64,000 nt of DNA. Source: Acinetobacter kyonggiensis. Lineage in GTDB: Bacteria; Pseudomonadota; Gammaproteobacteria; Pseudomonadales; Moraxellaceae. The notes under the pieces were generated by a model. The model did no database searches, was not told the DNA's origin, and saw nothing but the letters and a program-made list of their open reading frames with translations. The position numbers were made by a program, and so were the translations under genes. Shown piece after piece: positions 1-64,000 of the stretch (position 1 is the first letter of the stretch; each line of letters begins with the position of its first letter). The DNA is taken from contig NZ_FNPK01000001.1 in assembly GCF_900107285.1 (NCBI RefSeq), positions 310,001 to 374,000 of the forward strand, written 5' to 3'.

Positions 1-28
1 TTATTTAGATCTATTAAAAACAAGTCGA

Positions 29-1036
29 TTACTGGATGAGTTTTTCAATATGGATGGTTGCCGTGCGCCCTGCTACAAATGCCAATTGATTGTGCGGCAT
101 TTCATCTAACACAATTTTGACTGGTACACGTTGTGCCAAACGCACCCAACTAAAAGTTGGATTTACATTGGCTAAAAGTCCTGAAGTCGTAGTCCGCTCC
201 CGATCCTCAATACCTGAAGCAATACCTTGCACATGGCCTTTTAATTTTTCAGCATCGCCCATCATCTGAATGGTGGCAGGTGCGCCAACATAAATTTTAT
301 CGAGTTTAGTTTCTTCAAAATAACCCACTACGTACAATTGCTTACGGTCTAATAATGCCGCTACCGCTTGCCCAACTTTGACATAATTGCCAACCCGAAG
401 TTCAAAATTAGATAAGGTTCCATCTGCTGGAGCAATCACTTCAGAACGGTGCAAATTTAACTGCGCTATATGCAACTGACTGCTTGCAACGTCAATCAAG
501 GCTTGTTGTTGCTTGATATTGGCTTGCGCCTGCTCTGTTGCAGCTTGCATTTGTTCATATTCAGCATGCGATTGATCTCGTGCTGCAAACATTTGATCTT
601 GTTCTTGTTTAGAAATTGCACCCTCCATTAAATTGGCATAACGATTGGCATTTTTCTCAGCCAGCGTACTACTCGCTTGGGATTCAATCACATTGGCTTT
701 GGCTTGCACTAAGCTCGCCTCAGCTGCGGCTAAGCTTGCTTTGGCTTTGCTCAAATCAGATTTCGCTTGTTCCACACCCAATGCTTGACGTGCCACATCT
801 ATTTTAAACAGCACCTGTCCTTTTCTAACGCTTTGGTTGTCTTGTACTAAAACATCCGTCACCAACCCCGAAACATCGGAAGACACCTGAATCACATCTC
901 CACGTACACGACCATCACGGGTCCACGGTTCAGAATTATAATAATTCCAGATATGGATCACAGCAAAAACTGCCATTAAAACCATGACTAACAAAACAAT
1001 CGGGCGGATTATTTTACGTAAATCAAAAGATCTCAT
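29..1036 (-). CDS. HlyD-family periplasmic adaptor of a FUSC-type efflux pump (AaeA/EmrA-like)
   Basis: Membrane fusion protein that would link the inner-membrane FUSC transporter encoded upstream to an outer-membrane channel. The 335-residue protein has one N-terminal membrane anchor (about residues 12-30). A first lipoyl-like half follows around residues 50-80 (VSGLVTDVLVQDNQSVRKGQ), then a long Ala/Gln-rich alpha-hairpin (about 85-195), then the second lipoyl half (VIAPADGTLSNFELRVGNYV, about 200-222) and a beta-barrel region. The length suits the AaeA/EmrA branch. It is the last gene of a minus-strand operon FUSC-DUF1656-HlyD. The substrate cannot be read from sequence; aromatic acids are typical of AaeAB relatives. 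Confidence 0.9.
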   Translation of the reverse strand: MRSFDLRKIIRPIVLLVMVLMAVFAVIHIWNYYNSEPWTRDGRVRGDVIQVSSDVSGLVTDVLVQDNQSVRKGQVLFKIDVARQALGVEQAKSDLSKAKASLAAAEASLVQAKANVIESQASSTLAEKNANRYANLMEGAISKQEQDQMFAARDQSHAEYEQMQAATEQAQANIKQQQALIDVASSQLHIAQLNLHRSEVIAPADGTLSNFELRVGNYVKVGQAVAALLDRKQLYVVGYFEETKLDKIYVGAPATIQMMGDAEKLKGHVQGIASGIEDRERTTTSGLLANVNPTFSWVRLAQRVPVKIVLDEMPHNQLAFVAGRTATIHIEKLIQ

Positions 1037-1084
1037 ATCTGCTTTACCTCATTCATTTCAATTTGAATCATATTGATCTTCATC

Positions 1085-1291
1085 TTAGATGCCGCATAAA
1101 ATAAACAACCCATGCAGCAGAAAAATCAGCACCACATAAAGGCATAAATTAAAGATGCTCGGCCATGCAATCCATTCCTGATCAACCAGTCGATCTGTTG
1201 CCATCATCACGATTTGCAGCAAGAAATAAGCAAGTATGCTTTGAATTAACAGTATCGGGACATAGACCCCATAAAGATTAAGTTCACCCAT
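1085..1291 (-). CDS. DUF1656 small inner-membrane protein of the efflux operon
   Basis: Small hydrophobic protein with two predicted membrane segments (about residues 8-30 and 44-66) and the family-typical start MGELNLYGVYVP. Genes of this family (AaeX-like) normally sit between FUSC and HlyD genes, as here; their biochemical role is not established. I chose the ATG at 1291 over the in-frame ATG at 1309. It begins two bases after the FUSC stop codon, has an AGGG eight bases upstream, and gives the usual length of about 68 residues. The longer version would overlap the FUSC gene by 16 bases. Confidence 0.85.
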   Translation of the reverse strand: MGELNLYGVYVPILLIQSILAYFLLQIVMMATDRLVDQEWIAWPSIFNLCLYVVLIFLLHGLFILCGI

Positions 1292-1293
1292 CC

Positions 1294-3378
1294 TTATATC
1301 CCTATCCATTTTTCGTGTTCAGCCATCTGTGAACCAGTTTGATGACATAAACTGCTGCGGATATTGTTCAGTGAAATCTTCAAACGCTGTGCAACATCCC
1401 GATTTTCTACGTCATCCGTTGCAGAGCAAACCACAGCAAGATGGTGCAACAAGTTTTGTAAAATATCGGCATGGGTTCGCTGCATTTCTTTGGCTTGAAA
1501 ATAGTCATCTAACGACTGCTGTAAATCTTCAATATCAGAGACAATCGAGTCTTGCTCTGGCAATTTGTGAATTAACTCTTGTAAACGGGTTAAATCAATC
1601 ACTGCACTGGTTTCAATTAATGCCCAATTGATGTCATTTTTGAGATGTTCAGACTGGACTACTTTACTGTTCAACACCCCAATCCGATCTAACATACTGC
1701 GCAAATGCTTTTTAAAATCGCTTCCATAAGATAAATACAAGACTTGTCTGACGGCTTTATAATGTAAGGCCAAAATACGTTGTACAGCCATATCTGGGGA
1801 CATGGCGCGAACAATGTGAATGATATAAGCAGAAATCATCAGACCAATGACTGCACCAATAGAAGCATCAAAAAATGCAATTTGATCCAACATATAATGG
1901 TTCTGCAAGTTCAGCCCCATAATGACCCCCATCAATAGAGGCAAACCCAATCCTGCTAATGGCGGATGTGGAAACAACATCAGGCAAAATATGCTAAATG
2001 GTGCCAGCACTAAGGCCAACTCCCAAAAAGTTGTCACATGCGGAAAAATACCGTAAGCATAAATAAACACCACAACAGCAGAATAAATATTCGCTCGGAT
2101 AAACAGTTTCAATGCAGGGACAGGATTATCCATTGCTGTCAAAATGCAGGCACTGATCGCGGCCATTTCAGCCAACATGAATCCAGCTTTCCAACCACTT
2201 AAAATCCAAAATGCAGTCGCAATCAGAATGATCATAAACGCTGAAATTCCACCGCGCACAGCCACCCCATGATCACGGTGCAAACTCGGATAAGATGTGG
2301 TTAACGGTGTCATACTTTCTGGCAAGCTATCATCCCCTTGCTGAATGCGTTGCCAAATCAATTTCACCGCACGCACATTTTGAATAAAATGCCGAATATC
2401 CATCTTTAAGGCATTTAAAATGAGCTGTTGTTCAGGAGGTGCCGATAGCACTAAAGCAGCAAAGTCGGATTCAAACTGACTGGGTAAAAGATTTAATTCT
2501 TGTGCTTTAATTTCATGATGATCTTGCAGATATTCTGCAATATGCGCATGTACAGTTTTTAGCTTTTCACGGTATGTCATCTCAATTTGATCTAACTGCT
2601 TCATTCGTTCGGACATGGCAACCAAATTTGCCACCAGCATCGTCAATTGGTGCAACATTTCCTGAAGGGGTTTAGTCATGCCCTGAAGGTTCGATTTCTC
2701 ATAGGACAAATGCACGGCCAACACATGGATATCTGAAGCATCTCGGGTAATATTGCCCAACAATTGGTTGTAATTCTCCAACTGTTTCTGATCCAGTAAA
2801 ATCTGATCAAATAATGCATGAACATCCTGAAATGTTTTTACAACACGGCTTTGCACCGCAGGTCCAATATGCATTGGAAAAATGGTGGTGGTGACAATTG
2901 CACTGCACACCACCCCGAGAGCAATCTCCAAAAAGCGCCCAAGTGCCATATCAAAGATAGATACCGTGTCAGCATAATAAACAATGTTGTAGCAGATAAT
3001 GACCGTGGTATAACCCGCCAACATCGAAACATAGCTGCGCGGTGTTCTGTCTAACATGGAAATATACAGACAGAAACCGACCCAACTTGCCAAGAATAAA
3101 GTCAATAACACAGGTGTATTGATTAAAAATGGTGTCACCGCAATCGACACGATTGCACCTAATAATGTTCCGAATAGCCGATAAATACTTTTAGATGACG
3201 TCATACCCGAATATGGGTTAGCGATCACAAATACTGTACCAATTGCCCAAATCGGATAAGCCAAATTTAAAGAAAATGCGATATAAAGCGCCAACATGCC
3301 AGCCACAAAAGTTTTAGTCGCAAAAATCCAATCCATTTTGTTTGGACGAAATGCGAGTAATGGTTTGGTTAGCAACAT
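1294..3378 (-). CDS. FUSC-family inner-membrane transporter (AaeB-like)
   Basis: 694-residue transporter with the FUSC duplicated architecture: an N-terminal bundle of hydrophobic helices (about residues 15-170), a long soluble helical region (about 180-365), a second membrane bundle (about 375-520) and a soluble C-terminal tail. This is the layout of AaeB, the transporter of the p-hydroxybenzoic acid efflux pump. It is the first gene of the three-gene operon with the DUF1656 and HlyD genes and diverges from an IclR-type regulator, so IclR-controlled export of a small (perhaps aromatic) acid is a reasonable inference. The actual substrate is unknown. Confidence 0.88.
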   Translation of the reverse strand: MLLTKPLLAFRPNKMDWIFATKTFVAGMLALYIAFSLNLAYPIWAIGTVFVIANPYSGMTSSKSIYRLFGTLLGAIVSIAVTPFLINTPVLLTLFLASWVGFCLYISMLDRTPRSYVSMLAGYTTVIICYNIVYYADTVSIFDMALGRFLEIALGVVCSAIVTTTIFPMHIGPAVQSRVVKTFQDVHALFDQILLDQKQLENYNQLLGNITRDASDIHVLAVHLSYEKSNLQGMTKPLQEMLHQLTMLVANLVAMSERMKQLDQIEMTYREKLKTVHAHIAEYLQDHHEIKAQELNLLPSQFESDFAALVLSAPPEQQLILNALKMDIRHFIQNVRAVKLIWQRIQQGDDSLPESMTPLTTSYPSLHRDHGVAVRGGISAFMIILIATAFWILSGWKAGFMLAEMAAISACILTAMDNPVPALKLFIRANIYSAVVVFIYAYGIFPHVTTFWELALVLAPFSIFCLMLFPHPPLAGLGLPLLMGVIMGLNLQNHYMLDQIAFFDASIGAVIGLMISAYIIHIVRAMSPDMAVQRILALHYKAVRQVLYLSYGSDFKKHLRSMLDRIGVLNSKVVQSEHLKNDINWALIETSAVIDLTRLQELIHKLPEQDSIVSDIEDLQQSLDDYFQAKEMQRTHADILQNLLHHLAVVCSATDDVENRDVAQRLKISLNNIRSSLCHQTGSQMAEHEKWIGI

Positions 3379-3441
3379 GGGCTTATCTCAAATTCAGGTT
3401 TAACACTTCACACCCACTCATTTTTAAATGACAACCAAAAG

Positions 3442-3470
3442 ACACGATCTACCCTGCGGATAAATCGTGT
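3442..3470. repeat. Inverted repeat ACACGAT/ATCGTGT upstream of the FUSC operon
   Basis: Seven-base arms (3442-3448 and 3464-3470) are separated by 15 bases, about 65-90 bp upstream of the FUSC start codon. No T-run follows on either strand, so it is unlikely to be a terminator. It may be an operator or a 5'-leader hairpin. Confidence 0.35.
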
Positions 3471-3615
3471 AAAAAACGGGCATGCTGGAGCACAGCATCA
3501 GAAATAATCGTCATTCAAAATAAATAGAGGAACTTTTGCAGCGCATTATTTATACGAAATAAGCGAGAACAAACCGCCAATCAGAATCAGGCTAAAAATT
3601 CAACATTAGATATTT

Positions 3616-3646
3616 ATTCTGGTTATTTTTTCAAAAAATCCAGAAT
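3616..3646. promoter_or_regulatory. Palindrome between divergent FUSC operon and IclR gene; candidate operator
   Basis: A 31-bp near-palindrome has arms ATTCTGG (3616-3622) and CCAGAAT (3640-3646) around an inner ATTTTTT/AAAAAAT pair. It lies near the middle of the 480-bp divergent intergenic region 3379-3860. IclR regulators bind palindromes in such divergent regions, so this is the best operator candidate for the adjacent regulator. The rest of the intergenic region is very AT-rich with no further clear feature. Confidence 0.4.
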
Positions 3647-3860
3647 AAGTCAAATACAATATCTCATTGTGATAATCCAATTAAAATAATATCAAACTTT
3701 TCAATTTCTCAGCATTAAATTTCTCATATTGAATAAAAAGTAAATTAAAGGCTGACAAATACAGTCTGGTCACAACAAAAGCGCTCTTTTGCTTATTTTT
3801 TTGTTATAAAGTAATCCTAATTGTTATTTTCTTTTTTATGCTTTGACCAAGCAGGTACTT

Positions 3861-4634
3861 ATGGCACTTTCTAGTTTTGGTAAGATTCTCACTGTTTTGG
3901 ATCTGTTTTCAGTGCCTCGCCCTATCATTAATGTCGATATCATTAGTGAGGAATTAGGACTGTCTAAACCCACCAGCTACCGATATTTAAAAGAACTGGT
4001 TTCAGCAGAATTACTGCAACGCTTAAGTGGCACTTCAGGGGACTATACACTGGGTTCTAAAATTGCAGTGTTGGATTACATCTCTCGAACCACAGATCCT
4101 TTGGTACAAATTAGTATCCCTTTTATGCAGCAAATTGTGGAACGTACTGAACTTTGTTGCCTGCTCACGCATTTAAACCATGATTCATGTATCGATCTTC
4201 ATCATGAATTGTTTAAAGATGTCACTTTGCTTTCTTATGGTCGAGGTTGCCCGCGTCCTGTATTTGTCGGTTCATCGCCAAAAGTAATTATTTCACACTT
4301 ACCCAAACAAGGGATTTTGGACTATTACCAACGCTTCTCGGTTGAACTTGCTGAAGTTAACTTTGCTGAGAATGAAGCTGAATTTTTACTCAAAATGAAG
4401 CAAATTAAAAAACAGGGTTTTTATTTTTCAAATGGTGAATTAGATCCAAATATTGCAGGCTTATCGATTCCCATTAAATTCTCAAGCAAAGAACCGCCAT
4501 TAGCATTAACCCTATTGGCATCAAAAAATCGCTTTGAATTTGTAAACTTACAAAAATTAATTGAAATTTTGAAAGAAAATGCCGCATTGATTGAGAAAAA
4601 TTTTATGGAATTGTCTAAAAACGAAGATTTTTAA
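3861..4634 (+). CDS. IclR-family transcriptional regulator
   Basis: Regulator with an N-terminal winged helix-turn-helix (about residues 1-70; recognition region EELGLSKPTSYRYLKELVSA) and a C-terminal IclR effector domain (about 75-257), the two-domain plan of the family. I prefer the ATG at 3861, with AGG six bases upstream, over the in-frame TTG at 3843, because MALSSFGKILTVLDLF matches the usual IclR beginning. It is transcribed away from the FUSC/HlyD efflux operon and is its likely regulator. The ligand is unknown. Confidence 0.85.
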   Translation: MALSSFGKILTVLDLFSVPRPIINVDIISEELGLSKPTSYRYLKELVSAELLQRLSGTSGDYTLGSKIAVLDYISRTTDPLVQISIPFMQQIVERTELCCLLTHLNHDSCIDLHHELFKDVTLLSYGRGCPRPVFVGSSPKVIISHLPKQGILDYYQRFSVELAEVNFAENEAEFLLKMKQIKKQGFYFSNGELDPNIAGLSIPIKFSSKEPPLALTLLASKNRFEFVNLQKLIEILKENAALIEKNFMELSKNEDF

Positions 4635-4716
4635 GCAACTCAAAAATATTTAAATCCGTATTAAACAATGCGAAAATAAACCTAATCGCATATTGTATTG
4701 CCAATCACTTTCTCAT

Positions 4717-4735
4717 AATATGATTATCATTCTTT
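4717..4735. promoter_or_regulatory. Fur-box-like site overlapping a -10 element
   Basis: The site contains ATGATTATCAT, a perfect 5-1-5 palindrome, and by my hand alignment matches 13 of 19 positions of the classical Fur consensus. It overlaps a -10-like TATGAT at 4719-4724 with TTGCCA at 4698-4703 (spacing 15, shorter than ideal). A repressor bound here would block transcription towards the hairpin and T-run at 4783-4814. Confidence 0.35.
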
Positions 4736-4814
4736 ATGTCACCGATTGGATTCCATGACCATTTGAGTGACATCCTCAGAGGAAAAGCTCGTGCCTATGC
4801 ATGGGCTTTTTTTT
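4731..4814 (+). ncRNA. Candidate iron-regulated small RNA ending in an intrinsic terminator
   Basis: No open reading frame explains the 440-bp gap 4635-5074. It holds a Fur-like promoter region followed about 80 bases later by a terminator hairpin (AAAAGCTC 4783-4790, GGGCTTTT 4803-4810) with an eight-T tract. A short transcript between them would have the layout of RyhB/PrrF-type iron-responsive RNAs. An Acinetobacter RNA of this kind (ArrF) has been reported, but I cannot confirm identity from sequence alone. The hairpin could instead simply end the iclR transcript. Confidence 0.3.
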
Positions 4815-5023
4815 GCCTTTATTTTTAATCTTTTGTTCTATTTTCAATAAAATTGCCCCTTGCTGAACTTCAATTGGGAACCTGTTATCTATTCAACAGC
4901 AAAAAGGATAGTTTAAAACTCATTCCCCCTCAGAAATTTATAGCACTAAAACAAACACGTGAAATGTTCATTTTGTAGAGATCAGACACCCCTCTCTAGA
5001 TTTTCTTGGCATTCCAAATGCAT

Positions 5024-5055
5024 AAAAAAGCCTCAATTCATCTTGAGGCTTTTTT
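5024..5055. terminator. Bidirectional intrinsic terminator downstream of phoU
   Basis: AAAAAAGCCTCAA pairs with TTGAGGCTTTTT across a six-base loop, giving T-runs on both strands. It lies 20 bases past the phoU stop and serves the minus-strand phoU transcript. Confidence 0.9.
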
Positions 5056-5074
5056 AGCAAAGAATATATATCCA

Positions 5075-5803
5075 TTAACGCTCTTGAACTTTCTCTTCAA
5101 TTTCTTTCACACTGGTATGACGCACATCTAAACCTTTCACCATATAAATCACTTGTTCAGAAATATTCCGTGCATGGTCACCAATCCGTTCTAAAGAACG
5201 TAGCACCCATAACACATTAATCACTCGTGAAATATGACGTGGATCTTCAATCATATAGGTCATTAATGTGCGTGTTGCTGATTGATATTCACGGTCAATA
5301 TCGGCATCTGCAAGAAGCACACGTAAAGCCTGATCGACATCTAAACGAGCAAAGGCATCTAAGGCATCATGAATCATAACGCGCACTTGATTACCAATAT
5401 GGCGGGTTTCCATATAGCCACGCGGTGAACTGCCCTCTTCACATAAATTTTGTGCAATACGCGCAATTTTTGCCGCTTCATCGCCAATCCGTTCTAAGTC
5501 GGTATTGGCTTTCGACATGGCAATGACCATCCGTAAATCAATCGCTGCCGGATGACGACGTGCCAAAATCAGGGTTAAGGCTTCATCAATTTCAGTCTCT
5601 AAGCGATTAACGATATTGTCTTGAAATTGTACATCAATCGCTAAACTGGCATCGGTATCCAATAAAGCATGAATCCCATTGGCAACTTGCTGTTCAACTA
5701 AGCCTCCCATGGTCATAAACTTGGTATTTACATCCTGCAAATCTTCATTAAATTGCGATGAAATATGGTGATTCAACACCGGATTATTTGGCAAGGGGCG
5801 CAC
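5075..5803 (-). CDS. phoU: Phosphate-signalling regulator PhoU
   Basis: PhoU is a cytoplasmic/peripheral protein that damps PhoR-PhoB signalling through the Pst transporter. The 242-residue protein has the two repeated three-helix PhoU domains; the metal-binding-type motifs appear as ANTDLERIGDEAAKIARIA (about residues 98-116) and SLERIGDHARNISEQVIYMV (about 207-226). The start is GTG at 5803, because no ATG gives the conserved N-terminus NPVLNHHISSQFNEDL. It is monocistronic here, not attached to a pst operon. A Pho box on the same strand about 57 bp upstream indicates PhoB control. Confidence 0.95.
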   Translation of the reverse strand: MRPLPNNPVLNHHISSQFNEDLQDVNTKFMTMGGLVEQQVANGIHALLDTDASLAIDVQFQDNIVNRLETEIDEALTLILARRHPAAIDLRMVIAMSKANTDLERIGDEAAKIARIAQNLCEEGSSPRGYMETRHIGNQVRVMIHDALDAFARLDVDQALRVLLADADIDREYQSATRTLMTYMIEDPRHISRVINVLWVLRSLERIGDHARNISEQVIYMVKGLDVRHTSVKEIEEKVQER

Positions 5804-5859
5804 TCCACAACAGCACTTTTAGGATGAGAAATTTTGTTTAATATTAAATCATATCTAAT

Positions 5860-5877
5860 ATGAAACTTTTATGACAA
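5860..5877 (-). promoter_or_regulatory. Pho box (PhoB-binding site) upstream of phoU
   Basis: Read on the minus strand the site is TTGTCATAAAAGTTTCAT, matching 15 of 18 positions of the Pho-box consensus of two TGTCA-type direct repeats 11 bases apart. It sits upstream of the phoU start, in the right orientation for activation by PhoB. The rest of 5804-6111 contains no clear gene. Confidence 0.65.
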
Positions 5878-6111
5878 TAGCCTGAATATTTAGCGGGCTT
5901 ATTGGAACGAATGCTCGACCAACCATTTCTTCATTTGTTGTTCTGGCTTTTTACAATCCATCCCTGTGATAGGGGTTTATTGACAAAATATCGATTACTG
6001 ATCACAACGCGTAACCAAACTCCTTCACAAGACTACACAGAAAAAATACTTTTCAGCGATAAAATAAGCTCCTATTTTCCAAAATCATTTTCACATGTAT
6101 CCTGATATAGA

Positions 6112-7179
6112 ATGACTGTACCTTTTAATAAATTTTGCTCTGTAAAACCTTACTTTGCTTTTGTCATTTTTATACTTTTGCTCGGGTGTCAAAAACCTGA
6201 ACCACAGCCTATTCTGGAACAAGCCGAAAAACAATCGCAACAAGACGAACCTGTTGATTTATCTTTATTATGTAAAAATATTGAAAATGAAATACTCAAC
6301 ATTAACTCGGAACGAACCACTTTTGCTTTAGAACAAATTAATCAAGATTTAAAATTATGCTTGCCGCTGTCAACCTCCGATGAACAAAAGCATTTTTTAA
6401 CCCTATCAAATCAAATGTATAAAAACTTTTTAACGGTCAATAGAACACCGCCACAACAATCTGCTTTCGAAGCATATGCTTTTGATTTAGCCCAGCATCC
6501 GACTGTTCAACAAAACCATTTTGAACAACTCTCTTTACGTGATCAATACTTACTCAAACATAAAGGGCAAGCATATATTGAGCTGTTTGATGCAGGTAAG
6601 GGAATGTTGAATTATCGTCGTAGTCCTGAATATTTAGCCAAAATCTTTGCGCCCTATATGCCACAGGCAGAACAGGTCTTTATCGAAAATTTGGCGACAC
6701 AAAATATGATGCCTGTGTTTGTCGAAAAGACCTTAATGATTGAACCGCATGAGATTGCAACACGTGCTTTATTTTGGGAAGAATATTTAAATCAATACCC
6801 TAAAAGCAGCTATCGTAAAGATGCAGAATATCTTTTACAGATGTATAGCCTGTTTTTATTTAAAGGTATGAACGACTCACCTGTCTCTGACACTTATATT
6901 GATAAATATACAATCCAAAGTAGTTCTTTAGATGAAATTGAAAAATTAGCGCAGATCAAAAATTCCGCTTTAGCAAATCAAGCAGGTAAATTTATGCACT
7001 TTTTACAACTCTCAGCAGAACAGCGTTTAAAGCAAATACCTGTTCAGCTCAGTGCACAAGAACAATCATCTCAGTCTAAAAATTTACTTACCGAAAAACA
7101 ATTAGCACAATATTTGGGCTTAAAAAATGCAAATCACTCAAAAATACGTGATTGCTTTAGTGATGCAGTCTGCCTCTAA
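6112..7179 (+). CDS. Predicted lipoprotein of unknown function
   Basis: 355-residue protein beginning with a lipoprotein signal: hydrophobic stretch PYFAFVIFILLLGC with a lipobox ending at Cys about residue 26, followed by a charged Gln/Glu-rich linker. The remainder is mostly helical and soluble, with two Cys pairs late in the chain (final DCFSDAVC). I do not recognise a domain. It lies alone between phoU and the thiC riboswitch. It is probably membrane-anchored and faces the periplasm. Confidence 0.75.
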   Translation: MTVPFNKFCSVKPYFAFVIFILLLGCQKPEPQPILEQAEKQSQQDEPVDLSLLCKNIENEILNINSERTTFALEQINQDLKLCLPLSTSDEQKHFLTLSNQMYKNFLTVNRTPPQQSAFEAYAFDLAQHPTVQQNHFEQLSLRDQYLLKHKGQAYIELFDAGKGMLNYRRSPEYLAKIFAPYMPQAEQVFIENLATQNMMPVFVEKTLMIEPHEIATRALFWEEYLNQYPKSSYRKDAEYLLQMYSLFLFKGMNDSPVSDTYIDKYTIQSSSLDEIEKLAQIKNSALANQAGKFMHFLQLSAEQRLKQIPVQLSAQEQSSQSKNLLTEKQLAQYLGLKNANHSKIRDCFSDAVCL

Positions 7180-7273
7180 AGCAATCTTTCAGCTGGATAT
7201 TTCGAATACACAGTAAAAGCGATATTTAATGTGAATGTTTTTTAGTGGGTAGGCGTGTTAATATTTGTCCATC

Positions 7274-7384
7274 GCTTGACGGAGCGCGAGTAATTACTCG
7301 CTGAGATCAGCAAAGTTGATACGTTCAATTTAATGCTGAGTACCGTTGAACCTGATCAGGTTAAGACCTGCGTAGGAATCAAGC
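7274..7384 (+). promoter_or_regulatory. TPP riboswitch (THI element) controlling thiC
   Basis: The conserved THI-box blocks are present in order: CTGAGATC after the first hairpin (about 7300), then ACCGTTGAACCTGATC (about 7343-7358) and ACCTGCGTAGGAA (about 7366-7378). A closing stem GCTTGA (7274-7279) pairs with TCAAGC (7379-7384). Thiamine pyrophosphate binding is expected to repress the downstream thiC. About 125 bases separate the aptamer from the start codon and would hold the expression platform. Confidence 0.95.
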
Positions 7385-7445
7385 CATCTAAAAACTTAAG
7401 CCCTCAATTTATCTATTTTTCAATTCAGCTTGAATGAAAACCTAA

Positions 7446-9404
<1,959 letters not shown>

Positions 9405-9436
9405 TTTGACAAAAAATCTTTTATTTTGATGAGATT

Positions 9437-9475
9437 CTCAGTTAGGATGAATGTACGCTTTTCATCCTGACTGAG
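9437..9475 (+). repeat. Long hairpin directly before the nudF start codon
   Basis: CTCAGT-T-AGGATGAA pairs with TTCATCCT-G-ACTGAG (15 pairs including one wobble) around a short loop. It ends four bases before the nudF ATG, and no T-run follows, so it does not look like a thiC terminator. It could bury the ribosome-binding region in RNA or be a protein-binding palindrome in DNA. Confidence 0.55.
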
Positions 9476-9479
9476 CTAT

Positions 9480-10100
9480 ATGAATATTATTCAACAAGCA
9501 ACATATAACAGCGACCAAGTCAAAATTCAGTCACGCGAGTTTCTTTTTCGTGGCTTCATTCAGGTTGAAAAAGTCAATCTCAAACATCGTTTATTTGCTC
9601 AAACTGAATTTAGCTCAGTGGTTCAACGTGAACTGGTTCATCGACCTCAAGCTGCGGGCGTACTCATTTACAATGATCACCAACAGAAATTTGCCTTAAT
9701 TGAACAATTCCGTGTCGGTGCCATGGATGATGTCGATTCAGCGTGGCAACTGGAAATTATTGCTGGTGTGTTAGATGGTGATGAATCACCTGAAAGCTGT
9801 ATCCGACGTGAAAGTTTAGAAGAATCGGGTTGTGAAATTGATCAATTACAGCATTTATTTAGCTTTTATCCCTCTGCTGGTGCTTGCTCCGAACTGTTCC
9901 ATTTATATAGCGCACAAGCCGAGCTTCCTCAAGAAGGTGGCATATTTGGCATGCCCGATGAAGGGGAAAATATTCAGTTACATCTGATTGACTATGATGA
10001 CATTAAAAATTTACTGACCAATGGTCGCTTAAAAAATGCACCGGTCATTATGGCATTGCAATGGTTGCAACAACATATTAAAACTACAAGGAATGTCTAA
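9480..10100 (+). CDS. nudF: ADP-ribose pyrophosphatase (Nudix hydrolase)
   Basis: Hydrolyses ADP-ribose to AMP and ribose-5-phosphate. The Nudix box is intact (G at about residue 97, followed by E, then RRESLEESGCEI), and the downstream SFYPSAGACSELFHLY segment is typical of the NudF subgroup. Length is 206 residues, as expected. It is co-oriented with cpdA 10 bases downstream, the same pairing as in enterobacteria. No good Shine-Dalgarno sequence is visible; a long hairpin sits just before the start. Confidence 0.9.
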   Translation: MNIIQQATYNSDQVKIQSREFLFRGFIQVEKVNLKHRLFAQTEFSSVVQRELVHRPQAAGVLIYNDHQQKFALIEQFRVGAMDDVDSAWQLEIIAGVLDGDESPESCIRRESLEESGCEIDQLQHLFSFYPSAGACSELFHLYSAQAELPQEGGIFGMPDEGENIQLHLIDYDDIKNLLTNGRLKNAPVIMALQWLQQHIKTTRNV

Positions 10101-10110
10101 GGAGTCAGAC

Positions 10111-10920
10111 ATGACTTTATCACCGAACTATAACGACCAGCGCGACTGGACCATCGTTCAAATTTCAGATACACATCTCATGGATCAGGATGATTTAGAA
10201 TTTGTGCATATGAATCCTGAACAGAGCTTTCATGCCGTCATGCAGCAAATTCAGCAGCAATATCCTCATATTGATGCAATCGTGCATACCGGTGATTTAG
10301 CACAAGTGCCGGTGCAAGAAACCTATGCGCGCTATTTGGCCTTTATGCAACACTTCGGCACCCCGTTTTATCAAATTCCGGGTAATCATGACAATATTGA
10401 TCATTTCCCGTTTTATCAGAATCAAAATCAAGTTCATGCCATTCATTTTGGCAAATGGAGCATTGTACTGCTCAATAGTGCTGTGCGTGGCAAAGTAGAT
10501 GGCTGGATTGAACAAGAGCAACTCCAACAACTGGATCAAATTTTATCTAAATTCCAACAGCAATTTGTGATTGTTGCATGTCATCATCATCCTTTCGACA
10601 TGAAATCAAAATGGATCGATCAACATAAGCTAAAAAATACTGAAAACTTAACTGACCTTTTAGCCAAATATCACAATGTGAAAGCCGTTATCTGTGGTCA
10701 TGTCCATCAAGACTCCCTAAATGAATGGCGTAATATTCAGTTTTTTTCCACCCCTTCAACCTGCGTTCAGTTCAAACCTTTAAGTGATGATTTTGCACTT
10801 GATGAAGAAGCACCGGGTTTTCGTGTTCTACATTTGCAAGCAAATGGCGAATTAAAAACTAAAATTTATCGTGCAGAAAACGTACAACAAAAAATTAATA
10901 ATGAAATTTCAGGTTATTAA
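10111..10920 (+). CDS. cpdA: 3',5'-cyclic-AMP phosphodiesterase CpdA
   Basis: Class III cyclic-nucleotide phosphodiesterase that would lower cAMP. All metallophosphoesterase motifs are visible in order: DTHL, GDLAQ, GNHDN, HHHPFD and GHVHQD. The start is ATG 10111, with AAGGAG seven bases upstream, giving 269 residues; the longer frame from 10036 overlaps nudF and has no supporting signal. In Acinetobacter this would act on the Vfr/CRP-type cAMP pathway, which often controls pili and motility; pilS/pilR lie in the same window but not in this operon. Confidence 0.92.
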   Translation: MTLSPNYNDQRDWTIVQISDTHLMDQDDLEFVHMNPEQSFHAVMQQIQQQYPHIDAIVHTGDLAQVPVQETYARYLAFMQHFGTPFYQIPGNHDNIDHFPFYQNQNQVHAIHFGKWSIVLLNSAVRGKVDGWIEQEQLQQLDQILSKFQQQFVIVACHHHPFDMKSKWIDQHKLKNTENLTDLLAKYHNVKAVICGHVHQDSLNEWRNIQFFSTPSTCVQFKPLSDDFALDEEAPGFRVLHLQANGELKTKIYRAENVQQKINNEISGY

Positions 10921-11129
10921 CTTTTCATTTTGCTTTTTTTCTATTACTTTATGGCTTCAAAAGAAAACGTGATAGATGGAATCCAAGCATCAAAGACTAT
11001 CAAAAAGCCGAAAAAGCCTATATGATGATGCCCCTCGAAGGAGAATCTCCTAAGGGTTGGATAAAAACACTTGCATATCACCATATTTTTTGCGTATAGA
11101 TAATGCGTATATGATGAGGAATGCCCTAT

Positions 11130-11657
11130 ATGGCGAATGACAACCAAAATCAAGTCTTGGATGAACAAACTGATGTTGTAGATGAAAAATCTACAAAACG
11201 CGTGCGAAAAACCAAGCCAAAAGCGTCAGAAAGTGGTTCTACTGCCAGCTTATTTGGTATTGCACCTTATCAGCCGAAAAAAAATGAAGAATATATGTCC
11301 GAAGGACAGCTCGAACATTTCCGCCAAATTCTGTTGGCATGGAAAGAAGAGCTGATGTCTGAAGTCGATCGTACTTTAAACACAATGCAAGATGAAAATA
11401 CTGCATTGCCTGATGTCAATGACCGTGCGACACAAGAAGAAGAGTTTGCCATTGAACTGCGTACACGTGATCGTGAACGTAAGTTAATTCGTAAAATTGA
11501 GCAATCAATTGAAGCGATTAAAAATGATGACTATGGTTTCTGTGAAACGTGTGGTATTGAAATTGGTCTGCGTCGTTTGGAAGCACGTCCAACTGCAACC
11601 CTTTGTATTGACTGCAAAACTTTAGCAGAAATCAAAGAGAAGCAAAATAACGGTTAA
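11130..11657 (+). CDS. dksA: RNA polymerase-binding transcription factor DksA
   Basis: Secondary-channel factor that works with ppGpp in the stringent response. A coiled coil with the tip acidic residues (DVNDRATQEEEF) is followed by the four-Cys zinc site CETCGIEIGLRR...CIDC. An N-terminal Lys/Ser-rich extension of about 45 residues precedes the core. Two ATGs are possible; 11130 is preferred because AGGA lies nine bases upstream, while the ATG at 11121 touches it. gluQ follows after two bases, the usual dksA-gluQ operon. Confidence 0.95.
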   Translation: MANDNQNQVLDEQTDVVDEKSTKRVRKTKPKASESGSTASLFGIAPYQPKKNEEYMSEGQLEHFRQILLAWKEELMSEVDRTLNTMQDENTALPDVNDRATQEEEFAIELRTRDRERKLIRKIEQSIEAIKNDDYGFCETCGIEIGLRRLEARPTATLCIDCKTLAEIKEKQNNG

Positions 11658-11659
11658 TT

Positions 11660-12592
11660 GTGACTGTTGAGAATTCCTCAGCAAAGCACAGCTTTGCTCT
11701 TGCGCAGCAGCGGAACGATGTTTCGCTAACTCGCTACTCAGGTCGGTTTGCGCCATCGCCAACCGGCCCTTTGCATTTTGGCTCACTCATCACAGCTGTG
11801 GCGAGTTATTGCGATGCCAAAGCACATCAGGGCTCATGGTTGGTTCGTATTGAAGACACCGACATCCCGCGTATTTATCCTGACAGCGAAGCGCATATCC
11901 TCCGCGCTATCGATGCCTTTCAGTTCGAAGCTGATGACACCATCATTTTCCAGAAAGACCGCTTAGATCTCTACGAATCCGTTCTGCATCAACTGCAGCA
12001 AGATCATCTGGTTTATGCCTGCCAATGCACCCGAAAAATGTTGGGCTCCAATCATATTTATACAGGCACTTGCCGCGAGTTAAATTTACCCTTTGACCAA
12101 CACGCTATTCGTCTGAAAGTTTCGGATCAAGAGATTTGTTTCGACGATCGTCTGCAAGGAACACACTGTTCCAATCTGCAACGGGACTTAGGTGATTTTG
12201 TGCTCAAGCGTCGTGATGGCATTATCAACTACCAATTGGCTGTGGTCATCGATGATTATCTACAAGGCATGACGCATGTGGTTCGTGGTGCAGATTTGCT
12301 GGATAACACTGAACGTCAGATCTGGCTGGGTTCCGTACTCGGCTATCCTCAGCTTGAGTATATGCACCTACCTTTAGCCATGAATGATCAAGGGCAAAAG
12401 CTGTCTAAACAAAACTTGGCGCAAGCTCTCGATTTAAATCGCGCATCTGAGCTATTACAACATGCGATTCGTGCTTTACATCAGCCTGAAGTCGATTTAG
12501 ACACCCCGAAAAACATGTTAATACAAGCGATTGCACAATGGGATATCCAATCTATTCCGCATAGCCTTCAACTCGACGGGACTTATTTATAA
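11660..12592 (+). CDS. gluQ: Glutamyl-Q tRNA(Asp) synthetase
   Basis: Truncated GluRS paralogue that glutamylates queuosine on tRNA(Asp). It shows the signature GRFAPSPTGPLHFGSL (HIGH-like region), a zinc site (CQC...Y...C, about residues 114-132) and a KMSKS-like loop GQKLSKQNLA. The only plausible start is GTG 11660, two bases after dksA. It gives an N-terminal extension of about 26 residues before the conserved core. That extension is encoded by two tandem hairpins (11680-11727), so the 5' end may have been remodelled by a palindromic insertion. Confidence 0.9.
   Translation: MTVENSSAKHSFALAQQRNDVSLTRYSGRFAPSPTGPLHFGSLITAVASYCDAKAHQGSWLVRIEDTDIPRIYPDSEAHILRAIDAFQFEADDTIIFQKDRLDLYESVLHQLQQDHLVYACQCTRKMLGSNHIYTGTCRELNLPFDQHAIRLKVSDQEICFDDRLQGTHCSNLQRDLGDFVLKRRDGIINYQLAVVIDDYLQGMTHVVRGADLLDNTERQIWLGSVLGYPQLEYMHLPLAMNDQGQKLSKQNLAQALDLNRASELLQHAIRALHQPEVDLDTPKNMLIQAIAQWDIQSIPHSLQLDGTYL
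11680..11727. repeat. Tandem hairpins inside the 5' end of gluQ
   Basis: AGCAAAGC-aca-GCTTTGCT (11680-11698) and AGCGGAAC-gat-GTTTCGCT (11709-11727) form two compact hairpins 10 bases apart, in the codons before the conserved gluQ core. The arrangement resembles intergenic REP-type sequences, although only this one copy was noticed in the window. Confidence 0.45.
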
Positions 12593-12796
12593 AGTCACCA
12601 CCATCACCAGTTCAAAGACTCACTTTAAAGCAATGTCTTGATATTTTTTGTTGGGATTTCTACGGCAAGATATGCTGTTGAAAATAATAAACGGAGTATT
12701 TTTTATTATTGGTCTCCCCCATTTCTCCTTTCAAAAGCAAAAGAACAATGGGGAAGTGTCTGAGTGATTGCATTAAGTCCAAGAAATTAAATCCAC

Positions 12797-13993
12797 TTAG
12801 AAGCTAGACTCTTCTTTACTTGGGTTGGCTTTTTGTGTGGTTGCATCAATTTTTAAAATTAGGCTGATCATGACTGCACACATAATTAAAGATGAGCCAC
12901 CATAACTAATGAATGGCAGGGTCAAACCTTTGGTCGGCAGCATGCCCATATTCATACCTGCATTCACCAAAATTTGCAGCAAGAAAATAATACTGATGCC
13001 ATAAGCCAAATAGCCTGCACGTAAATACTGATGTTGCAAGGCACGATGACCAATTTTGATACAGCAGACCAACATGGTAAAGGACAATGCTAAAACAGTC
13101 GCGATACCAAAGAAACCAAACTCTTCACCTAAAATGGCCAACATAAAGTCAGTATGTGCTTCAGGAAGATAGGCCATTTTCTGAATACTATGTCCTAAGC
13201 CTACGCCTGCCCACTCACCACGCCCAAAAGCCATCAGCGCGTTAGAAAGCTGATAGCCTGTACCCAATGGGTCAGCCCAAGGATCTGTGAAAGATAAAGC
13301 ACGCTGTAGACGATAAGGCTCGAAGATAATCGCAGCTGCTAAGCCTAGAATAATCGCCAGCATGAAACCCATGAACTGAATTGGTGGTGCACCCGCCAAA
13401 AAGAACACGCCTAAAATCATCAAGACAATCACCGCTGTGGCACCTAAATCTGGTTCAGCCAGAATTAAGCCGACGGTAATCACCATGACCCCCCCTAAAC
13501 GAAAGAGTCCCGATAAGTTATTGCGAACCTCTTCTGCCCTTCGCACCACATAATCTGCAGTAAAAATAGCCATCATGACTTTCGCCACTTCAGAGGCTTG
13601 TAAAGTAAATCCTGCAATACGAATCCAGCGCGTCGAACCGTTCACCTCAGTACCGACGACTAACACCACCGCAAGCAGTAAAATGGTCATTAACCACAAT
13701 GGAAATGTGTTATTAAACCAAATATTAAGCGACACTTTATAGGTTAAAAATGCGGCTGTTGCTGCAACCAGAATTGAAATTCCGTGTCGAATTACATAGT
13801 GAAATGCATTTTCATGTAAACGGTCTGCATAAGGCATCGAAGCCGATGCCACCATGACAGAGCCTATACACAGCAAGGCAATCACACAAAAAATGAGTAC
13901 ATTACGTGGTGTAAATTCAGCAGGAATTTTCGTTCCCCACACATTATAGACCTGATTAATTTTATTTATGGTCGTCTGAGCTAACCCAGCCAT
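12797..13993 (-). CDS. ftsW: Peptidoglycan glycosyltransferase FtsW
   Basis: SEDS-family polymerase of septal peptidoglycan. The 398-residue protein has about ten membrane segments and the SEDS hallmarks VNAGMNMGMLPTKGLTLPFI and YGGSSL near the C-terminus. FtsW is preferred to RodA because murD lies 21 bases upstream in the same operon, as in dcw clusters. Only this murD-ftsW fragment of the cluster is here. The 204-bp gap beyond its stop (12593-12796) holds only a weak hairpin (CCCCATT 12717, AATGGGG 12747). Confidence 0.93.
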   Translation of the reverse strand: MAGLAQTTINKINQVYNVWGTKIPAEFTPRNVLIFCVIALLCIGSVMVASASMPYADRLHENAFHYVIRHGISILVAATAAFLTYKVSLNIWFNNTFPLWLMTILLLAVVLVVGTEVNGSTRWIRIAGFTLQASEVAKVMMAIFTADYVVRRAEEVRNNLSGLFRLGGVMVITVGLILAEPDLGATAVIVLMILGVFFLAGAPPIQFMGFMLAIILGLAAAIIFEPYRLQRALSFTDPWADPLGTGYQLSNALMAFGRGEWAGVGLGHSIQKMAYLPEAHTDFMLAILGEEFGFFGIATVLALSFTMLVCCIKIGHRALQHQYLRAGYLAYGISIIFLLQILVNAGMNMGMLPTKGLTLPFISYGGSSLIMCAVMISLILKIDATTQKANPSKEESSF

Positions 13994-14014
13994 ACAGCTT
14001 TCCTTATCGTTCTT

Positions 14015-15403
<1,389 letters not shown>

Positions 15404-15471
15404 TTAGCACTTTGCTGTTTTGAATGCTTTTTCTGTTTTGACTTTATGCGTCTTTTTTTGTGTCAGTGCGT

Positions 15472-15502
15472 AAAAAAACCGTCATAAAATGACGGTTTTT
15501 TT
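15472..15502. terminator. Intrinsic terminator of the feo operon
   Basis: A-run followed by ACCGTCA, loop, TGACGGT and a T-run. The stem is symmetric, so it can act on both strands. It lies just past the stop codon of the FeoB-associated gene and upstream of murD. Confidence 0.9.
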
Positions 15503-15524
15503 AAATCAGCTTAGAACTGGCGAT

Positions 15525-15776
15525 TTATTTCCATTTTACCGCTTGGACTTCTGCTTTCTTCTGTGTACTGTCCTCAGTTGCAGCACAGCCACAACTGCCG
15601 CCACAACCAGAAGCCATCGCAGGTTTTAACCATTTTGCCAGTGTTGACCAGCCTTGTTGACGACAGACATTGGACAATGCCATAAAGACTGAGTTTACCG
15701 TCTTAGGCAAGACTTTTTTGAAGACCACAACCGCACTCCAAATCACCAATGCTGCAATAATAAGAACTTCAATCAT
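15525..15776 (-). CDS. Small Cys-rich membrane protein downstream of FeoB (DUF6587-like)
   Basis: 83-residue protein: one N-terminal membrane helix (about residues 2-22), a basic middle, then a Cys/Gly cluster SGCGGSCGCAA (about 56-66) and a polar tail. Small Cys-rich single-pass proteins often follow feoB, where they are thought to help assembly or iron handling, taking the place of FeoC. It is third in the feoA-feoB operon, 47 bases after feoB, and is closed by a strong terminator. The DUF assignment is from memory. Confidence 0.75.
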   Translation of the reverse strand: MIEVLIIAALVIWSAVVVFKKVLPKTVNSVFMALSNVCRQQGWSTLAKWLKPAMASGCGGSCGCAATEDSTQKKAEVQAVKWK

Positions 15777-15823
15777 CTCAATCTCCTCTGTACATTATTT
15801 TGAGGTAAATAAAACCAATCCAG

Positions 15824-17680
15824 TTAACCCAAATAATGCGATGCAATTTGATAGGTCAGGAAAGACATTAAATATGCCAAACCAAATAAATAAGCGGTCA
15901 TAAAGCTGACTGTTTTCCACGATCCCGTTTCACGTTTTACGGTTGCCAATGTTGCTAGGCAATGCGGGGCATAAACAAACCAAACCAAAAGCGATAAAGC
16001 GGTCGCCAATGACCACCCCAAGCTACCATCACTGCTAATAATCGAGGCTAAACCTTGGGCAACGGCATCATCATCCGCCGCAGACAAGGCATATACTGTA
16101 CCTAAAGCCGCCACCACAACTTCACGTGCTGCCATTGCTGGAATTAAAGCAATACAAATCTGCCAGTTAAAACCCAGTGGGGCAAAAATCGGTTGCATCA
16201 CATGACCAAGCATCCCCGCCAGAGAATAATCAATCGCAGGTAAAGTCGCACCTTCAGGCGGTTGTGGGAAAGTACATAAGAACCACAACAAAATAGAAAG
16301 CGCGAAAATAATGCCACCAACGCGTTTTAAGAAGATCTTGGCGCGGTCAAGTAAACCAATCCAAATACTTTTAGGGTCGGGGAAGCGATAACTTGGCAGC
16401 TCCATCAGCAACATATGTTGTGATTTATCGGTTTGGAAAAATTTCAGTACAAATGAAACCAGTAATGCACTGACAATCCCCGCCATATACAAACCGAACA
16501 ACACTAAACCTTGCAGATTTAACACCCCCCAAACCAATTGTTCTGGAATAAAAGCGGCAATGAGGAGCGCATAAACAGGTAAACGCGCTGAACAAGTCAT
16601 CAGTGGAGCAACCAAAATCGTGGTTAAACGATCTCGTGGATCACTGATACTTCGTGTCGCCATAATTCCCGGCACAGCACAGGCAAAACTCGACAATAGC
16701 GGAATAAAAGCTCGACCACTTAAGCCAGCTTTAAACATCAACTTATCCAGTAAAAATGCAGCACGGGGTAAATAACCCGATTCTTCAAGTACCAAAATAA
16801 AGAAGAACAAAATCAAAATTTGGGGCAAAAACACCAAAACTCCGCCTGCTCCTGCAATAACCCCATCCACCACCAAGCTATTCAGCAATGGATGTGAAAT
16901 ATGCTGTCCAACAAACTCACCAAACCAACCAAACAGGCTTTCAATGCCATCCATGAAAGGTGCAGCCCAAGCAAATACGGCTTGAAAGACCACAAACATC
17001 ATTAAGGCAAGGCTAACTAAGCCCAACACGGGATGTAAAAATATTTTATCGAGAAAATCAGAGCGCTTGTCTTCTTGATCCACCGAATGGACAACATCAT
17101 GCAAAATGGTGCTGATCTTATGATGATTATCGCCATTCAAGCCGCTGAGTTCTGTACGTGGTATGGAGTATTTACCTTGATCCAGCGCATTCATCAGGTT
17201 TTCAATTCCTGAATTCCGCACTGCCACGGTTTCTACCACGGGAATCCCTAAGCGTTCTGAAAGTTTTTGCGTGTTGATTTGCATGCCACGGCGACGTGCT
17301 TCATCCATCATATTCAGCACAAGGAGAATCGGGCGACCCAGCGCGATCATTTCTAGTACCAGACCTAAATGTAGATTTAGATTGGTCGCATCCACCACAC
17401 ACAAGAACGCATCTTGCTGTCCTTCTTCGGCAATTTTGCCTTGGACCACATCACGGGTGATTTCTTCGTCTGGACTAGTGGCCTCTAAACTATAGGTTCC
17501 GGGCAAATCTAAAACACGGACTGGCTTACCCGATGGCAGGGTAAACTGCCCCACTTTACGTTCAACAGTGACACCTGCATAGTTTGCAACTTTCTGACGC
17601 GTACCAGTCAGGTGGTTAAATAAAGATGTTTTACCGCAGTTTGGGTTACCTACTAGGGCAATACGCAGCGCATCACTCAT
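15824..17680 (-). CDS. feoB: Ferrous iron transporter FeoB
   Basis: Inner-membrane Fe(II) uptake protein. The N-terminal G-protein domain has G1 GNPNCGKTSLFNHLTG (about residues 11-26), G3 DLPGTYSL and G4 NMMDEARRRG. The helical GDI-like region and a polytopic core with two Gate repeats follow. At 618 residues it is shorter than the 770-residue E. coli protein but in the range of compact FeoBs. Its ATG overlaps the feoA stop (ATGA), indicating translational coupling. Confidence 0.95.
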   Translation of the reverse strand: MSDALRIALVGNPNCGKTSLFNHLTGTRQKVANYAGVTVERKVGQFTLPSGKPVRVLDLPGTYSLEATSPDEEITRDVVQGKIAEEGQQDAFLCVVDATNLNLHLGLVLEMIALGRPILLVLNMMDEARRRGMQINTQKLSERLGIPVVETVAVRNSGIENLMNALDQGKYSIPRTELSGLNGDNHHKISTILHDVVHSVDQEDKRSDFLDKIFLHPVLGLVSLALMMFVVFQAVFAWAAPFMDGIESLFGWFGEFVGQHISHPLLNSLVVDGVIAGAGGVLVFLPQILILFFFILVLEESGYLPRAAFLLDKLMFKAGLSGRAFIPLLSSFACAVPGIMATRSISDPRDRLTTILVAPLMTCSARLPVYALLIAAFIPEQLVWGVLNLQGLVLFGLYMAGIVSALLVSFVLKFFQTDKSQHMLLMELPSYRFPDPKSIWIGLLDRAKIFLKRVGGIIFALSILLWFLCTFPQPPEGATLPAIDYSLAGMLGHVMQPIFAPLGFNWQICIALIPAMAAREVVVAALGTVYALSAADDDAVAQGLASIISSDGSLGWSLATALSLLVWFVYAPHCLATLATVKRETGSWKTVSFMTAYLFGLAYLMSFLTYQIASHYLG

Positions 17681-17940
17681 GCAGGTGCTCCCTCAAGATT
17701 AATTTCAATTTTTTCAGCTTCAACTTTACGCAGTGCGAATCGGGTAAATCCAACTTGAATTAAAATTGGATCTCCACCAAAAATACCTTTGGTAATGACC
17801 TGTACTTTTGTACCTGGAACAAAACCTAGCGTCTCTAAACGACTGGCGACTACATCGTTTTGAGCAAGATTGCCATCTAAAGTTCGGTTGACTTTGTGAA
17901 TAATGGCTGTTTGTTTCACTTTTAAATCAGATAAACGCAC
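17677..17940 (-). CDS. feoA: FeoA iron-transport accessory protein
   Basis: Small SH3-like cytoplasmic protein needed for FeoB function. I start at GTG 17940 (VRLSDLKVKQTAII), which has AGGA nine bases upstream and gives the normal 87 residues. An in-frame ATG further upstream (to 18042) would translate through the promoter and Fur boxes. The domain body RLETLGFVPGTKVQVITKG is typical. It is the first gene of the operon. Confidence 0.93.
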   Translation of the reverse strand: MRLSDLKVKQTAIIHKVNRTLDGNLAQNDVVASRLETLGFVPGTKVQVITKGIFGGDPILIQVGFTRFALRKVEAEKIEINLEGAPA

Positions 17941-17967
17941 CGCATCTAATCCTAAAATATTTTCCCC

Positions 17968-18022
17968 AGTATACAAACAAATGAGAATAATTACCAAATA
18001 AGGTTTGATTCTAATTCTCATC
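17968..18022 (-). promoter_or_regulatory. feoA promoter with two Fur boxes
   Basis: On the minus strand a -35 TTGGTA (17992-17997) and -10 TATACT (17968-17973) are spaced by 18 bases. A Fur box lies inside the spacer (AATGAGAATAATTA, plus-strand 17980-17993, 12 of 14 consensus matches). A weaker second box covers about 18007-18022. Iron-loaded Fur would cover the promoter and repress the operon. Confidence 0.75.
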
Positions 18023-18112
18023 TTGCACTTGCACATCGACATTGTAAAAAAATTATTCTAAATTGATGAAAGCCAAGGAAAACTTGGATTTTCCATTTAA
18101 TGTAGAACTGAC

Positions 18113-19030
18113 ATGCTGAATAAAAAACCTCGTATTCCTGCGCCTGTGGGCATTCCTGAACATTTAAGTTTTTTACAAGGCTTCCGAGATTATTTAATTG
18201 CACAGACCGTAAGTCCGCACACTAGAAACGCCTATCTATCTGATTTAATTCAATGTAGTGAATGTAACTCTGTTGCAATGCCAGATTGGTCTAGCGATAA
18301 TGTTGCGGATGTTTTATTAACATTAACCAAACAAGGTAAAAGTCCTCGTTCGATTGCGCGCTCACTTTCTGCACTGCGTTCTTTTTATAAATTTCTACGT
18401 GAACAGAAATTACGTTCAGATAACCCCGTAGCAACCCATAAAACCCCTAAAATTGGCCGCTCACTGCCCAAAGATATTTCCGAACAAGAAGTTGAAGCCC
18501 TTATTCATGCACCCAATATTGAAACGGCATTGGGTTTACGCGATCGTGCCATGCTCGAAGTGCTTTATGCCTGTGGCTTACGCGTGACTGAATTACTCAA
18601 TTTACGCCTTGAATTAATTAATTTAAAACAAGGCTATTTGCGCATTGTCGGTAAAGGCAATAAAGAACGCTTGGTGCCTTTAGGACAAATGGCCTGTGAA
18701 TGGATTGAAAAATACTTAAATGAAGCGCGTTCTCAGTTGTATAAATCCGCCACAGACTATGTCTTTTTAACGCAGCATGGCGGCATCATGAGTCGGCAAA
18801 ATTTTTGGTATGCTATTAAGCGGTATGCACTACAAGCGGGGGTTCAAGCCGAATTATCACCGCATACTTTACGCCATGCTTTTGCCACCCATTTACTCAA
18901 TCATGGTGCTGATTTACGTGTGGTTCAAATGTTATTGGGGCATAGTGATTTATCCACTACACAAATTTATACTCACGTTGCCCAAATTCGCATGCAGCAA
19001 CTACATGCGACTCATCACCCTCGCGCTTAA
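18113..19030 (+). CDS. xerD: Site-specific tyrosine recombinase XerD
   Basis: Resolves chromosome dimers at dif with its partner XerC under FtsK control. The N-terminal SAM-like core-binding domain (about residues 20-110) precedes the catalytic domain with Arg in YACGLRVTELL, Lys in VGKGNKERLVPLG, HTLRH, the GHSDLSTTQIYTHV box and the nucleophilic Tyr. I call XerD rather than XerC from context: xerD-dsbC-hom-thrC is a conserved order in Pseudomonadales. It diverges from feoA. Confidence 0.85.
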   Translation: MLNKKPRIPAPVGIPEHLSFLQGFRDYLIAQTVSPHTRNAYLSDLIQCSECNSVAMPDWSSDNVADVLLTLTKQGKSPRSIARSLSALRSFYKFLREQKLRSDNPVATHKTPKIGRSLPKDISEQEVEALIHAPNIETALGLRDRAMLEVLYACGLRVTELLNLRLELINLKQGYLRIVGKGNKERLVPLGQMACEWIEKYLNEARSQLYKSATDYVFLTQHGGIMSRQNFWYAIKRYALQAGVQAELSPHTLRHAFATHLLNHGADLRVVQMLLGHSDLSTTQIYTHVAQIRMQQLHATHHPRA

Positions 19031-19221
19031 CAGAGATGCCTAGAACACATATTCAACAATTCAGTAAAGAACCTTGATATTGCAAAATGGTTGCGACTGC
19101 ACGAGGTTGTTCAGCAACAATGCAATCCATTGATCAAATATCACGACACCCTAACCAGCATGACGGTTTTTTGTTATGCTAAGCCACCTATTTTATCTAT
19201 AGTTAAAAGAAAGGGTTATTT

Positions 19222-20037
19222 ATGTCATCTACCCGCTCAAAAATTTTTATTGCATGTACTTTGGCAAGCAGCTTGGCAATCAGTGCTTGTTCCAACTCAA
19301 ATAACGATGAAAAAAAGCAAAATACCTTAACTGCAAGTGCGCCAGCAACGGGAGAAGCATCTAATCTCTCTGAACGTAATACACAGCAGCGTCTCATTAA
19401 CACCCTGCAACAGCACTTCAAAAAAGCCAATATCAATGCCAAAGTGCTCGATATTAAAGTCACTGAAGTGCCCAATCTGTATTGGGTCAACCTTGAAGGG
19501 ATGTCATCGGTCTATGCCACAGCAGACGGTAAATACATTATCCAAGGTGATGTACTGCGTTTAGGCGACAGTAAAATCCACAATGTCAGTGAAAACCTGC
19601 AATCGGCAGCCAATAAAAAACTGCTTGCTGATTTAAAAACTGAAGATCTATTGGTCTATAAAGCCCAAGGTAAAACTCAGCATATTGTGTATGTCTTTAC
19701 CGATGCCAGCTGCCCATATTGTCATAAATTGCATGAACATATGAGCGAGATTAATGCCAAAGGTATTGAAGTGCGTTATATCGCATGGCCACGTGGTGAA
19801 CAGTTCATGCCAGCCATGGAAAGTGTTTGGTGTAGTGCAGATCGTCAAGCAGCTTTCAATCAAGCCATTGCAGGTGCCCCACTTCCACCAGCAACCTGCA
19901 AAAACCCCGTTCGTGCACAATATCAACTCGGCCTAAATATGGGGGTCAATGGCACGCCAGCGATCTATAATGAAGAAGGTGTTTACCTCGGTGGCTACCT
20001 CTCTCCAGATGAATTAGTACAACGTTTAAATAACTAA
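19222..20037 (+). CDS. dsbC: Thiol:disulfide interchange protein DsbC, with a lipobox
   Basis: Periplasmic disulfide isomerase. An N-terminal dimerisation domain (about residues 50-135) precedes a thioredoxin fold with active site CPYC in DASCPYCHKLH (about 160) and the cis-Pro loop GTPAIY (about 247). Unusually, the signal peptide ends ASSLAISAC followed by Ser-Asn-rich sequence. This is a lipobox, so the protein is predicted to be lipid-anchored rather than soluble. It lies between xerD and hom. Confidence 0.88.
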   Translation: MSSTRSKIFIACTLASSLAISACSNSNNDEKKQNTLTASAPATGEASNLSERNTQQRLINTLQQHFKKANINAKVLDIKVTEVPNLYWVNLEGMSSVYATADGKYIIQGDVLRLGDSKIHNVSENLQSAANKKLLADLKTEDLLVYKAQGKTQHIVYVFTDASCPYCHKLHEHMSEINAKGIEVRYIAWPRGEQFMPAMESVWCSADRQAAFNQAIAGAPLPPATCKNPVRAQYQLGLNMGVNGTPAIYNEEGVYLGGYLSPDELVQRLNN

Positions 20038-20160
20038 TTTTTATTCGTTAATTTACTAATTTTTATAGTTGAAGATAAAGTGATTTCTTTCCTAGAGTCT
20101 GATGCTTTTTTTAGCTATGATCTAGGCTCGCTTAAAATTGATTAGATATTGGAGTGTGAC

Positions 20161-21465
20161 GTGAAACCAGTTCGTCTGGCAATCCTCGGTCTTGGTACTG
20201 TGGGTGGTGGTGCCCTTAAACTACTAAAAGAAAATGCTGCTGAGATCAGACGTCGCACCGGTCGAGAAATTGAAATTACCCATGTCGGTACTCGTCGTCC
20301 GCGTCTCGACTTGGATCTTCCAGAATCAATTAAACAAAGTGCTGATTTGCTCGACATTGTACGTCAGCCTGATGTCGATGTTGTGGTTGAGGTGATGGGT
20401 GGCATCCATCCTGCTTATGAAGTCATTATGGAAGCCATGAAACATGGCAAACATATCGTCACTGCCAATAAAGCATTATTGGCTGAACACGGCACTGCGC
20501 TCTTTAAAGCGGCTGATGATCATAAAGTACAAATTGCTTATGAAGCGGCTGTTGCTGGTGGCATTCCAATTATTAAAGTCATTCGTGAAGGTTTAGCTGC
20601 GAATAAAATTGATTGGCTAGCTGGCATTATCAACGGTACAGGCAACTTCATTTTGTCTGAAATGCGTGAAAAAGGTCGTACCTTTGCCGATGTACTAACA
20701 GAAGCGCAAGAATTGGGCTATGCCGAAGCAGACCCAACTTTTGACGTGGAAGGTATTGATGCAGCGCACAAATTAACGCTGTTGGCATCTATCGCCTTTG
20801 GTATTCCTTTACAGTTCGATAAAGTCTTCACCGAAGGCATCAGTAAAATTACGGCACAAGATGTCAAATATGCTGAAGAACTGGGCTTCCGTATCAAGCA
20901 TTTGGGGATTGCACGCCGTGCCGCAACCGGTATTGAGCTTCGTGTCCATCCCACCTTAATTCCTGCTGAAGAATTGCTTGCCAATGTCAACGGCGTGAAA
21001 AATGCCATCTTGGTTCAAGCCAATGCAGTCGGTCCAACCCTGTATTACGGCGCAGGTGCAGGTGCAGGTCCAACAGCGTCTGCTGTGGTTGCCGATGTGG
21101 TCGATATTGTACGTGATATTGCCTATACCGAAGATGGTGCAGGGACAATCCCGCAATTGGCATTTGAAGCTTTAAGCGACTTGCCTATTCTTTCACGCGA
21201 AGAAATGACCACTGGATACTACATCCGCATTAATGCCGAAGATCAAACGGGTGTGCTTGCCGAAGTAACCACAATTTTAAGTCGTGCTGGCATCAGTATT
21301 GATGCCATCTTACAGCAGCCACGCTTAAAAGATTTGATTCCGATCGTGATTTTGACCGATCCTGTGGTTGAATCAAAGATGGATGAAGCCTTACAACAAA
21401 TTCAAGCATTCCCCTTCATTCATGGCGAAATTGTGCGAATTCGTTTAGAATCGCTTGATAATTAA
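20161..21465 (+). CDS. hom: Homoserine dehydrogenase
   Basis: Reduces aspartate semialdehyde to homoserine in threonine/methionine synthesis. The NAD(P)-binding start VRLAILGLGTVGGGALKLL, the catalytic core (TANKALLAEHG, INGTGNFILSEM, GYAEADPTFDVEG) and a C-terminal ACT domain (about residues 355-430) for threonine feedback are present. The start is GTG 20161, with GGAG six bases upstream; the TTG at 20149 lies within that signal. It is monofunctional, 434 residues. thrC follows 57 bases after the stop. Confidence 0.95.
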   Translation: MKPVRLAILGLGTVGGGALKLLKENAAEIRRRTGREIEITHVGTRRPRLDLDLPESIKQSADLLDIVRQPDVDVVVEVMGGIHPAYEVIMEAMKHGKHIVTANKALLAEHGTALFKAADDHKVQIAYEAAVAGGIPIIKVIREGLAANKIDWLAGIINGTGNFILSEMREKGRTFADVLTEAQELGYAEADPTFDVEGIDAAHKLTLLASIAFGIPLQFDKVFTEGISKITAQDVKYAEELGFRIKHLGIARRAATGIELRVHPTLIPAEELLANVNGVKNAILVQANAVGPTLYYGAGAGAGPTASAVVADVVDIVRDIAYTEDGAGTIPQLAFEALSDLPILSREEMTTGYYIRINAEDQTGVLAEVTTILSRAGISIDAILQQPRLKDLIPIVILTDPVVESKMDEALQQIQAFPFIHGEIVRIRLESLDN

Positions 21466-21522
21466 TCGGGTTAAGGGGAGTATTTCCCCTTGCCAAGCTC
21501 TACACACAATTGGAACATCATC

Positions 21523-22662
21523 ATGTCTAATGCCAATCGTTATACTGGTTTAGTTGACCGTTATCGTGACCGTTTACCAGTATCTGCAACCACTCGTGCA
21601 ATCTCTTTAGGTGAAGGTAATACACCCCTGATTAAGCTTGAGAACATTCCCCGCATTATTGGTAAAGATGTTGAAATCTATGTGAAGTACGAAGGCTTAA
21701 ACCCGACGGGTTCATTTAAAGACCGTGGTATGACCATGGCGGTTACCAAAGCGGTTGAAGAAGGCTCTAAAGCCATTATTTGTGCCTCTACGGGTAATAC
21801 TTCTGCTGCTGCTGCGGCCTATGCAGCTCGTGCAGGCATCAAAGCATTCGTTTTAATCCCAGAAGGCAAAATTGCCATGGGTAAAATGGCACAAGCGATG
21901 ATGTACGGTGCAATCACCATGCAAATCCGTGGTAACTTCGATGACGGTATGCGTCTCGTCAAAGAAGTGGCTGATCAAGCACCAGTCACAATTGTTAACT
22001 CAATCAACCCATACCGTCTGCAAGGTCAAAAAACCATTGCTTATGAAATTGTTGAAGCTTTAGGTCGTGCGCCTGATTATCACTGCTTACCTGTGGGTAA
22101 TGCAGGGAACATCACTGCACACTGGATGGGTTATACCGAAGCTGTTGCCAATCAGCCGAAAGAGCAATTCGAAGCAGTAATTTACGATGCTGAAACCGAT
22201 CAATTCACAGGGCCAAAACCTGAAGGCTTACCAATTATGGTCGGTTATCAAGCTTCTGGTGCTGCACCGTTCCTACGTGGTGGCCCAGTTGAAAACCCTG
22301 AAACCGTTGCAACAGCGATTCGTATTGGTAATCCACAAAGCTTTAACCACGCGAAAGCCGTGGTACGTGATTCAAACGGTTGGTTTGATGAACTTCAAGA
22401 TAGCGAAATTTTAGAAGCACAACGTCTGCTTTCTATGTACGAAGGTGTCTTTGTTGAGCCTGCATCAGCAGCTTCAATTGGCGGTGCAATTCGTGACATT
22501 AAAGCAGGTAAAATTGCTGAAGGTTCAGTGATTGTGTGTACCGTGACTGGAAATGGCTTAAAAGACCCAGACACAGCAATCAAACAATGCTCAGATGCAG
22601 TGATGCTGACCATTGATGCCACCATGAATGATGTCAAAACCTCGATTCTTTCTAATATGTAA
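21523..22662 (+). CDS. thrC: Threonine synthase
   Basis: PLP enzyme converting O-phosphohomoserine to threonine. The PLP lysine is in NPTGSFKDRGM (about residue 61) and the phosphate-binding loop in CASTGNTSAAAAAYA. The start is ATG 21523 with GGA eight bases upstream, giving 379 residues of the short Class II-like type common in pseudomonads. A perfect palindromic terminator follows 18 bases after the stop. Confidence 0.95.
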   Translation: MSNANRYTGLVDRYRDRLPVSATTRAISLGEGNTPLIKLENIPRIIGKDVEIYVKYEGLNPTGSFKDRGMTMAVTKAVEEGSKAIICASTGNTSAAAAAYAARAGIKAFVLIPEGKIAMGKMAQAMMYGAITMQIRGNFDDGMRLVKEVADQAPVTIVNSINPYRLQGQKTIAYEIVEALGRAPDYHCLPVGNAGNITAHWMGYTEAVANQPKEQFEAVIYDAETDQFTGPKPEGLPIMVGYQASGAAPFLRGGPVENPETVATAIRIGNPQSFNHAKAVVRDSNGWFDELQDSEILEAQRLLSMYEGVFVEPASAASIGGAIRDIKAGKIAEGSVIVCTVTGNGLKDPDTAIKQCSDAVMLTIDATMNDVKTSILSNM

Positions 22663-22680
22663 GCATCGAATTTCGGCAAT

Positions 22681-22710
22681 AAAAAACCAGTTGCATGCAA
22701 CTGGTTTTTT
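22681..22710. terminator. Palindromic bidirectional terminator after thrC
   Basis: AAAAAACCAGTTGC and its exact reverse complement abut at the centre, giving a perfect 30-base palindrome with T-runs on both strands. It ends the thrC transcript and, on the minus strand, the IS-split gene. Confidence 0.92.
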
Positions 22711-23255
22711 ATTGGGCTATTATCTATCAATTTTCTTATTCATAATCATAGCCATATTCTTTTTCCAACGCTTTTTCAATGCCCTGTATTTCATCCAGTG
22801 CAATTTCACGTATCTCAAACAGTGGCTGCTTTAACATGCTGTTGATCGCAAATAAAGCGTCATCATCCCAAGCCTGAATGCGTAGCTGATCTTGACTGTA
22901 ACTAAGTCCAGCATGGGTTGTAATCAGCGACTGCATCAATATTGGGTTTTCCGTTAAGCTATCGAGTGTTCCCTGAAGGACAATATTAGGCTCATCAAAT
23001 TCAGAAAACACATGTTCCATATACGGTTTTAAATATTCGGGACTGGCTGCATAAATGAGACCTGCAAAACATTCATCGTATTGTTTGATCCAGTCTTGCT
23101 GTTTCAAAGACCAGAGTGCATAAAATTTGACTTCATCGGCAAAACTGACCAATTGATAACTCTGCATCTGAGCCAACTGCACAAATTCAAAAGTATCTGC
23201 ATCATTCAAACTTGCGGGCAAAACATCTTCAGAAATATCCCCCGCCTCGACAATA

Positions 23256-24141
23256 TAGTCAAATCATTATAAAACCAATACAATGGTGCAATGAGTTATT
23301 CAGAACATTTTAGACGTAAAATTTTAGCTAAGCTTGAGGAAGGTTATTCTATTCGAGCGGTATCTGCACAATTTGAAATTAATAAAAATACCATTGTTGA
23401 ATGGAAGAAACGTATAGAGATTAAAAAAACTCGTGTACGTAAACCTTCTAAAATTAACGATGATGCTTTACGTGAAGATGTTGAAAAGTATCCTGATGCT
23501 TATCAATATGAACGTGCTGCACGTTTTAATTGTGGTGTTTCATCTATTGGTGCTGCATTAAAGCGCTTAAATATTACAGTTAAAAAAAGACGTTAAGCCA
23601 TCCTAAAGCAGATACAAAGCTTAGGGATAAATTTATTCAGCAAGTGAATGAATTAGAAAAAAACCATCCGATTATTTACCTGGATGAAAGTGGTTTTAAG
23701 TCACATGATTACAGACCTCATGGCTACTCACGAAAAGGAGTACCCTGTCTAGGGCAATATAATTGGCAATTAAAGAATCAGACCAATGCCATTGGAGCAA
23801 TCCATAAAGGGTATTTATTTTCAGTCGGTTTATTTGACTGCAAAATCAATTCAGATGTTTTTCATTTTTGGATTGAGCAATTCCTCATACCAGCATTACC
23901 AGAAAATAGTGTAGTGGTTATGGATAATGCAGCATTTCATAAAAGAGCAGATATTCAGGAGTTATTGGAACAACAAGGGCATAAAATTCTTTGGCTTCCT
24001 GCATACAGCCCTGATTTAAATCCTATAGAACAGATGTGGGCATGGGTTAAACGTAAGCGTAAAGAATGGTTGATCGACTCAGTCGATGAGTTATTTCGAG
24101 TTTTTTTCGAATCTTGTATGAATAATAAAGTAGTTTGACTA
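23256..24141 (+). mobile_element. IS630-family insertion sequence, 886 bp, with TA target duplication
   Basis: The ends are TAGTCAAA (23256-23263) and TTTGACTA (24134-24141), perfect 8-bp inverted tips with weaker similarity further in. TA flanks both sides (23254-23255, 24142-24143), the IS630/Tc1-mariner target duplication. The intact host reading frame after removal of IS plus TA confirms the boundaries. It carries one transposase split into two frames. Confidence 0.92.
23291..24138 (+). CDS. IS630-family transposase, two overlapping frames (likely -1 frameshift)
   Basis: Frame 1 (23291-23596) encodes an N-terminal helix-turn-helix, SIRAVSAQFEINKNTIVEWK. Frame 2 (open before 23644, ending 24138) encodes the DDE catalytic part: D in YLDESGF, D in VVMDNAAFH, E in SPDLNPIEQMW. 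The frames are joined in -1 at a run of seven A followed by G (23582-23589). Reading on gives KTLSHPKADTKLRDKF, the usual IS630 linker, for a fused protein of about 280 residues. Several IS630 members use such frameshifting; a plain inactivating indel cannot be excluded. Confidence 0.85.
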
Positions 24142-24412
24142 TATGTTCTCCACAACGTGAAAACACAAAATCATCATACTTTTGCAGTTCATCTTCTGTC
24201 GCATCGAAAAAAGAAGCCACTTCGTATAAGGCAAAGTTACGGGCTGCCGCAATTTCTAATTGTTTATACTGCTGTTCCGCTAAGGCTTGATCCTGAAAAA
24301 TATTGGCAATTCGGTTTCCAGCTACATAAAAAACCTCATCGTTATAACCGAAGAATTTTTCACGGATGACAAAAGTCGGCATGTTCATTTCCTTTATTAA
24401 CTGTGTTGATGA

Positions 24413-25039
24413 TTAAGTGTATTGATAATTATGTTTTATTTGATTAAGTGCCTGAGCACTGGCAGGCACTGCCATACCATTATCCATCCACAATTCAAAT
24501 TGCATGGCATTAAAAAAGTCCTCTGGAGCACAACCCAAATCCACTAAACTGCTGATGGGATAGCCCATACGCGGTAATATTTCGTAGATAAACCAACTGT
24601 TATGGGTCAGCAACAGCGAGTGTAATTTTCCCGTTAAGGCTAAGGGCGATAGCAATATTTGTGAAAGTTGTGGTTGATCTGAATAATATTGATGTATTTT
24701 TTCAATTTTTTGTTCGAACCCCACAGGCAAACGTGCCGGATCGATGGCGCGAACAAAATCAGCCAAAGTGGGAATAAAACGTTGCTGATAATCCACCAAT
24801 AAATGATCACGTTCACATAGATCTTTCAGATCGACCGACTTTCCTGCACTGTTGAGCAGACTATGTCCATAGATCGGAACCACAATGCTATTCACTCCCC
24901 AAAGCGTATGCAAAATACGATGGCGAGCATCGCTACACAGGCTTTTGGTACTATCAATAAAGTGATGAACTTCATAATAATCTTCAGCTTCTCCGCCCCA
25001 ACGCTTAGCCGAAATGCGCGCATGCTGCATAGCATTCAT
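24413..25039 (-). CDS. Conserved hypothetical protein (DUF6915-like)
   Basis: 208-residue soluble protein starting MNAMQHARISAKRWGG, with the segments HHFIDSTKSLCSDARHRILH and GKSVDLKDLCERDHLLVDYQ. These resemble a family I recall as DUF6915, found in many bacteria without known function; the C-terminal half has no recognisable motif. It is immediately upstream of the IS-split gene, and the two were probably co-transcribed. No signal peptide or membrane segment is seen. Confidence 0.65.
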   Translation of the reverse strand: MNAMQHARISAKRWGGEAEDYYEVHHFIDSTKSLCSDARHRILHTLWGVNSIVVPIYGHSLLNSAGKSVDLKDLCERDHLLVDYQQRFIPTLADFVRAIDPARLPVGFEQKIEKIHQYYSDQPQLSQILLSPLALTGKLHSLLLTHNSWFIYEILPRMGYPISSLVDLGCAPEDFFNAMQFELWMDNGMAVPASAQALNQIKHNYQYT

Positions 25040-25157
25040 AATCTGTGATCATCTATTTTTTTATAGCTTTATATCTTAATCTTTTTTTGATAAAAATCGA
25101 TGAAAAAACGGACAGATGAGACACATTCTGTCGTTGTAAATAAAAAGCTAAGGAAAT

Positions 25158-25528
25158 AAAAAACTCTTCCGAAGAAGTAATACTGATCAGTTAAGAATTT
25201 ATTATTTTTTATTTTAAATTCATAATGTTACTCGATACGCAGAAACGTCATTCGCAATTGTTCGAGGCAAGACTACTTTGAAAAAGTAAGGGTTCTGCGA
25301 TTTATTAATCAATAAAAGGTGTTTGACGAGTTTTGCGGTGAGGCGCAATGCGCCGCAAGATGCCTTTCTTGCGAAGCTCTGCTTCTCATTTGGGCTTATC
25401 CAAAGTAATAGATGAGCTACAAGCGTTGGATTTAATAAATATAAGACTCCGTTGTGAATAACTAAAAAGTTAAGGGGTTAATTGTAAACCCCCTTAACTA
25501 ATGAGCATTATTCCGAAGAAGAGTTTTT
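25158..25528 (-). terminator. Intrinsic terminator of pbpG split by the MITE-like insertion
   Basis: Left remnant AAAAAACTCTTCCGAAGAAG (25158-25177) and right remnant TTCCGAAGAAGAGTTTTT (25511-25528). Removing the element and one TTCCGAAGAAG copy restores a perfect 11-bp stem AAAAACTCTTC/GAAGAGTTTTT with loop CGAA, 20 bases past the pbpG stop. Each remnant retains only a short stem. Confidence 0.8.
25178..25510 (+). mobile_element. MITE-like non-coding element, copy A (333 bp)
   Basis: The terminal inverted repeats are TAATACTGATCAGTTAAG and CTTAACTAATGAGCATTA (18 bp, four mismatches). The exact 11-bp sequence TTCCGAAGAAG flanks both sides (25167-25177, 25511-25521). It has no credible reading frame. 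Inside are the block GACGAGTTTTGCGGTGAGGC (25325-25344), a hairpin GGCGC-aat-GCGCC nested in TTGC/GCAA (25333-25358), a hairpin GAAGC/GCTTC (25373-25385) and a terminal AGTTAAGGGG hairpin. It is homologous end-to-end to 62154-62523. It accounts for most of the 508-bp gap 25040-25547. Confidence 0.85.
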
Positions 25529-25547
25529 GCAAGGATTAAAAACCGTG

Positions 25548-26600
25548 TTAAATACGTTTTGGTAACTGGCTTGTCCAATTCATTAAACGCATAGCATCTT
25601 CAGTACGCGCTTGAGAGCTGTCCGCACCCAATAGCACCACAACTGCTGGACGATTATTCAAAGTGGTGTGCATCACCACACAGCGCCCTGCTTCATTGAT
25701 ATAACCTGTTTTTGAAATATTGATATTCCAACCCCCATTACGCACCAAGGCATTGGTATTATTCGATTTCAATACACGATGACCCAAATTAAAATCATAG
25801 CTTGCCGTGGTTGAGAACTGACGAATTAACCCATATTGATAAGCAGCACTGACCAAAATACCTAAATCACGTGCAGAAGCAATATTACGTGGATCAAGCC
25901 CAGTCGATTCATAATAATGAGCGGACGTCATGCCTAAAGATTTTGCTTTGCTATTCATTGCTGAAACAAAAGCAGCTCGGCCACCGGGGTAAGTACGAGC
26001 TAAAGCAGCGGCAGCCGGGTTTTCCGACTTCATTAAAGCCAATAATAAAACTTCCGCACGATTCATGGAGTCGCCAGCACGTAAAGTCGAGCTTGAGTTT
26101 TTACCACCTGCTCCTGCAAAATCAATTGCTTGCAAAGTAATGTCTTCAGACATATTCAGTCTGGCATCCGCAATGACCACCGCAGTCATCAATTTCGTGA
26201 TGGATGCAATCGGCAATGCGGCATTGGTATTTTTACTGTATAGCACTTCACCTGTTTGAGAATCCATGACCAATGCTGCACGTGCATTGACCGCTGGTTG
26301 ATTGCTATAACGCGAATTATTTAAAATTTGTACAGTTTTAGGCGCAGCATGCGATACGACAGCATTCGAACTGCGCACAGAGGTGGTGATTTTAGTTGAA
26401 CCTTGTGGCGTTACTTCATCGTTTAATGATGAAACATCACCATTAAGGAGTTGTTTAGCATCTTCAGAGGACCAATTTAAAGCGGCTTGACCTGTCCCCC
26501 CAGATGCATCCATGATGAGTTCTGCAAAGGTGCTTGAACTCATGCTAAGTAAGATAGACATCCCTAGCACATGCATTAAAGATTTGTTTGAATTTTTCAC
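25548..26600 (-). CDS. pbpG: D-alanyl-D-alanine endopeptidase, PBP7/8 type
   Basis: Low-molecular-mass penicillin-binding protein that cuts D-Ala-mDAP crosslinks. A signal peptide ends ...SSSTFA (about residue 27). The active-site triad is SITK (SxxK, about residue 133), SEN (SxN) and KTG (about 300). The ~100-residue segment before the domain is low-complexity Ser/Asn-rich. Its 350 residues fit PbpG. It diverges from gacA; its terminator has been disrupted by the inserted element. Confidence 0.92.
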   Translation of the reverse strand: MKNSNKSLMHVLGMSILLSMSSSTFAELIMDASGGTGQAALNWSSEDAKQLLNGDVSSLNDEVTPQGSTKITTSVRSSNAVVSHAAPKTVQILNNSRYSNQPAVNARAALVMDSQTGEVLYSKNTNAALPIASITKLMTAVVIADARLNMSEDITLQAIDFAGAGGKNSSSTLRAGDSMNRAEVLLLALMKSENPAAAALARTYPGGRAAFVSAMNSKAKSLGMTSAHYYESTGLDPRNIASARDLGILVSAAYQYGLIRQFSTTASYDFNLGHRVLKSNNTNALVRNGGWNINISKTGYINEAGRCVVMHTTLNNRPAVVVLLGADSSQARTEDAMRLMNWTSQLPKRI

Positions 26601-26819
26601 GATAGTTTACTCAACTCTGAGAGGTAAGATACATTTGTGTATTACCTCAAATATGTCTTACATTTAGACACAAAGGTGAACAGTTTCTCGCTCATCACAT
26701 TGTGCATAACATTTCATTTAAAGATTAAGAATAGGATTGCTAATTTTGTCATTTCATTGCAAGCTTATTTTGCTTTATGTAACAAAAAACATGCTTTTTT
26801 TTATTTGAGGGAGAACTAG

Positions 26820-27455
26820 GTGATCACAGTTTTAGTAGTAGATGACCATGAGTTGGTACGTACCGGGATTTGCCGAATGCTCGAAGACCATGCGGATGTT
26901 CAAGTCATTGGTCAAGCTGAATCTGGAGAAGAAGCAATTACCTTAGTCCGTCAACATCACCCCAATGTAGTCTTACTCGATGTGAACATGCCGGGCATTG
27001 GTGGGGTAGAAACCACCCGACGCCTATTGCAAACCGCACCCGAGACCAAAGTCCTTGCTGTCAGTGGTTTAGCGGAAGAACCTTACCCTTCATTATTATT
27101 AAAAGCTGGTGCGAAAGGCTATATTACCAAAGGTGCTCCAGTCACAGAGATGGTTCGTGCCATCAACAAAGTCATGCAAGGTGGCAAATACTTTAGTGCC
27201 GATATTGCGGAACAACTGGCCAGTTCATATCTTTCAGATACCCAACAGTCCCCATTTAATGCATTATCAGAACGTGAAATGCAAGTGGCAATGATGGTGG
27301 TGAATTGTATTAGTGCACAAGAAATTGCCGACAAACTGTTTGTCAGTGTGAAAACCGTCAATACTTACCGTTATCGTATCTTCGAAAAACTGAATTTAGA
27401 CAGTGATGTAAAACTGACCCATTTAGCCATTCGTTATGGGCTAATTAAACCTTAA
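26820..27455 (+). CDS. gacA: GacA/UvrY-family response regulator
   Basis: Receiver domain (residues 1-120) with VVDDHE acidic pocket, phospho-acceptor Asp in VVLLDVNMPG (about 54) and Lys in YITKGAP. A LuxR/NarL HTH (about 145-205; LSEREMQVAMMVVNCISAQE and VSVKTVNTYRYRIFEKL) follows. The strong resemblance to GacA implies control of small regulatory RNAs through a GacS kinase encoded elsewhere. The start is GTG 26820, preceded by GAGGGAGAA. It lies 32 bases upstream of pilS in the same direction. Confidence 0.88.
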   Translation: MITVLVVDDHELVRTGICRMLEDHADVQVIGQAESGEEAITLVRQHHPNVVLLDVNMPGIGGVETTRRLLQTAPETKVLAVSGLAEEPYPSLLLKAGAKGYITKGAPVTEMVRAINKVMQGGKYFSADIAEQLASSYLSDTQQSPFNALSEREMQVAMMVVNCISAQEIADKLFVSVKTVNTYRYRIFEKLNLDSDVKLTHLAIRYGLIKP

Positions 27456-27487
27456 TACTTTTTGATTTCGCTTTCTAGAAGACATGC

Positions 27488-29056
27488 ATGACGCAAAAAA
27501 ACCATACTTTTGAGTTTAATCAATATCATTTAGGCATATGGTATGCCACCTATAGACTGATTATTGCGACGTGTCTTCTACTGATTTTTGTACTTACTTA
27601 TCAACGCTTAAATACAGATTATCAATATCCAAAACTCTATCTTTATGTATTGATTGGCTACGTCACCATCAATTTCATCCAATTGATTTTGATTAAAAAA
27701 ATAAAATCTAAAATCCCACAACAATTCATTTTGCTGTTTACAGCCGATGTCATTGCTTTAAGTCTACTGACTTTGGCCATGGATGGCCCTAATCTGCATT
27801 TAAGCCTGCTTTTTGTGATCACCATTTTTGCCGCATCTTTATTACTCGATGCACAAAAGGCATTGGTCATTACCCTTATTGCGGTGATTAGTGTTGTTTA
27901 CCAGCTTTTTTTAGGTCGCTTATTTGATTTTTCATCACTCAATAATATCGGCAATAGCGCCCTGTTGGCTTTTTTGTTTTTTGTCGTCTATGGCAGTGGT
28001 CAATTAGCGGTTCGACGCTTCCAATTATTGGAAAATTTAAATTTTTCGCAATCTCTGGAACTCAATCGACTGCAAAATTTGAACCGTTATATTTTAGAGC
28101 AGATTGAACTGGGTTATTTGGTCTTAGATGATAACTGTCACATTGTACTCAGCAATCCTGCGGCATGTATGCTATTGGGTATTCCTCCGCTTTATGCCTA
28201 TGATAAATCCCCTTTATACAAAGTTCAGCCTGACTTATTTGAATTGCTCAAATTTGATCAGCTCAAAAATGGTGAAAAATTTCAATTCGAGTCACAACTG
28301 AGTCAGTATCATATGCACATTGAAGTGCAAAAATTAATTGTGCCCCATCAAACGCTAACCTTGTTGGTCATACAAGATGCCCGTAAGCTCAATCAAAGAG
28401 TACAACAACTCAAGCTTGCGGCATTAGGACAACTTTCCGCCAGTATTGCGCATGAAATTCGCAACCCGCTCGCAGCGATTGTCCAAGCCAATGAACTTTT
28501 GGCAGACAGTGATTCAGATCAGCAACAACACTTAAGCCAGATGATTGCTAAACAAGCGCTACGGATTGATTGCATCATCCAAGATACGCTGAATATGGTG
28601 CGAAATAAAGAAACCTATCCCACACAATTACAACTGAATCAGTTTATCCCACAATTCCTACAAGAAGATTTAGCTGACGTCACACAGCAAATTAAATACA
28701 ACATACAAGATAAAATGGCGATCACGTTTGATGAAGCTCAACTGCGGCAAATTCTCATTAACTTGCTGCGTAATGCAATTCGGCATAATGTTCCAGCAGA
28801 TGCAAAGATCGAATTAAATGTGTATTCCCATGAGTCCAATGTTCGCATTGATGTGCGTGATTTTGGTTCAGGTGTCGCATCACAAGACCTTGCTTATTTA
28901 TTTCAACCTTTTTTTAGTACCGAAATTACAGGAACTGGTTTAGGATTATACTTATCACGTAGCTTTTGCGAAGCAAATCAAGCAGAACTCAGCTACGTAG
29001 AACAAAAACAAGGGGCATGCTTTCGAATAGAATGCCCACGTGTTGCTTTAAATTAA
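27488..29056 (+). CDS. pilS: Sensor histidine kinase PilS
   Basis: Membrane kinase that senses pilin levels and phosphorylates PilR. Six N-terminal membrane helices (about residues 18-190), a PAS-like region (about 205-300), then the H-box with His in SIAHEIRNPLAAIVQ (about 322), N-box NLLRNAIRHN and G-boxes DFGSGV and GTGLGLYL. At 522 residues it matches PilS. It forms an operon with pilR, 18 bases downstream. Confidence 0.9.
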   Translation: MTQKNHTFEFNQYHLGIWYATYRLIIATCLLLIFVLTYQRLNTDYQYPKLYLYVLIGYVTINFIQLILIKKIKSKIPQQFILLFTADVIALSLLTLAMDGPNLHLSLLFVITIFAASLLLDAQKALVITLIAVISVVYQLFLGRLFDFSSLNNIGNSALLAFLFFVVYGSGQLAVRRFQLLENLNFSQSLELNRLQNLNRYILEQIELGYLVLDDNCHIVLSNPAACMLLGIPPLYAYDKSPLYKVQPDLFELLKFDQLKNGEKFQFESQLSQYHMHIEVQKLIVPHQTLTLLVIQDARKLNQRVQQLKLAALGQLSASIAHEIRNPLAAIVQANELLADSDSDQQQHLSQMIAKQALRIDCIIQDTLNMVRNKETYPTQLQLNQFIPQFLQEDLADVTQQIKYNIQDKMAITFDEAQLRQILINLLRNAIRHNVPADAKIELNVYSHESNVRIDVRDFGSGVASQDLAYLFQPFFSTEITGTGLGLYLSRSFCEANQAELSYVEQKQGACFRIECPRVALN

Positions 29057-29074
29057 TATTACTGGGGTGTAATT

Positions 29075-30484
29075 GTGGAACGACAACCACTTGTTTTGTT
29101 AGTGGATGATGAGGAAGATTTATGTACCTTAATGCAAATGTCTTTATCGCGTATAGGCATAAAAACTCATATTGCACATCGTCTAGAACAAGCCAAAAAA
29201 CTCTTATCTGAAAATAGTTATGATGCTTGTTTAACAGATTTAAATTTACCTGATGGTAATGGACTACAGTTGGTAGAATGGTTGACTCAACGCTTTCCAT
29301 CCTTACCCGTGGCTGTATTGACTGCCTATGGCAATATGGAAATTGCAATTGCGGCATTAAAAGCAGGTGCTTTTGATTTTGTCAGTAAACCGATTAATCA
29401 AAAACACTTGCAACAGCTTTTACAAAAAGCCTTAAACAAACCTATCGAGCATTTCAATAGCAAAGAAGACAGTCTGGAACAAAAATTACTGATTGGACAA
29501 TCGCTGCCGATTCAACAATTACGCATTACCTTAAATAAAATCGCTCGCTCTCAAGCACCGGTCTTTATTACGGGTGAATCAGGCACAGGCAAAGAAGTCA
29601 TTGCCAATCTGGTCCATCGTTTAAGTAATCGTAATGAAGGCCCTTTTATCGCGATTAACTGCGGTGCGATTCCAACCGAACTGATGGAAAGTGAGCTGTT
29701 TGGACACAAAAAAGGCAGCTTTACCGGTGCAACACAAGATAAACAAGGTCTGATTCAGTCTGCACATGGCGGGAGTTTATTTTTAGATGAAGTGGCTGAA
29801 CTGCCTTTAAGTATGCAGGTCAAGCTGCTTCGTGCGGTGCAAGAAAAACGTATTCGCCCTGTCGGTTCGGATGCTGAAATTGATGTCGACTTTCGGGTCA
29901 TTAGCGCCAGTCATCAAGACTTGGAAGCCTTGGTACAACAAGGTAAATTTCGCCAAGACTTATTTTTCCGTATTCATGTGATGGATCTCGTGCTTCCGCC
30001 ACTACGTGAACGAGGCGATGACATTATTTTATTGGCCCATCATTTTATTCAAAAAATCAGTCAAGAATGGGGTATTCCGAGCAAGCAGTTGACCGAGCGC
30101 TCAAGAAACTTTTTGCTGAATCAATATTACCCCGGTAATGTCCGAGAGCTGCGTAATATTATTGAACGCGCAATGACTTTAAGTGATGACGAAAAAATTG
30201 ACTTGCCGAATTTACAAAGTGCGCCATTACGTTATCCAGTCGTCAGCACCTTAGTAGATCAGGACTCAACCATTGCTCCTCGTACTGAAATTCTACTTTC
30301 TTCGAAAAAGTTACCCGATGAAGGTCTAGAGCTTTATTTGGAAAATATTGAAAAAGATATTTTACTCAATGCACTGAATCTGACCCATTGGAACAGAACG
30401 CTGGCAGCAAAAAAACTCGGCATGTCATTTCGCTCTTTACGCTATCGTTTAAAGAAATTTGGCTTAGATACCGATGATGAATAA
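29075..30484 (+). CDS. pilR: Sigma-54-dependent response regulator PilR
   Basis: Activator of pilin transcription. The receiver domain has phospho-acceptor Asp in YDACLTDLNLPDGNG (about residue 55). The AAA+ domain has Walker A GESGTGKE and sigma-54-contact loop KGSFTGATQ (a GSFTGA variant of GAFTGA). A Fis-type HTH ends the protein (NRTLAAKKLGMSFRSLRYRL). The start is GTG 29075. Length is 469 residues. Confidence 0.92.
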   Translation: MERQPLVLLVDDEEDLCTLMQMSLSRIGIKTHIAHRLEQAKKLLSENSYDACLTDLNLPDGNGLQLVEWLTQRFPSLPVAVLTAYGNMEIAIAALKAGAFDFVSKPINQKHLQQLLQKALNKPIEHFNSKEDSLEQKLLIGQSLPIQQLRITLNKIARSQAPVFITGESGTGKEVIANLVHRLSNRNEGPFIAINCGAIPTELMESELFGHKKGSFTGATQDKQGLIQSAHGGSLFLDEVAELPLSMQVKLLRAVQEKRIRPVGSDAEIDVDFRVISASHQDLEALVQQGKFRQDLFFRIHVMDLVLPPLRERGDDIILLAHHFIQKISQEWGIPSKQLTERSRNFLLNQYYPGNVRELRNIIERAMTLSDDEKIDLPNLQSAPLRYPVVSTLVDQDSTIAPRTEILLSSKKLPDEGLELYLENIEKDILLNALNLTHWNRTLAAKKLGMSFRSLRYRLKKFGLDTDDE

Positions 30485-30489
30485 AACAT

Positions 30490-31665
30490 TTATTTATGGT
30501 TGAGAATAATGTCTGCAACATGTTCAAGATAGTTTTCCTCTTTCATGTCATGTTGCAGCAGATATTGTTGATTGGGCTGAATTCCAATCCCTTCAATCAT
30601 GTTGCCTTTAGGGGTGTAATAATGCGATACCGTCATCTGCAAAGCAGCACCATTGGACAAAGGGAATAGTTTTTGCACCACCCCTTTTCCATAACTTTTT
30701 TCACCTACAACCCATGCACGACCATGCTCTTTAAGTGCTGCGGTAAAGACTTCAGCAGCTGAAGCAGAACGGCTATTCATTAAAATACCGAGCTTTAAAT
30801 TTTGAAATTCGAAACTGGGTAAAGCTTGAAATTGTTGATCACCTTCAGAACGACTTTTGGTCGAGACAATCAACCCTTGATTCAAAAACAAATCTGCGGA
30901 TTCCACCGCAGCAGATAACAGTCCACCGGGATTATTTCTTAAATCAAGTAAAACTGCTTTTAAGCGTGAAGAAGAATGCTCTTCAATTAAGCGCTTAATT
31001 TCATTGGCTGTATCTTGCTGAAAAACTTTTATTTTTATTACTAAAACTTGATTATGTAAAACATTGGCTTGTATATCGGTTTCTATTTTTTTATTGCGGA
31101 CTAAAGTCAGTGGCGCACTATTTTGAGCCAGTTGTAAACTTAAAGTCGAACCAATAGCACCATTAAGTAAACTATGTACTTGATCATGATTGAGTTTTTT
31201 CAGCTCTTGATCATCAATCTTAAATACAGCAACACCATTACGTAGACCTTGTTTGGTCGAATCGGCATTATTTTTTAAGCCTTGAATTACCCACTGATGT
31301 AGCTGTGGATCATAAATCAATTCAAAGTCAACCGAGGCCATATCACCTTCGGTATATTGTAACAGCAGCTTATAATCTTCTGGACTTAAATAACGAGAAT
31401 AACGGTCTAGTCCACCGACCAAACCTTTAATTGCTTGTTGAAATAAAGCATCATCATTTTTTTCATCGACATAATTGTCTTTAACAATGCTATAAATTTG
31501 CACAAATTGCTGAATTGATTCCACGGGAACTTCAGCATAATTTTGTTCAATTTCATCATCAAAATCTAAAACAGGCGGGGTTTTCACCGCCCCAAGAGCT
31601 GAATGGCTCACACACATGAATAACGTGGTTAAAGTGACAACCATCTTCCAGCGTTGTAAAGCCAT
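30490..31665 (-). CDS. Carboxy-terminal processing protease (S41 family)
   Basis: Periplasmic serine protease of the Ctp family. A signal peptide (about residues 1-25, cleavage near ALG-A) is followed by a helical N-terminal region, a PDZ domain (about 105-185) and the S41 catalytic core with nucleophile Ser in MNSRSASAAEVF and general-base Lys in KSYGKGVVQ. At 391 residues it is a compact CtpA-like form. It is convergent with pilR (stops five bases apart) and downstream of gpmI. Confidence 0.9.
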   Translation of the reverse strand: MALQRWKMVVTLTTLFMCVSHSALGAVKTPPVLDFDDEIEQNYAEVPVESIQQFVQIYSIVKDNYVDEKNDDALFQQAIKGLVGGLDRYSRYLSPEDYKLLLQYTEGDMASVDFELIYDPQLHQWVIQGLKNNADSTKQGLRNGVAVFKIDDQELKKLNHDQVHSLLNGAIGSTLSLQLAQNSAPLTLVRNKKIETDIQANVLHNQVLVIKIKVFQQDTANEIKRLIEEHSSSRLKAVLLDLRNNPGGLLSAAVESADLFLNQGLIVSTKSRSEGDQQFQALPSFEFQNLKLGILMNSRSASAAEVFTAALKEHGRAWVVGEKSYGKGVVQKLFPLSNGAALQMTVSHYYTPKGNMIEGIGIQPNQQYLLQHDMKEENYLEHVADIILNHK

Positions 31666-31697
31666 TCATTCACCTGTTTATACTTATACGATTTATT

Positions 31698-33245
31698 TTA
31701 TGATGCCAAAGTAATCAAATTACGACCTTGCATTTCTTGAGGTACAGGAATTTGCATTAAGCTTAATAATGTCGGTGCGACATCGGCAAGTACACCACCT
31801 TCGGCAATTGTTGCAGAAGTTGGCCCTACGTAAATGAAGGGCACAAGTTCAGTGGTATGTTGCGTATGGACTTGACCACTTTTATAGTCTTGCATTTGTT
31901 CAACATTACCATGGTCAGCCGTGATCAGCATATGGCCTTTTTGTGCCATTACCGCTGCATAGACACGACCTAAACAGGTGTCTACCGCTTCCACTGCTTG
32001 CACAGCAGCATCAAATACCCCTGTGTGTCCGACCATATCACCATTGGCAAAATTGACCACCAACAAGTCAAATTCACCCGAGTTAATTGCAGCCACCAAC
32101 TCATCGGTCACTTCATAAGCACTCATTTCAGGCTTAAGGTCATAGGTTGCAACATTGGGTGATGGAATCAGGATACGTTTTTCACCCGGATATTCATCTT
32201 CACGACCACCACTAAAGAAGAAGGTCACATGAGCATATTTTTCGGTTTCAGCAATACGCAGTTGAGTTTTACCTAAATTCGATAAATATTCACCAATCGA
32301 GTTATGCAATGCTTGAGGCATATAGGCAACAGGTGCATCAATCGTGGCTTGATAACGCGTCAACATCACAAATTTAGACAGATTTGGCACTACTTTACGT
32401 TCAAAACCGGAAAAATCTTTTTCGACAAATGCTTTGGTGATTTCACGGGCACGGTCAGCACGGAAATTCATAAAGACGACACTGTCACCATCTTGAATTT
32501 TAGCCACATCGCCAATACGCGTTGCTTTGACAAATTCATCTTTTTCTTCAGCAGCATAAGCCTGTTCTAAGCCTGCAACAGCTGTTGTCGCGGTACGTAC
32601 TGCTTCGCCTTCTGTTAACAAACGATAGGCTTGTTCAACGCGATCCCAACGATTGTCACGATCCATAGCAAAATAACGACCAATCATGGTCGCAATACGC
32701 CCCTGCTCCGGATATTGAGCAAAGAGTGCATCTAATTTTTCAAGTGATGGTTGGGCACTTTTCGGTGGTGTATCACGACCATCCAAGAACGCATGTAAAT
32801 AAACTTTCGCACCACGTTTTAAGGCTAACTCACACATCGCCACAATATGGTCTTCATGCGAATGCACACCACCTTGCGACAACAAGCCCAGAATATGTAC
32901 AGCACCTTGTGCCGCTTTGGCTTTTTCCACCGCATCAATCAAAACGTCATGCTCAAAAAAAGCACCCGTACGAATATCTTTGGTAATACGGGTAAAGTCT
33001 TGATACAACACACGACCTGCACCAAGGTTCATGTGACCCACTTCAGAATTGCCCATTTGACCATCAGGTAGACCGACATCTTCGCCTGAACCTGAAATCA
33101 AACCATGTGGATGCTTTTCTTGCATAGCCGTTAAATTAGGTCGTTTGGCTGCTAAGAAAGCATTGTCTTCGACCGCTTCGCGATGCCCTACACCATCCAT
33201 AATTACCAATACGTGAGGGATTTTGCCAGCAGTTGCACCCGTCAT
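31698..33245 (-). CDS. gpmI: 2,3-bisphosphoglycerate-independent phosphoglycerate mutase
   Basis: Two-manganese glycolytic mutase of the alkaline-phosphatase superfamily. It has the metal-site start [12 protein letters not shown], catalytic Ser in [17 protein letters not shown] (about residue 64), and ADHGNVEQM near the C-terminus. The start is ATG 33245 ([12 protein letters not shown]), giving about 515 residues, the family norm; the upstream TTG at 33302 would add 19 residues with no support. ctpA-like 30490-31665 follows on the same strand. Confidence 0.95.
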
Positions 33246-33308
33246 AATGAACACTCTTTTGTTTACAATTTCATCGTTATATCTTACCGAATTTTCGGTC
33301 AAGACTCT

Positions 33309-33343
33309 ATGTGCAGATCATGACTAAAGCGGATCATGCACAT
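33309..33343. repeat. Inverted repeat between lptG and gpmI
   Basis: ATGTGCA-GATC (33309-33319) and GATCA-TGCACAT (33332-33343) form an imperfect stem in the 123-bp gap between lptG and gpmI. A short T-rich stretch follows on the plus strand only. It could be a weak terminator or an operator for gpmI. Confidence 0.4.
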
Positions 33344-33368
33344 TGTTTTATCAGGCGCTATTCAATGA

Positions 33369-34439
33369 TTAACGAGCACGTCGCAGCAAATAACCGCCCG
33401 CTAGCATCATGAAAATAATCGGCACAAAGACAAACCATGCCGGTGAAGGTGAATACACTAAACTTGCATAGCCCAAGAAATCTTGTAGATAGAAGAATCC
33501 TAAGCCAATGAATAAGGCAATCACCAAACGAAAACCCATCGACTGTTGACGTAAAGGACCAAAAATAAAGGAACAGGCAATCAGTACCAACGCAATTAAA
33601 GCAAAGGGTGAAGCCACTTTCTGCCAAAATGCCAGTTTATAGGTTTTCGGTACTTGGCTATATTCATGCATATAACTCATAAAGCTGACCAATTGACTTG
33701 GCGATAAATCTTCAGGATCAATGGTCACCATATGCACATATTTAGGTTGTAGTGCCAAAGCCAAAGGCAATTGATCTGCCTTAATCACCGTTGCATTGCC
33801 CTGCGGTAAAATATCAATTTGCGAAGCCGTTTTTAGACTCCAATCGCCATCTTTGATGAACTGGCCTTGCTCTGCATTTAACACCCCTTTCAAGTGATAA
33901 CGCTCATCAAAGTCAACCACTTGAACATGTTTGAGCTGTCCTTGTGCATTGGCATAATCAATATAAATAAAACGCTGACCTTCGCGTGTCCAATAACCGC
34001 TCACTTCACCCAATGAATTTACACTGCGGTGATCTTTGACGCTTTTGGCTTGCTCATTGGTATAGGGAATCACCCATTCACTTAATACAAAGGACAACAG
34101 CACCAAAATTAATGCCGAGCGAATCACCCAACCGACGATACGCCACAAACTAATCCCAACTGAACGCATTACCACCAATTCTGCATTGGATGCTAAAGCA
34201 CCCAAACCCAGCACAGCACCAATGAGTGCCGCAATCGGTAAGATTTCATATAAATACCGAGGTGCACTCCAAAGTACATAAATTAATGCATTCCAAGCAG
34301 TATAGGTGTCACTTAATTCACCTAATTCACCTAAATAGGTAAATAAAACTTGTAGAACCGATAACACAACAGTTGCACCCAGCATCGCTAATGCTGTGGT
34401 TTTGGTCACATGTTTGGCAATTATTCGACGTGCTAACAT
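33369..34439 (-). CDS. lptG: LPS export system permease LptG
   Basis: With LptF it forms the membrane core of the LptB2FG transporter that lifts lipopolysaccharide/lipooligosaccharide into the Lpt bridge. The 356 residues show three N-terminal helices, a periplasmic beta-jellyroll (about 135-265) and three C-terminal helices ending in LLRRAR. It is encoded one base after lptF in the same operon. Confidence 0.93.
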   Translation of the reverse strand: MLARRIIAKHVTKTTALAMLGATVVLSVLQVLFTYLGELGELSDTYTAWNALIYVLWSAPRYLYEILPIAALIGAVLGLGALASNAELVVMRSVGISLWRIVGWVIRSALILVLLSFVLSEWVIPYTNEQAKSVKDHRSVNSLGEVSGYWTREGQRFIYIDYANAQGQLKHVQVVDFDERYHLKGVLNAEQGQFIKDGDWSLKTASQIDILPQGNATVIKADQLPLALALQPKYVHMVTIDPEDLSPSQLVSFMSYMHEYSQVPKTYKLAFWQKVASPFALIALVLIACSFIFGPLRQQSMGFRLVIALFIGLGFFYLQDFLGYASLVYSPSPAWFVFVPIIFMMLAGGYLLRRAR

Positions 34440-34440
34440 T

Positions 34441-35541
34441 TTAAGACCTCACCTGCTGAATTCGCTTCTTAATTTTAGGAGCAAGCTTTTGTTTGCGTGA
34501 AAATAATGCCGCAGCCACACCATATACCACCAAGACCAACGGATATGCCCCAATCCCCATTTCATCTTTACTGACCCGCGTTTTCACCGCCATCAGTGCC
34601 ACAATCAAACTGGCAAAAATAAGTAAAGCGGGGAAGAGTTTTAAATAACGTCCTTGCCGTGGGCTAACTTCTGAAAGTGCAACCGCTAAGGCTAAAGCGA
34701 CCACAATAGAGAATGGAACGAAGATGCGCCAACCCAATTCACTGGCAACAACCGGATCAGCACGATTACTCCAGAGCTTAGAAATAGGTAATGCTTCCAC
34801 TTCGGCACTTTCAAACTTAGCTTCTGTGTCACTTTCCAAACGTAAACGATAGGATTGAAATTCTGCTTGGGTATATTTAGGTTTACCTGGGAAAAACTCG
34901 TAACGACGACCTTCGACCAAATCGACAATACTGGCGGTTTCATTGGCAACTTCTACACGGGTTGCCTCTTTCGCCAAAATCATCACATCAGGTTTATCTG
35001 GCTTTGCAGCACGTTGATAGAAAAATACATCTTTTAGATTACGACGATCTTCAGACAAGTCCCCTGCATAAATGGTATAGGGGCCAGATGAAATAAACTC
35101 CTTCGGGCGGACTAAATCGAAGCCCGTTCTAACCGCTTGGTTGGTCGTCAACTCTTCAAACTGACGCAGCCCCCAAGGAGACATCCAAATCATTAAAACA
35201 AATTGCACGGCCAGAAAAACCACGGTCAGTGGAATCAGTAAGCGTCCCAACCGATGCCGACTGACACCACTTCCATTGAGTACCGCCATTTCATGGTCAA
35301 CATACAAACGACCAAAGACCAAGACCAAGCCAATAAAAAAGCCCAGTGGAAGAATTAAAGTTAGAAATTCTGGCAGTCGATAACCAATAATACTAAATAG
35401 AATACTGACATCTAAACGACCTTGTGCCGCAACACCAAAGTACTTGATCAGTCGACCACCCATCATGATTAAGGTCAATAAGGCAATCACAACCAAGGAT
35501 GTAGACACCACTTGCTTGACCAAATAACGCCGAATAATCAA
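34441..35541 (-). CDS. lptF: LPS export system permease LptF
   Basis: Partner of LptG with the same 3 TM - jellyroll - 3 TM plan. The start is probably TTG 35541: it gives (M)IIRRYLVKQVV, matching the usual LptF beginning, and has GGAAG seven bases upstream. The in-frame TTG at 35556 lies upstream of that signal. The length becomes about 366 residues. The operon diverges from pepA, the arrangement also seen in E. coli and Pseudomonas. Confidence 0.92.
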   Translation of the reverse strand: MIIRRYLVKQVVSTSLVVIALLTLIMMGGRLIKYFGVAAQGRLDVSILFSIIGYRLPEFLTLILPLGFFIGLVLVFGRLYVDHEMAVLNGSGVSRHRLGRLLIPLTVVFLAVQFVLMIWMSPWGLRQFEELTTNQAVRTGFDLVRPKEFISSGPYTIYAGDLSEDRRNLKDVFFYQRAAKPDKPDVMILAKEATRVEVANETASIVDLVEGRRYEFFPGKPKYTQAEFQSYRLRLESDTEAKFESAEVEALPISKLWSNRADPVVASELGWRIFVPFSIVVALALAVALSEVSPRQGRYLKLFPALLIFASLIVALMAVKTRVSKDEMGIGAYPLVLVVYGVAAALFSRKQKLAPKIKKRIQQVRS

Positions 35542-35626
35542 ATTAATTCTTCCCAAAAAGAGGCAAATAAAAACTAGGCTTAGTTTACCCGAATGGTGAA
35601 AATATAAAACCTATACTGTCGTTGCG

Positions 35627-35659
35627 CATTGAAACTCTATTCATAGAAATGTTTCAATG
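35627..35659. promoter_or_regulatory. Perfect inverted repeat in the lptF-pepA divergent region
   Basis: CATTGAAAC (35627-35635) and GTTTCAATG (35651-35659) are exact reverse complements with a 15-base spacer, lying 42-74 bases before the pepA start. It may be an operator or a pepA 5'-leader hairpin. Confidence 0.45.
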
Positions 35660-35691
35660 GTTTAATGGTTTGCAAACATTCAAAGGCATGA

Positions 35692-37549
<1,858 letters not shown>

Positions 37550-37577
37550 CTGATCAATCGAATTAAGGAGATATGCG

Positions 37578-38210
37578 GTGGCATTAAATGTCGGTCAAGA
37601 TTTTAAACAGCGCTGGTTAGACGTACCTGAGGCTGTTCGTCAGGCATTTATTGATGACCTACACCGCGTCTGCAATGTGCTCAAACCTGAAACCAATATT
37701 CAAAAATGGTTGGAAAAGGACGAGCTCGCACAACAACAATCCTTTGAAACAATAGAACGTGCTTATGTAGAACGTAAGGCACAATTGATTGAAGATGCTC
37801 GTTTACGCCATCAACGTGCGCTAGAACAGTCTTTAGCCAAGAAACGCGCTGCACAAGCAGACTATGCTCAAGCCTTACAATTCGATGAAACACGACAATT
37901 TGCTGAACAAACACAAACACTGTCCCTGATTCGGCAAAATTTAGAGCGTGAAATTCAGACCTATACGGCGCGTTATCATAAGAACCCTGAAGGTGCGGCA
38001 TTAAATTTTGCCAAAGGCATGCCGTCGATTAGCGACACGGCTATGCTTTCGGAACTGGAAAATGTTCGTTTACGTCTCGAGTTAGAAGCTGAAACTCTGA
38101 TTGAACAAACCGTCGCTGTATTTCGTGCCAAGTTACAACAGGCCAGCCAAGAAGAAATTGAATATATTTTAAAAAATTCTAATTTTTCAACGGAAAAGCC
38201 AAAAGCATAA
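37578..38210 (+). CDS. Hypothetical coiled-coil protein
   Basis: 210-residue, Gln/Glu/Ala-rich protein with heptad-like helices over about residues 60-150 and 165-200, and no signal or membrane segment. The start is GTG 37578, with a clear AAGGAG seven bases upstream. It follows holC by 28 bases and may share its transcript, but the protein matches no family I recognise. Confidence 0.7.
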   Translation: MALNVGQDFKQRWLDVPEAVRQAFIDDLHRVCNVLKPETNIQKWLEKDELAQQQSFETIERAYVERKAQLIEDARLRHQRALEQSLAKKRAAQADYAQALQFDETRQFAEQTQTLSLIRQNLEREIQTYTARYHKNPEGAALNFAKGMPSISDTAMLSELENVRLRLELEAETLIEQTVAVFRAKLQQASQEEIEYILKNSNFSTEKPKA

Positions 38211-38319
38211 GTGCTGATGATTATTTGGCCTGATGTTACGATTGTCATATGAATGACATGTTTATGTCACAAGATAGTCATATCTTAACGTGTCCAATGC
38301 GTGTCATTCAGGAATAAAA

Positions 38320-38538
38320 ATGGATATTTTGCACCAAATTTCCACTCAAATTGCAGCACTCAATTCGGGAGAAAAATGGCAGCTATCTGCTCAAGATTTA
38401 TTTATCAGCCATGCCGACTTTCACTCACTTTCAATCTATATTTCCCGTGAAGCGAAAAAAGGACAGTTTTCTGTGTCTAGCTCAGCTCTTTTAGGTTCTT
38501 GGGTCGGCAGTACAGCCGTTACCATTACCAAACACTAA
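38320..38538 (+). CDS. Small hypothetical protein, 72 residues
   Basis: ATG 38320 has AGGA six bases upstream and gives MDILHQISTQIAALNSG... ending in AVTITKH. The middle is mildly amphipathic (DFHSLSIYISREAKKGQ), with no clear membrane segment. An upstream in-frame GTG at 38290 is less likely. Function is unknown. The stop is followed by a weak hairpin (AGTCCAC/GTGGGCT, about 38561-38576). Confidence 0.6.
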   Translation: MDILHQISTQIAALNSGEKWQLSAQDLFISHADFHSLSIYISREAKKGQFSVSSSALLGSWVGSTAVTITKH

Positions 38539-38604
38539 AAAGCTAAGATGATCAAAAGAGTCCACTCTGGTGGGCTTTGCTTATGTTCAAAAAGACTTTA
38601 AACC

Positions 38605-39150
38605 TTAAAATACATCTACGGCCAATCCAAGCATATTCCCAACCCCATACCCCAGCCCTAACAGCAAACTGATCCAGATCAGTCCCCCCACCAAGTTATA
38701 CAACATAAAACTGAAGATATTCATGTGCCCTGCACCCGCAGCAAACGGTGCAAAGGAACGGACAAAAGGCACAAAACGTGCCACCAAAATGGTTTTTCCA
38801 CCATGTTTGCTAAAATAATGATTGGTCTTGGCAATATATTCAGGCTTTAAAAACTTTGCATGGGCATGAAAAAACTTAAAGCCCAAAACCCGACCGGTAT
38901 AATAATTAACCATATAACCCAATACAGCTGCCGTAAAAAGCAACAGTCCCATATAGTGTAAATGGATGACTGCTGTGGTTGAGCAGAGTGCGCCAATCGC
39001 CAGTAGCAAGCTATCCCCGGGTAAGAAAAACATAAAGACAGAACTGGTTTCGGCAAAGATAATCAGAAATAAAATGGCGTAAATCCAAAGGCCATAGTGA
39101 TCCAGCAAAGTAGGCAACCATTGTTCAATATGCATTAAAAAATCAAGCAT
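38605..39150 (-). CDS. DedA-family inner-membrane protein
   Basis: 181-residue membrane protein of the DedA/VTT family, members of which flip undecaprenyl phosphate or phospholipids. The conserved segments are FLPGDSLLLAIG and the arginine motif ARFVPFVRSFAPFAAGAG. Four to five hydrophobic helices are present. It is slightly short but complete. It is transcribed alone, between the 72-residue ORF and the rib operon. Confidence 0.88.
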   Translation of the reverse strand: MLDFLMHIEQWLPTLLDHYGLWIYAILFLIIFAETSSVFMFFLPGDSLLLAIGALCSTTAVIHLHYMGLLLFTAAVLGYMVNYYTGRVLGFKFFHAHAKFLKPEYIAKTNHYFSKHGGKTILVARFVPFVRSFAPFAAGAGHMNIFSFMLYNLVGGLIWISLLLGLGYGVGNMLGLAVDVF

Positions 39151-39212
39151 TTTTACCTATCCACTTTAGCCACAAGAATTGCATCTACATGCAAAACCAT
39201 GCATAAAAACAA

Positions 39213-39246
39213 AAAAAACAGTCTAATTTTGCAATGAGACTGTTTT
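39213..39246. terminator. Intrinsic terminator of the rib operon
   Basis: AAAACAGTCT (39215-39224) pairs with AGACTGTTTT (39237-39246). It lies 15 bases beyond the ribE stop, with A/T-runs on both sides. Confidence 0.85.
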
Positions 39247-39261
39247 CTATTCTATGTTTTT

Positions 39262-39921
39262 TTACTTCAAGAAGCCATTTTCTGCCAGAAATGCCATACT
39301 GAGTTTCGATTGTTCTTTGGTTTCAGCAGCTTTATCCCCCAGCATTAAACGTTCAATATAGCGGGCAAGAACATCAACTTCTAAATTGACTTTAGCACCG
39401 GTTTTCCACGTGCCAATATTGGTTCGATCTGCGGTATGTGGAATCAAATTCAGGCTAATCACACTGCCACGTAAGTGGTTAATGGTCAGGCTAATCCCGT
39501 CGACGGTCACCGAACCTTTTTCCGCTAAATATTTTGCAATTTCAGCAGGTGCCGTGACTTCATAATAAATTGACCGTGCATCTTCACGGACGACAGTAAT
39601 TTCACCTACAGCATCAACATGACCGCTGACGATATGTCCACCAAAACGTGTTGTGGGCAACATGGCTTTTTCGACATTTACAGGCTGACCGACCTTCCAC
39701 GTGCCAAGTGTAGTACGGTTTAAACTTTCACGGGATACATCAGCCGCATACCAGTTTTCACCCCACTCAATCACGGTGAGGCAAATACCATTGGTGGCAA
39801 TTGAATCACCCAAATGCACATCAGACATATCAAGGTTACTGCCAATACGTAAACGAACATCACCGCCTACACTTTGTAAACTTTCAACTTTGCCTAGACT
39901 TTCAATAATGCCTGTAAACAT
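39262..39921 (-). CDS. ribE: Riboflavin synthase alpha subunit
   Basis: Dismutates two 6,7-dimethyl-8-ribityllumazine molecules to riboflavin. Two lumazine-binding barrels are present: residues 1-97 starting MFTGIIESLG, and about 98-195 with TTRFGGHIVSGHVDAVG. Length is 219 residues. It is the last gene of nrdR-ribD-methyltransferase-ribE. No FMN riboswitch is seen in this operon. Confidence 0.94.
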   Translation of the reverse strand: MFTGIIESLGKVESLQSVGGDVRLRIGSNLDMSDVHLGDSIATNGICLTVIEWGENWYAADVSRESLNRTTLGTWKVGQPVNVEKAMLPTTRFGGHIVSGHVDAVGEITVVREDARSIYYEVTAPAEIAKYLAEKGSVTVDGISLTINHLRGSVISLNLIPHTADRTNIGTWKTGAKVNLEVDVLARYIERLMLGDKAAETKEQSKLSMAFLAENGFLK

Positions 39922-39948
39922 AATTTGCTCTCTATTTCTGTATTTGTT

Positions 39949-41241
39949 TTACCACAATGCCAATTGCGTACTCACACCCGTGGTATCAACCCCACCCAGT
40001 TCGGCAGAATGATACAACTGACCTAAAAGCTGGCGTAATGGCGGCCCTGATTTGGCATGGGTATCGGTAATCACAATAAACTCCAGCACACGTGCACGCT
40101 CTGACTGACGCTGCTTACTGACACGATAACGTGGCACATCTTGCGTGAGCAAAGTCACACGACCACGTTTTAAATTTGCTTGCAGCAAGTCGCCCGCTTC
40201 AATATTACCATCGGTCGAATAACTGGTCAGAATATAACGTGCATTAATGGTGGCGACCAATTTTTCATAGGCTTCTTTGGCATATTTAGAAGAATTATAC
40301 TGACTTGGGCGCTCTTTACGCCATGCTCGGTCAATTCCGCTTTTAAAGCCTTTGGTATCTGGACTCGGTAAATCGGCCTGATCCCATAAAGTCAACGCAT
40401 TGAGTACATGATAGTTACTGCTATAAGCATGTTGATTATAAGGTGGATCAAGATAAGCCACATCCACCTCAAAACTGCTCATTTGATTGGCTAAATGCTG
40501 TGCATCGACACACCACACTTCTGCGGCGGGTTTTTTCGGTTCACCAATGTCACAAAAACGACTCGGTGTTAGCCAAAGTAAGGATTCAATGCGCTCTAAA
40601 GCCGTTTGCGTTTTACCGCCCCAACCATGATGAAAACTTTTGAATACGCCACTGGTATTACTGACAAAACTGGCAGAATAAAGTAACGGTGCCAGTAAAG
40701 CACTCATCTCAACATCATCAATAGCCCCTTGCGCCTGCCAAGTGGCAATCTGCTGACGAATCGCATCAATCCGCATGCCGTTACGGCGTTTGAAGAACAA
40801 ACGATCGCGGGTAGGGTCATAAACTTCATCATTCCGTGGGCACAGATTATGCGTCACCCAGCCTTTTACTTCAGGCAAGCGGTTTAGGTAATCGATGGCT
40901 TTTTGATAGCCGCCCAATTCCTTAAATGCCGGTGCTTCTGTACACGATAAAATCGCACTGTTGAGTGCATGGCTATACGGTTCCCAATCATTGGCAATCA
41001 CGCGATAACCATTTTGACGTGCCAGACGTGAAACCACACCCGAGCCTGCAAAAAAATCGGCAAAAATTGGCGCACGGCCATTTTTACTCTTTAATGTTCC
41101 CGTGCTCTCAAGCGCTTCTAAAATCAGATGCAGTAAACGACGCTTATTGCCTAAATACGGAACAAGCTGATTAAAAAGATATTCGTCTGTGGTACGTGCT
41201 GAATGACGACGTTTATGATAAACCGAAGACTCTGAATTCAT
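39949..41241 (-). CDS. Orphan N6-adenine DNA methyltransferase (AamA-like)
   Basis: 430-residue D12-class adenine methyltransferase: SAM-binding motif I DFFAGSGVVSRLA (about residues 62-74) and catalytic DPPY in AYLDPPYNQHAYSSNY (about 262-277), with a large insert that probably reads DNA. No restriction endonuclease lies nearby. Gene order and protein recall AamA of A. baumannii, reported to methylate GAATTC; that specificity is inferred from memory, not shown here. The ATG overlaps the ribD stop by four bases. A GAATTC site overlaps its own start codon. Confidence 0.85.
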   Translation of the reverse strand: MNSESSVYHKRRHSARTTDEYLFNQLVPYLGNKRRLLHLILEALESTGTLKSKNGRAPIFADFFAGSGVVSRLARQNGYRVIANDWEPYSHALNSAILSCTEAPAFKELGGYQKAIDYLNRLPEVKGWVTHNLCPRNDEVYDPTRDRLFFKRRNGMRIDAIRQQIATWQAQGAIDDVEMSALLAPLLYSASFVSNTSGVFKSFHHGWGGKTQTALERIESLLWLTPSRFCDIGEPKKPAAEVWCVDAQHLANQMSSFEVDVAYLDPPYNQHAYSSNYHVLNALTLWDQADLPSPDTKGFKSGIDRAWRKERPSQYNSSKYAKEAYEKLVATINARYILTSYSTDGNIEAGDLLQANLKRGRVTLLTQDVPRYRVSKQRQSERARVLEFIVITDTHAKSGPPLRQLLGQLYHSAELGGVDTTGVSTQLALW

Positions 41242-42341
41242 ACTGTCTCTTGAGAAGGGATTAACCTTAAGCGCACATCATTCCCCAATTGGGTGACATC
41301 TATGAGCTTAAATCGAAGTTGCTCTGCCATACGATTAAATTCCGCATTAAACATCGCACGTGCCGTTTGACCTAAAAAGGTCGGTGCAACATAGCTGATC
41401 ATTTCATCGACCAACCGCGCTTGTAAAAAGGCCGTCGATAATGTTGCACCAGCTTCCACCAACACATCGTAAATTTGATGTTGTGTCGCTAAGCGCTGTA
41501 GCAAGTCTGTTAAAGGCTGCACGGTAAATTGTAACACGCCTAAATCGGCAAGTTCCTGACGGAATGGTCCCATCACCATAACCGTTTCAGCTTGCGCCAG
41601 AATTTTTGCTGTCAAGGGTAAACGCCCCTGACGATCAAGCACCAGACGTTTTGGTTGCACAATCGTACTGATATCGGCAATACCCTCTAACTGACGCACA
41701 TTGAGCTGACAATCATCCGCCAGTACCGTTTCAATACCGGTGATGACCACACCAGAAATCGCGCGCCAATGTTGTACATCTTGTCGTGCCGCAGTACCCG
41801 TAATCCATTTCGACTCACCCGATGCCATGGCGGTGCGACCATCTAAACTGGACGCCACTTTTAACCGTACATAAGGCATGCCCGTTGCAATCGCTTTCAG
41901 AAAGCCTCTATTTTGTGCAGCAGCTTGTGCTTCGCAAACACCTTGTACTACTTCAATTCCTGCATTTTCAAGAATTTGCACACCCTTGCCTGCCACCAAT
42001 GGATTGGGATCTGAACACGCAATCACAACGCGTGTAATGCCTGCCTCAACCAACCCATTCGCACAGGGCGGTGTACGACCATAATGTGCGCAAGGTTCTA
42101 AAGTCACATAAGCTGTTGCACCATGTGCCTGATCACCCGCTTGCTTTAAAGCAAAGACTTCCGCATGTGATCCCCCGACAGGTGCTGTTGCTCCACGACC
42201 CACAATTTGATGCTCTTTGACAATTACGCATCCCACTGCAGGATTGGGCCGTGTTCGATAAATTGCTGTCGCGGCTTCTGCTAAGGCAAATTGCATCCAC
42301 ATTTGGTCTTGTTGAATGGAATCTGGGCTTAGCTTAGACAT
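41238..42341 (-). CDS. ribD: Bifunctional riboflavin deaminase/reductase RibD
   Basis: The N-terminal cytidine-deaminase-like domain has the zinc site HAEVFALKQAG and PCAHYGRTPPC (about residues 59-91). The C-terminal reductase domain (about 155-360) has KVASSLDGRTAMASGESKWI. It catalyses two consecutive steps before ribityllumazine formation. Length is 367 residues. It is preceded 12 bases upstream by nrdR and coupled to the methyltransferase gene through ATGA. Confidence 0.94.
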   Translation of the reverse strand: MSKLSPDSIQQDQMWMQFALAEAATAIYRTRPNPAVGCVIVKEHQIVGRGATAPVGGSHAEVFALKQAGDQAHGATAYVTLEPCAHYGRTPPCANGLVEAGITRVVIACSDPNPLVAGKGVQILENAGIEVVQGVCEAQAAAQNRGFLKAIATGMPYVRLKVASSLDGRTAMASGESKWITGTAARQDVQHWRAISGVVITGIETVLADDCQLNVRQLEGIADISTIVQPKRLVLDRQGRLPLTAKILAQAETVMVMGPFRQELADLGVLQFTVQPLTDLLQRLATQHQIYDVLVEAGATLSTAFLQARLVDEMISYVAPTFLGQTARAMFNAEFNRMAEQLRFKLIDVTQLGNDVRLRLIPSQETV

Positions 42342-42353
42342 CTTGAAACTCTT

Positions 42354-42812
42354 TTAATGTTCACGTTGTTGCATTTGTTCAATTTGACGGCGAAAGGCTT
42401 CTACATCTTGGAAATCTTGATACACCGAGGCAAAACGCACATACGCCACGTGATCCAGTGCAAACAAAGATTGCATGACAATTTCACCAATGGTACGTGA
42501 CTTCACATCACGCTCGCCTAAGCGACGAATTTGTAATTGGATATCACTGAGTACGGTTTCGATCTGCTCTTGGGTCACAGGTCGTTTTTGCAGCGCATGC
42601 ATCAATGAACGACGCATTTTAGCTTCATCAAAAGGCTCGCTCTTGCCATCAGATTTAATCACCCGAGGCATAACAACTTCGTAGGTTTCAAAAGTGGTAA
42701 AGCGTTCTCCGCAACTGATACATTCACGACGTCGACGAATTTGACAGCCTTCAGCAGCCAAACGCGAATCTATCACTTTACTATCTGCGGCGTTGCAAAA
42801 TGGGCAATGCAT
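42354..42812 (-). CDS. nrdR: Transcriptional repressor NrdR
   Basis: Zinc-ribbon/ATP-cone repressor of ribonucleotide reductase genes. CPFC near the N-terminus and CISC (about residue 34) complete the Zn site. The ATP-cone (about 49-139) begins [19 protein letters not shown]. Length is 152 residues, standard. First gene of the rib operon, as in many proteobacteria. Confidence 0.95.
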
Positions 42813-42893
42813 AGCGGTTTAATTGAACAAATCAAATCGGATTTAGAGTGTAGCAAAAATTCTGCGCTTTGTAGAGCCTTACGCAAGATATGG

Positions 42894-42920
42894 AAAAAAA
42901 ACAGCCCTTTCGGGCTGTTT
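42894..42920 (-). terminator. Intrinsic terminator of amtB
   Basis: AAACAGCCC (42899-42907) pairs with GGGCTGTTT (42912-42920) around TTTC. On the minus strand the stem is followed by an eight-T tract, 32 bases past the amtB stop. Confidence 0.92.
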
Positions 42921-42951
42921 CACACAATATATTGATTATGCGGTTTAGCTA

Positions 42952-44349
42952 TTATTCGACCCGTTCACCATGTTGGCTTAAGTCTAGACCCATACGTTCG
43001 TCATCCGCAGTAACACGAATACCAATCACCAAATCAATCACTTTAAGGATGATGAAAGTCAGCACAGCAGAATAAGCAATCGTTGCAAGTACACCTTCAG
43101 CTTGTACCCATAATTGATGCATCATATCTGTAGGTGCTTTATCCCCCATAATGAATTCACTGGCAAATACTGCGGTTAACAGTGCACCGACAATACCACC
43201 CACACCATGCAGACCAAAAGCATCTAAAGAATCATCGGCTTTCAATGCACGTTTCAGTGCGGTAATACCCCAGAAGCAGACCACACCACCAATTAAACCC
43301 ATGGCCAATGCACCACCTACAGTGACAAAACCTGCTGCGGGTGTAATCACCACTAAACCAGCCACCGCGCCAGATGCACCACCCAGTACCGATGCTTTAC
43401 CACGAACCAATTTTTCAGTAATTAACCATGCAATTGCTGCCGCTGCCGCTGCAATTTGAGTGGTAACGAGCGCATAACCTGCCGAACCGTTGGCACCCAG
43501 TGCAGAACCACCGTTAAATCCAAACCAACCCACCCAAACTAAACTTGCACCAATCACGGTTAAAGCAAGGTTATGCGGTGCCATAGATTCACGACCTAAG
43601 CCCATACGTTTGCCCAGCATGTATGCAGCAACCAAACCTGCAACACCTGAGTTAATGTGAACTACAGTACCTCCAGCAAAATCCAGTGCGCCATCGTGAC
43701 CTAACCAGCCACCACCCCATACCCAGTGGGTAATCGGTGCGTAGACCACAACACTCCAAATGGTAACAAATGCCACAAAAGCACTGAATTTCATCCGTTC
43801 TGCAATCGAACCGGTAATGATGGCTACAGTAATAATGGCAAAGGTCATTTGGAAAATAACAAATAGAATTTCTGGAATTGTTCCAGTGAGTGCATCTGTG
43901 GTAATGCCTGATAGCATGATTTTATCTAAGCCACCAATAAATGCATTCCCTTCACTAAAAGCAAGTGTATAGCCAATCACAATCCAAGTAAGACTCACGA
44001 TCGCAGCAGCAACAAAGCTATGTGCCATCGTGCTCAGTACGTTTTTCTTACGAACCATACCGCCATAGAACAAGGCTAACCCGGGAATGGTCATGAGTAA
44101 AACCAGTGCTGTAGACACTAAAATCCATGCCGTATCACCTGTGTCTAATTTTACTTCTTCTTCTACAGGCGCTGCTATTGCTTCAGCTGGAGCAACAGCC
44201 AATTCAGAATGCGTTAATGATGTGTCAGTCGTTGCAACCACTGCAACATCTTCAGAAGGAGTGGGTACTGTTACAGCTTCTTCAGCCCATGCAACAGAAC
44301 CCCCTAAAAGTGCGCCAGATAAACTCAGCGCCAGTAGCATTTTTTTCAT
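42952..44349 (-). CDS. amtB: Ammonium transporter AmtB with N-terminal extension
   Basis: Trimeric ammonium channel of the inner membrane. A cleavable signal (residues 1-22, ending AWA) precedes an unusual ~45-residue Ala/Val/Glu-rich periplasmic stretch. The Amt core then begins at DTAWILVSTALVLLMTIPG with eleven helices, including TVVHINSGVAGLVAAYMLG and DAFGLHGVGGIVGALLTAVF. Length is 465 residues. It pairs with glnK upstream, and a near-perfect sigma-54 promoter lies between them. Confidence 0.95.
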   Translation of the reverse strand: MKKMLLALSLSGALLGGSVAWAEEAVTVPTPSEDVAVVATTDTSLTHSELAVAPAEAIAAPVEEEVKLDTGDTAWILVSTALVLLMTIPGLALFYGGMVRKKNVLSTMAHSFVAAAIVSLTWIVIGYTLAFSEGNAFIGGLDKIMLSGITTDALTGTIPEILFVIFQMTFAIITVAIITGSIAERMKFSAFVAFVTIWSVVVYAPITHWVWGGGWLGHDGALDFAGGTVVHINSGVAGLVAAYMLGKRMGLGRESMAPHNLALTVIGASLVWVGWFGFNGGSALGANGSAGYALVTTQIAAAAAAIAWLITEKLVRGKASVLGGASGAVAGLVVITPAAGFVTVGGALAMGLIGGVVCFWGITALKRALKADDSLDAFGLHGVGGIVGALLTAVFASEFIMGDKAPTDMMHQLWVQAEGVLATIAYSAVLTFIILKVIDLVIGIRVTADDERMGLDLSQHGERVE

Positions 44350-44390
44350 TCGTATCCCCCAACCTAGTTTTTTTGAGTTATTAGGTACTC

Positions 44391-44407
44391 AGCAAACTTC
44401 GTGCCAA
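44391..44407 (-). promoter_or_regulatory. Sigma-54 (-24/-12) promoter of amtB
   Basis: On the minus strand TTGGCACGAAGTTTGCT fits the RpoN consensus completely, with GG and GC separated by ten bases. It sits in the 59-bp gap after glnK, so amtB can be transcribed separately from glnK. Confidence 0.9.
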
Positions 44408-44408
44408 A

Positions 44409-44783
<375 letters not shown>

Positions 44784-44789
44784 TTATGT

Positions 44790-44805
44790 TCAAATTTCGT
44801 GCCAA
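44790..44805 (-). promoter_or_regulatory. Sigma-54 promoter of glnK
   Basis: On the minus strand TTGGCACGAAATTTGA has -24 GG and a -12 GA (one deviation from GC) ten bases later, 43 bases before the glnK ATG. NtrC-type activation under nitrogen limitation is expected. Confidence 0.75.
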
Positions 44806-45024
44806 AAATTTTTAGGTTGGGGGAAACAGAAACTTTCAGCACAAGTTTTCTTTATAACCTATTTTATACTTTTAAGCGTAGTCCGATCTTTAAAAACTCA
44901 ACTTTTTTACGATAAAACTGACAATTTTACTTATCGAACAAAGCCATATCTCATTGCTGGGGCTATGGTCTAGCTTTGAGCAATGCTACACTGCAACCAC
45001 CTCACCACCATTAGGGAATCAGCA

Positions 45025-45252
45025 ATGATCGAAACTTTATTACAAGCAATCATGGAACAAATAGAGCAACCGAAAAAAGACCTTGAGCATAATTTACGAG
45101 CCTTACTGAATGAAGCTGTTGCCAAGATGGATTTAGTCTCTAAAGATGAACTTGAGCGTCAACGTACTACACTCAACAATACCAATATCCGATTAAACGA
45201 ACTGCTTAAACAGGTTGAAGCTTTAGAAATTAAAATCAAGAATAATAAATAA
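45025..45252 (+). CDS. ubiK: Ubiquinone biosynthesis accessory factor UbiK (BMFP)
   Basis: 75-residue helical/coiled-coil protein of the YqiC/BMFP family, which supports aerobic ubiquinone synthesis by binding UbiJ and lipids. The start is ATG 45025 with TAGGGA upstream; the family pattern EKDLEHNLRALLNEAVAKMD-like segment and the C-terminal leucine heptads are clear. It stands immediately before comM, as in other gammaproteobacteria. Confidence 0.85.
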   Translation: MIETLLQAIMEQIEQPKKDLEHNLRALLNEAVAKMDLVSKDELERQRTTLNNTNIRLNELLKQVEALEIKIKNNK

Positions 45253-45319
45253 GCACTTTCTTAGTGCATTAAAAGACACAAAACGATTAAAAATAACGCA
45301 CTATAATGGAACAACAAAA

Positions 45320-46807
45320 ATGTCTTTTGCTAAAATTTATACGCGAGGTCTGCTTGGACTTCATGCACCGCTTATTGAGGTCGAAGTTCACGTCAGTCAA
45401 GGCCTACCCTCTTTAACCATTGTTGGGCTTGCTGAAGCCGCAGTGCGTGAAAGTAAAGACCGGGTGCGCTCTGCCATTATTAATAGTGGTTTTCAATTTC
45501 CAACCAAACGCCTCACCATCAATTTAGCCCCTGCGGACTTACCCAAAGATGGTTCACGTCTCGATTTACCGATTGCTTTAGGCATTCTGATGGCATCAGG
45601 ACAAATTCCTGAACATGCCACAGATCAATTGGAATTTATTGGTGAACTGGCTTTGGATGGTCAACTTCGCCCGATTACCGGGATTTTAAGTATTGCCATT
45701 GCTTGCCAGCAATCTGGGCATCAACTCATTTTACCTGAACAAAATGCACCAGAAGCCTCGCAATTACCTCAGTTTGAAGTCTTCGCTGCCCAACATTTAA
45801 AAAATGTCTGTGAGCATTTATCTAAGCAACAACCGATTGCACAATATCAACTACAGACGACAACGACAGTGGATCAATACAAATTTGATTTAGCCGATGT
45901 CAAAGGTCAACAGCGCCCACGGCGTGCTTTAGAAATTGCCGCAGCAGGTGGACATTCTTTATTGTTTAAAGGGCCGCCGGGCACAGGAAAAACCCTTTTA
46001 GCTTCCCGTCTGGCCAGTATTTTACCGCCCTTAAATATGCAGGAAAACTTAGAAGTCGCGCGTATTTATTCGGTTGCCAATACTGTGCACTCTTTTGGGC
46101 AGCGCCCTTTTCGTGCACCACATCATACCGCTTCTGCGATTGCCTTGGTCGGTGGTGGTTCACATCCAAAACCCGGTGAAATTACTTTGGCACATTTAGG
46201 CGTTTTATTTTTAGATGAATTGCCTGAATTTGATCGCAAAGTTTTAGAAGTTTTAAGGCAGCCCTTAGAGTCTAAAGAAATTGTAATTTCTCGTGCTTCA
46301 CGGCAAATGACGTTCCCTGCAAATTTTCAACTGATTGCCGCCATGAATCCGTGCCCTTGTGGCTATGCTTTTAATCAAGATACACGTTGTCAATGTTCTG
46401 CGGATGCCATTAAACGCTACCAGAACCGTATTTCAGGGCCATTATTGGATCGTATTGACCTGCATTTGGATGTACCACCATTACAAGCACATGAACTGCA
46501 AAATACAACTCCCGTGGAAAACTCCCTGACTGTACGTGAACGCGTGATTCAAGCCTATGAACAACAAATACAACGGCAAAAATGTCTCAATCATGCTTTA
46601 AGTCCGAAACAGCTGGAGCTGTTTGCACCACTGGATTCCCAAACCCAGCGTATTATGGAAATGGCACAGCAGCGCCTAAACTTATCTGCACGTGCCTATC
46701 ATCGGGTTTTACGTGTAGCGCGAAGTATTGCCGATTTATCACAACATACGGATATTCAAAGCCAGCATTTAACCGAAGCTTTATCTTACCGAGCGCAACA
46801 GGGTTAA
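45320..46807 (+). CDS. comM: YifB/ComM-family AAA+ helicase
   Basis: Hexameric branch-migration helicase that promotes integration of DNA taken up by natural transformation. An N-terminal Lon-substrate-like domain (about residues 1-165), AAA+ with Walker A GPPGTGKTLLASRL and Walker B LFLDELPEF, and a C-terminal Mg-chelatase-like domain are present. Length is 495 residues. A perfect -10 TATAAT (45302-45307) lies only 12 bases before the ATG, suggesting a very short leader. Confidence 0.92.
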   Translation: MSFAKIYTRGLLGLHAPLIEVEVHVSQGLPSLTIVGLAEAAVRESKDRVRSAIINSGFQFPTKRLTINLAPADLPKDGSRLDLPIALGILMASGQIPEHATDQLEFIGELALDGQLRPITGILSIAIACQQSGHQLILPEQNAPEASQLPQFEVFAAQHLKNVCEHLSKQQPIAQYQLQTTTTVDQYKFDLADVKGQQRPRRALEIAAAGGHSLLFKGPPGTGKTLLASRLASILPPLNMQENLEVARIYSVANTVHSFGQRPFRAPHHTASAIALVGGGSHPKPGEITLAHLGVLFLDELPEFDRKVLEVLRQPLESKEIVISRASRQMTFPANFQLIAAMNPCPCGYAFNQDTRCQCSADAIKRYQNRISGPLLDRIDLHLDVPPLQAHELQNTTPVENSLTVRERVIQAYEQQIQRQKCLNHALSPKQLELFAPLDSQTQRIMEMAQQRLNLSARAYHRVLRVARSIADLSQHTDIQSQHLTEALSYRAQQG

Positions 46808-46810
46808 TCA

Positions 46811-47320
46811 TTGCTGCAAAATTTAATCATCCGTAATGAAAGCCTTGCTGACCATGCTGCAATTTCACATGTGATTGAACAAGCCTTTAACGATCAGCAA
46901 TATTCCAGCCATACCGAGCAATTTATTGTTCATGCTTTACGTGATGCACAGCAACTGACTATTGTATTGGTGGCTGTTTTAAATCAAGAAATTGTCGGAC
47001 ATATCGCGATTTCTCCGGTCAGCATTTCTTCAGCTGTCGAAGGTTGGTTTGGCTTAGGTCCTATTGCTGTTTCGCCAAAATGGCAACACCACGGCGTGGG
47101 TTCAGCACTGATAAATACGGCATTAAAACAATTAAAAGCCACGGGTGCAGCAGGTTGTGTTGTGTTAGGTGATCCCCATTTTTATGCTCAATTTGGTTTT
47201 CAGCCGATCAACCATCTTATTTTAGACGGTGTACCTGCTGAGTATTTTCAAGCATTGAGTTTCGATGGAAAATTTCCACAAGGCATTGTGACCTATCATG
47301 CTGCTTTTTCTGCAACATGA
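46811..47320 (+). CDS. GNAT-family N-acetyltransferase
   Basis: 169 residues with a typical GNAT fold. The acetyl-CoA loop is VSPKWQHHGVGSALINTALK (about residues 91-110) and a second block is GCVVLGDPHFYAQFGFQP. It resembles the YhbS-like group. The start is TTG 46811, three bases after comM, with CAGGG eight bases upstream; no ATG is available. It is probably translated from the comM transcript. The substrate is unknown. Confidence 0.85.
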   Translation: MLQNLIIRNESLADHAAISHVIEQAFNDQQYSSHTEQFIVHALRDAQQLTIVLVAVLNQEIVGHIAISPVSISSAVEGWFGLGPIAVSPKWQHHGVGSALINTALKQLKATGAAGCVVLGDPHFYAQFGFQPINHLILDGVPAEYFQALSFDGKFPQGIVTYHAAFSAT

Positions 47321-47391
47321 GCAAAAATAAAACAATGCTTTATTCTTAGCGCAAAGGGATGAAATGTCAGAAGTCCCTCAATCATCTCAAT

Positions 47392-47429
47392 AAAAAGAAC
47401 CTCTAGAGCATGGCTTTAGAGGTTCTTTT
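47392..47429. terminator. Bidirectional intrinsic terminator between GNAT and TorF genes
   Basis: AAAAAGAACCTCTA and TAGAGGTTCTTTT pair around an 11-base loop, between two convergent genes. Confidence 0.9.
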
Positions 47430-47460
47430 CTATTTGAAATTTAAGCTAAAGTTTCAAAAG

Positions 47461-48210
47461 TTAAAATGCTTTGGTTAACGTGAAGACGGCACCAGTTTCT
47501 ACGCCACGCTCGTTTACAGTAATAGCATCAATATCCGTACCTATCGCAGCCAATTCAGCTGTTAGACCACTAACAGAAGCAAATGAATAAGTTACACCCG
47601 CTTTCCAATCAACATAATGATCATCACCACCACCAAAATCATATTCATCGGCCTGCGTATAGCCTAATGCAGCAACACCACCAAAACCCGTTGTACCAAA
47701 AGGCACAGAATAAGTGGCATTCACATTCCAACTATTTTCATCTTTACCCGCATAGTCATTGGTATAGTTGATATTGGTAAGAATACTATCACCTTCAGCA
47801 AGAGCATTTTTAAATGACAGCTTGCCATACAATTCTGCCCAGTTTAAATCACTCGCACTTGGATAGTTGTAATACACCACACCCACATCTAAAACGGGCT
47901 TGCTGCTAAAACTCTCTAAAGTCGTCGCATAACCAATTGAGGGGTCTAGCTCTAGACTTGGCGTTCCAGAACCAAAATTAACGTTTGAACCCCAAAGTCC
48001 AACATACAAACCTGAAGAATGTGCCAATGTAAATCCGGCTTGTAGCGCTGGATCTGTTTCTGTTTGCGTAATACCACGGAAACGATAATCTGAGGTTAAG
48101 GCAGCCGTTCCACTAAAAGATAAACCAAATGGTAATGCAGGTGTCTCATCAGCAAATACAGCGCCAGATAAACCCGTTAATGTCGCAACAACCAATAATT
48201 TTTTAAGCAT
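47461..48210 (-). CDS. TorF-family putative outer-membrane porin
   Basis: Beta-barrel protein with a signal peptide (MLKKLLVVATLTGLSGAVFA) followed by SGTAALTSDYRFRGITQTE, the hallmark start of the TIGR02001/TorF family, and a terminal Phe (LTKAF) for outer-membrane insertion. I start at ATG 48210 (249 residues); the longer frame begins inside the promoter leader. A sigma-54 promoter 43 bases upstream links it to the nitrogen regulon with glnK/amtB. Its substrate is unknown. Confidence 0.85.
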   Translation of the reverse strand: MLKKLLVVATLTGLSGAVFADETPALPFGLSFSGTAALTSDYRFRGITQTETDPALQAGFTLAHSSGLYVGLWGSNVNFGSGTPSLELDPSIGYATTLESFSSKPVLDVGVVYYNYPSASDLNWAELYGKLSFKNALAEGDSILTNINYTNDYAGKDENSWNVNATYSVPFGTTGFGGVAALGYTQADEYDFGGGDDHYVDWKAGVTYSFASVSGLTAELAAIGTDIDAITVNERGVETGAVFTLTKAF

Positions 48211-48252
48211 TTGGAGATCCCCAATAATTTTTTCTAGACTCAACTGGATATT

Positions 48253-48269
48253 AGCAATTGCTATGCCAA
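48253..48269 (-). promoter_or_regulatory. Sigma-54 promoter of the TorF porin gene
   Basis: On the minus strand TTGGCATAGCAATTGCT has GG and GC separated by exactly ten bases and an intact TTGC at -12. It would start transcription about 30 bases before the porin ATG. No other feature is evident in 48270-48662. Confidence 0.75.
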
Positions 48270-48662
48270 TTTTTTAAAATAAAAAAACTGGAGAACAAAA
48301 TTCTCTTGCGAGCAAAACCAATTTTGTAAAATATGGACATGCATAAACCTTTTAAACCCATCATCAAGACAGGCAATATCAGTCGTTTATGCGTAAATTT
48401 TCTATTTCACTTTTTCCCAAAAACGTAAATTTTTTATAAATTTTTCCATATAAAGCATTTTATCTAAGATCGCGTTGATTCAATACCTTTGCTCGGCTGT
48501 TCACCTTTAACCCCCGAACGCACTTTCAACGAAGATTTATATTTACTTACATCATGCCTCTTTTTAAGGCTAATTTTTAATCATATTTTTATATTATGCG
48601 TAAAAAAAGTGCATAAATTTAAAATAATCGATGCACTTTAAAAATTCTTTGTGCTTTTCAGC

Positions 48663-49060
48663 TTAAAAATTAAAATTGAGACCCAATACGACCCGATCAT
48701 CAAATTTTGTATCAAAATGACCCTTGCCCCCCAACCACATCATCTAACGATGCAGTCAAAGCAATATTCGGAATATTTTTACTGTCATTAGATGGTCATG
48801 ACCTAAGGTTGCCCCTAATATCCTACTGCGACACCATTGTGATGTGCATATTTAATACCCGTCTGTAGCGCAACATCATCATTTTCCACCCCACCACGGT
48901 AAATATATTGATTCACCACCGCAAAACGACTTGTTAACTGCCTCGCTATTGCTAAAGTTGTCTTTTCTTCAGCAAATGTAGACATTGCATTCATACGAAA
49001 TAATAAAGATAACGTAATTTTATGTGACTTTTGATGCATTACTGGCCTTGATAGAATCAA
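48663..49060 (-). pseudogene. Decayed TorF-family porin paralogue
   Basis: The N-terminal remnant (from ATG about 49039) reads FAVVNQYIYRGGVENDDVAL and IKYAHHNGVAVGY, aligning with the intact TorF gene (LTSDYRFRGITQTETDPAL, LAHSSGLYVGLWG). It then hits TAG where the Trp codon of YWG is expected. A large internal deletion follows, and a C-terminal scrap ends VLGLNFNF at 48663. The region 49061-49622 upstream is AT-rich. Confidence 0.75.
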
Positions 49061-49560
49061 CTGAAGATTCTTTTTTCGATGACAAATTTAGCTGCGGATT
49101 TTAAAGCTTTTTTATCATTTCAAATCACTTCTTTTTAAATAAAATCCTTCTTTTTAGATTTAATTTTGACCTAAAATAAGCGCTTAAATGAAAAGAAAAT
49201 CTATTTTAAATGATCAGAAATTAGATGAATTTTACATTAAATATCAAAAATATAGCGCGATTTAAAACTTCAAAACAGGTTGTACAAGCCAACTGTAGAG
49301 AGCTATAGATAAGCATGAAAAACTCTTATACGACTAAAGTATTAGATCCTAAAAATAGCAACTAAGCTCAAAATTTTGTTGACTAATTTTTAAAAAATTA
49401 CATAAAAAATCACCCATAATTTAAATATATTATTGTTTTAAATAATAATTTAAAAAAATAAAAAAATCGGCAATTTTTATTTTACAAAACAGCCAAATTT
49501 ATATTCAAAAAATGCATAACTTTAATGAAATAAAATGAATAAAAAAAAAGATTTTTCTGA

Positions 49561-49580
49561 TATACATTATGTATACAATT
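49561..49580. promoter_or_regulatory. Palindromic operator candidate upstream of the OprD-family porin
   Basis: TATACAT-T-ATGTATA (49561-49575) is a perfect 15-bp palindrome, and it overlaps ATGTATACAAT (49569-49579), one mismatch from the GntR/VanR-type operator core TTGTATACAAT. It lies about 45-60 bases before the porin ATG. The remaining 49061-49560 is very AT-rich and I see no gene in it. Confidence 0.4.
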
Positions 49581-49622
49581 CTTTCAATTTCTTCCTCCTA
49601 TTTTGTATAAGGCTTTCTCCCA

Positions 49623-50951
49623 ATGCAAAAAACACAAAAACTTACCTTAGCAGTGTTAATTCAAGCTGCTCTTATTTCTACTGCCTTTGCAAGTGAGCAA
49701 AGTGAATCTAAAGGTTTCGTAGAAGATGCAGACGGATCTGTATTATTTCGTACGGGTTTTATTGACCGTGATAAGAAAAATGTAGCGCCTGGGAAAGATA
49801 CACGCTCTTCAGCACAATCTGCAATTTTTGATTTAGAGTCTGGATACACTAAAGGTGTTGTTGGCTTTGGTGTGGGTATTGTCGGTGATGCATCCTTCAA
49901 GTTGGGTGACAACAAACATGCCGGCAACCAAATGATTCCACGTGAAACATTAAATGGTAACAAACAAGCTGGTGATACATATGATCATTGGGCACGTGGT
50001 GGCGCAAATGTAAAAGCACGTATTTCTAACACCGAAGTGCGTTACGGTACTCAAGTTTTAGACTTGCCTGTCCTTGCCAGCAACACTGGGCGTATGGTTC
50101 CTGAATACTTTGAAGGTGTGTTAGCAACGAGCCGTGAAATTAACGGTCTGGAACTGACAGCCGGTAAATTCACTAAGAACCAAATGTCTGAACAAATCAA
50201 TACTGATGGCAACAAGCTAGACCGCGCTGTCGTTTGGGGTGCTAAATATAAATTCAGCGACGCTCTAAATGCATCTTACTTTGGCTTAGACAGCAAAGAT
50301 AAATTAGACCGTCATTATGTCAATGCCAACTTTAAACAAGCTTTAGCCAACGACAGCTCATTAACTTATGACTTCAGCGGTTATCACACTAAATTTGATA
50401 AAAATGCAACCACATATTCTGCAACTGGTGAAGTTGCTTCTGACTACGGAAAAACAGGTGTTGCTGGTGTAGAAAAAACCAATAATATTTGGGCTATTTC
50501 AGGTACTTATAATACTGGTGCGCATAATATTATGCTTGCTTACCAGCAAAATACAGGTAATGTCGGCTATGACTACGGTCAAAATGCTGATGGCTTCCAA
50601 AGCGTTTACTTGCCAAATTCTTACTTGTCTGACTTCATCGGCAACCATGAAAAATCTGCACAAATTCAATACAGCTTAGACTTGGGTAAATTGGGTGTTC
50701 CTGGCTTGAATTGGACCACTGCTTATGTTTATGGTTGGGATATTAAAGTTGCAAACTTAACCGATAATGCTCAAGAGCGTGAGTTCTTTAACCAAGTAAA
50801 ATACACCATGCAAAGTGGTTTTGCTAAAGATGCCAGCCTGCGTGTGCGTCACTCTTACTACCGTGCGAGCGATGATTATCAAACAAATGCTTATATTGGT
50901 GACACCAATGAATGGCGTTTATTCCTTGATATCCCTGTAAAATTCTTCTAA
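49623..50951 (+). CDS. OprD-family outer-membrane porin
   Basis: 442-residue barrel with signal peptide (about residues 1-23, ending STAFA) and OprD-type sequence: GFVEDADGSVLFRTGFIDRD, AIFDLESGYTKGVVGFGVG, EVRYGTQVLDLPVLASNTGR and a C-terminal strand ending PVKFF. OprD relatives take up basic amino acids, aromatic acids or small peptides. No catabolic operon adjoins it, so the substrate is undetermined. A possible GntR-type operator lies upstream. Confidence 0.92.
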   Translation: MQKTQKLTLAVLIQAALISTAFASEQSESKGFVEDADGSVLFRTGFIDRDKKNVAPGKDTRSSAQSAIFDLESGYTKGVVGFGVGIVGDASFKLGDNKHAGNQMIPRETLNGNKQAGDTYDHWARGGANVKARISNTEVRYGTQVLDLPVLASNTGRMVPEYFEGVLATSREINGLELTAGKFTKNQMSEQINTDGNKLDRAVVWGAKYKFSDALNASYFGLDSKDKLDRHYVNANFKQALANDSSLTYDFSGYHTKFDKNATTYSATGEVASDYGKTGVAGVEKTNNIWAISGTYNTGAHNIMLAYQQNTGNVGYDYGQNADGFQSVYLPNSYLSDFIGNHEKSAQIQYSLDLGKLGVPGLNWTTAYVYGWDIKVANLTDNAQEREFFNQVKYTMQSGFAKDASLRVRHSYYRASDDYQTNAYIGDTNEWRLFLDIPVKFF

Positions 50952-50973
50952 TTCAGATTAATTTTCGCATATC

Positions 50974-51004
50974 AAAAAAAACCTGCACATTGTGCAGGTT
51001 TTTT
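50974..51004. terminator. Bidirectional intrinsic terminator between porin and ppa
   Basis: AAAAAACCTGCAC pairs exactly with GTGCAGGTTTTTT around a three-base loop. Convergent genes lie on both sides. Confidence 0.92.
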
Positions 51005-51041
51005 ATTTAGGTTTATTTTTCAAACCTAAATGACACAACAA

Positions 51042-51578
51042 TTATTGATTTGCTGCTTTGTAGGCTTCAATTGAGCTAAGCACTTCTTGTTTCGCAACAT
51101 CAGCACCTTCCCAACCGCTTAGTTTTACCCACTTACCTGCTTCAAGGTCTTTATAGTGAGCAAAGAAGTGTTCCACTTGTTTGATCAACAATTCAGGAAG
51201 ATCTGTATATTCCTGAACATCTTTATAAAGCGGGGTTAATTTTTCGTGTGGAACCGCAATCAATTTTGCATCGATACCACCGTCATCTTCCATGTTCAAT
51301 TTGCCCACAGGACGGCAACGAATCACTGAACCGGGTTCAACTGGATATGGTGTCACCACAAGTACGTCTAATGGATCACCATCAAGAGATAATGTATTTG
51401 GCACATAACCGTAGTTCGCTGGGTAGAACATGGCTGTACCCATGAAACGGTCTACAAATAAAGCATCTGAATCTTTATCAATTTCGTATTTGATTGGTGC
51501 TGCATTTGCAGGAATTTCAATAATGACATAGATGTCGTTTGGTGCATCTTTACCCGCTGGGATATTGCTGTAGCTCAT
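51042..51578 (-). CDS. ppa: Inorganic pyrophosphatase (family I)
   Basis: Soluble Mg-dependent PPase. The signature with three Asp is present in [15 protein letters not shown] (about residues 66-80), and [11 protein letters not shown] precedes it. The start is ATG 51578 ([15 protein letters not shown]), giving 178 residues; the TTG at 51596 adds six residues without support. It is monocistronic. Confidence 0.95.
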
Positions 51579-51704
51579 AGCATCACTCTTTAACAAGTTA
51601 AATCTTATTTAAACCGCACGATTATAACGGTTTTTGAAAATTAAATAACTTCGTGATTATACATCTGCTACGCTCAAATATGTATTTGCATCAATGCAAC
51701 GACT

Positions 51705-52133
51705 TTAGGTTAATTTAATCACCAAAATTAATAAACAAATTGGGCAAAGCAAAGACAATAACCAAACAATTGAGCGCAACGTTGCCCAATTGGCTAAATA
51801 GCAAATACCATACATAATTCGAAATACAATATAGGCCATGCCAAAGGTCATAATCACCGTTTGCTGCACCACCATATATTCTGCCATTAAAATCGCAGCA
51901 ATAAATAATGGTAAACTTTCAAAACTATTTTGCTGTACCGCATGGGCACGTGCTGCCAAGCCCGTGGTTTTACCCAAAAATTCTCGTGGGTTTTGATTAT
52001 CTCGTGCTTTAAAGCCCGCTGTTTTTTTTGCAATTACGGTAAAAACATAAGGCAATAAACATGCAATTAAGATGAGATAAATTATTCCGCTTATGCTTTG
52101 CATCCCATTTTTCTCATTACGATTTTCTGCCAC
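51705..52133 (-). CDS. MAPEG-family membrane protein
   Basis: 142 residues with four hydrophobic helices and the MAPEG core segment LAARAHAVQQNSFESLPLFI (about residues 55-74). The bacterial members are of poorly known function; eukaryotic relatives handle eicosanoids and glutathione. It has no obvious operon partner and diverges from the gene at 52210. Confidence 0.82.
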   Translation of the reverse strand: MAENRNEKNGMQSISGIIYLILIACLLPYVFTVIAKKTAGFKARDNQNPREFLGKTTGLAARAHAVQQNSFESLPLFIAAILMAEYMVVQQTVIMTFGMAYIVFRIMYGICYLANWATLRSIVWLLSLLCPICLLILVIKLT

Positions 52134-52209
52134 ATATCATAGCACGGTGTTTCAACAATAATTTTTGTTAAATTATAATGTTTTTATCAATCAGCAATAA
52201 GGATCCATT

Positions 52210-52590
52210 ATGGTCAACCCTGATCAACAAGAAATGTTCGATGTACTTGAAAAACAGCAGCAACATCAACGTCAGGTAGATCGTGTACTCAAAATCGTGT
52301 TGCCAATCGTTGCGTTCTTAATCGCAACCATCTGTGCCAATATGAATATTGCATCACCCATCGGTACACTGATCATTTTAATTGTGGCCTTCTGGATGGT
52401 CAGCATTAAGCGTCAAAACTTATGGTATTGGCTCACCGCAATTTTGGTGTATTGCTTGATTGATAATTATCTGAGCTATGGTGCATTTCGTTTACCCAGT
52501 TTTAGCCGCCAGTTTGGCACCATGTTTACCTTTGTTGGTATTTTTGGCCTTGGCCGCCCATATATTGATCGCTGGTTGATGAAAGATTGA
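52210..52590 (+). CDS. Hypothetical inner-membrane protein
   Basis: 126 residues: a polar Gln-rich N-terminus (MVNPDQQEMFDVLEKQQQHQ) followed by about three or four membrane helices (about residues 28-45, 49-67, 73-90, 102-118). No domain is recognised. GGAT precedes the ATG, and a strong terminator follows. Confidence 0.7.
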   Translation: MVNPDQQEMFDVLEKQQQHQRQVDRVLKIVLPIVAFLIATICANMNIASPIGTLIILIVAFWMVSIKRQNLWYWLTAILVYCLIDNYLSYGAFRLPSFSRQFGTMFTFVGIFGLGRPYIDRWLMKD

Positions 52591-52606
52591 TTTTTTAAAG
52601 CATAAA

Positions 52607-52632
52607 AAAAAGCGCCGAAAACGGCGCTTTTT
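52607..52632. terminator. Bidirectional intrinsic terminator
   Basis: AAAAAGCGCCG pairs with CGGCGCTTTTT around AAAA, between the convergent membrane-protein gene and fadD. Confidence 0.93.
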
Positions 52633-52643
52633 AAATAGCTAAC

Positions 52644-54323
52644 TTATGCAGTTTTACGCAAATCTTTACGTAAAATTTTACCTACGTTCGATTTTGGTAA
52701 TTCATCCATAAACTCAACATAACGCGGACGTTTATAGCCTGTTAAGTTCTCTTTAGCAAAAGCAAGCACTTCTTCTGTGGTTAAAGACGGATCTTTTTTC
52801 ACTACAAAAAGCTTAGGCACTTCACCTGATTTTTCATCAGGAACACCAATTGCTGCCACTTCCAATACTTTTGGATGTGTAGAAATCACTTCTTCAATTT
52901 CAGATGGGTATACATTGAAGCCTGAAACCAAAATCATGTCTTTTTTACGATCGACAATTTTAATGTATCCGCGGCTGTCCATGATACCAATATCACCCGT
53001 ACGGAAGAAACCATCAGTCGTCATCACTTTTTCAGTTTCATCTGGACGGTTCCAATAGCCTTTCATGACTTGTGGACCACGGATTGAGATTTCACCTTGT
53101 TCGCCTAATGCAACATTATTGCCATCATCATCTAAAATCGCAACTTCAGTCAATGGTAATGGAATACCAATGGTGCCGCTAAATTCAGTTGATGTCGGTG
53201 GGTTTGCTGTCGCAACTGGTGAGGTTTCAGATAAACCATAACCTTCAATAATGTTGGTGCCTGTAATTTTCTTCCATGCTTCTGCTGTAGAAGGAAGAAC
53301 AGCCATACCACCGCCCATTGCCATTTTAAGTTTGCTATGGTCAAGTTGTTTAAACTCTTCATTATTTACCAGTGCATTAAACAAAGTGTTTACTGCTGGG
53401 AAGAATGAAGGTTGGTATTTACGCAATTCTTTCATGACCGCAGGTAAGTCACGTGGGTTTGGAATTAAAACGTTCGCTTGACCTTTATACATACCGTACA
53501 TGGCACAAACCATGAAAGCAAAAATGTGATAAAGCGGTAATGCACAGAAAATGCGGTCATCTTTAGCGCCGTCTTGTGCGCCAAATTTACTTTGGAAAAT
53601 ACCATCACACTGCAACATATTGGCAACAAGGTTACGATGCGTCAGCTCTGCACCTTTAGAAACACCTGTTGTACCACCTGTATATTGTAATACTGCGGTA
53701 TCACTTAAAGTTAGATTAGGGCGTTTGTAATTGCTGGCACTGACTTTAGACATTGCCGCATTAAATTTAATATGGCCTGGAATATTCCAAGCTGGGATTT
53801 GCTTACGCACTGAACGCAACACAAAGTTAACCAATGTGCCTTTTAGCGTACCCAACATATCACCAACAGAAGCAACAATGACGTGCTTCACAGGTGTTTT
53901 ACCAATAATGGTTTGATAAACAGTGGCAAAGTTTTCAATGATCACCAATGCTTCAGCACCAGAATCATTCAATTGATGTTCAAGTTCACGTGAGGTATAC
54001 AGTGGGTTCACATTCACCAATACCAGACCTGCACGGAACACACCAAGTGCAACCACTGGATATTGAAGGACGTTAGGCATCATGACGGCAACGCGGGAAC
54101 CTTTTGCCAATCCTAAACTTTGTAAATAGGTTGCAAATTTACGACTTGCTTCTTCTAATTCATCAAAAGTTAAGGCTTTATCCATAAAGATAAAAGCATC
54201 ACGTGAACCAAATTTTTGAAAATTACGTTCAAAAACATCGTTAAGTGAGGTATTTTCTGCTGGCAATTCTACAGTTTCAGGAATCCCTGTTTTTTGGTAT
54301 TCAGCAAACCAAATTTTTTCCAT
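52644..54323 (-). CDS. fadD: Long-chain fatty-acid--CoA ligase FadD
   Basis: AMP-forming acyl-CoA synthetase that activates fatty acids for beta-oxidation. ATP/AMP signature YTGGTTGVSKGAELTHRN (about residues 213-230), GYGLSETSP, the FACS block FRTGDIGIMDSRGYIKIVDR, and catalytic Lys in LPKSNVGKILRKDLR near the C-terminus. Length is 559 residues, typical. It is monocistronic. Confidence 0.94.
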   Translation of the reverse strand: MEKIWFAEYQKTGIPETVELPAENTSLNDVFERNFQKFGSRDAFIFMDKALTFDELEEASRKFATYLQSLGLAKGSRVAVMMPNVLQYPVVALGVFRAGLVLVNVNPLYTSRELEHQLNDSGAEALVIIENFATVYQTIIGKTPVKHVIVASVGDMLGTLKGTLVNFVLRSVRKQIPAWNIPGHIKFNAAMSKVSASNYKRPNLTLSDTAVLQYTGGTTGVSKGAELTHRNLVANMLQCDGIFQSKFGAQDGAKDDRIFCALPLYHIFAFMVCAMYGMYKGQANVLIPNPRDLPAVMKELRKYQPSFFPAVNTLFNALVNNEEFKQLDHSKLKMAMGGGMAVLPSTAEAWKKITGTNIIEGYGLSETSPVATANPPTSTEFSGTIGIPLPLTEVAILDDDGNNVALGEQGEISIRGPQVMKGYWNRPDETEKVMTTDGFFRTGDIGIMDSRGYIKIVDRKKDMILVSGFNVYPSEIEEVISTHPKVLEVAAIGVPDEKSGEVPKLFVVKKDPSLTTEEVLAFAKENLTGYKRPRYVEFMDELPKSNVGKILRKDLRKTA

Positions 54324-54470
54324 AATGCCCTAATCTCCAATCTATAATCCTTAGTTTCAACTATTTTTTCAATGTTATGCGTCATTATTTAACTTGTTTA
54401 TGCATAACATGACATCCATTTACACGAATACCAATCATATATAACGTATTTTGATCAATGGATGCTAGTT

Positions 54471-56690
54471 TTATCTTTGAATGAACAGTTTATTTGCTTT
54501 TTGATATCCTCGTGGTAAGAGTTGACCTTTAGTGGCTCTTTTACCAATATATTTTTGAAGATCATCACCTTTTAATTTTAATTGTTGCTGTCCTGCAACC
54601 ACTTGAATTATTTCATTTAAAGAAATTAATGTCATGAACAAAATTTGTTCTTTGCCTTCAAGTTGTATCAATTTATTTCCTTTACCCTTGTTCAGCATTG
54701 GTAATTCTGACAAATCAATCACCAATAAACGACCCGCAGTACTCAGCATTGCCAAATGCGTATGTGCATCAACTGTTTGTAACGGTAAGGCTTTCGCATC
54801 ATCAGCTACGGTTAAAAATGCTTTGCCCGCTTTAGCACTGGTATCGAGTTGTTTGGCATTCGATTTAAAACCATAGCCTTTAGAACTGACAGCAATGACT
54901 TCACGTTCATCCTCTGTAATCAGTACTTGAATAAAAGCAATGCCATTTGCAGGGGCAAGTTTGGAGCTTAATGGTTCCCCCAAACCACGTGCCGACGGCA
55001 AACTTGCAATCGCCAGTGCATAACTGCGACCCGTTTCATCTAAGACATACACACGTTGATTTGATTTTCCTTGTGCATGACTTAAATATTGATCGCCAGC
55101 ACGGAAATTCAGGTTTTCAGCATCAATATCATGCCCTTTGGCAGAACGAATCCAACCTGCTTCAGACAAAACCACCGTCACAGGATCGGCAGGCAGCATG
55201 TCTTGTTCATTGATAGCTTGCGCTTCTGTACGTTGTACGATTGGCGAACGACGATCATCGCCAAATTTTTTCGCATCATCCTTCAATTCAGTGATGATTA
55301 AGTTCTTTAATGATTCTGGATTGGCCAATTGTTCACGAATAATGGCAGCACGCGCTTCTAATTCTTCTTGTTCACGGCGAATTTCCATTTCTTCAAGTTT
55401 CGCCAAGTGACGTAACTTAAGTTCTAAAATGGCTTCAGCTTGAATGTCATCAATGCCGAAATGGGCGATTAGTTCTGCTTTCGGATGATCTTCTTCACGA
55501 ATAATCCGAATCACGGTATCTAAATCTAAATAAGCAATCAGTAACCCCGCCAAGATATGCAGGCGTTTTTCAATTTTATTCAGATGATACTGTAAACGAC
55601 GGGTCACGGTATTCTTACGAATTTCAATCCATTCCAATAAAATTCGACGAATCGATTTGACTTGTGGACGTGCATCGGCACCAATCATGTTCATATTGAC
55701 ACGATAGCTGGATTCTAAATCTGTAGTCGCAAATAAGTGGCTCATCACCCCTTCTGCATCAATACGATTTGAACGCAACACAATCACTAAACGGGTCGGA
55801 TTTTTATGATCAGATTCGTCTCGTACATCACTGACCAAAGGCAGTTTCTTGGCCTGCATTTGGTCGGCAATTTGCGTGATAATTTTTGAACCTGACACTT
55901 GATACGGCAATTCCGTAATCACGATTTCATTTTTTTCAATGCTATAGATCGCACGCATGCGATAACTACCACGCCCTGTGGTTTGAATTTTCAGCAGTTC
56001 TTCAGGTGGAGTAATAATTTCAGCTTTGGTGGGTAAATCTGGTGCAGGAATATATTCTGCTACTTTTTCATCGCTTAAATTGGGGTTGCGTATTAAAGCG
56101 ATGGTGCCTTTAACAACTTCACGCAAATTATGCGGTGGAATGTCGGTTGCCATACCCACAGCAATCCCCGTTGTGCCATTGAGCAAAATATTCGGCACAC
56201 GCGCAGGTAAATTCACCGGTTCTTTCATGGAACCATCAAAGTTGTCCTGCCAATCGCAAGTACCTTGACCCAGTTCCGACAACAGCACTTCACTATAGAG
56301 TGAAAGTTTAGCTTCGGTATAACGCATTGCAGCAAAGGATTTCGGATCATCTGGTGAACCCCAATTGCCCTGACCTTCAATAAAAGGATAGCGATAACTA
56401 AAGGGCTGTGCCATCAGCACCATCGCTTCATAACAGGCAGAATCACCATGCGGATGATATTTCCCTAGCACATCCCCCACCGTACGGGCAGATTTTTTAG
56501 GCTTACCGCTATGCTTTAAGCCTAACTCACTCATCGCATATACAATACGACGCTGCACAGGTTTTAAACCATCACTAATATGTGGCAATGCACGATCCAT
56601 AATCACGTACATGGCATAGTTAAGATAAGCTTGTTCGGTAAATTCTGCTACGGAACGATTTTCTGTGGCTTGATGCACAAGGCTGGTCAT
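54471..56690 (-). CDS. parC: DNA topoisomerase IV subunit A
   Basis: Decatenating topoisomerase subunit. The catalytic Tyr is in [12 protein letters not shown] (about residue 124). The quinolone-resistance region reads [13 protein letters not shown], i.e. the susceptible-type Ser and Glu are present. The C-terminal beta-pinwheel covers about residues 495-739. parE is not adjacent. Its 739 residues are normal. Confidence 0.95.
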
Positions 56691-56865
56691 AAAAGCGTGA
56701 AATCCTAATTAATTCGTTTTTTGTATCTACGTTGTTATGCTAAGTCGCAGGTGCAATCTACACAAGAGCAGTACTGAACACTCTGCGACAAATTATGTCT
56801 TATGGCGTAAAACTATTCATTTTATAAAGCATGATCCATCAAAAATCATTCATTTTCAGCAAACC

Positions 56866-58185
56866 TTATAATCCAATTGATTCTAAGGTCTTGCCTTTGG
56901 TTTCTTCGCCTAAAATTAAAATCACCAAAGCCACACCGAATAATACCGCAGTAAACATCATAAAGACCTGACTAAAACCATTCTCCATAATCATCATATG
57001 GGTGACCACCATCGGTGCAACAATTCCGCCCATGCGACCAATCGCAGAAGCCCAACCCGAACCAAAGGCACGGATATTGGTTGGATATTGTTCTGGCGTA
57101 TAGGTATACAGTACGCCCCATGCGCCCAAATTAAAGAACGACATCAAACAGCCCCAAAACATAATCATGTTTACGCTATTGGCTTGACCAAAGAAATAAG
57201 CCGAGACAGCACACATGCCAATAAAGCCTGCCAATGTCGCTTTACGCCCTAATTTTTCCACTAGCCATGCGGCTGCGACATAACCCGGAAGCTGTGCCAA
57301 AATCATGATCAGCACATATTCAAAAGACTGCACAATGCTATAACCCTGTTTCACCAACAAACTGGGTAACCAAGTAAAAATGCCATAATAGGAATAAACA
57401 ATACCGAACCAAATTAACCAGAGCATTAAGGTACGGCGTGCAAATGGGCCTGACCAAAGCTGGCGAAAGGAGATATTTTGTTTGGTGGCTACAGGCTGTA
57501 CTTCAATATAATCAATTACTTCAACACCGCACTGGCGTTCAAGCTGCTGTACCAAAGCATGTGCTTCTGCAATACGTCCACGGTTAATCAAATACGGCAC
57601 TGACTCTGGCACTTTTTTCAGAATCATAAACACATAAATAGCCGGTAGTCCGCCAATTAAAAAGGCAATATGCCAGCCATAACTTGGAATCACAAAATAG
57701 GACACCAATGCAGCCACTAACCAGCCCAAGCCCCAAAAACTTTCCAATAATACAATAAAGCGTCCACGCACTTGAGCAGGAATATATTCACTGACCAAAG
57801 TCACTGCAACGGGAAGTTGTCCGCCCAAACCCAAACCGACAATAAAACGAAAGACCAATAACCAGGTTAAATTCGGTGCAAAAGCACATAAAGCGGTGGC
57901 AATACTATAGGTGACTAAAGTGATGGCAAACATGGTACGACGGCCAATTCGATCCGCTAAGCCACCTGAAAAAACAGCTCCAATCGCCATACCGACAAAA
58001 CCAATGGACACCACCCAACCTTTCTCCGTCGGTGTCATGTTCCATTCTTCAGCCATGGTGGTCAAAATAAAGGAAATTAGCCCCGTGTCCATCGCATCGA
58101 ACATCCAGCCGAGTCCAATTACCCAGAGTAAGGTATAGTGAAATTTACCAATCGGTAAGCGTTGTACACGTGAGACTAAATCCAT
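56866..58185 (-). CDS. niaP: MFS transporter, NiaP-like (niacin/aromatic acid uptake)
   Basis: Twelve-helix major-facilitator protein with the loop 2-3 motif GGLADRIGRRTMF and RFIVGLGLGGQLPVA. The N-terminus VSRVQRLPIGKFHYTLLWVI and FDAMDTGLISFIL strongly resemble NiaP niacin transporters. I start at ATG 58185 (MDLVSRVQRL), giving 439 residues; the ATG-less extension to 58230 is less likely. It is monocistronic. An aromatic-acid substrate is an alternative. Confidence 0.78.
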   Translation of the reverse strand: MDLVSRVQRLPIGKFHYTLLWVIGLGWMFDAMDTGLISFILTTMAEEWNMTPTEKGWVVSIGFVGMAIGAVFSGGLADRIGRRTMFAITLVTYSIATALCAFAPNLTWLLVFRFIVGLGLGGQLPVAVTLVSEYIPAQVRGRFIVLLESFWGLGWLVAALVSYFVIPSYGWHIAFLIGGLPAIYVFMILKKVPESVPYLINRGRIAEAHALVQQLERQCGVEVIDYIEVQPVATKQNISFRQLWSGPFARRTLMLWLIWFGIVYSYYGIFTWLPSLLVKQGYSIVQSFEYVLIMILAQLPGYVAAAWLVEKLGRKATLAGFIGMCAVSAYFFGQANSVNMIMFWGCLMSFFNLGAWGVLYTYTPEQYPTNIRAFGSGWASAIGRMGGIVAPMVVTHMMIMENGFSQVFMMFTAVLFGVALVILILGEETKGKTLESIGL

Positions 58186-58321
58186 AATAAGCGCTCTGAT
58201 TTGGTGAAAGAATACATACTGCTTTCCCAACAGGATTTATAGTTGTACTTATTTTTATACGCTCATTTAAAGAAGATGACTGCTTTATTTCATCAGTCAT
58301 CTGTCATTTTTATACAAATCG

Positions 58322-58966
58322 TTATGACGCATCTTTAGAGGATGCAGATTGATCATCATCATCTTTATAAATAAATTTTGGCATCTCCAAACCAAAATAA
58401 ATGGCGATACAACGTAAAGAAAAACCGAAGATCAGAGTGGAAATCACGGTGACTTCTAACGAGAAACCAATTTCTTGACAAACCCAATAGCAAATCACGG
58501 AAACAAAGGAAATACTGGCATACAGTTCACGGCGGAACACCAAGGGTACATCGTTACACAAAATGTCACGCAAGATACCACCCGATACCCCAGTCAACAC
58601 GCCTGCGACCGCTGAAACCACAAAGCCATGGCCCATTTGCAGCGCAATTTGACAACCAATCACGGTAAAACCAATCAGCCCCATGGCATCTAAAATCAAG
58701 AAAATCGAGCGTAAATGACGCATCCATTTGGCAATTAAAATCGTGACAAAAGCAGCAGCACAGGTCAAGACTAAATATTCAGGATGTTTGACCCATGTCA
58801 GTGGATAGTGTCCAAGCAACACATCTCGAACTGAACCACCACCTAGTGCGGTGACACAGGCAATCAGCGTTACACCAAACCAATCCATACTACGTCGACC
58901 TGCCGACAGTGCCCCTGTCATTGCTTCAGCCGTAATCGCAACAATATAAATGACTAATAGTAACAC
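58322..58966 (-). CDS. Trimeric intracellular cation channel (TRIC/UPF0126) family protein
   Basis: 214-residue membrane protein with about seven helices and two Gly-rich UPF0126 repeats: GALSAGRRSMDWFGV...TALGGGSVRDVLLG and GVSGGILRDILCNDVP. Bacterial members conduct monovalent cations; some relate to glycine uptake. The start is GTG 58966 with GGAAG upstream. The C-terminal tail is acidic. Confidence 0.85.
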   Translation of the reverse strand: MLLLVIYIVAITAEAMTGALSAGRRSMDWFGVTLIACVTALGGGSVRDVLLGHYPLTWVKHPEYLVLTCAAAFVTILIAKWMRHLRSIFLILDAMGLIGFTVIGCQIALQMGHGFVVSAVAGVLTGVSGGILRDILCNDVPLVFRRELYASISFVSVICYWVCQEIGFSLEVTVISTLIFGFSLRCIAIYFGLEMPKFIYKDDDDQSASSKDAS

Positions 58967-59026
58967 TGCCCATCTTCCACTGAGGGTAATCGATGCGCGC
59001 TATTCTAAGGCAAATTCAAGCTAAAA

Positions 59027-59494
59027 TTACAAATATTGCGCACAACATTGTTTAAATTTTTTGCCTGAACCACAAATGCAGGCTTGCTTCATGGTGATTT
59101 GCATCTCCGTGGTCGGATCAAGGAAATACCATCTACCATCCTGTTGTACAAAATGAGAGACTTCATGATGTAGCTGTGCTTGTTTACCATCATGGTAATG
59201 GGCTTTAAATTCAACCTGTGCGTGATTTTTATCTATTTTTTCTTTGGCTTGAAGTACCTCTAATTTAAGCCATTGATTGGCTTGACTCCAATCTGCAATC
59301 GCCACTTGATCCAAAAAAGGTTGTTGCCCGATGGCTGTGGTTTTAACAATATAATCAATCTCATGCTTGGCAAATGCACTATAACGTGAACGCATCAGTT
59401 GTTCAGCTGTTTGTGCTTTCGCTTGCCCCAAATGTAGCGGCTGGCAACAATCGTTATAATTCCCTTGCCCACACGGACAATGACGTTCTGACAT
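59027..59494 (-). CDS. YchJ-family protein with two SEC-C zinc motifs
   Basis: 155 residues: N-terminal CPCGQGNYNDCCQPLHLG, the central NTF2-like UPF0225 core with AEQLMRSRYSAFAKHEIDYI, and a C-terminal CICGSGKKFKQCC motif resembling the SecA zinc tail. Function is unknown, possibly chaperone-like. It is monocistronic, between the TRIC and TerC genes. Confidence 0.88.
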   Translation of the reverse strand: MSERHCPCGQGNYNDCCQPLHLGQAKAQTAEQLMRSRYSAFAKHEIDYIVKTTAIGQQPFLDQVAIADWSQANQWLKLEVLQAKEKIDKNHAQVEFKAHYHDGKQAQLHHEVSHFVQQDGRWYFLDPTTEMQITMKQACICGSGKKFKQCCAQYL

Positions 59495-59576
59495 GAAATA
59501 TTTCCCATAAAAATAGCTCGACCATGCGAGCTATTTTAATTCATTATCCTGAGCTTAAGCGATTATCGCTGTTGTT

Positions 59577-61157
59577 TCAGGTAGTTTGAGCATTGGCTTT
59601 GAGTTGCGGCATGATATGGACTTTATCAATTTTATGACCGTCCATCGTGACCACTTCAAAAATATGAGCATCTGCTGCTAATTTTGCCCCACTTTCGGGT
59701 AAACGCCCCAAGTGAAATAAAATATAACCCGACAAGGTTGAATATTGTTCGGATTCGTCGACTAGATCACAGCCTAAAAGTAAAGATACGTGACGAATAT
59801 CGGTAGAGCCATCAAGGATTAACGTTCCATCCGCTAAACTTTCTGCTGCGGTTTCCAGTTCATCTTCGTCAGGGAATTCACCCGCAATGGCTTCAAGGAC
59901 ATCAATTGGTGTCGCAATGCCTTCAATTGAACCATATTCATTTAATACAATGGCCATTTGTAGGGGTGCTTGACGAAGTTGCTCCATCACCATCAACACT
60001 TGCGCATTTTCATGCACAATGACAGGGTCGCGTAAGTGACGTTCAAAATTGAGTACACCTGTTTCAATGTATTCATTCATGATTTTATGCGTCAGCACCA
60101 CCCCTGAAATATTATCCAATTCACCGCGTGCAATAATTAAACGTGAATGGGTCATGCTCAACAGTTGTTCTTTAATTGACGCTTCGTCTTCATCTAAGTC
60201 AATCCACTCCAGTTCTGGACGGGGTGTCATCACTGATTTCACAGGTCGTTCAGACAGTCCAAGTACCCCTTGCACCATCACACTATGATAAGCACCATTT
60301 TCTTCATTAAACACTTCATCGGCAAATGCACGCGTAGCAAGCACATCTTCAGCTTCTTTATTTTGTGCATCGGTCTTACCACCCAGCATACGCATCACGG
60401 CAGAGGCCGTGCGATAACGTAAGTCCGTTGTTGTGACCAGTTTTTCCTGATTGCGGCGCATAGTTTGATTGACAAACTCAACCACCACAGAGAAACCGAT
60501 TGCGGCATATAAATAGCCTTTTGGAATGTGGAAACCAAAACCTTCAACAATCAGTGAGAAACCAATCATCATGAGGAAACCGAGACATAAAATCACCACG
60601 GTTGGATGCTTATTGACGAAGTTCATCAATGGTTTCGATGCCCACAGCATAATACCAACGGCGATAATCACCGCAATCATCATCACTGAAAGATCTTTCA
60701 CCATCCCTACTGCGGTAATCACGCTATCGAGCGAGAAAACAGCATCAAGCACCACAATTTGGACAATGACCATCCAAAAAGCAGCATGCACAGGATTTTC
60801 TTCTTTTTGCGATTGCGTACCTTCAATACGCTCATGCAGTTCCATGGTGCCTTTAAATAACAGGAACACGCCACCAAACAGTAGAATCAGGTCACGACCA
60901 GAGAACGCGTGATCAAAAATATGGAATAGCGGTTGCGTTAAGGTGACCACCCACGCAATTGAGGCGAGTAAAATTAATCGCATCACCAAAGCGAGAATTA
61001 AGCCGATAATACGACCTGCATTGCGCTGTTCGGGTGGAAGTTTTTCCGCCAAAATTGCGATGAAGACCAGATTATCGATACCGAGAACAATTTCTAAAAC
61101 CACTAAAGTTGCAAGACCAATCCATGCCGATGGATCTGACATCCATTCAAAGATCAT
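59577..61157 (-). CDS. TerC-family membrane protein with CBS pair and CorC_HlyC domain
   Basis: 526 residues: TerC transmembrane region (about 1-235; [20 protein letters not shown] and [15 protein letters not shown] carry the acidic metal-binding residues), CBS domain pair (about 290-415) and CorC_HlyC transporter-associated domain (about 430-510). This is the YoaE/YegH layout. TerC proteins are implicated in Mn or other metal efflux and in metalation of exported proteins. GGGGGA lies eight bases before the ATG. An unusually long leader precedes it. Confidence 0.88.
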
Positions 61158-61330
61158 TGGATGTCCCCCTGCATAGCATTGAGGGCTGATTTTAGAACGT
61201 TGCGATTAAAATCGGCGAATATTTCCTGAGCAATATTCGGTATAATTTTTGCGTACGAATTGATGTGTTCGGAGCGACGACAACCACTACCCATGTTGAT
61301 TCATTTGTTGGAAAACAGATTTTTAGTATA
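61158..61330 (-). other. Structured leader upstream of the TerC gene
   Basis: No gene is seen in 61158-61491. On the minus strand a -10-like TATACT (about 61325-61330) would give a leader of roughly 160 bases. It contains a perfect 8-bp hairpin (CGAATATT 61216-61223, AATATTCG 61232-61239). TerC-family genes are often controlled by yybP-ykoY manganese riboswitches, but I could not identify that aptamer's conserved core here. Confidence 0.3.
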
Positions 61331-61491
61331 GGCAAGATGGCGTAAAAATTCATCCTTTTTTCAATGTGTCGCGCTTTTCTCTCCACACCTGTTAACAATT
61401 TTTGCAAAATGAGTTTATTTTAGTCCATGCTTTGTCATATTTTCTGCGTAAGCTAGAGCATGAAAAAATAAAATGCTATGGTAAAAATATA

Positions 61492-62115
61492 ATGATGACC
61501 AGTGTATTAAAAATGACTCCAAAACATAAAAATCCGATGCCTAAAACAACTCAAGCGTTAATTGCTCTCTATTGCGGTTCCCGTTCTGGTAATAAACCTA
61601 TTTATACAGAAAAAGCGATTGCTCTAGCTCAAGGTCTTGCAGATCAAGGTTTTGGACTGGTCTATGGTGGCGCAAGTATTGGTCTTATGGGGCAAGTCGC
61701 CAATGCCGTCATACAACATGGCGGTCAAACCGTTGGGGTCATTCCTGAATTTATGCTCGATTATGAAATTGCACACCATCAACTCACTGAGTTACACATC
61801 GTCAAAAATATGCATGAACGTAAGGCGATGATGGCCGAGCGTGCCAGTGCTTTTGTCGCACTTCCAGGGGGCTTAGGTACTTTTGAAGAAATTTTAGAAG
61901 TGGCCACTTGGGGACAGTTAAATCAACACCAAAAACCCATGATGCTATACAACGTGAATGGTTTCTATGATGCTTTAATTGCGCAGCTTGATCATGCCGT
62001 TGAGGAAGGATTTTTACCGCCGCAGCATCGGGCAAAATTGATTATTTGTAATCATGCAGACCAAATTATCAATGCAATTAAAAATTTAAGCGCTCCAAAA
62101 CACTTTGCTATTTAA
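61492..62115 (+). CDS. LOG-family (TIGR00730) nucleotide phosphoribohydrolase
   Basis: Lysine-decarboxylase-like Rossmann protein with the family signature PGGLGTFEEILE (about residues 121-132) and GLVYGGASIGLMGQVANAV. Relatives release bases from nucleotide monophosphates (AMP or cytokinin ribotides). I begin at the ATG at 61492, which removes a 30-residue extension that looks untranslated; ATG 61513 and 61540 are alternatives. It faces the PiT transporter convergently across the second MITE-like copy. Confidence 0.85.
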   Translation: MMTSVLKMTPKHKNPMPKTTQALIALYCGSRSGNKPIYTEKAIALAQGLADQGFGLVYGGASIGLMGQVANAVIQHGGQTVGVIPEFMLDYEIAHHQLTELHIVKNMHERKAMMAERASAFVALPGGLGTFEEILEVATWGQLNQHQKPMMLYNVNGFYDALIAQLDHAVEEGFLPPQHRAKLIICNHADQIINAIKNLSAPKHFAI

Positions 62116-62153
62116 ATGCGTGCAGTAACAATAAAAAAGCGAGCTTATAGCTT

Positions 62154-62523
62154 TAATGCGAGTCAGTTAAGGGGTTTTACAATTAACTCCTTAGCTTTTT
62201 AGCTTTTTAGCTTTTTAGCTTTTTAGCTAATCACTACGGAGTCTTATATTTTTAAATCAAATACTTGGAGCTCATTTATTACTTTGGATAAGCCCAAATG
62301 AGAAGCCTCAAAATATATTTTGAGTTCGCAAGAAAGGCATCTTGCGGCGCAGTGCGCCTCACCGCAAAACTCGTCAAATACTTTTTATTGATCAAGTAAT
62401 CGCAGAAACCTTACTTTTCAAAGTAGTCTTGCCTCGAACAGTTGCGAATGACATTTCCACGTATCTAATAACATCATGAATTTAAAATAAAAAAACTAAT
62501 CCACTTCTTAACTAATCGCATTA
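62154..62523 (-). mobile_element. MITE-like non-coding element, copy B (370 bp)
   Basis: It is homologous to 25178-25510 in opposite orientation. Ends: TAATGCGAGTCAGTTAAG (62154) and CTTAACTAATCGCATTA (ending 62523), an inverted pair with few mismatches. The conserved core complementary to GACGAGTTTTGCGGTGAGGC is at 62356-62375 and the GGCGC/GCGCC hairpin at 62346-62358. It is longer than copy A because of a longer hairpin (62307-62324) and a tandem AGCTTTTT array (62193-62228). It fills most of the 443-bp gap 62116-62558. No reading frame is supported. Confidence 0.85.
62193..62228 (+). repeat. Tandem AGCTTTTT array, 4.5 copies, inside copy B
   Basis: Four exact 8-bp units plus AGCT lie near one end of the element. 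Copy A has the equivalent of a single unit (CTAAAAAGT) at the same place. Confidence 0.9.
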
Positions 62524-62558
62524 AGCTCGTGGTTCGCTTTTTTTGAAGCATTAATCTA

Positions 62559-63524
62559 TTAACCTGAGATGACTTGATAAAACCACGGCAAAGTAGTGGC
62601 TAGAACAATACTCATGATTAAACCCACCATCAACTTCATTGCATCCTTACTCACATTACGCGAAGTTCGGTATTTATTCACTTCAGCCAGATGCATAGAC
62701 AGGGCAAATTCACGACCTGCGAGTAAACCTAAGAATACCCAAGTGGTACTCATTGGAATATTACTCCACTCTTTAAAGACCAATAAAATTAAGGCATAAA
62801 TAAAATCAATAATGGTCGCTGAACGAATATCTGCCACCCCAGTTTTGGTGTCGATAATTTTTTGGATGGCTCCACCACGTTGGTAGAAAATCATCCCTAA
62901 TAAAGCCACGAATACAGAAATGGCAAAAACTAGAAATTCAAACGGAACTTGACGCGGCACATAGACAAAAATATTGGCTAAATCTTGAATTAACCATTGG
63001 CTCCACAGAAACGCTGTGGAGACCCATTGCAATCCAATCCAGATATGAGACGGTTTATGATCGCGCGTTTTACTGAAATAAACCGAAATCCCTTTAATCA
63101 CAAAGCGATAGATAATGATAGCCACCACAAAAGCAACGGCATAGCCCATCATCGACTTGGTCAGCATGGCTCCCAAACTGCTTGGTGAAAAAATGGTCAA
63201 AACTAAAAATGTGGTACTGACAGGAATCCCATACTTGGTTAACAGAATCAGCAATATAGGCGGAACAATGTACAGCCAAGTAATTCCTGACTCAGGAAAA
63301 GGAATGGTTTCAAGACGACCATAAGATGCATCACCTACGCCCGAGGCATACCAACCATACATTAACACCACGCTTAAAATACTGCTGGTATAAAGCCACA
63401 ACACCCACCAAGGACGATGGGCATTGGATGAAATAAAAGTACCTAAGGTTTGTGGTACATCATTTCCAACAATTGAATAGGCAGCTAAACAGAAACCAAC
63501 AATCATCAAAATTTCGATTGTCAT
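62559..63524 (-). CDS. PiT-family inorganic phosphate transporter
   Basis: Low-affinity metal-phosphate symporter family. About nine membrane helices, with the duplicated PiT signature visible as YSIVGNDVPQTLGTFISS near the N-terminus and FKEWSNIPMSTTWVFLGLLA near the C-terminus. I start at ATG 63524 (MTIEILMIVGFCLA) with AGGT upstream, giving 321 residues, shorter than the ~420-500 of PitA, so it is a compact member. The split terminator lies downstream. Confidence 0.8.
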   Translation of the reverse strand: MTIEILMIVGFCLAAYSIVGNDVPQTLGTFISSNAHRPWWVLWLYTSSILSVVLMYGWYASGVGDASYGRLETIPFPESGITWLYIVPPILLILLTKYGIPVSTTFLVLTIFSPSSLGAMLTKSMMGYAVAFVVAIIIYRFVIKGISVYFSKTRDHKPSHIWIGLQWVSTAFLWSQWLIQDLANIFVYVPRQVPFEFLVFAISVFVALLGMIFYQRGGAIQKIIDTKTGVADIRSATIIDFIYALILLVFKEWSNIPMSTTWVFLGLLAGREFALSMHLAEVNKYRTSRNVSKDAMKLMVGLIMSIVLATTLPWFYQVISG

Positions 63525-63648
63525 AAAAACAAAACCTTTTTCACCAATGAAAAGCCCCATCCAATACGACGAATGAGTTGCGCAAGATTATGACAGTTTT
63601 GTGTCACTTTAATCACATCACAGTAACAAGGTTTTGTTACACAACACA

Positions 63649-63676
63649 AAAAAAGAGCAACCTTATGCTCTTTTTT
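63649..63676. terminator. Intrinsic terminator
   Basis: AAAAAGAGCA pairs with TGCTCTTTTT around six bases, 12 bases past the stop of the minus-strand partial gene at the window edge. Confidence 0.88.
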
Positions 63677-63687
63677 CTCACGGTGGA

Positions 63688-64000
63688 TTAGTTTAACTTC
63701 ACTTGATAAATTGCAGTTGAACCACTCACTTCATTGCCCACCACCAAAAGTGGCTGTCCATTTGGTGAGTCTTTCGCCGCAATAAAAATTAAACTTTCTG
63801 GCCCTAAATCCCCTTGTTTATTCGGTGCCTCAGTCATTTTTCGGTCATTAAAATATTGAACGAACTGTCCTTTTTTCGGCTGACTAATATCATAAACCAT
63901 GATACCGCTTTGACGTTCAAGCCCAATAAATGCAAAGGTTTTATTGCCAATTTTACCCAATGCAACGCCTTCAGGTTCAGGGCCTTTGTTGTCACTACGG
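63688..64000 (-). CDS. Choice-of-anchor I domain protein, C-terminal part (cut by window edge)
   Basis: The frame is open to the right edge of the window. The visible ~103 residues start RSDNKGPEPEGVALGKIGNK and continue FAFIGLERQSGIMVYDIS...GDLGPESLIFI...LLVVGNEVSGSTAIYQVKLN. This is the beta-propeller-like C-terminus of the secreted choice-of-anchor-I (esterase/phosphatase-like) family. The true start lies outside. Function is unknown; family members are exported. Confidence 0.8.
   Translation of the reverse strand, partial: RSDNKGPEPEGVALGKIGNKTFAFIGLERQSGIMVYDISQPKKGQFVQYFNDRKMTEAPNKQGDLGPESLIFIAAKDSPNGQPLLVVGNEVSGSTAIYQVKLN

Follow-up and report, generated by a model that had tools for sequence, protein, structure and literature searches.

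The 333-bp element downstream of the pbpG-like gene in our window, a 64,000-nucleotide stretch of the Acinetobacter kyonggiensis genome, is a miniature inverted-repeat element (MITE) of the IS4 subgroup, and its parent is an insertion sequence (IS) of that subgroup. Very probably, this MITE is or was moved in trans, enters the hairpins of terminators and replaces them. Terminators as the systematic target, the hairpins at the element's own ends and an interior module shared with other elements are new beyond the sequence-only reading of this locus. The features of the pbpG copy are listed by window position.

25178..25510, plus strand: MITE copy, 333 bp, with two terminal inverted repeats (TIRs) and an 11-bp duplication
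25167..25177, no strand: left copy of the target-site duplication, TTCCGAAGAAG, read from the sequence
25511..25521, no strand: right copy of the target-site duplication, TTCCGAAGAAG, exact, 11 bp
25178..25195, plus strand: left TIR, TAATACTGATCAGTTAAG, with 4 differences from the family consensus TAATGCCAGTCAGTTAAG
25493..25510, minus strand: right TIR, TAATGCTCATTAGTTAAG in the minus-strand reading, with 4 differences from the consensus
25159..25169, no strand: left arm of the pbpG terminator, AAAAACTCTTC, its last 3 bases inside the duplication
25518..25528, no strand: right arm of the pbpG terminator, GAAGAGTTTTT, its first 4 bases inside the duplication
25548..26600, minus strand: pbpG-like gene with a Peptidase_S11 match, the gene name being that of the sequence-only reading

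Joining the flanks with a single copy of the duplication gives AAAAACTCTTC-CGAA-GAAGAGTTTTT, whose arms form a perfect stem of 11 bp with A- and T-runs; this confirms the proposal that excision of the element and one duplication copy restores such a stem. The inserted target is the terminator of the pbpG-like gene, read on the minus strand. The proposed 333-bp length with an exact 11-bp duplication also held, as did the 18-bp imperfect TIRs, which agree at 15/18 positions (TAATACTGATCAGTTAAG against TAATGCTCATTAGTTAAG, the reverse complement). In line with the claim that the element encodes no protein, the list of open reading frames holds no protein-coding gene of at least 80 aa inside 25178-25510. 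Since each TIR carries 4 mismatches to the consensus, the window copy may be an older member of the family. The product of the pbpG-like gene has PRK11669 (D-alanyl-D-alanine endopeptidase) as its top NCBIfam match, at 258.7 bits and thus below the cut-off of 294. No sigma-70-like promoter was found in 25100-25620. To the left of the element region, an IS630-type transposase lies in two frames at 23291-24138 (HTH_Tnp_IS630, DDE_3).

Empty sites in relatives, on which the sequence-only reading had staked its case, are present. The 3' end of pbpG was matched in 118/119 genus genomes, A. kyonggiensis included, and the best 29 of the 117 others were compared. In all 29 the element is absent: no TIR is found up to 420 bp from the pbpG stop, and within 130 bp of that stop there is a terminator-like site, marginally so in one (L215). 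Two of the 29 (L209 and L213) have a nearly identical AAAACTCTTC...GAAGAGTTTT hairpin that is uninterrupted.

A blastn search of the A. kyonggiensis genome with the element returned 50 matching pieces. Among the 40 loci fetched, 35 are two-ended copies when as many as 7 mismatches are allowed in each TIR, and this bears out the expectation of many copies with the same termini; the other 5 have the interior alone. The further expectation that homologues would carry the proposed termini stood for the element, with its ends in 35/40, and failed for its interior, which lacks them in these 5 loci and in many loci elsewhere. The two-ended copies are 299-403 bp in size. Their duplications are exact in 8 copies, have one mismatch in 12, two in 8 and three or four in 4, so that 20/35 have at most one mismatch, with lengths of 10-14 bp. 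The script detected no duplication in the 3 remaining copies, of which L034 nonetheless shows a shifted one of 11 bp. The median pairwise identity among copies is 83.6% and the highest value 97.7%, which suggests copies of differing age. The window holds a second copy, with 7 mismatches in its left TIR and a short TTTTTAGC tandem array at about 62191-62229.

62154..62523, minus strand: second window copy, about 370 bp, flanked by the terminator halves AAAAAAGCGAGC... and ...TTCGCTTTTTTT

Elsewhere, the matches listed cover about the whole element in at least 14 of 98 other genus genomes. A blastn search of 72,556 plasmid records with the element gave no match.

The parent was found through these termini. 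The consensus TAATGCCAGTCAGTTAAG is exact at both ends of 18 of the 30 fetched IS4-type loci, which come from 11 other genomes; the IS with such ends are 1389-1393 bp long and have clean duplications of 10-12 bp. The remaining loci comprise two with one variant end (G093), two cut by contig ends, four with CAATGCTGTTCACTTAAG ends (G080, G128) and four without recognisable ends. The transposase of one copy (L063) scores above the cut-offs for Nterm_IS4, DDE_Tnp_1 and NCBIfam IS4_1 and is 36% identical to InsG of E. coli IS4. As outlined in the subgroup description of the 2008 review, the IS4 subgroup is marked by an -AATR end pattern, 10-13 bp direct repeats, a YREK motif and an N-terminal IS4 domain (De Palmenaer 2008, PMC2266710). 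The L063 transposase, the one protein compared, reads YIQRWEIEMCYREIK, which by eye fits the YREK spacing given in that description (PMC2266710). Like the subgroup, the MITE has the ends of the autonomous IS and, in the window, a duplication of 11 bp that falls within 10-13; unlike its members, it is without a transposase.

Matches between A. kyonggiensis and the IS are confined to roughly the first 38 bases of the latter and lie nearly all at MITE left ends, with up to 97% identity between these ends and the left 38 bp of the IS. Therefore, the MITE has retained the left end of the IS and little else. PF13006 (Nterm_IS4) is present in 18/149 genus genomes and has no match in the A. kyonggiensis draft of 73 contigs, where the ends alone of the IS find matches; an IS4 copy could be missing from the draft, as a multicopy IS may be lost in assembly. 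In another genome (G146), the IS copies L065 and L085 coexist with a MITE, L150, that sits in a terminator with an exact 10-bp duplication. The movement in trans that had been deduced from the lack of a gene is thus supported by the copies, the duplications, the empty sites and a parent with identical termini, from which we infer transposition itself. The TAATGCCAGTCAGTTAAG ends would be the substrate of a DDE transposase of the IS4 type that is provided in trans.

Two further observations concern the IS loci. In two IS4 copies (L064, L066), the flanks do not match and look like the halves of two different terminators, as would result from recombination between IS copies. The divergent group with CAATGCTGTTCACTTAAG ends (L058, L075, L076 and L087) is also sited in terminators, and its member L075 is a 741-bp copy.

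To score the target, we reconstructed each site and looked for hairpins whose centre is no more than 2 bp from the midpoint of the duplication. Seven of the 30 IS loci were left out (L061, with no left flank; L062 and L078, cut; L072-L074 and L086, with no recognisable ends). All 23 scorable IS copies have a hairpin scoring at least 22 centred on the duplication; the 23 are not wholly independent, with four from the divergent group and with L065 apparently at the same site as L079. For the A. kyonggiensis MITE, 25/35 copies reach a hairpin score of 18, against 1.08% of 26,210 flank positions, which include coding DNA, where terminators are rarer; a score of at least 20 together with an A/T run of at least 5 is found in 24/35 copies against at most 1 of the 26,210 positions. 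The other 10 of the 35 copies score below 18. A separate scan found 74 terminator-like sites per 233,941 bases, and chance would therefore stay near the percent level even for intergenic DNA alone. Other genomes yielded 15 candidate element pairs: 5 have a strong hairpin, and several of the remaining 10 have misplaced boundaries or decayed duplications; L147, with an exact 10-bp duplication, lies at a site that is not a terminator. In the mechanism we propose, insertion into the loop of an intrinsic terminator would duplicate about 10-14 bp, that is, the loop and part of the stem.

The preference seems to extend, less strictly, to E. coli IS4, which resembles the MITE in having the same 18 bases TAATGCCAGTCAGTTAAG at one end, with an inward hairpin there. 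We examined 13 E. coli loci, 12 from the 60 matches listed of 2,739 records plus K-12. They reduce to 7 distinct sites: 4 resemble terminators (beside bamD, between crr and pdxK, after adhE and beside glgP), 2 fall within genes, and that of K-12 is weak. Terminator preference looks like a property of the IS4 subgroup that E. coli IS4 shows loosely and the IS of Acinetobacter strictly, targeting being tighter in the Acinetobacter elements. An older paper is said to have placed IS4 in the pheST attenuator. The main text of PMC2266710 contains the word “terminator” 0 times, and its passages on specificity give the subgroup's preference only as conserved target arms. Among the matches listed in the open literature, which excludes subscription journals and ISfinder, we found no report of terminators as an IS4-subgroup target or of this MITE family.

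What the transposase recognises at these sites can be refined. The chances seem about even that the transposase responds not to the hairpin as such and instead to an A-run arm paired with a T-run arm some 20 bp away, as DNA that is bent or melts easily; in Acinetobacter, such sites would mostly be bidirectional terminators. Both an A-run and a T-run of at least 4 are present in 21/23 IS targets, and the in-gene sites of E. coli IS4 keep A-rich and T-rich stretches despite their weak hairpins. Against this, the stem sequences are diverse and yet pair in all 23 scored IS copies, and the share of two-sided sites does not significantly exceed that among terminators at large, either for the IS (21/23 vs 53/74, p = 0.09) or for the MITE (20/25, p = 0.60).

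The reading in which the MITE replaces the terminator that it enters draws on the element's own ends. When the first 70 bases of each MITE end are read inward, a terminator-like hairpin is found at the left end of 33/35 copies and at the right end of 34/35. Outward-reading hairpins occur in 0 and 1 of 35, the interior stretch gives 4 and 1 of 35, and random flank segments give 79/700. The left hairpin is that of the IS itself (AATGCCAGTCA...TGACTGGCATT followed by a T-run); 445/490 of its cells are paired, and its two-sided changes number 9, compared with a mean of 4.6 after shuffling (11/500 shuffles as high). At the other IS end, 4 of the 11 distinct end pairs displayed have a terminator-like inward hairpin, whose sequence is unlike that of the MITE, so the right-end hairpin of the MITE may be its own addition. 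In the window copy, the right-end hairpin is the only terminator-like site in 25100-25620 downstream of pbpG.

25464..25494, minus strand: right-end inward hairpin, AGGGGGTTTACAATTAACCCCTT then AACTTTTT, predicted to be terminator-like and facing pbpG

Judged by stem, short loop and T-run, the end hairpins are putative intrinsic terminators. Transcription of pbpG would now stop within the element, and the insertion probably replaces the terminator that it split. With T-tailed hairpins reading inward from the left and the right end, transcription arriving from either side would be stopped. Insertions would thereby be nearly neutral, at little cost to the host, and this would explain the build-up of dozens of copies. 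Most mobile elements harm their landing site, and this MITE family appears to restore terminator function there. Our results also offer a testable answer to the question of what IS4-subgroup transposases seek.

Parts of this picture were already known from the papers cited here, as far as their relevant sections go: IS-mobilised MITEs (PMC6382973), the ends of the IS4 subgroup (PMC2266710) and palindrome-seeking IS (PMC1525189). MITEAba12 is described as an Acinetobacter MITE thought to be mobilised in trans by a resident IS, 111-114 bp long, with 16-bp ISAba12-group ends (GGCTTTGTTGCA-like) and 9-bp duplications (Adams and Brown 2019, PMC6382973). Our element is not MITEAba12, as termini, length, duplication and parent all differ. 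The same paper, in the part that names Acinetobacter plasmid MITEs, lists ones of 439 bp and 502 bp (PMC6382973); these bear on our element through the search of plasmid records only. ISRm22, an IS4-family element, has nine copies in REPs in an account of IS that target REP palindromes (PMC1525189, 2006). As described in that account, it resembles the MITE in inserting into palindromic extragenic sequence and differs in that its target is a repeat family, not terminators, with no mention in the pertinent section of a replaced function. As for retroelements, group IIC introns insert beside terminator hairpins, without TIRs or duplications of this type.

The MITE also carries an interior module that reaches beyond the family. 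In many genomes, the stretch from element position 57 to about 276 has matches that lack IS4 ends, and 67/99 genomes, A. kyonggiensis included, have some match to the element.

25234..25453, plus strand: core module with covarying stem-loops, common to elements with other ends

Aligned with one another, 41 cores that lack REP inserts give support for two structures, a 15-pair stem and a further long hairpin. Pairing in this alignment amounts to 95.3% of cells against 89.3% in shuffled alignments and at most 51.9% in slid controls, with 72 two-sided cells against 25.5 shuffled, many of the copies coming from one genome and the cells not being independent events. Two of the five covariation measures are weak: pairs with a two-sided change number 9 against 6.8 (22/500 shuffles as high), and further pair types 28 against 26.0 (50/500 as high). 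Helix 2 is only 86.6% paired. A covariance model of the core, run with at most 19 candidates scored per genome, detected it in 127/149 genus genomes, A. kyonggiensis included, and in 44/149 drawn family genomes from 7/16 genera. A putative pseudoknot between CGCRGAAA and TTTCTGCG, assessed by eye, was rejected, as the variation in its 5' strand has no matching counterpart.

Rfam gave nothing meaningful for the element and core loci. The core is not a C4 antisense RNA, since RF01695 has no match to the scanned core loci; in 10 genomes, the C4 matches and the core-model matches listed lie by eye in different places. Rfam places C4 RNA at 20 positions in G046, at 15 in G064 and at 0-6 in the eight other genomes searched. 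The Group 1 or C4-like sRNAs of A. baumannii are multicopy and structured, and their loop motif CUACAUU, as it appears in the source's motif description, resembles the core's GGACTACATT (PMC5320573, 2016).

Some cores lie inside elements with other ends. In a search of 100 loci, for which the null end-pair scores have a 95% point of 10 and a maximum of 16, cores within ACTGATGTTACGCA ends scored 17 (L096), 14 (L092), 13 (L135) and 11 (L115), and one core perhaps within AACCTGAGTTCGAT ends scored 11 (L134). At L088, L092, L096, L135 and L115, ACTGATGTTACGCA inverted repeats flank the cores, next to short AT-rich stretches that by eye resemble 5-6 bp duplications.

We classified 64 core loci by neighbouring genes, called as open frames only and including some IS4-type MITEs of other genomes; none of the 53 with a gene call on both sides lies between divergent genes. 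This distribution would suit random insertion in which selection spares only insertions into terminators, intergenic 3' ends being safe places. We consider that explanation improbable, since the centring of hairpins within 2 bp in 23/23 IS copies seems tighter than selection for 3' space would produce. The hairpins, the many copies, the lack of a gene and the occurrence of the core without IS4 ends could also describe an ordinary extragenic repeat (ERIC/BOX-like) or a host-derived hairpin, which the duplications, the empty sites and the termini common to transposase-bearing IS make very unlikely.

Within the MITE as an IS4-subgroup derivative, we treat the core as captured cargo or an older element. 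It is tempting to speculate further, as a tentative reading that we hold to be rather doubtful, that the core represents a novel class of structured RNAs, useful to the element or the cell, which travels across Moraxellaceae as the cargo of several miniature elements unrelated to each other (with IS4-type, ACTGATGTTACGCA and perhaps AACCTGAGTTCGAT ends); the element would then be a mobile “terminator cassette” that homes in on terminators and substitutes for them with both of its ends, the RNA module being insulated in between. A bias of core orientation towards the mRNA sense was not found between codirectional gene pairs (19 same-sense, 16 opposite). The wobble asymmetry of 97 G-T against 33 A-C cells, most of both supplied by a few columns, hints that the core acts as RNA on the plus strand, and we place no weight on it. 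Some Acinetobacter 3' ends and intergenic RNAs may be pieces of mobile elements.

A smaller repeat is nested in the core of the window copy and missing from many cores.

25339..25388, no strand: REP-like inverted pair, TGAG-stem-loop-CGCAAG and CTTGCG-stem-loop-CTCA, identified by eye and nested in the core

The TGAG-stem-loop-CGCAAG unit is also seen in L024, L036, L009, L100 and L106, often as an inverted pair and at varying positions within the core. These units suggest nested REP/REPIN insertions.
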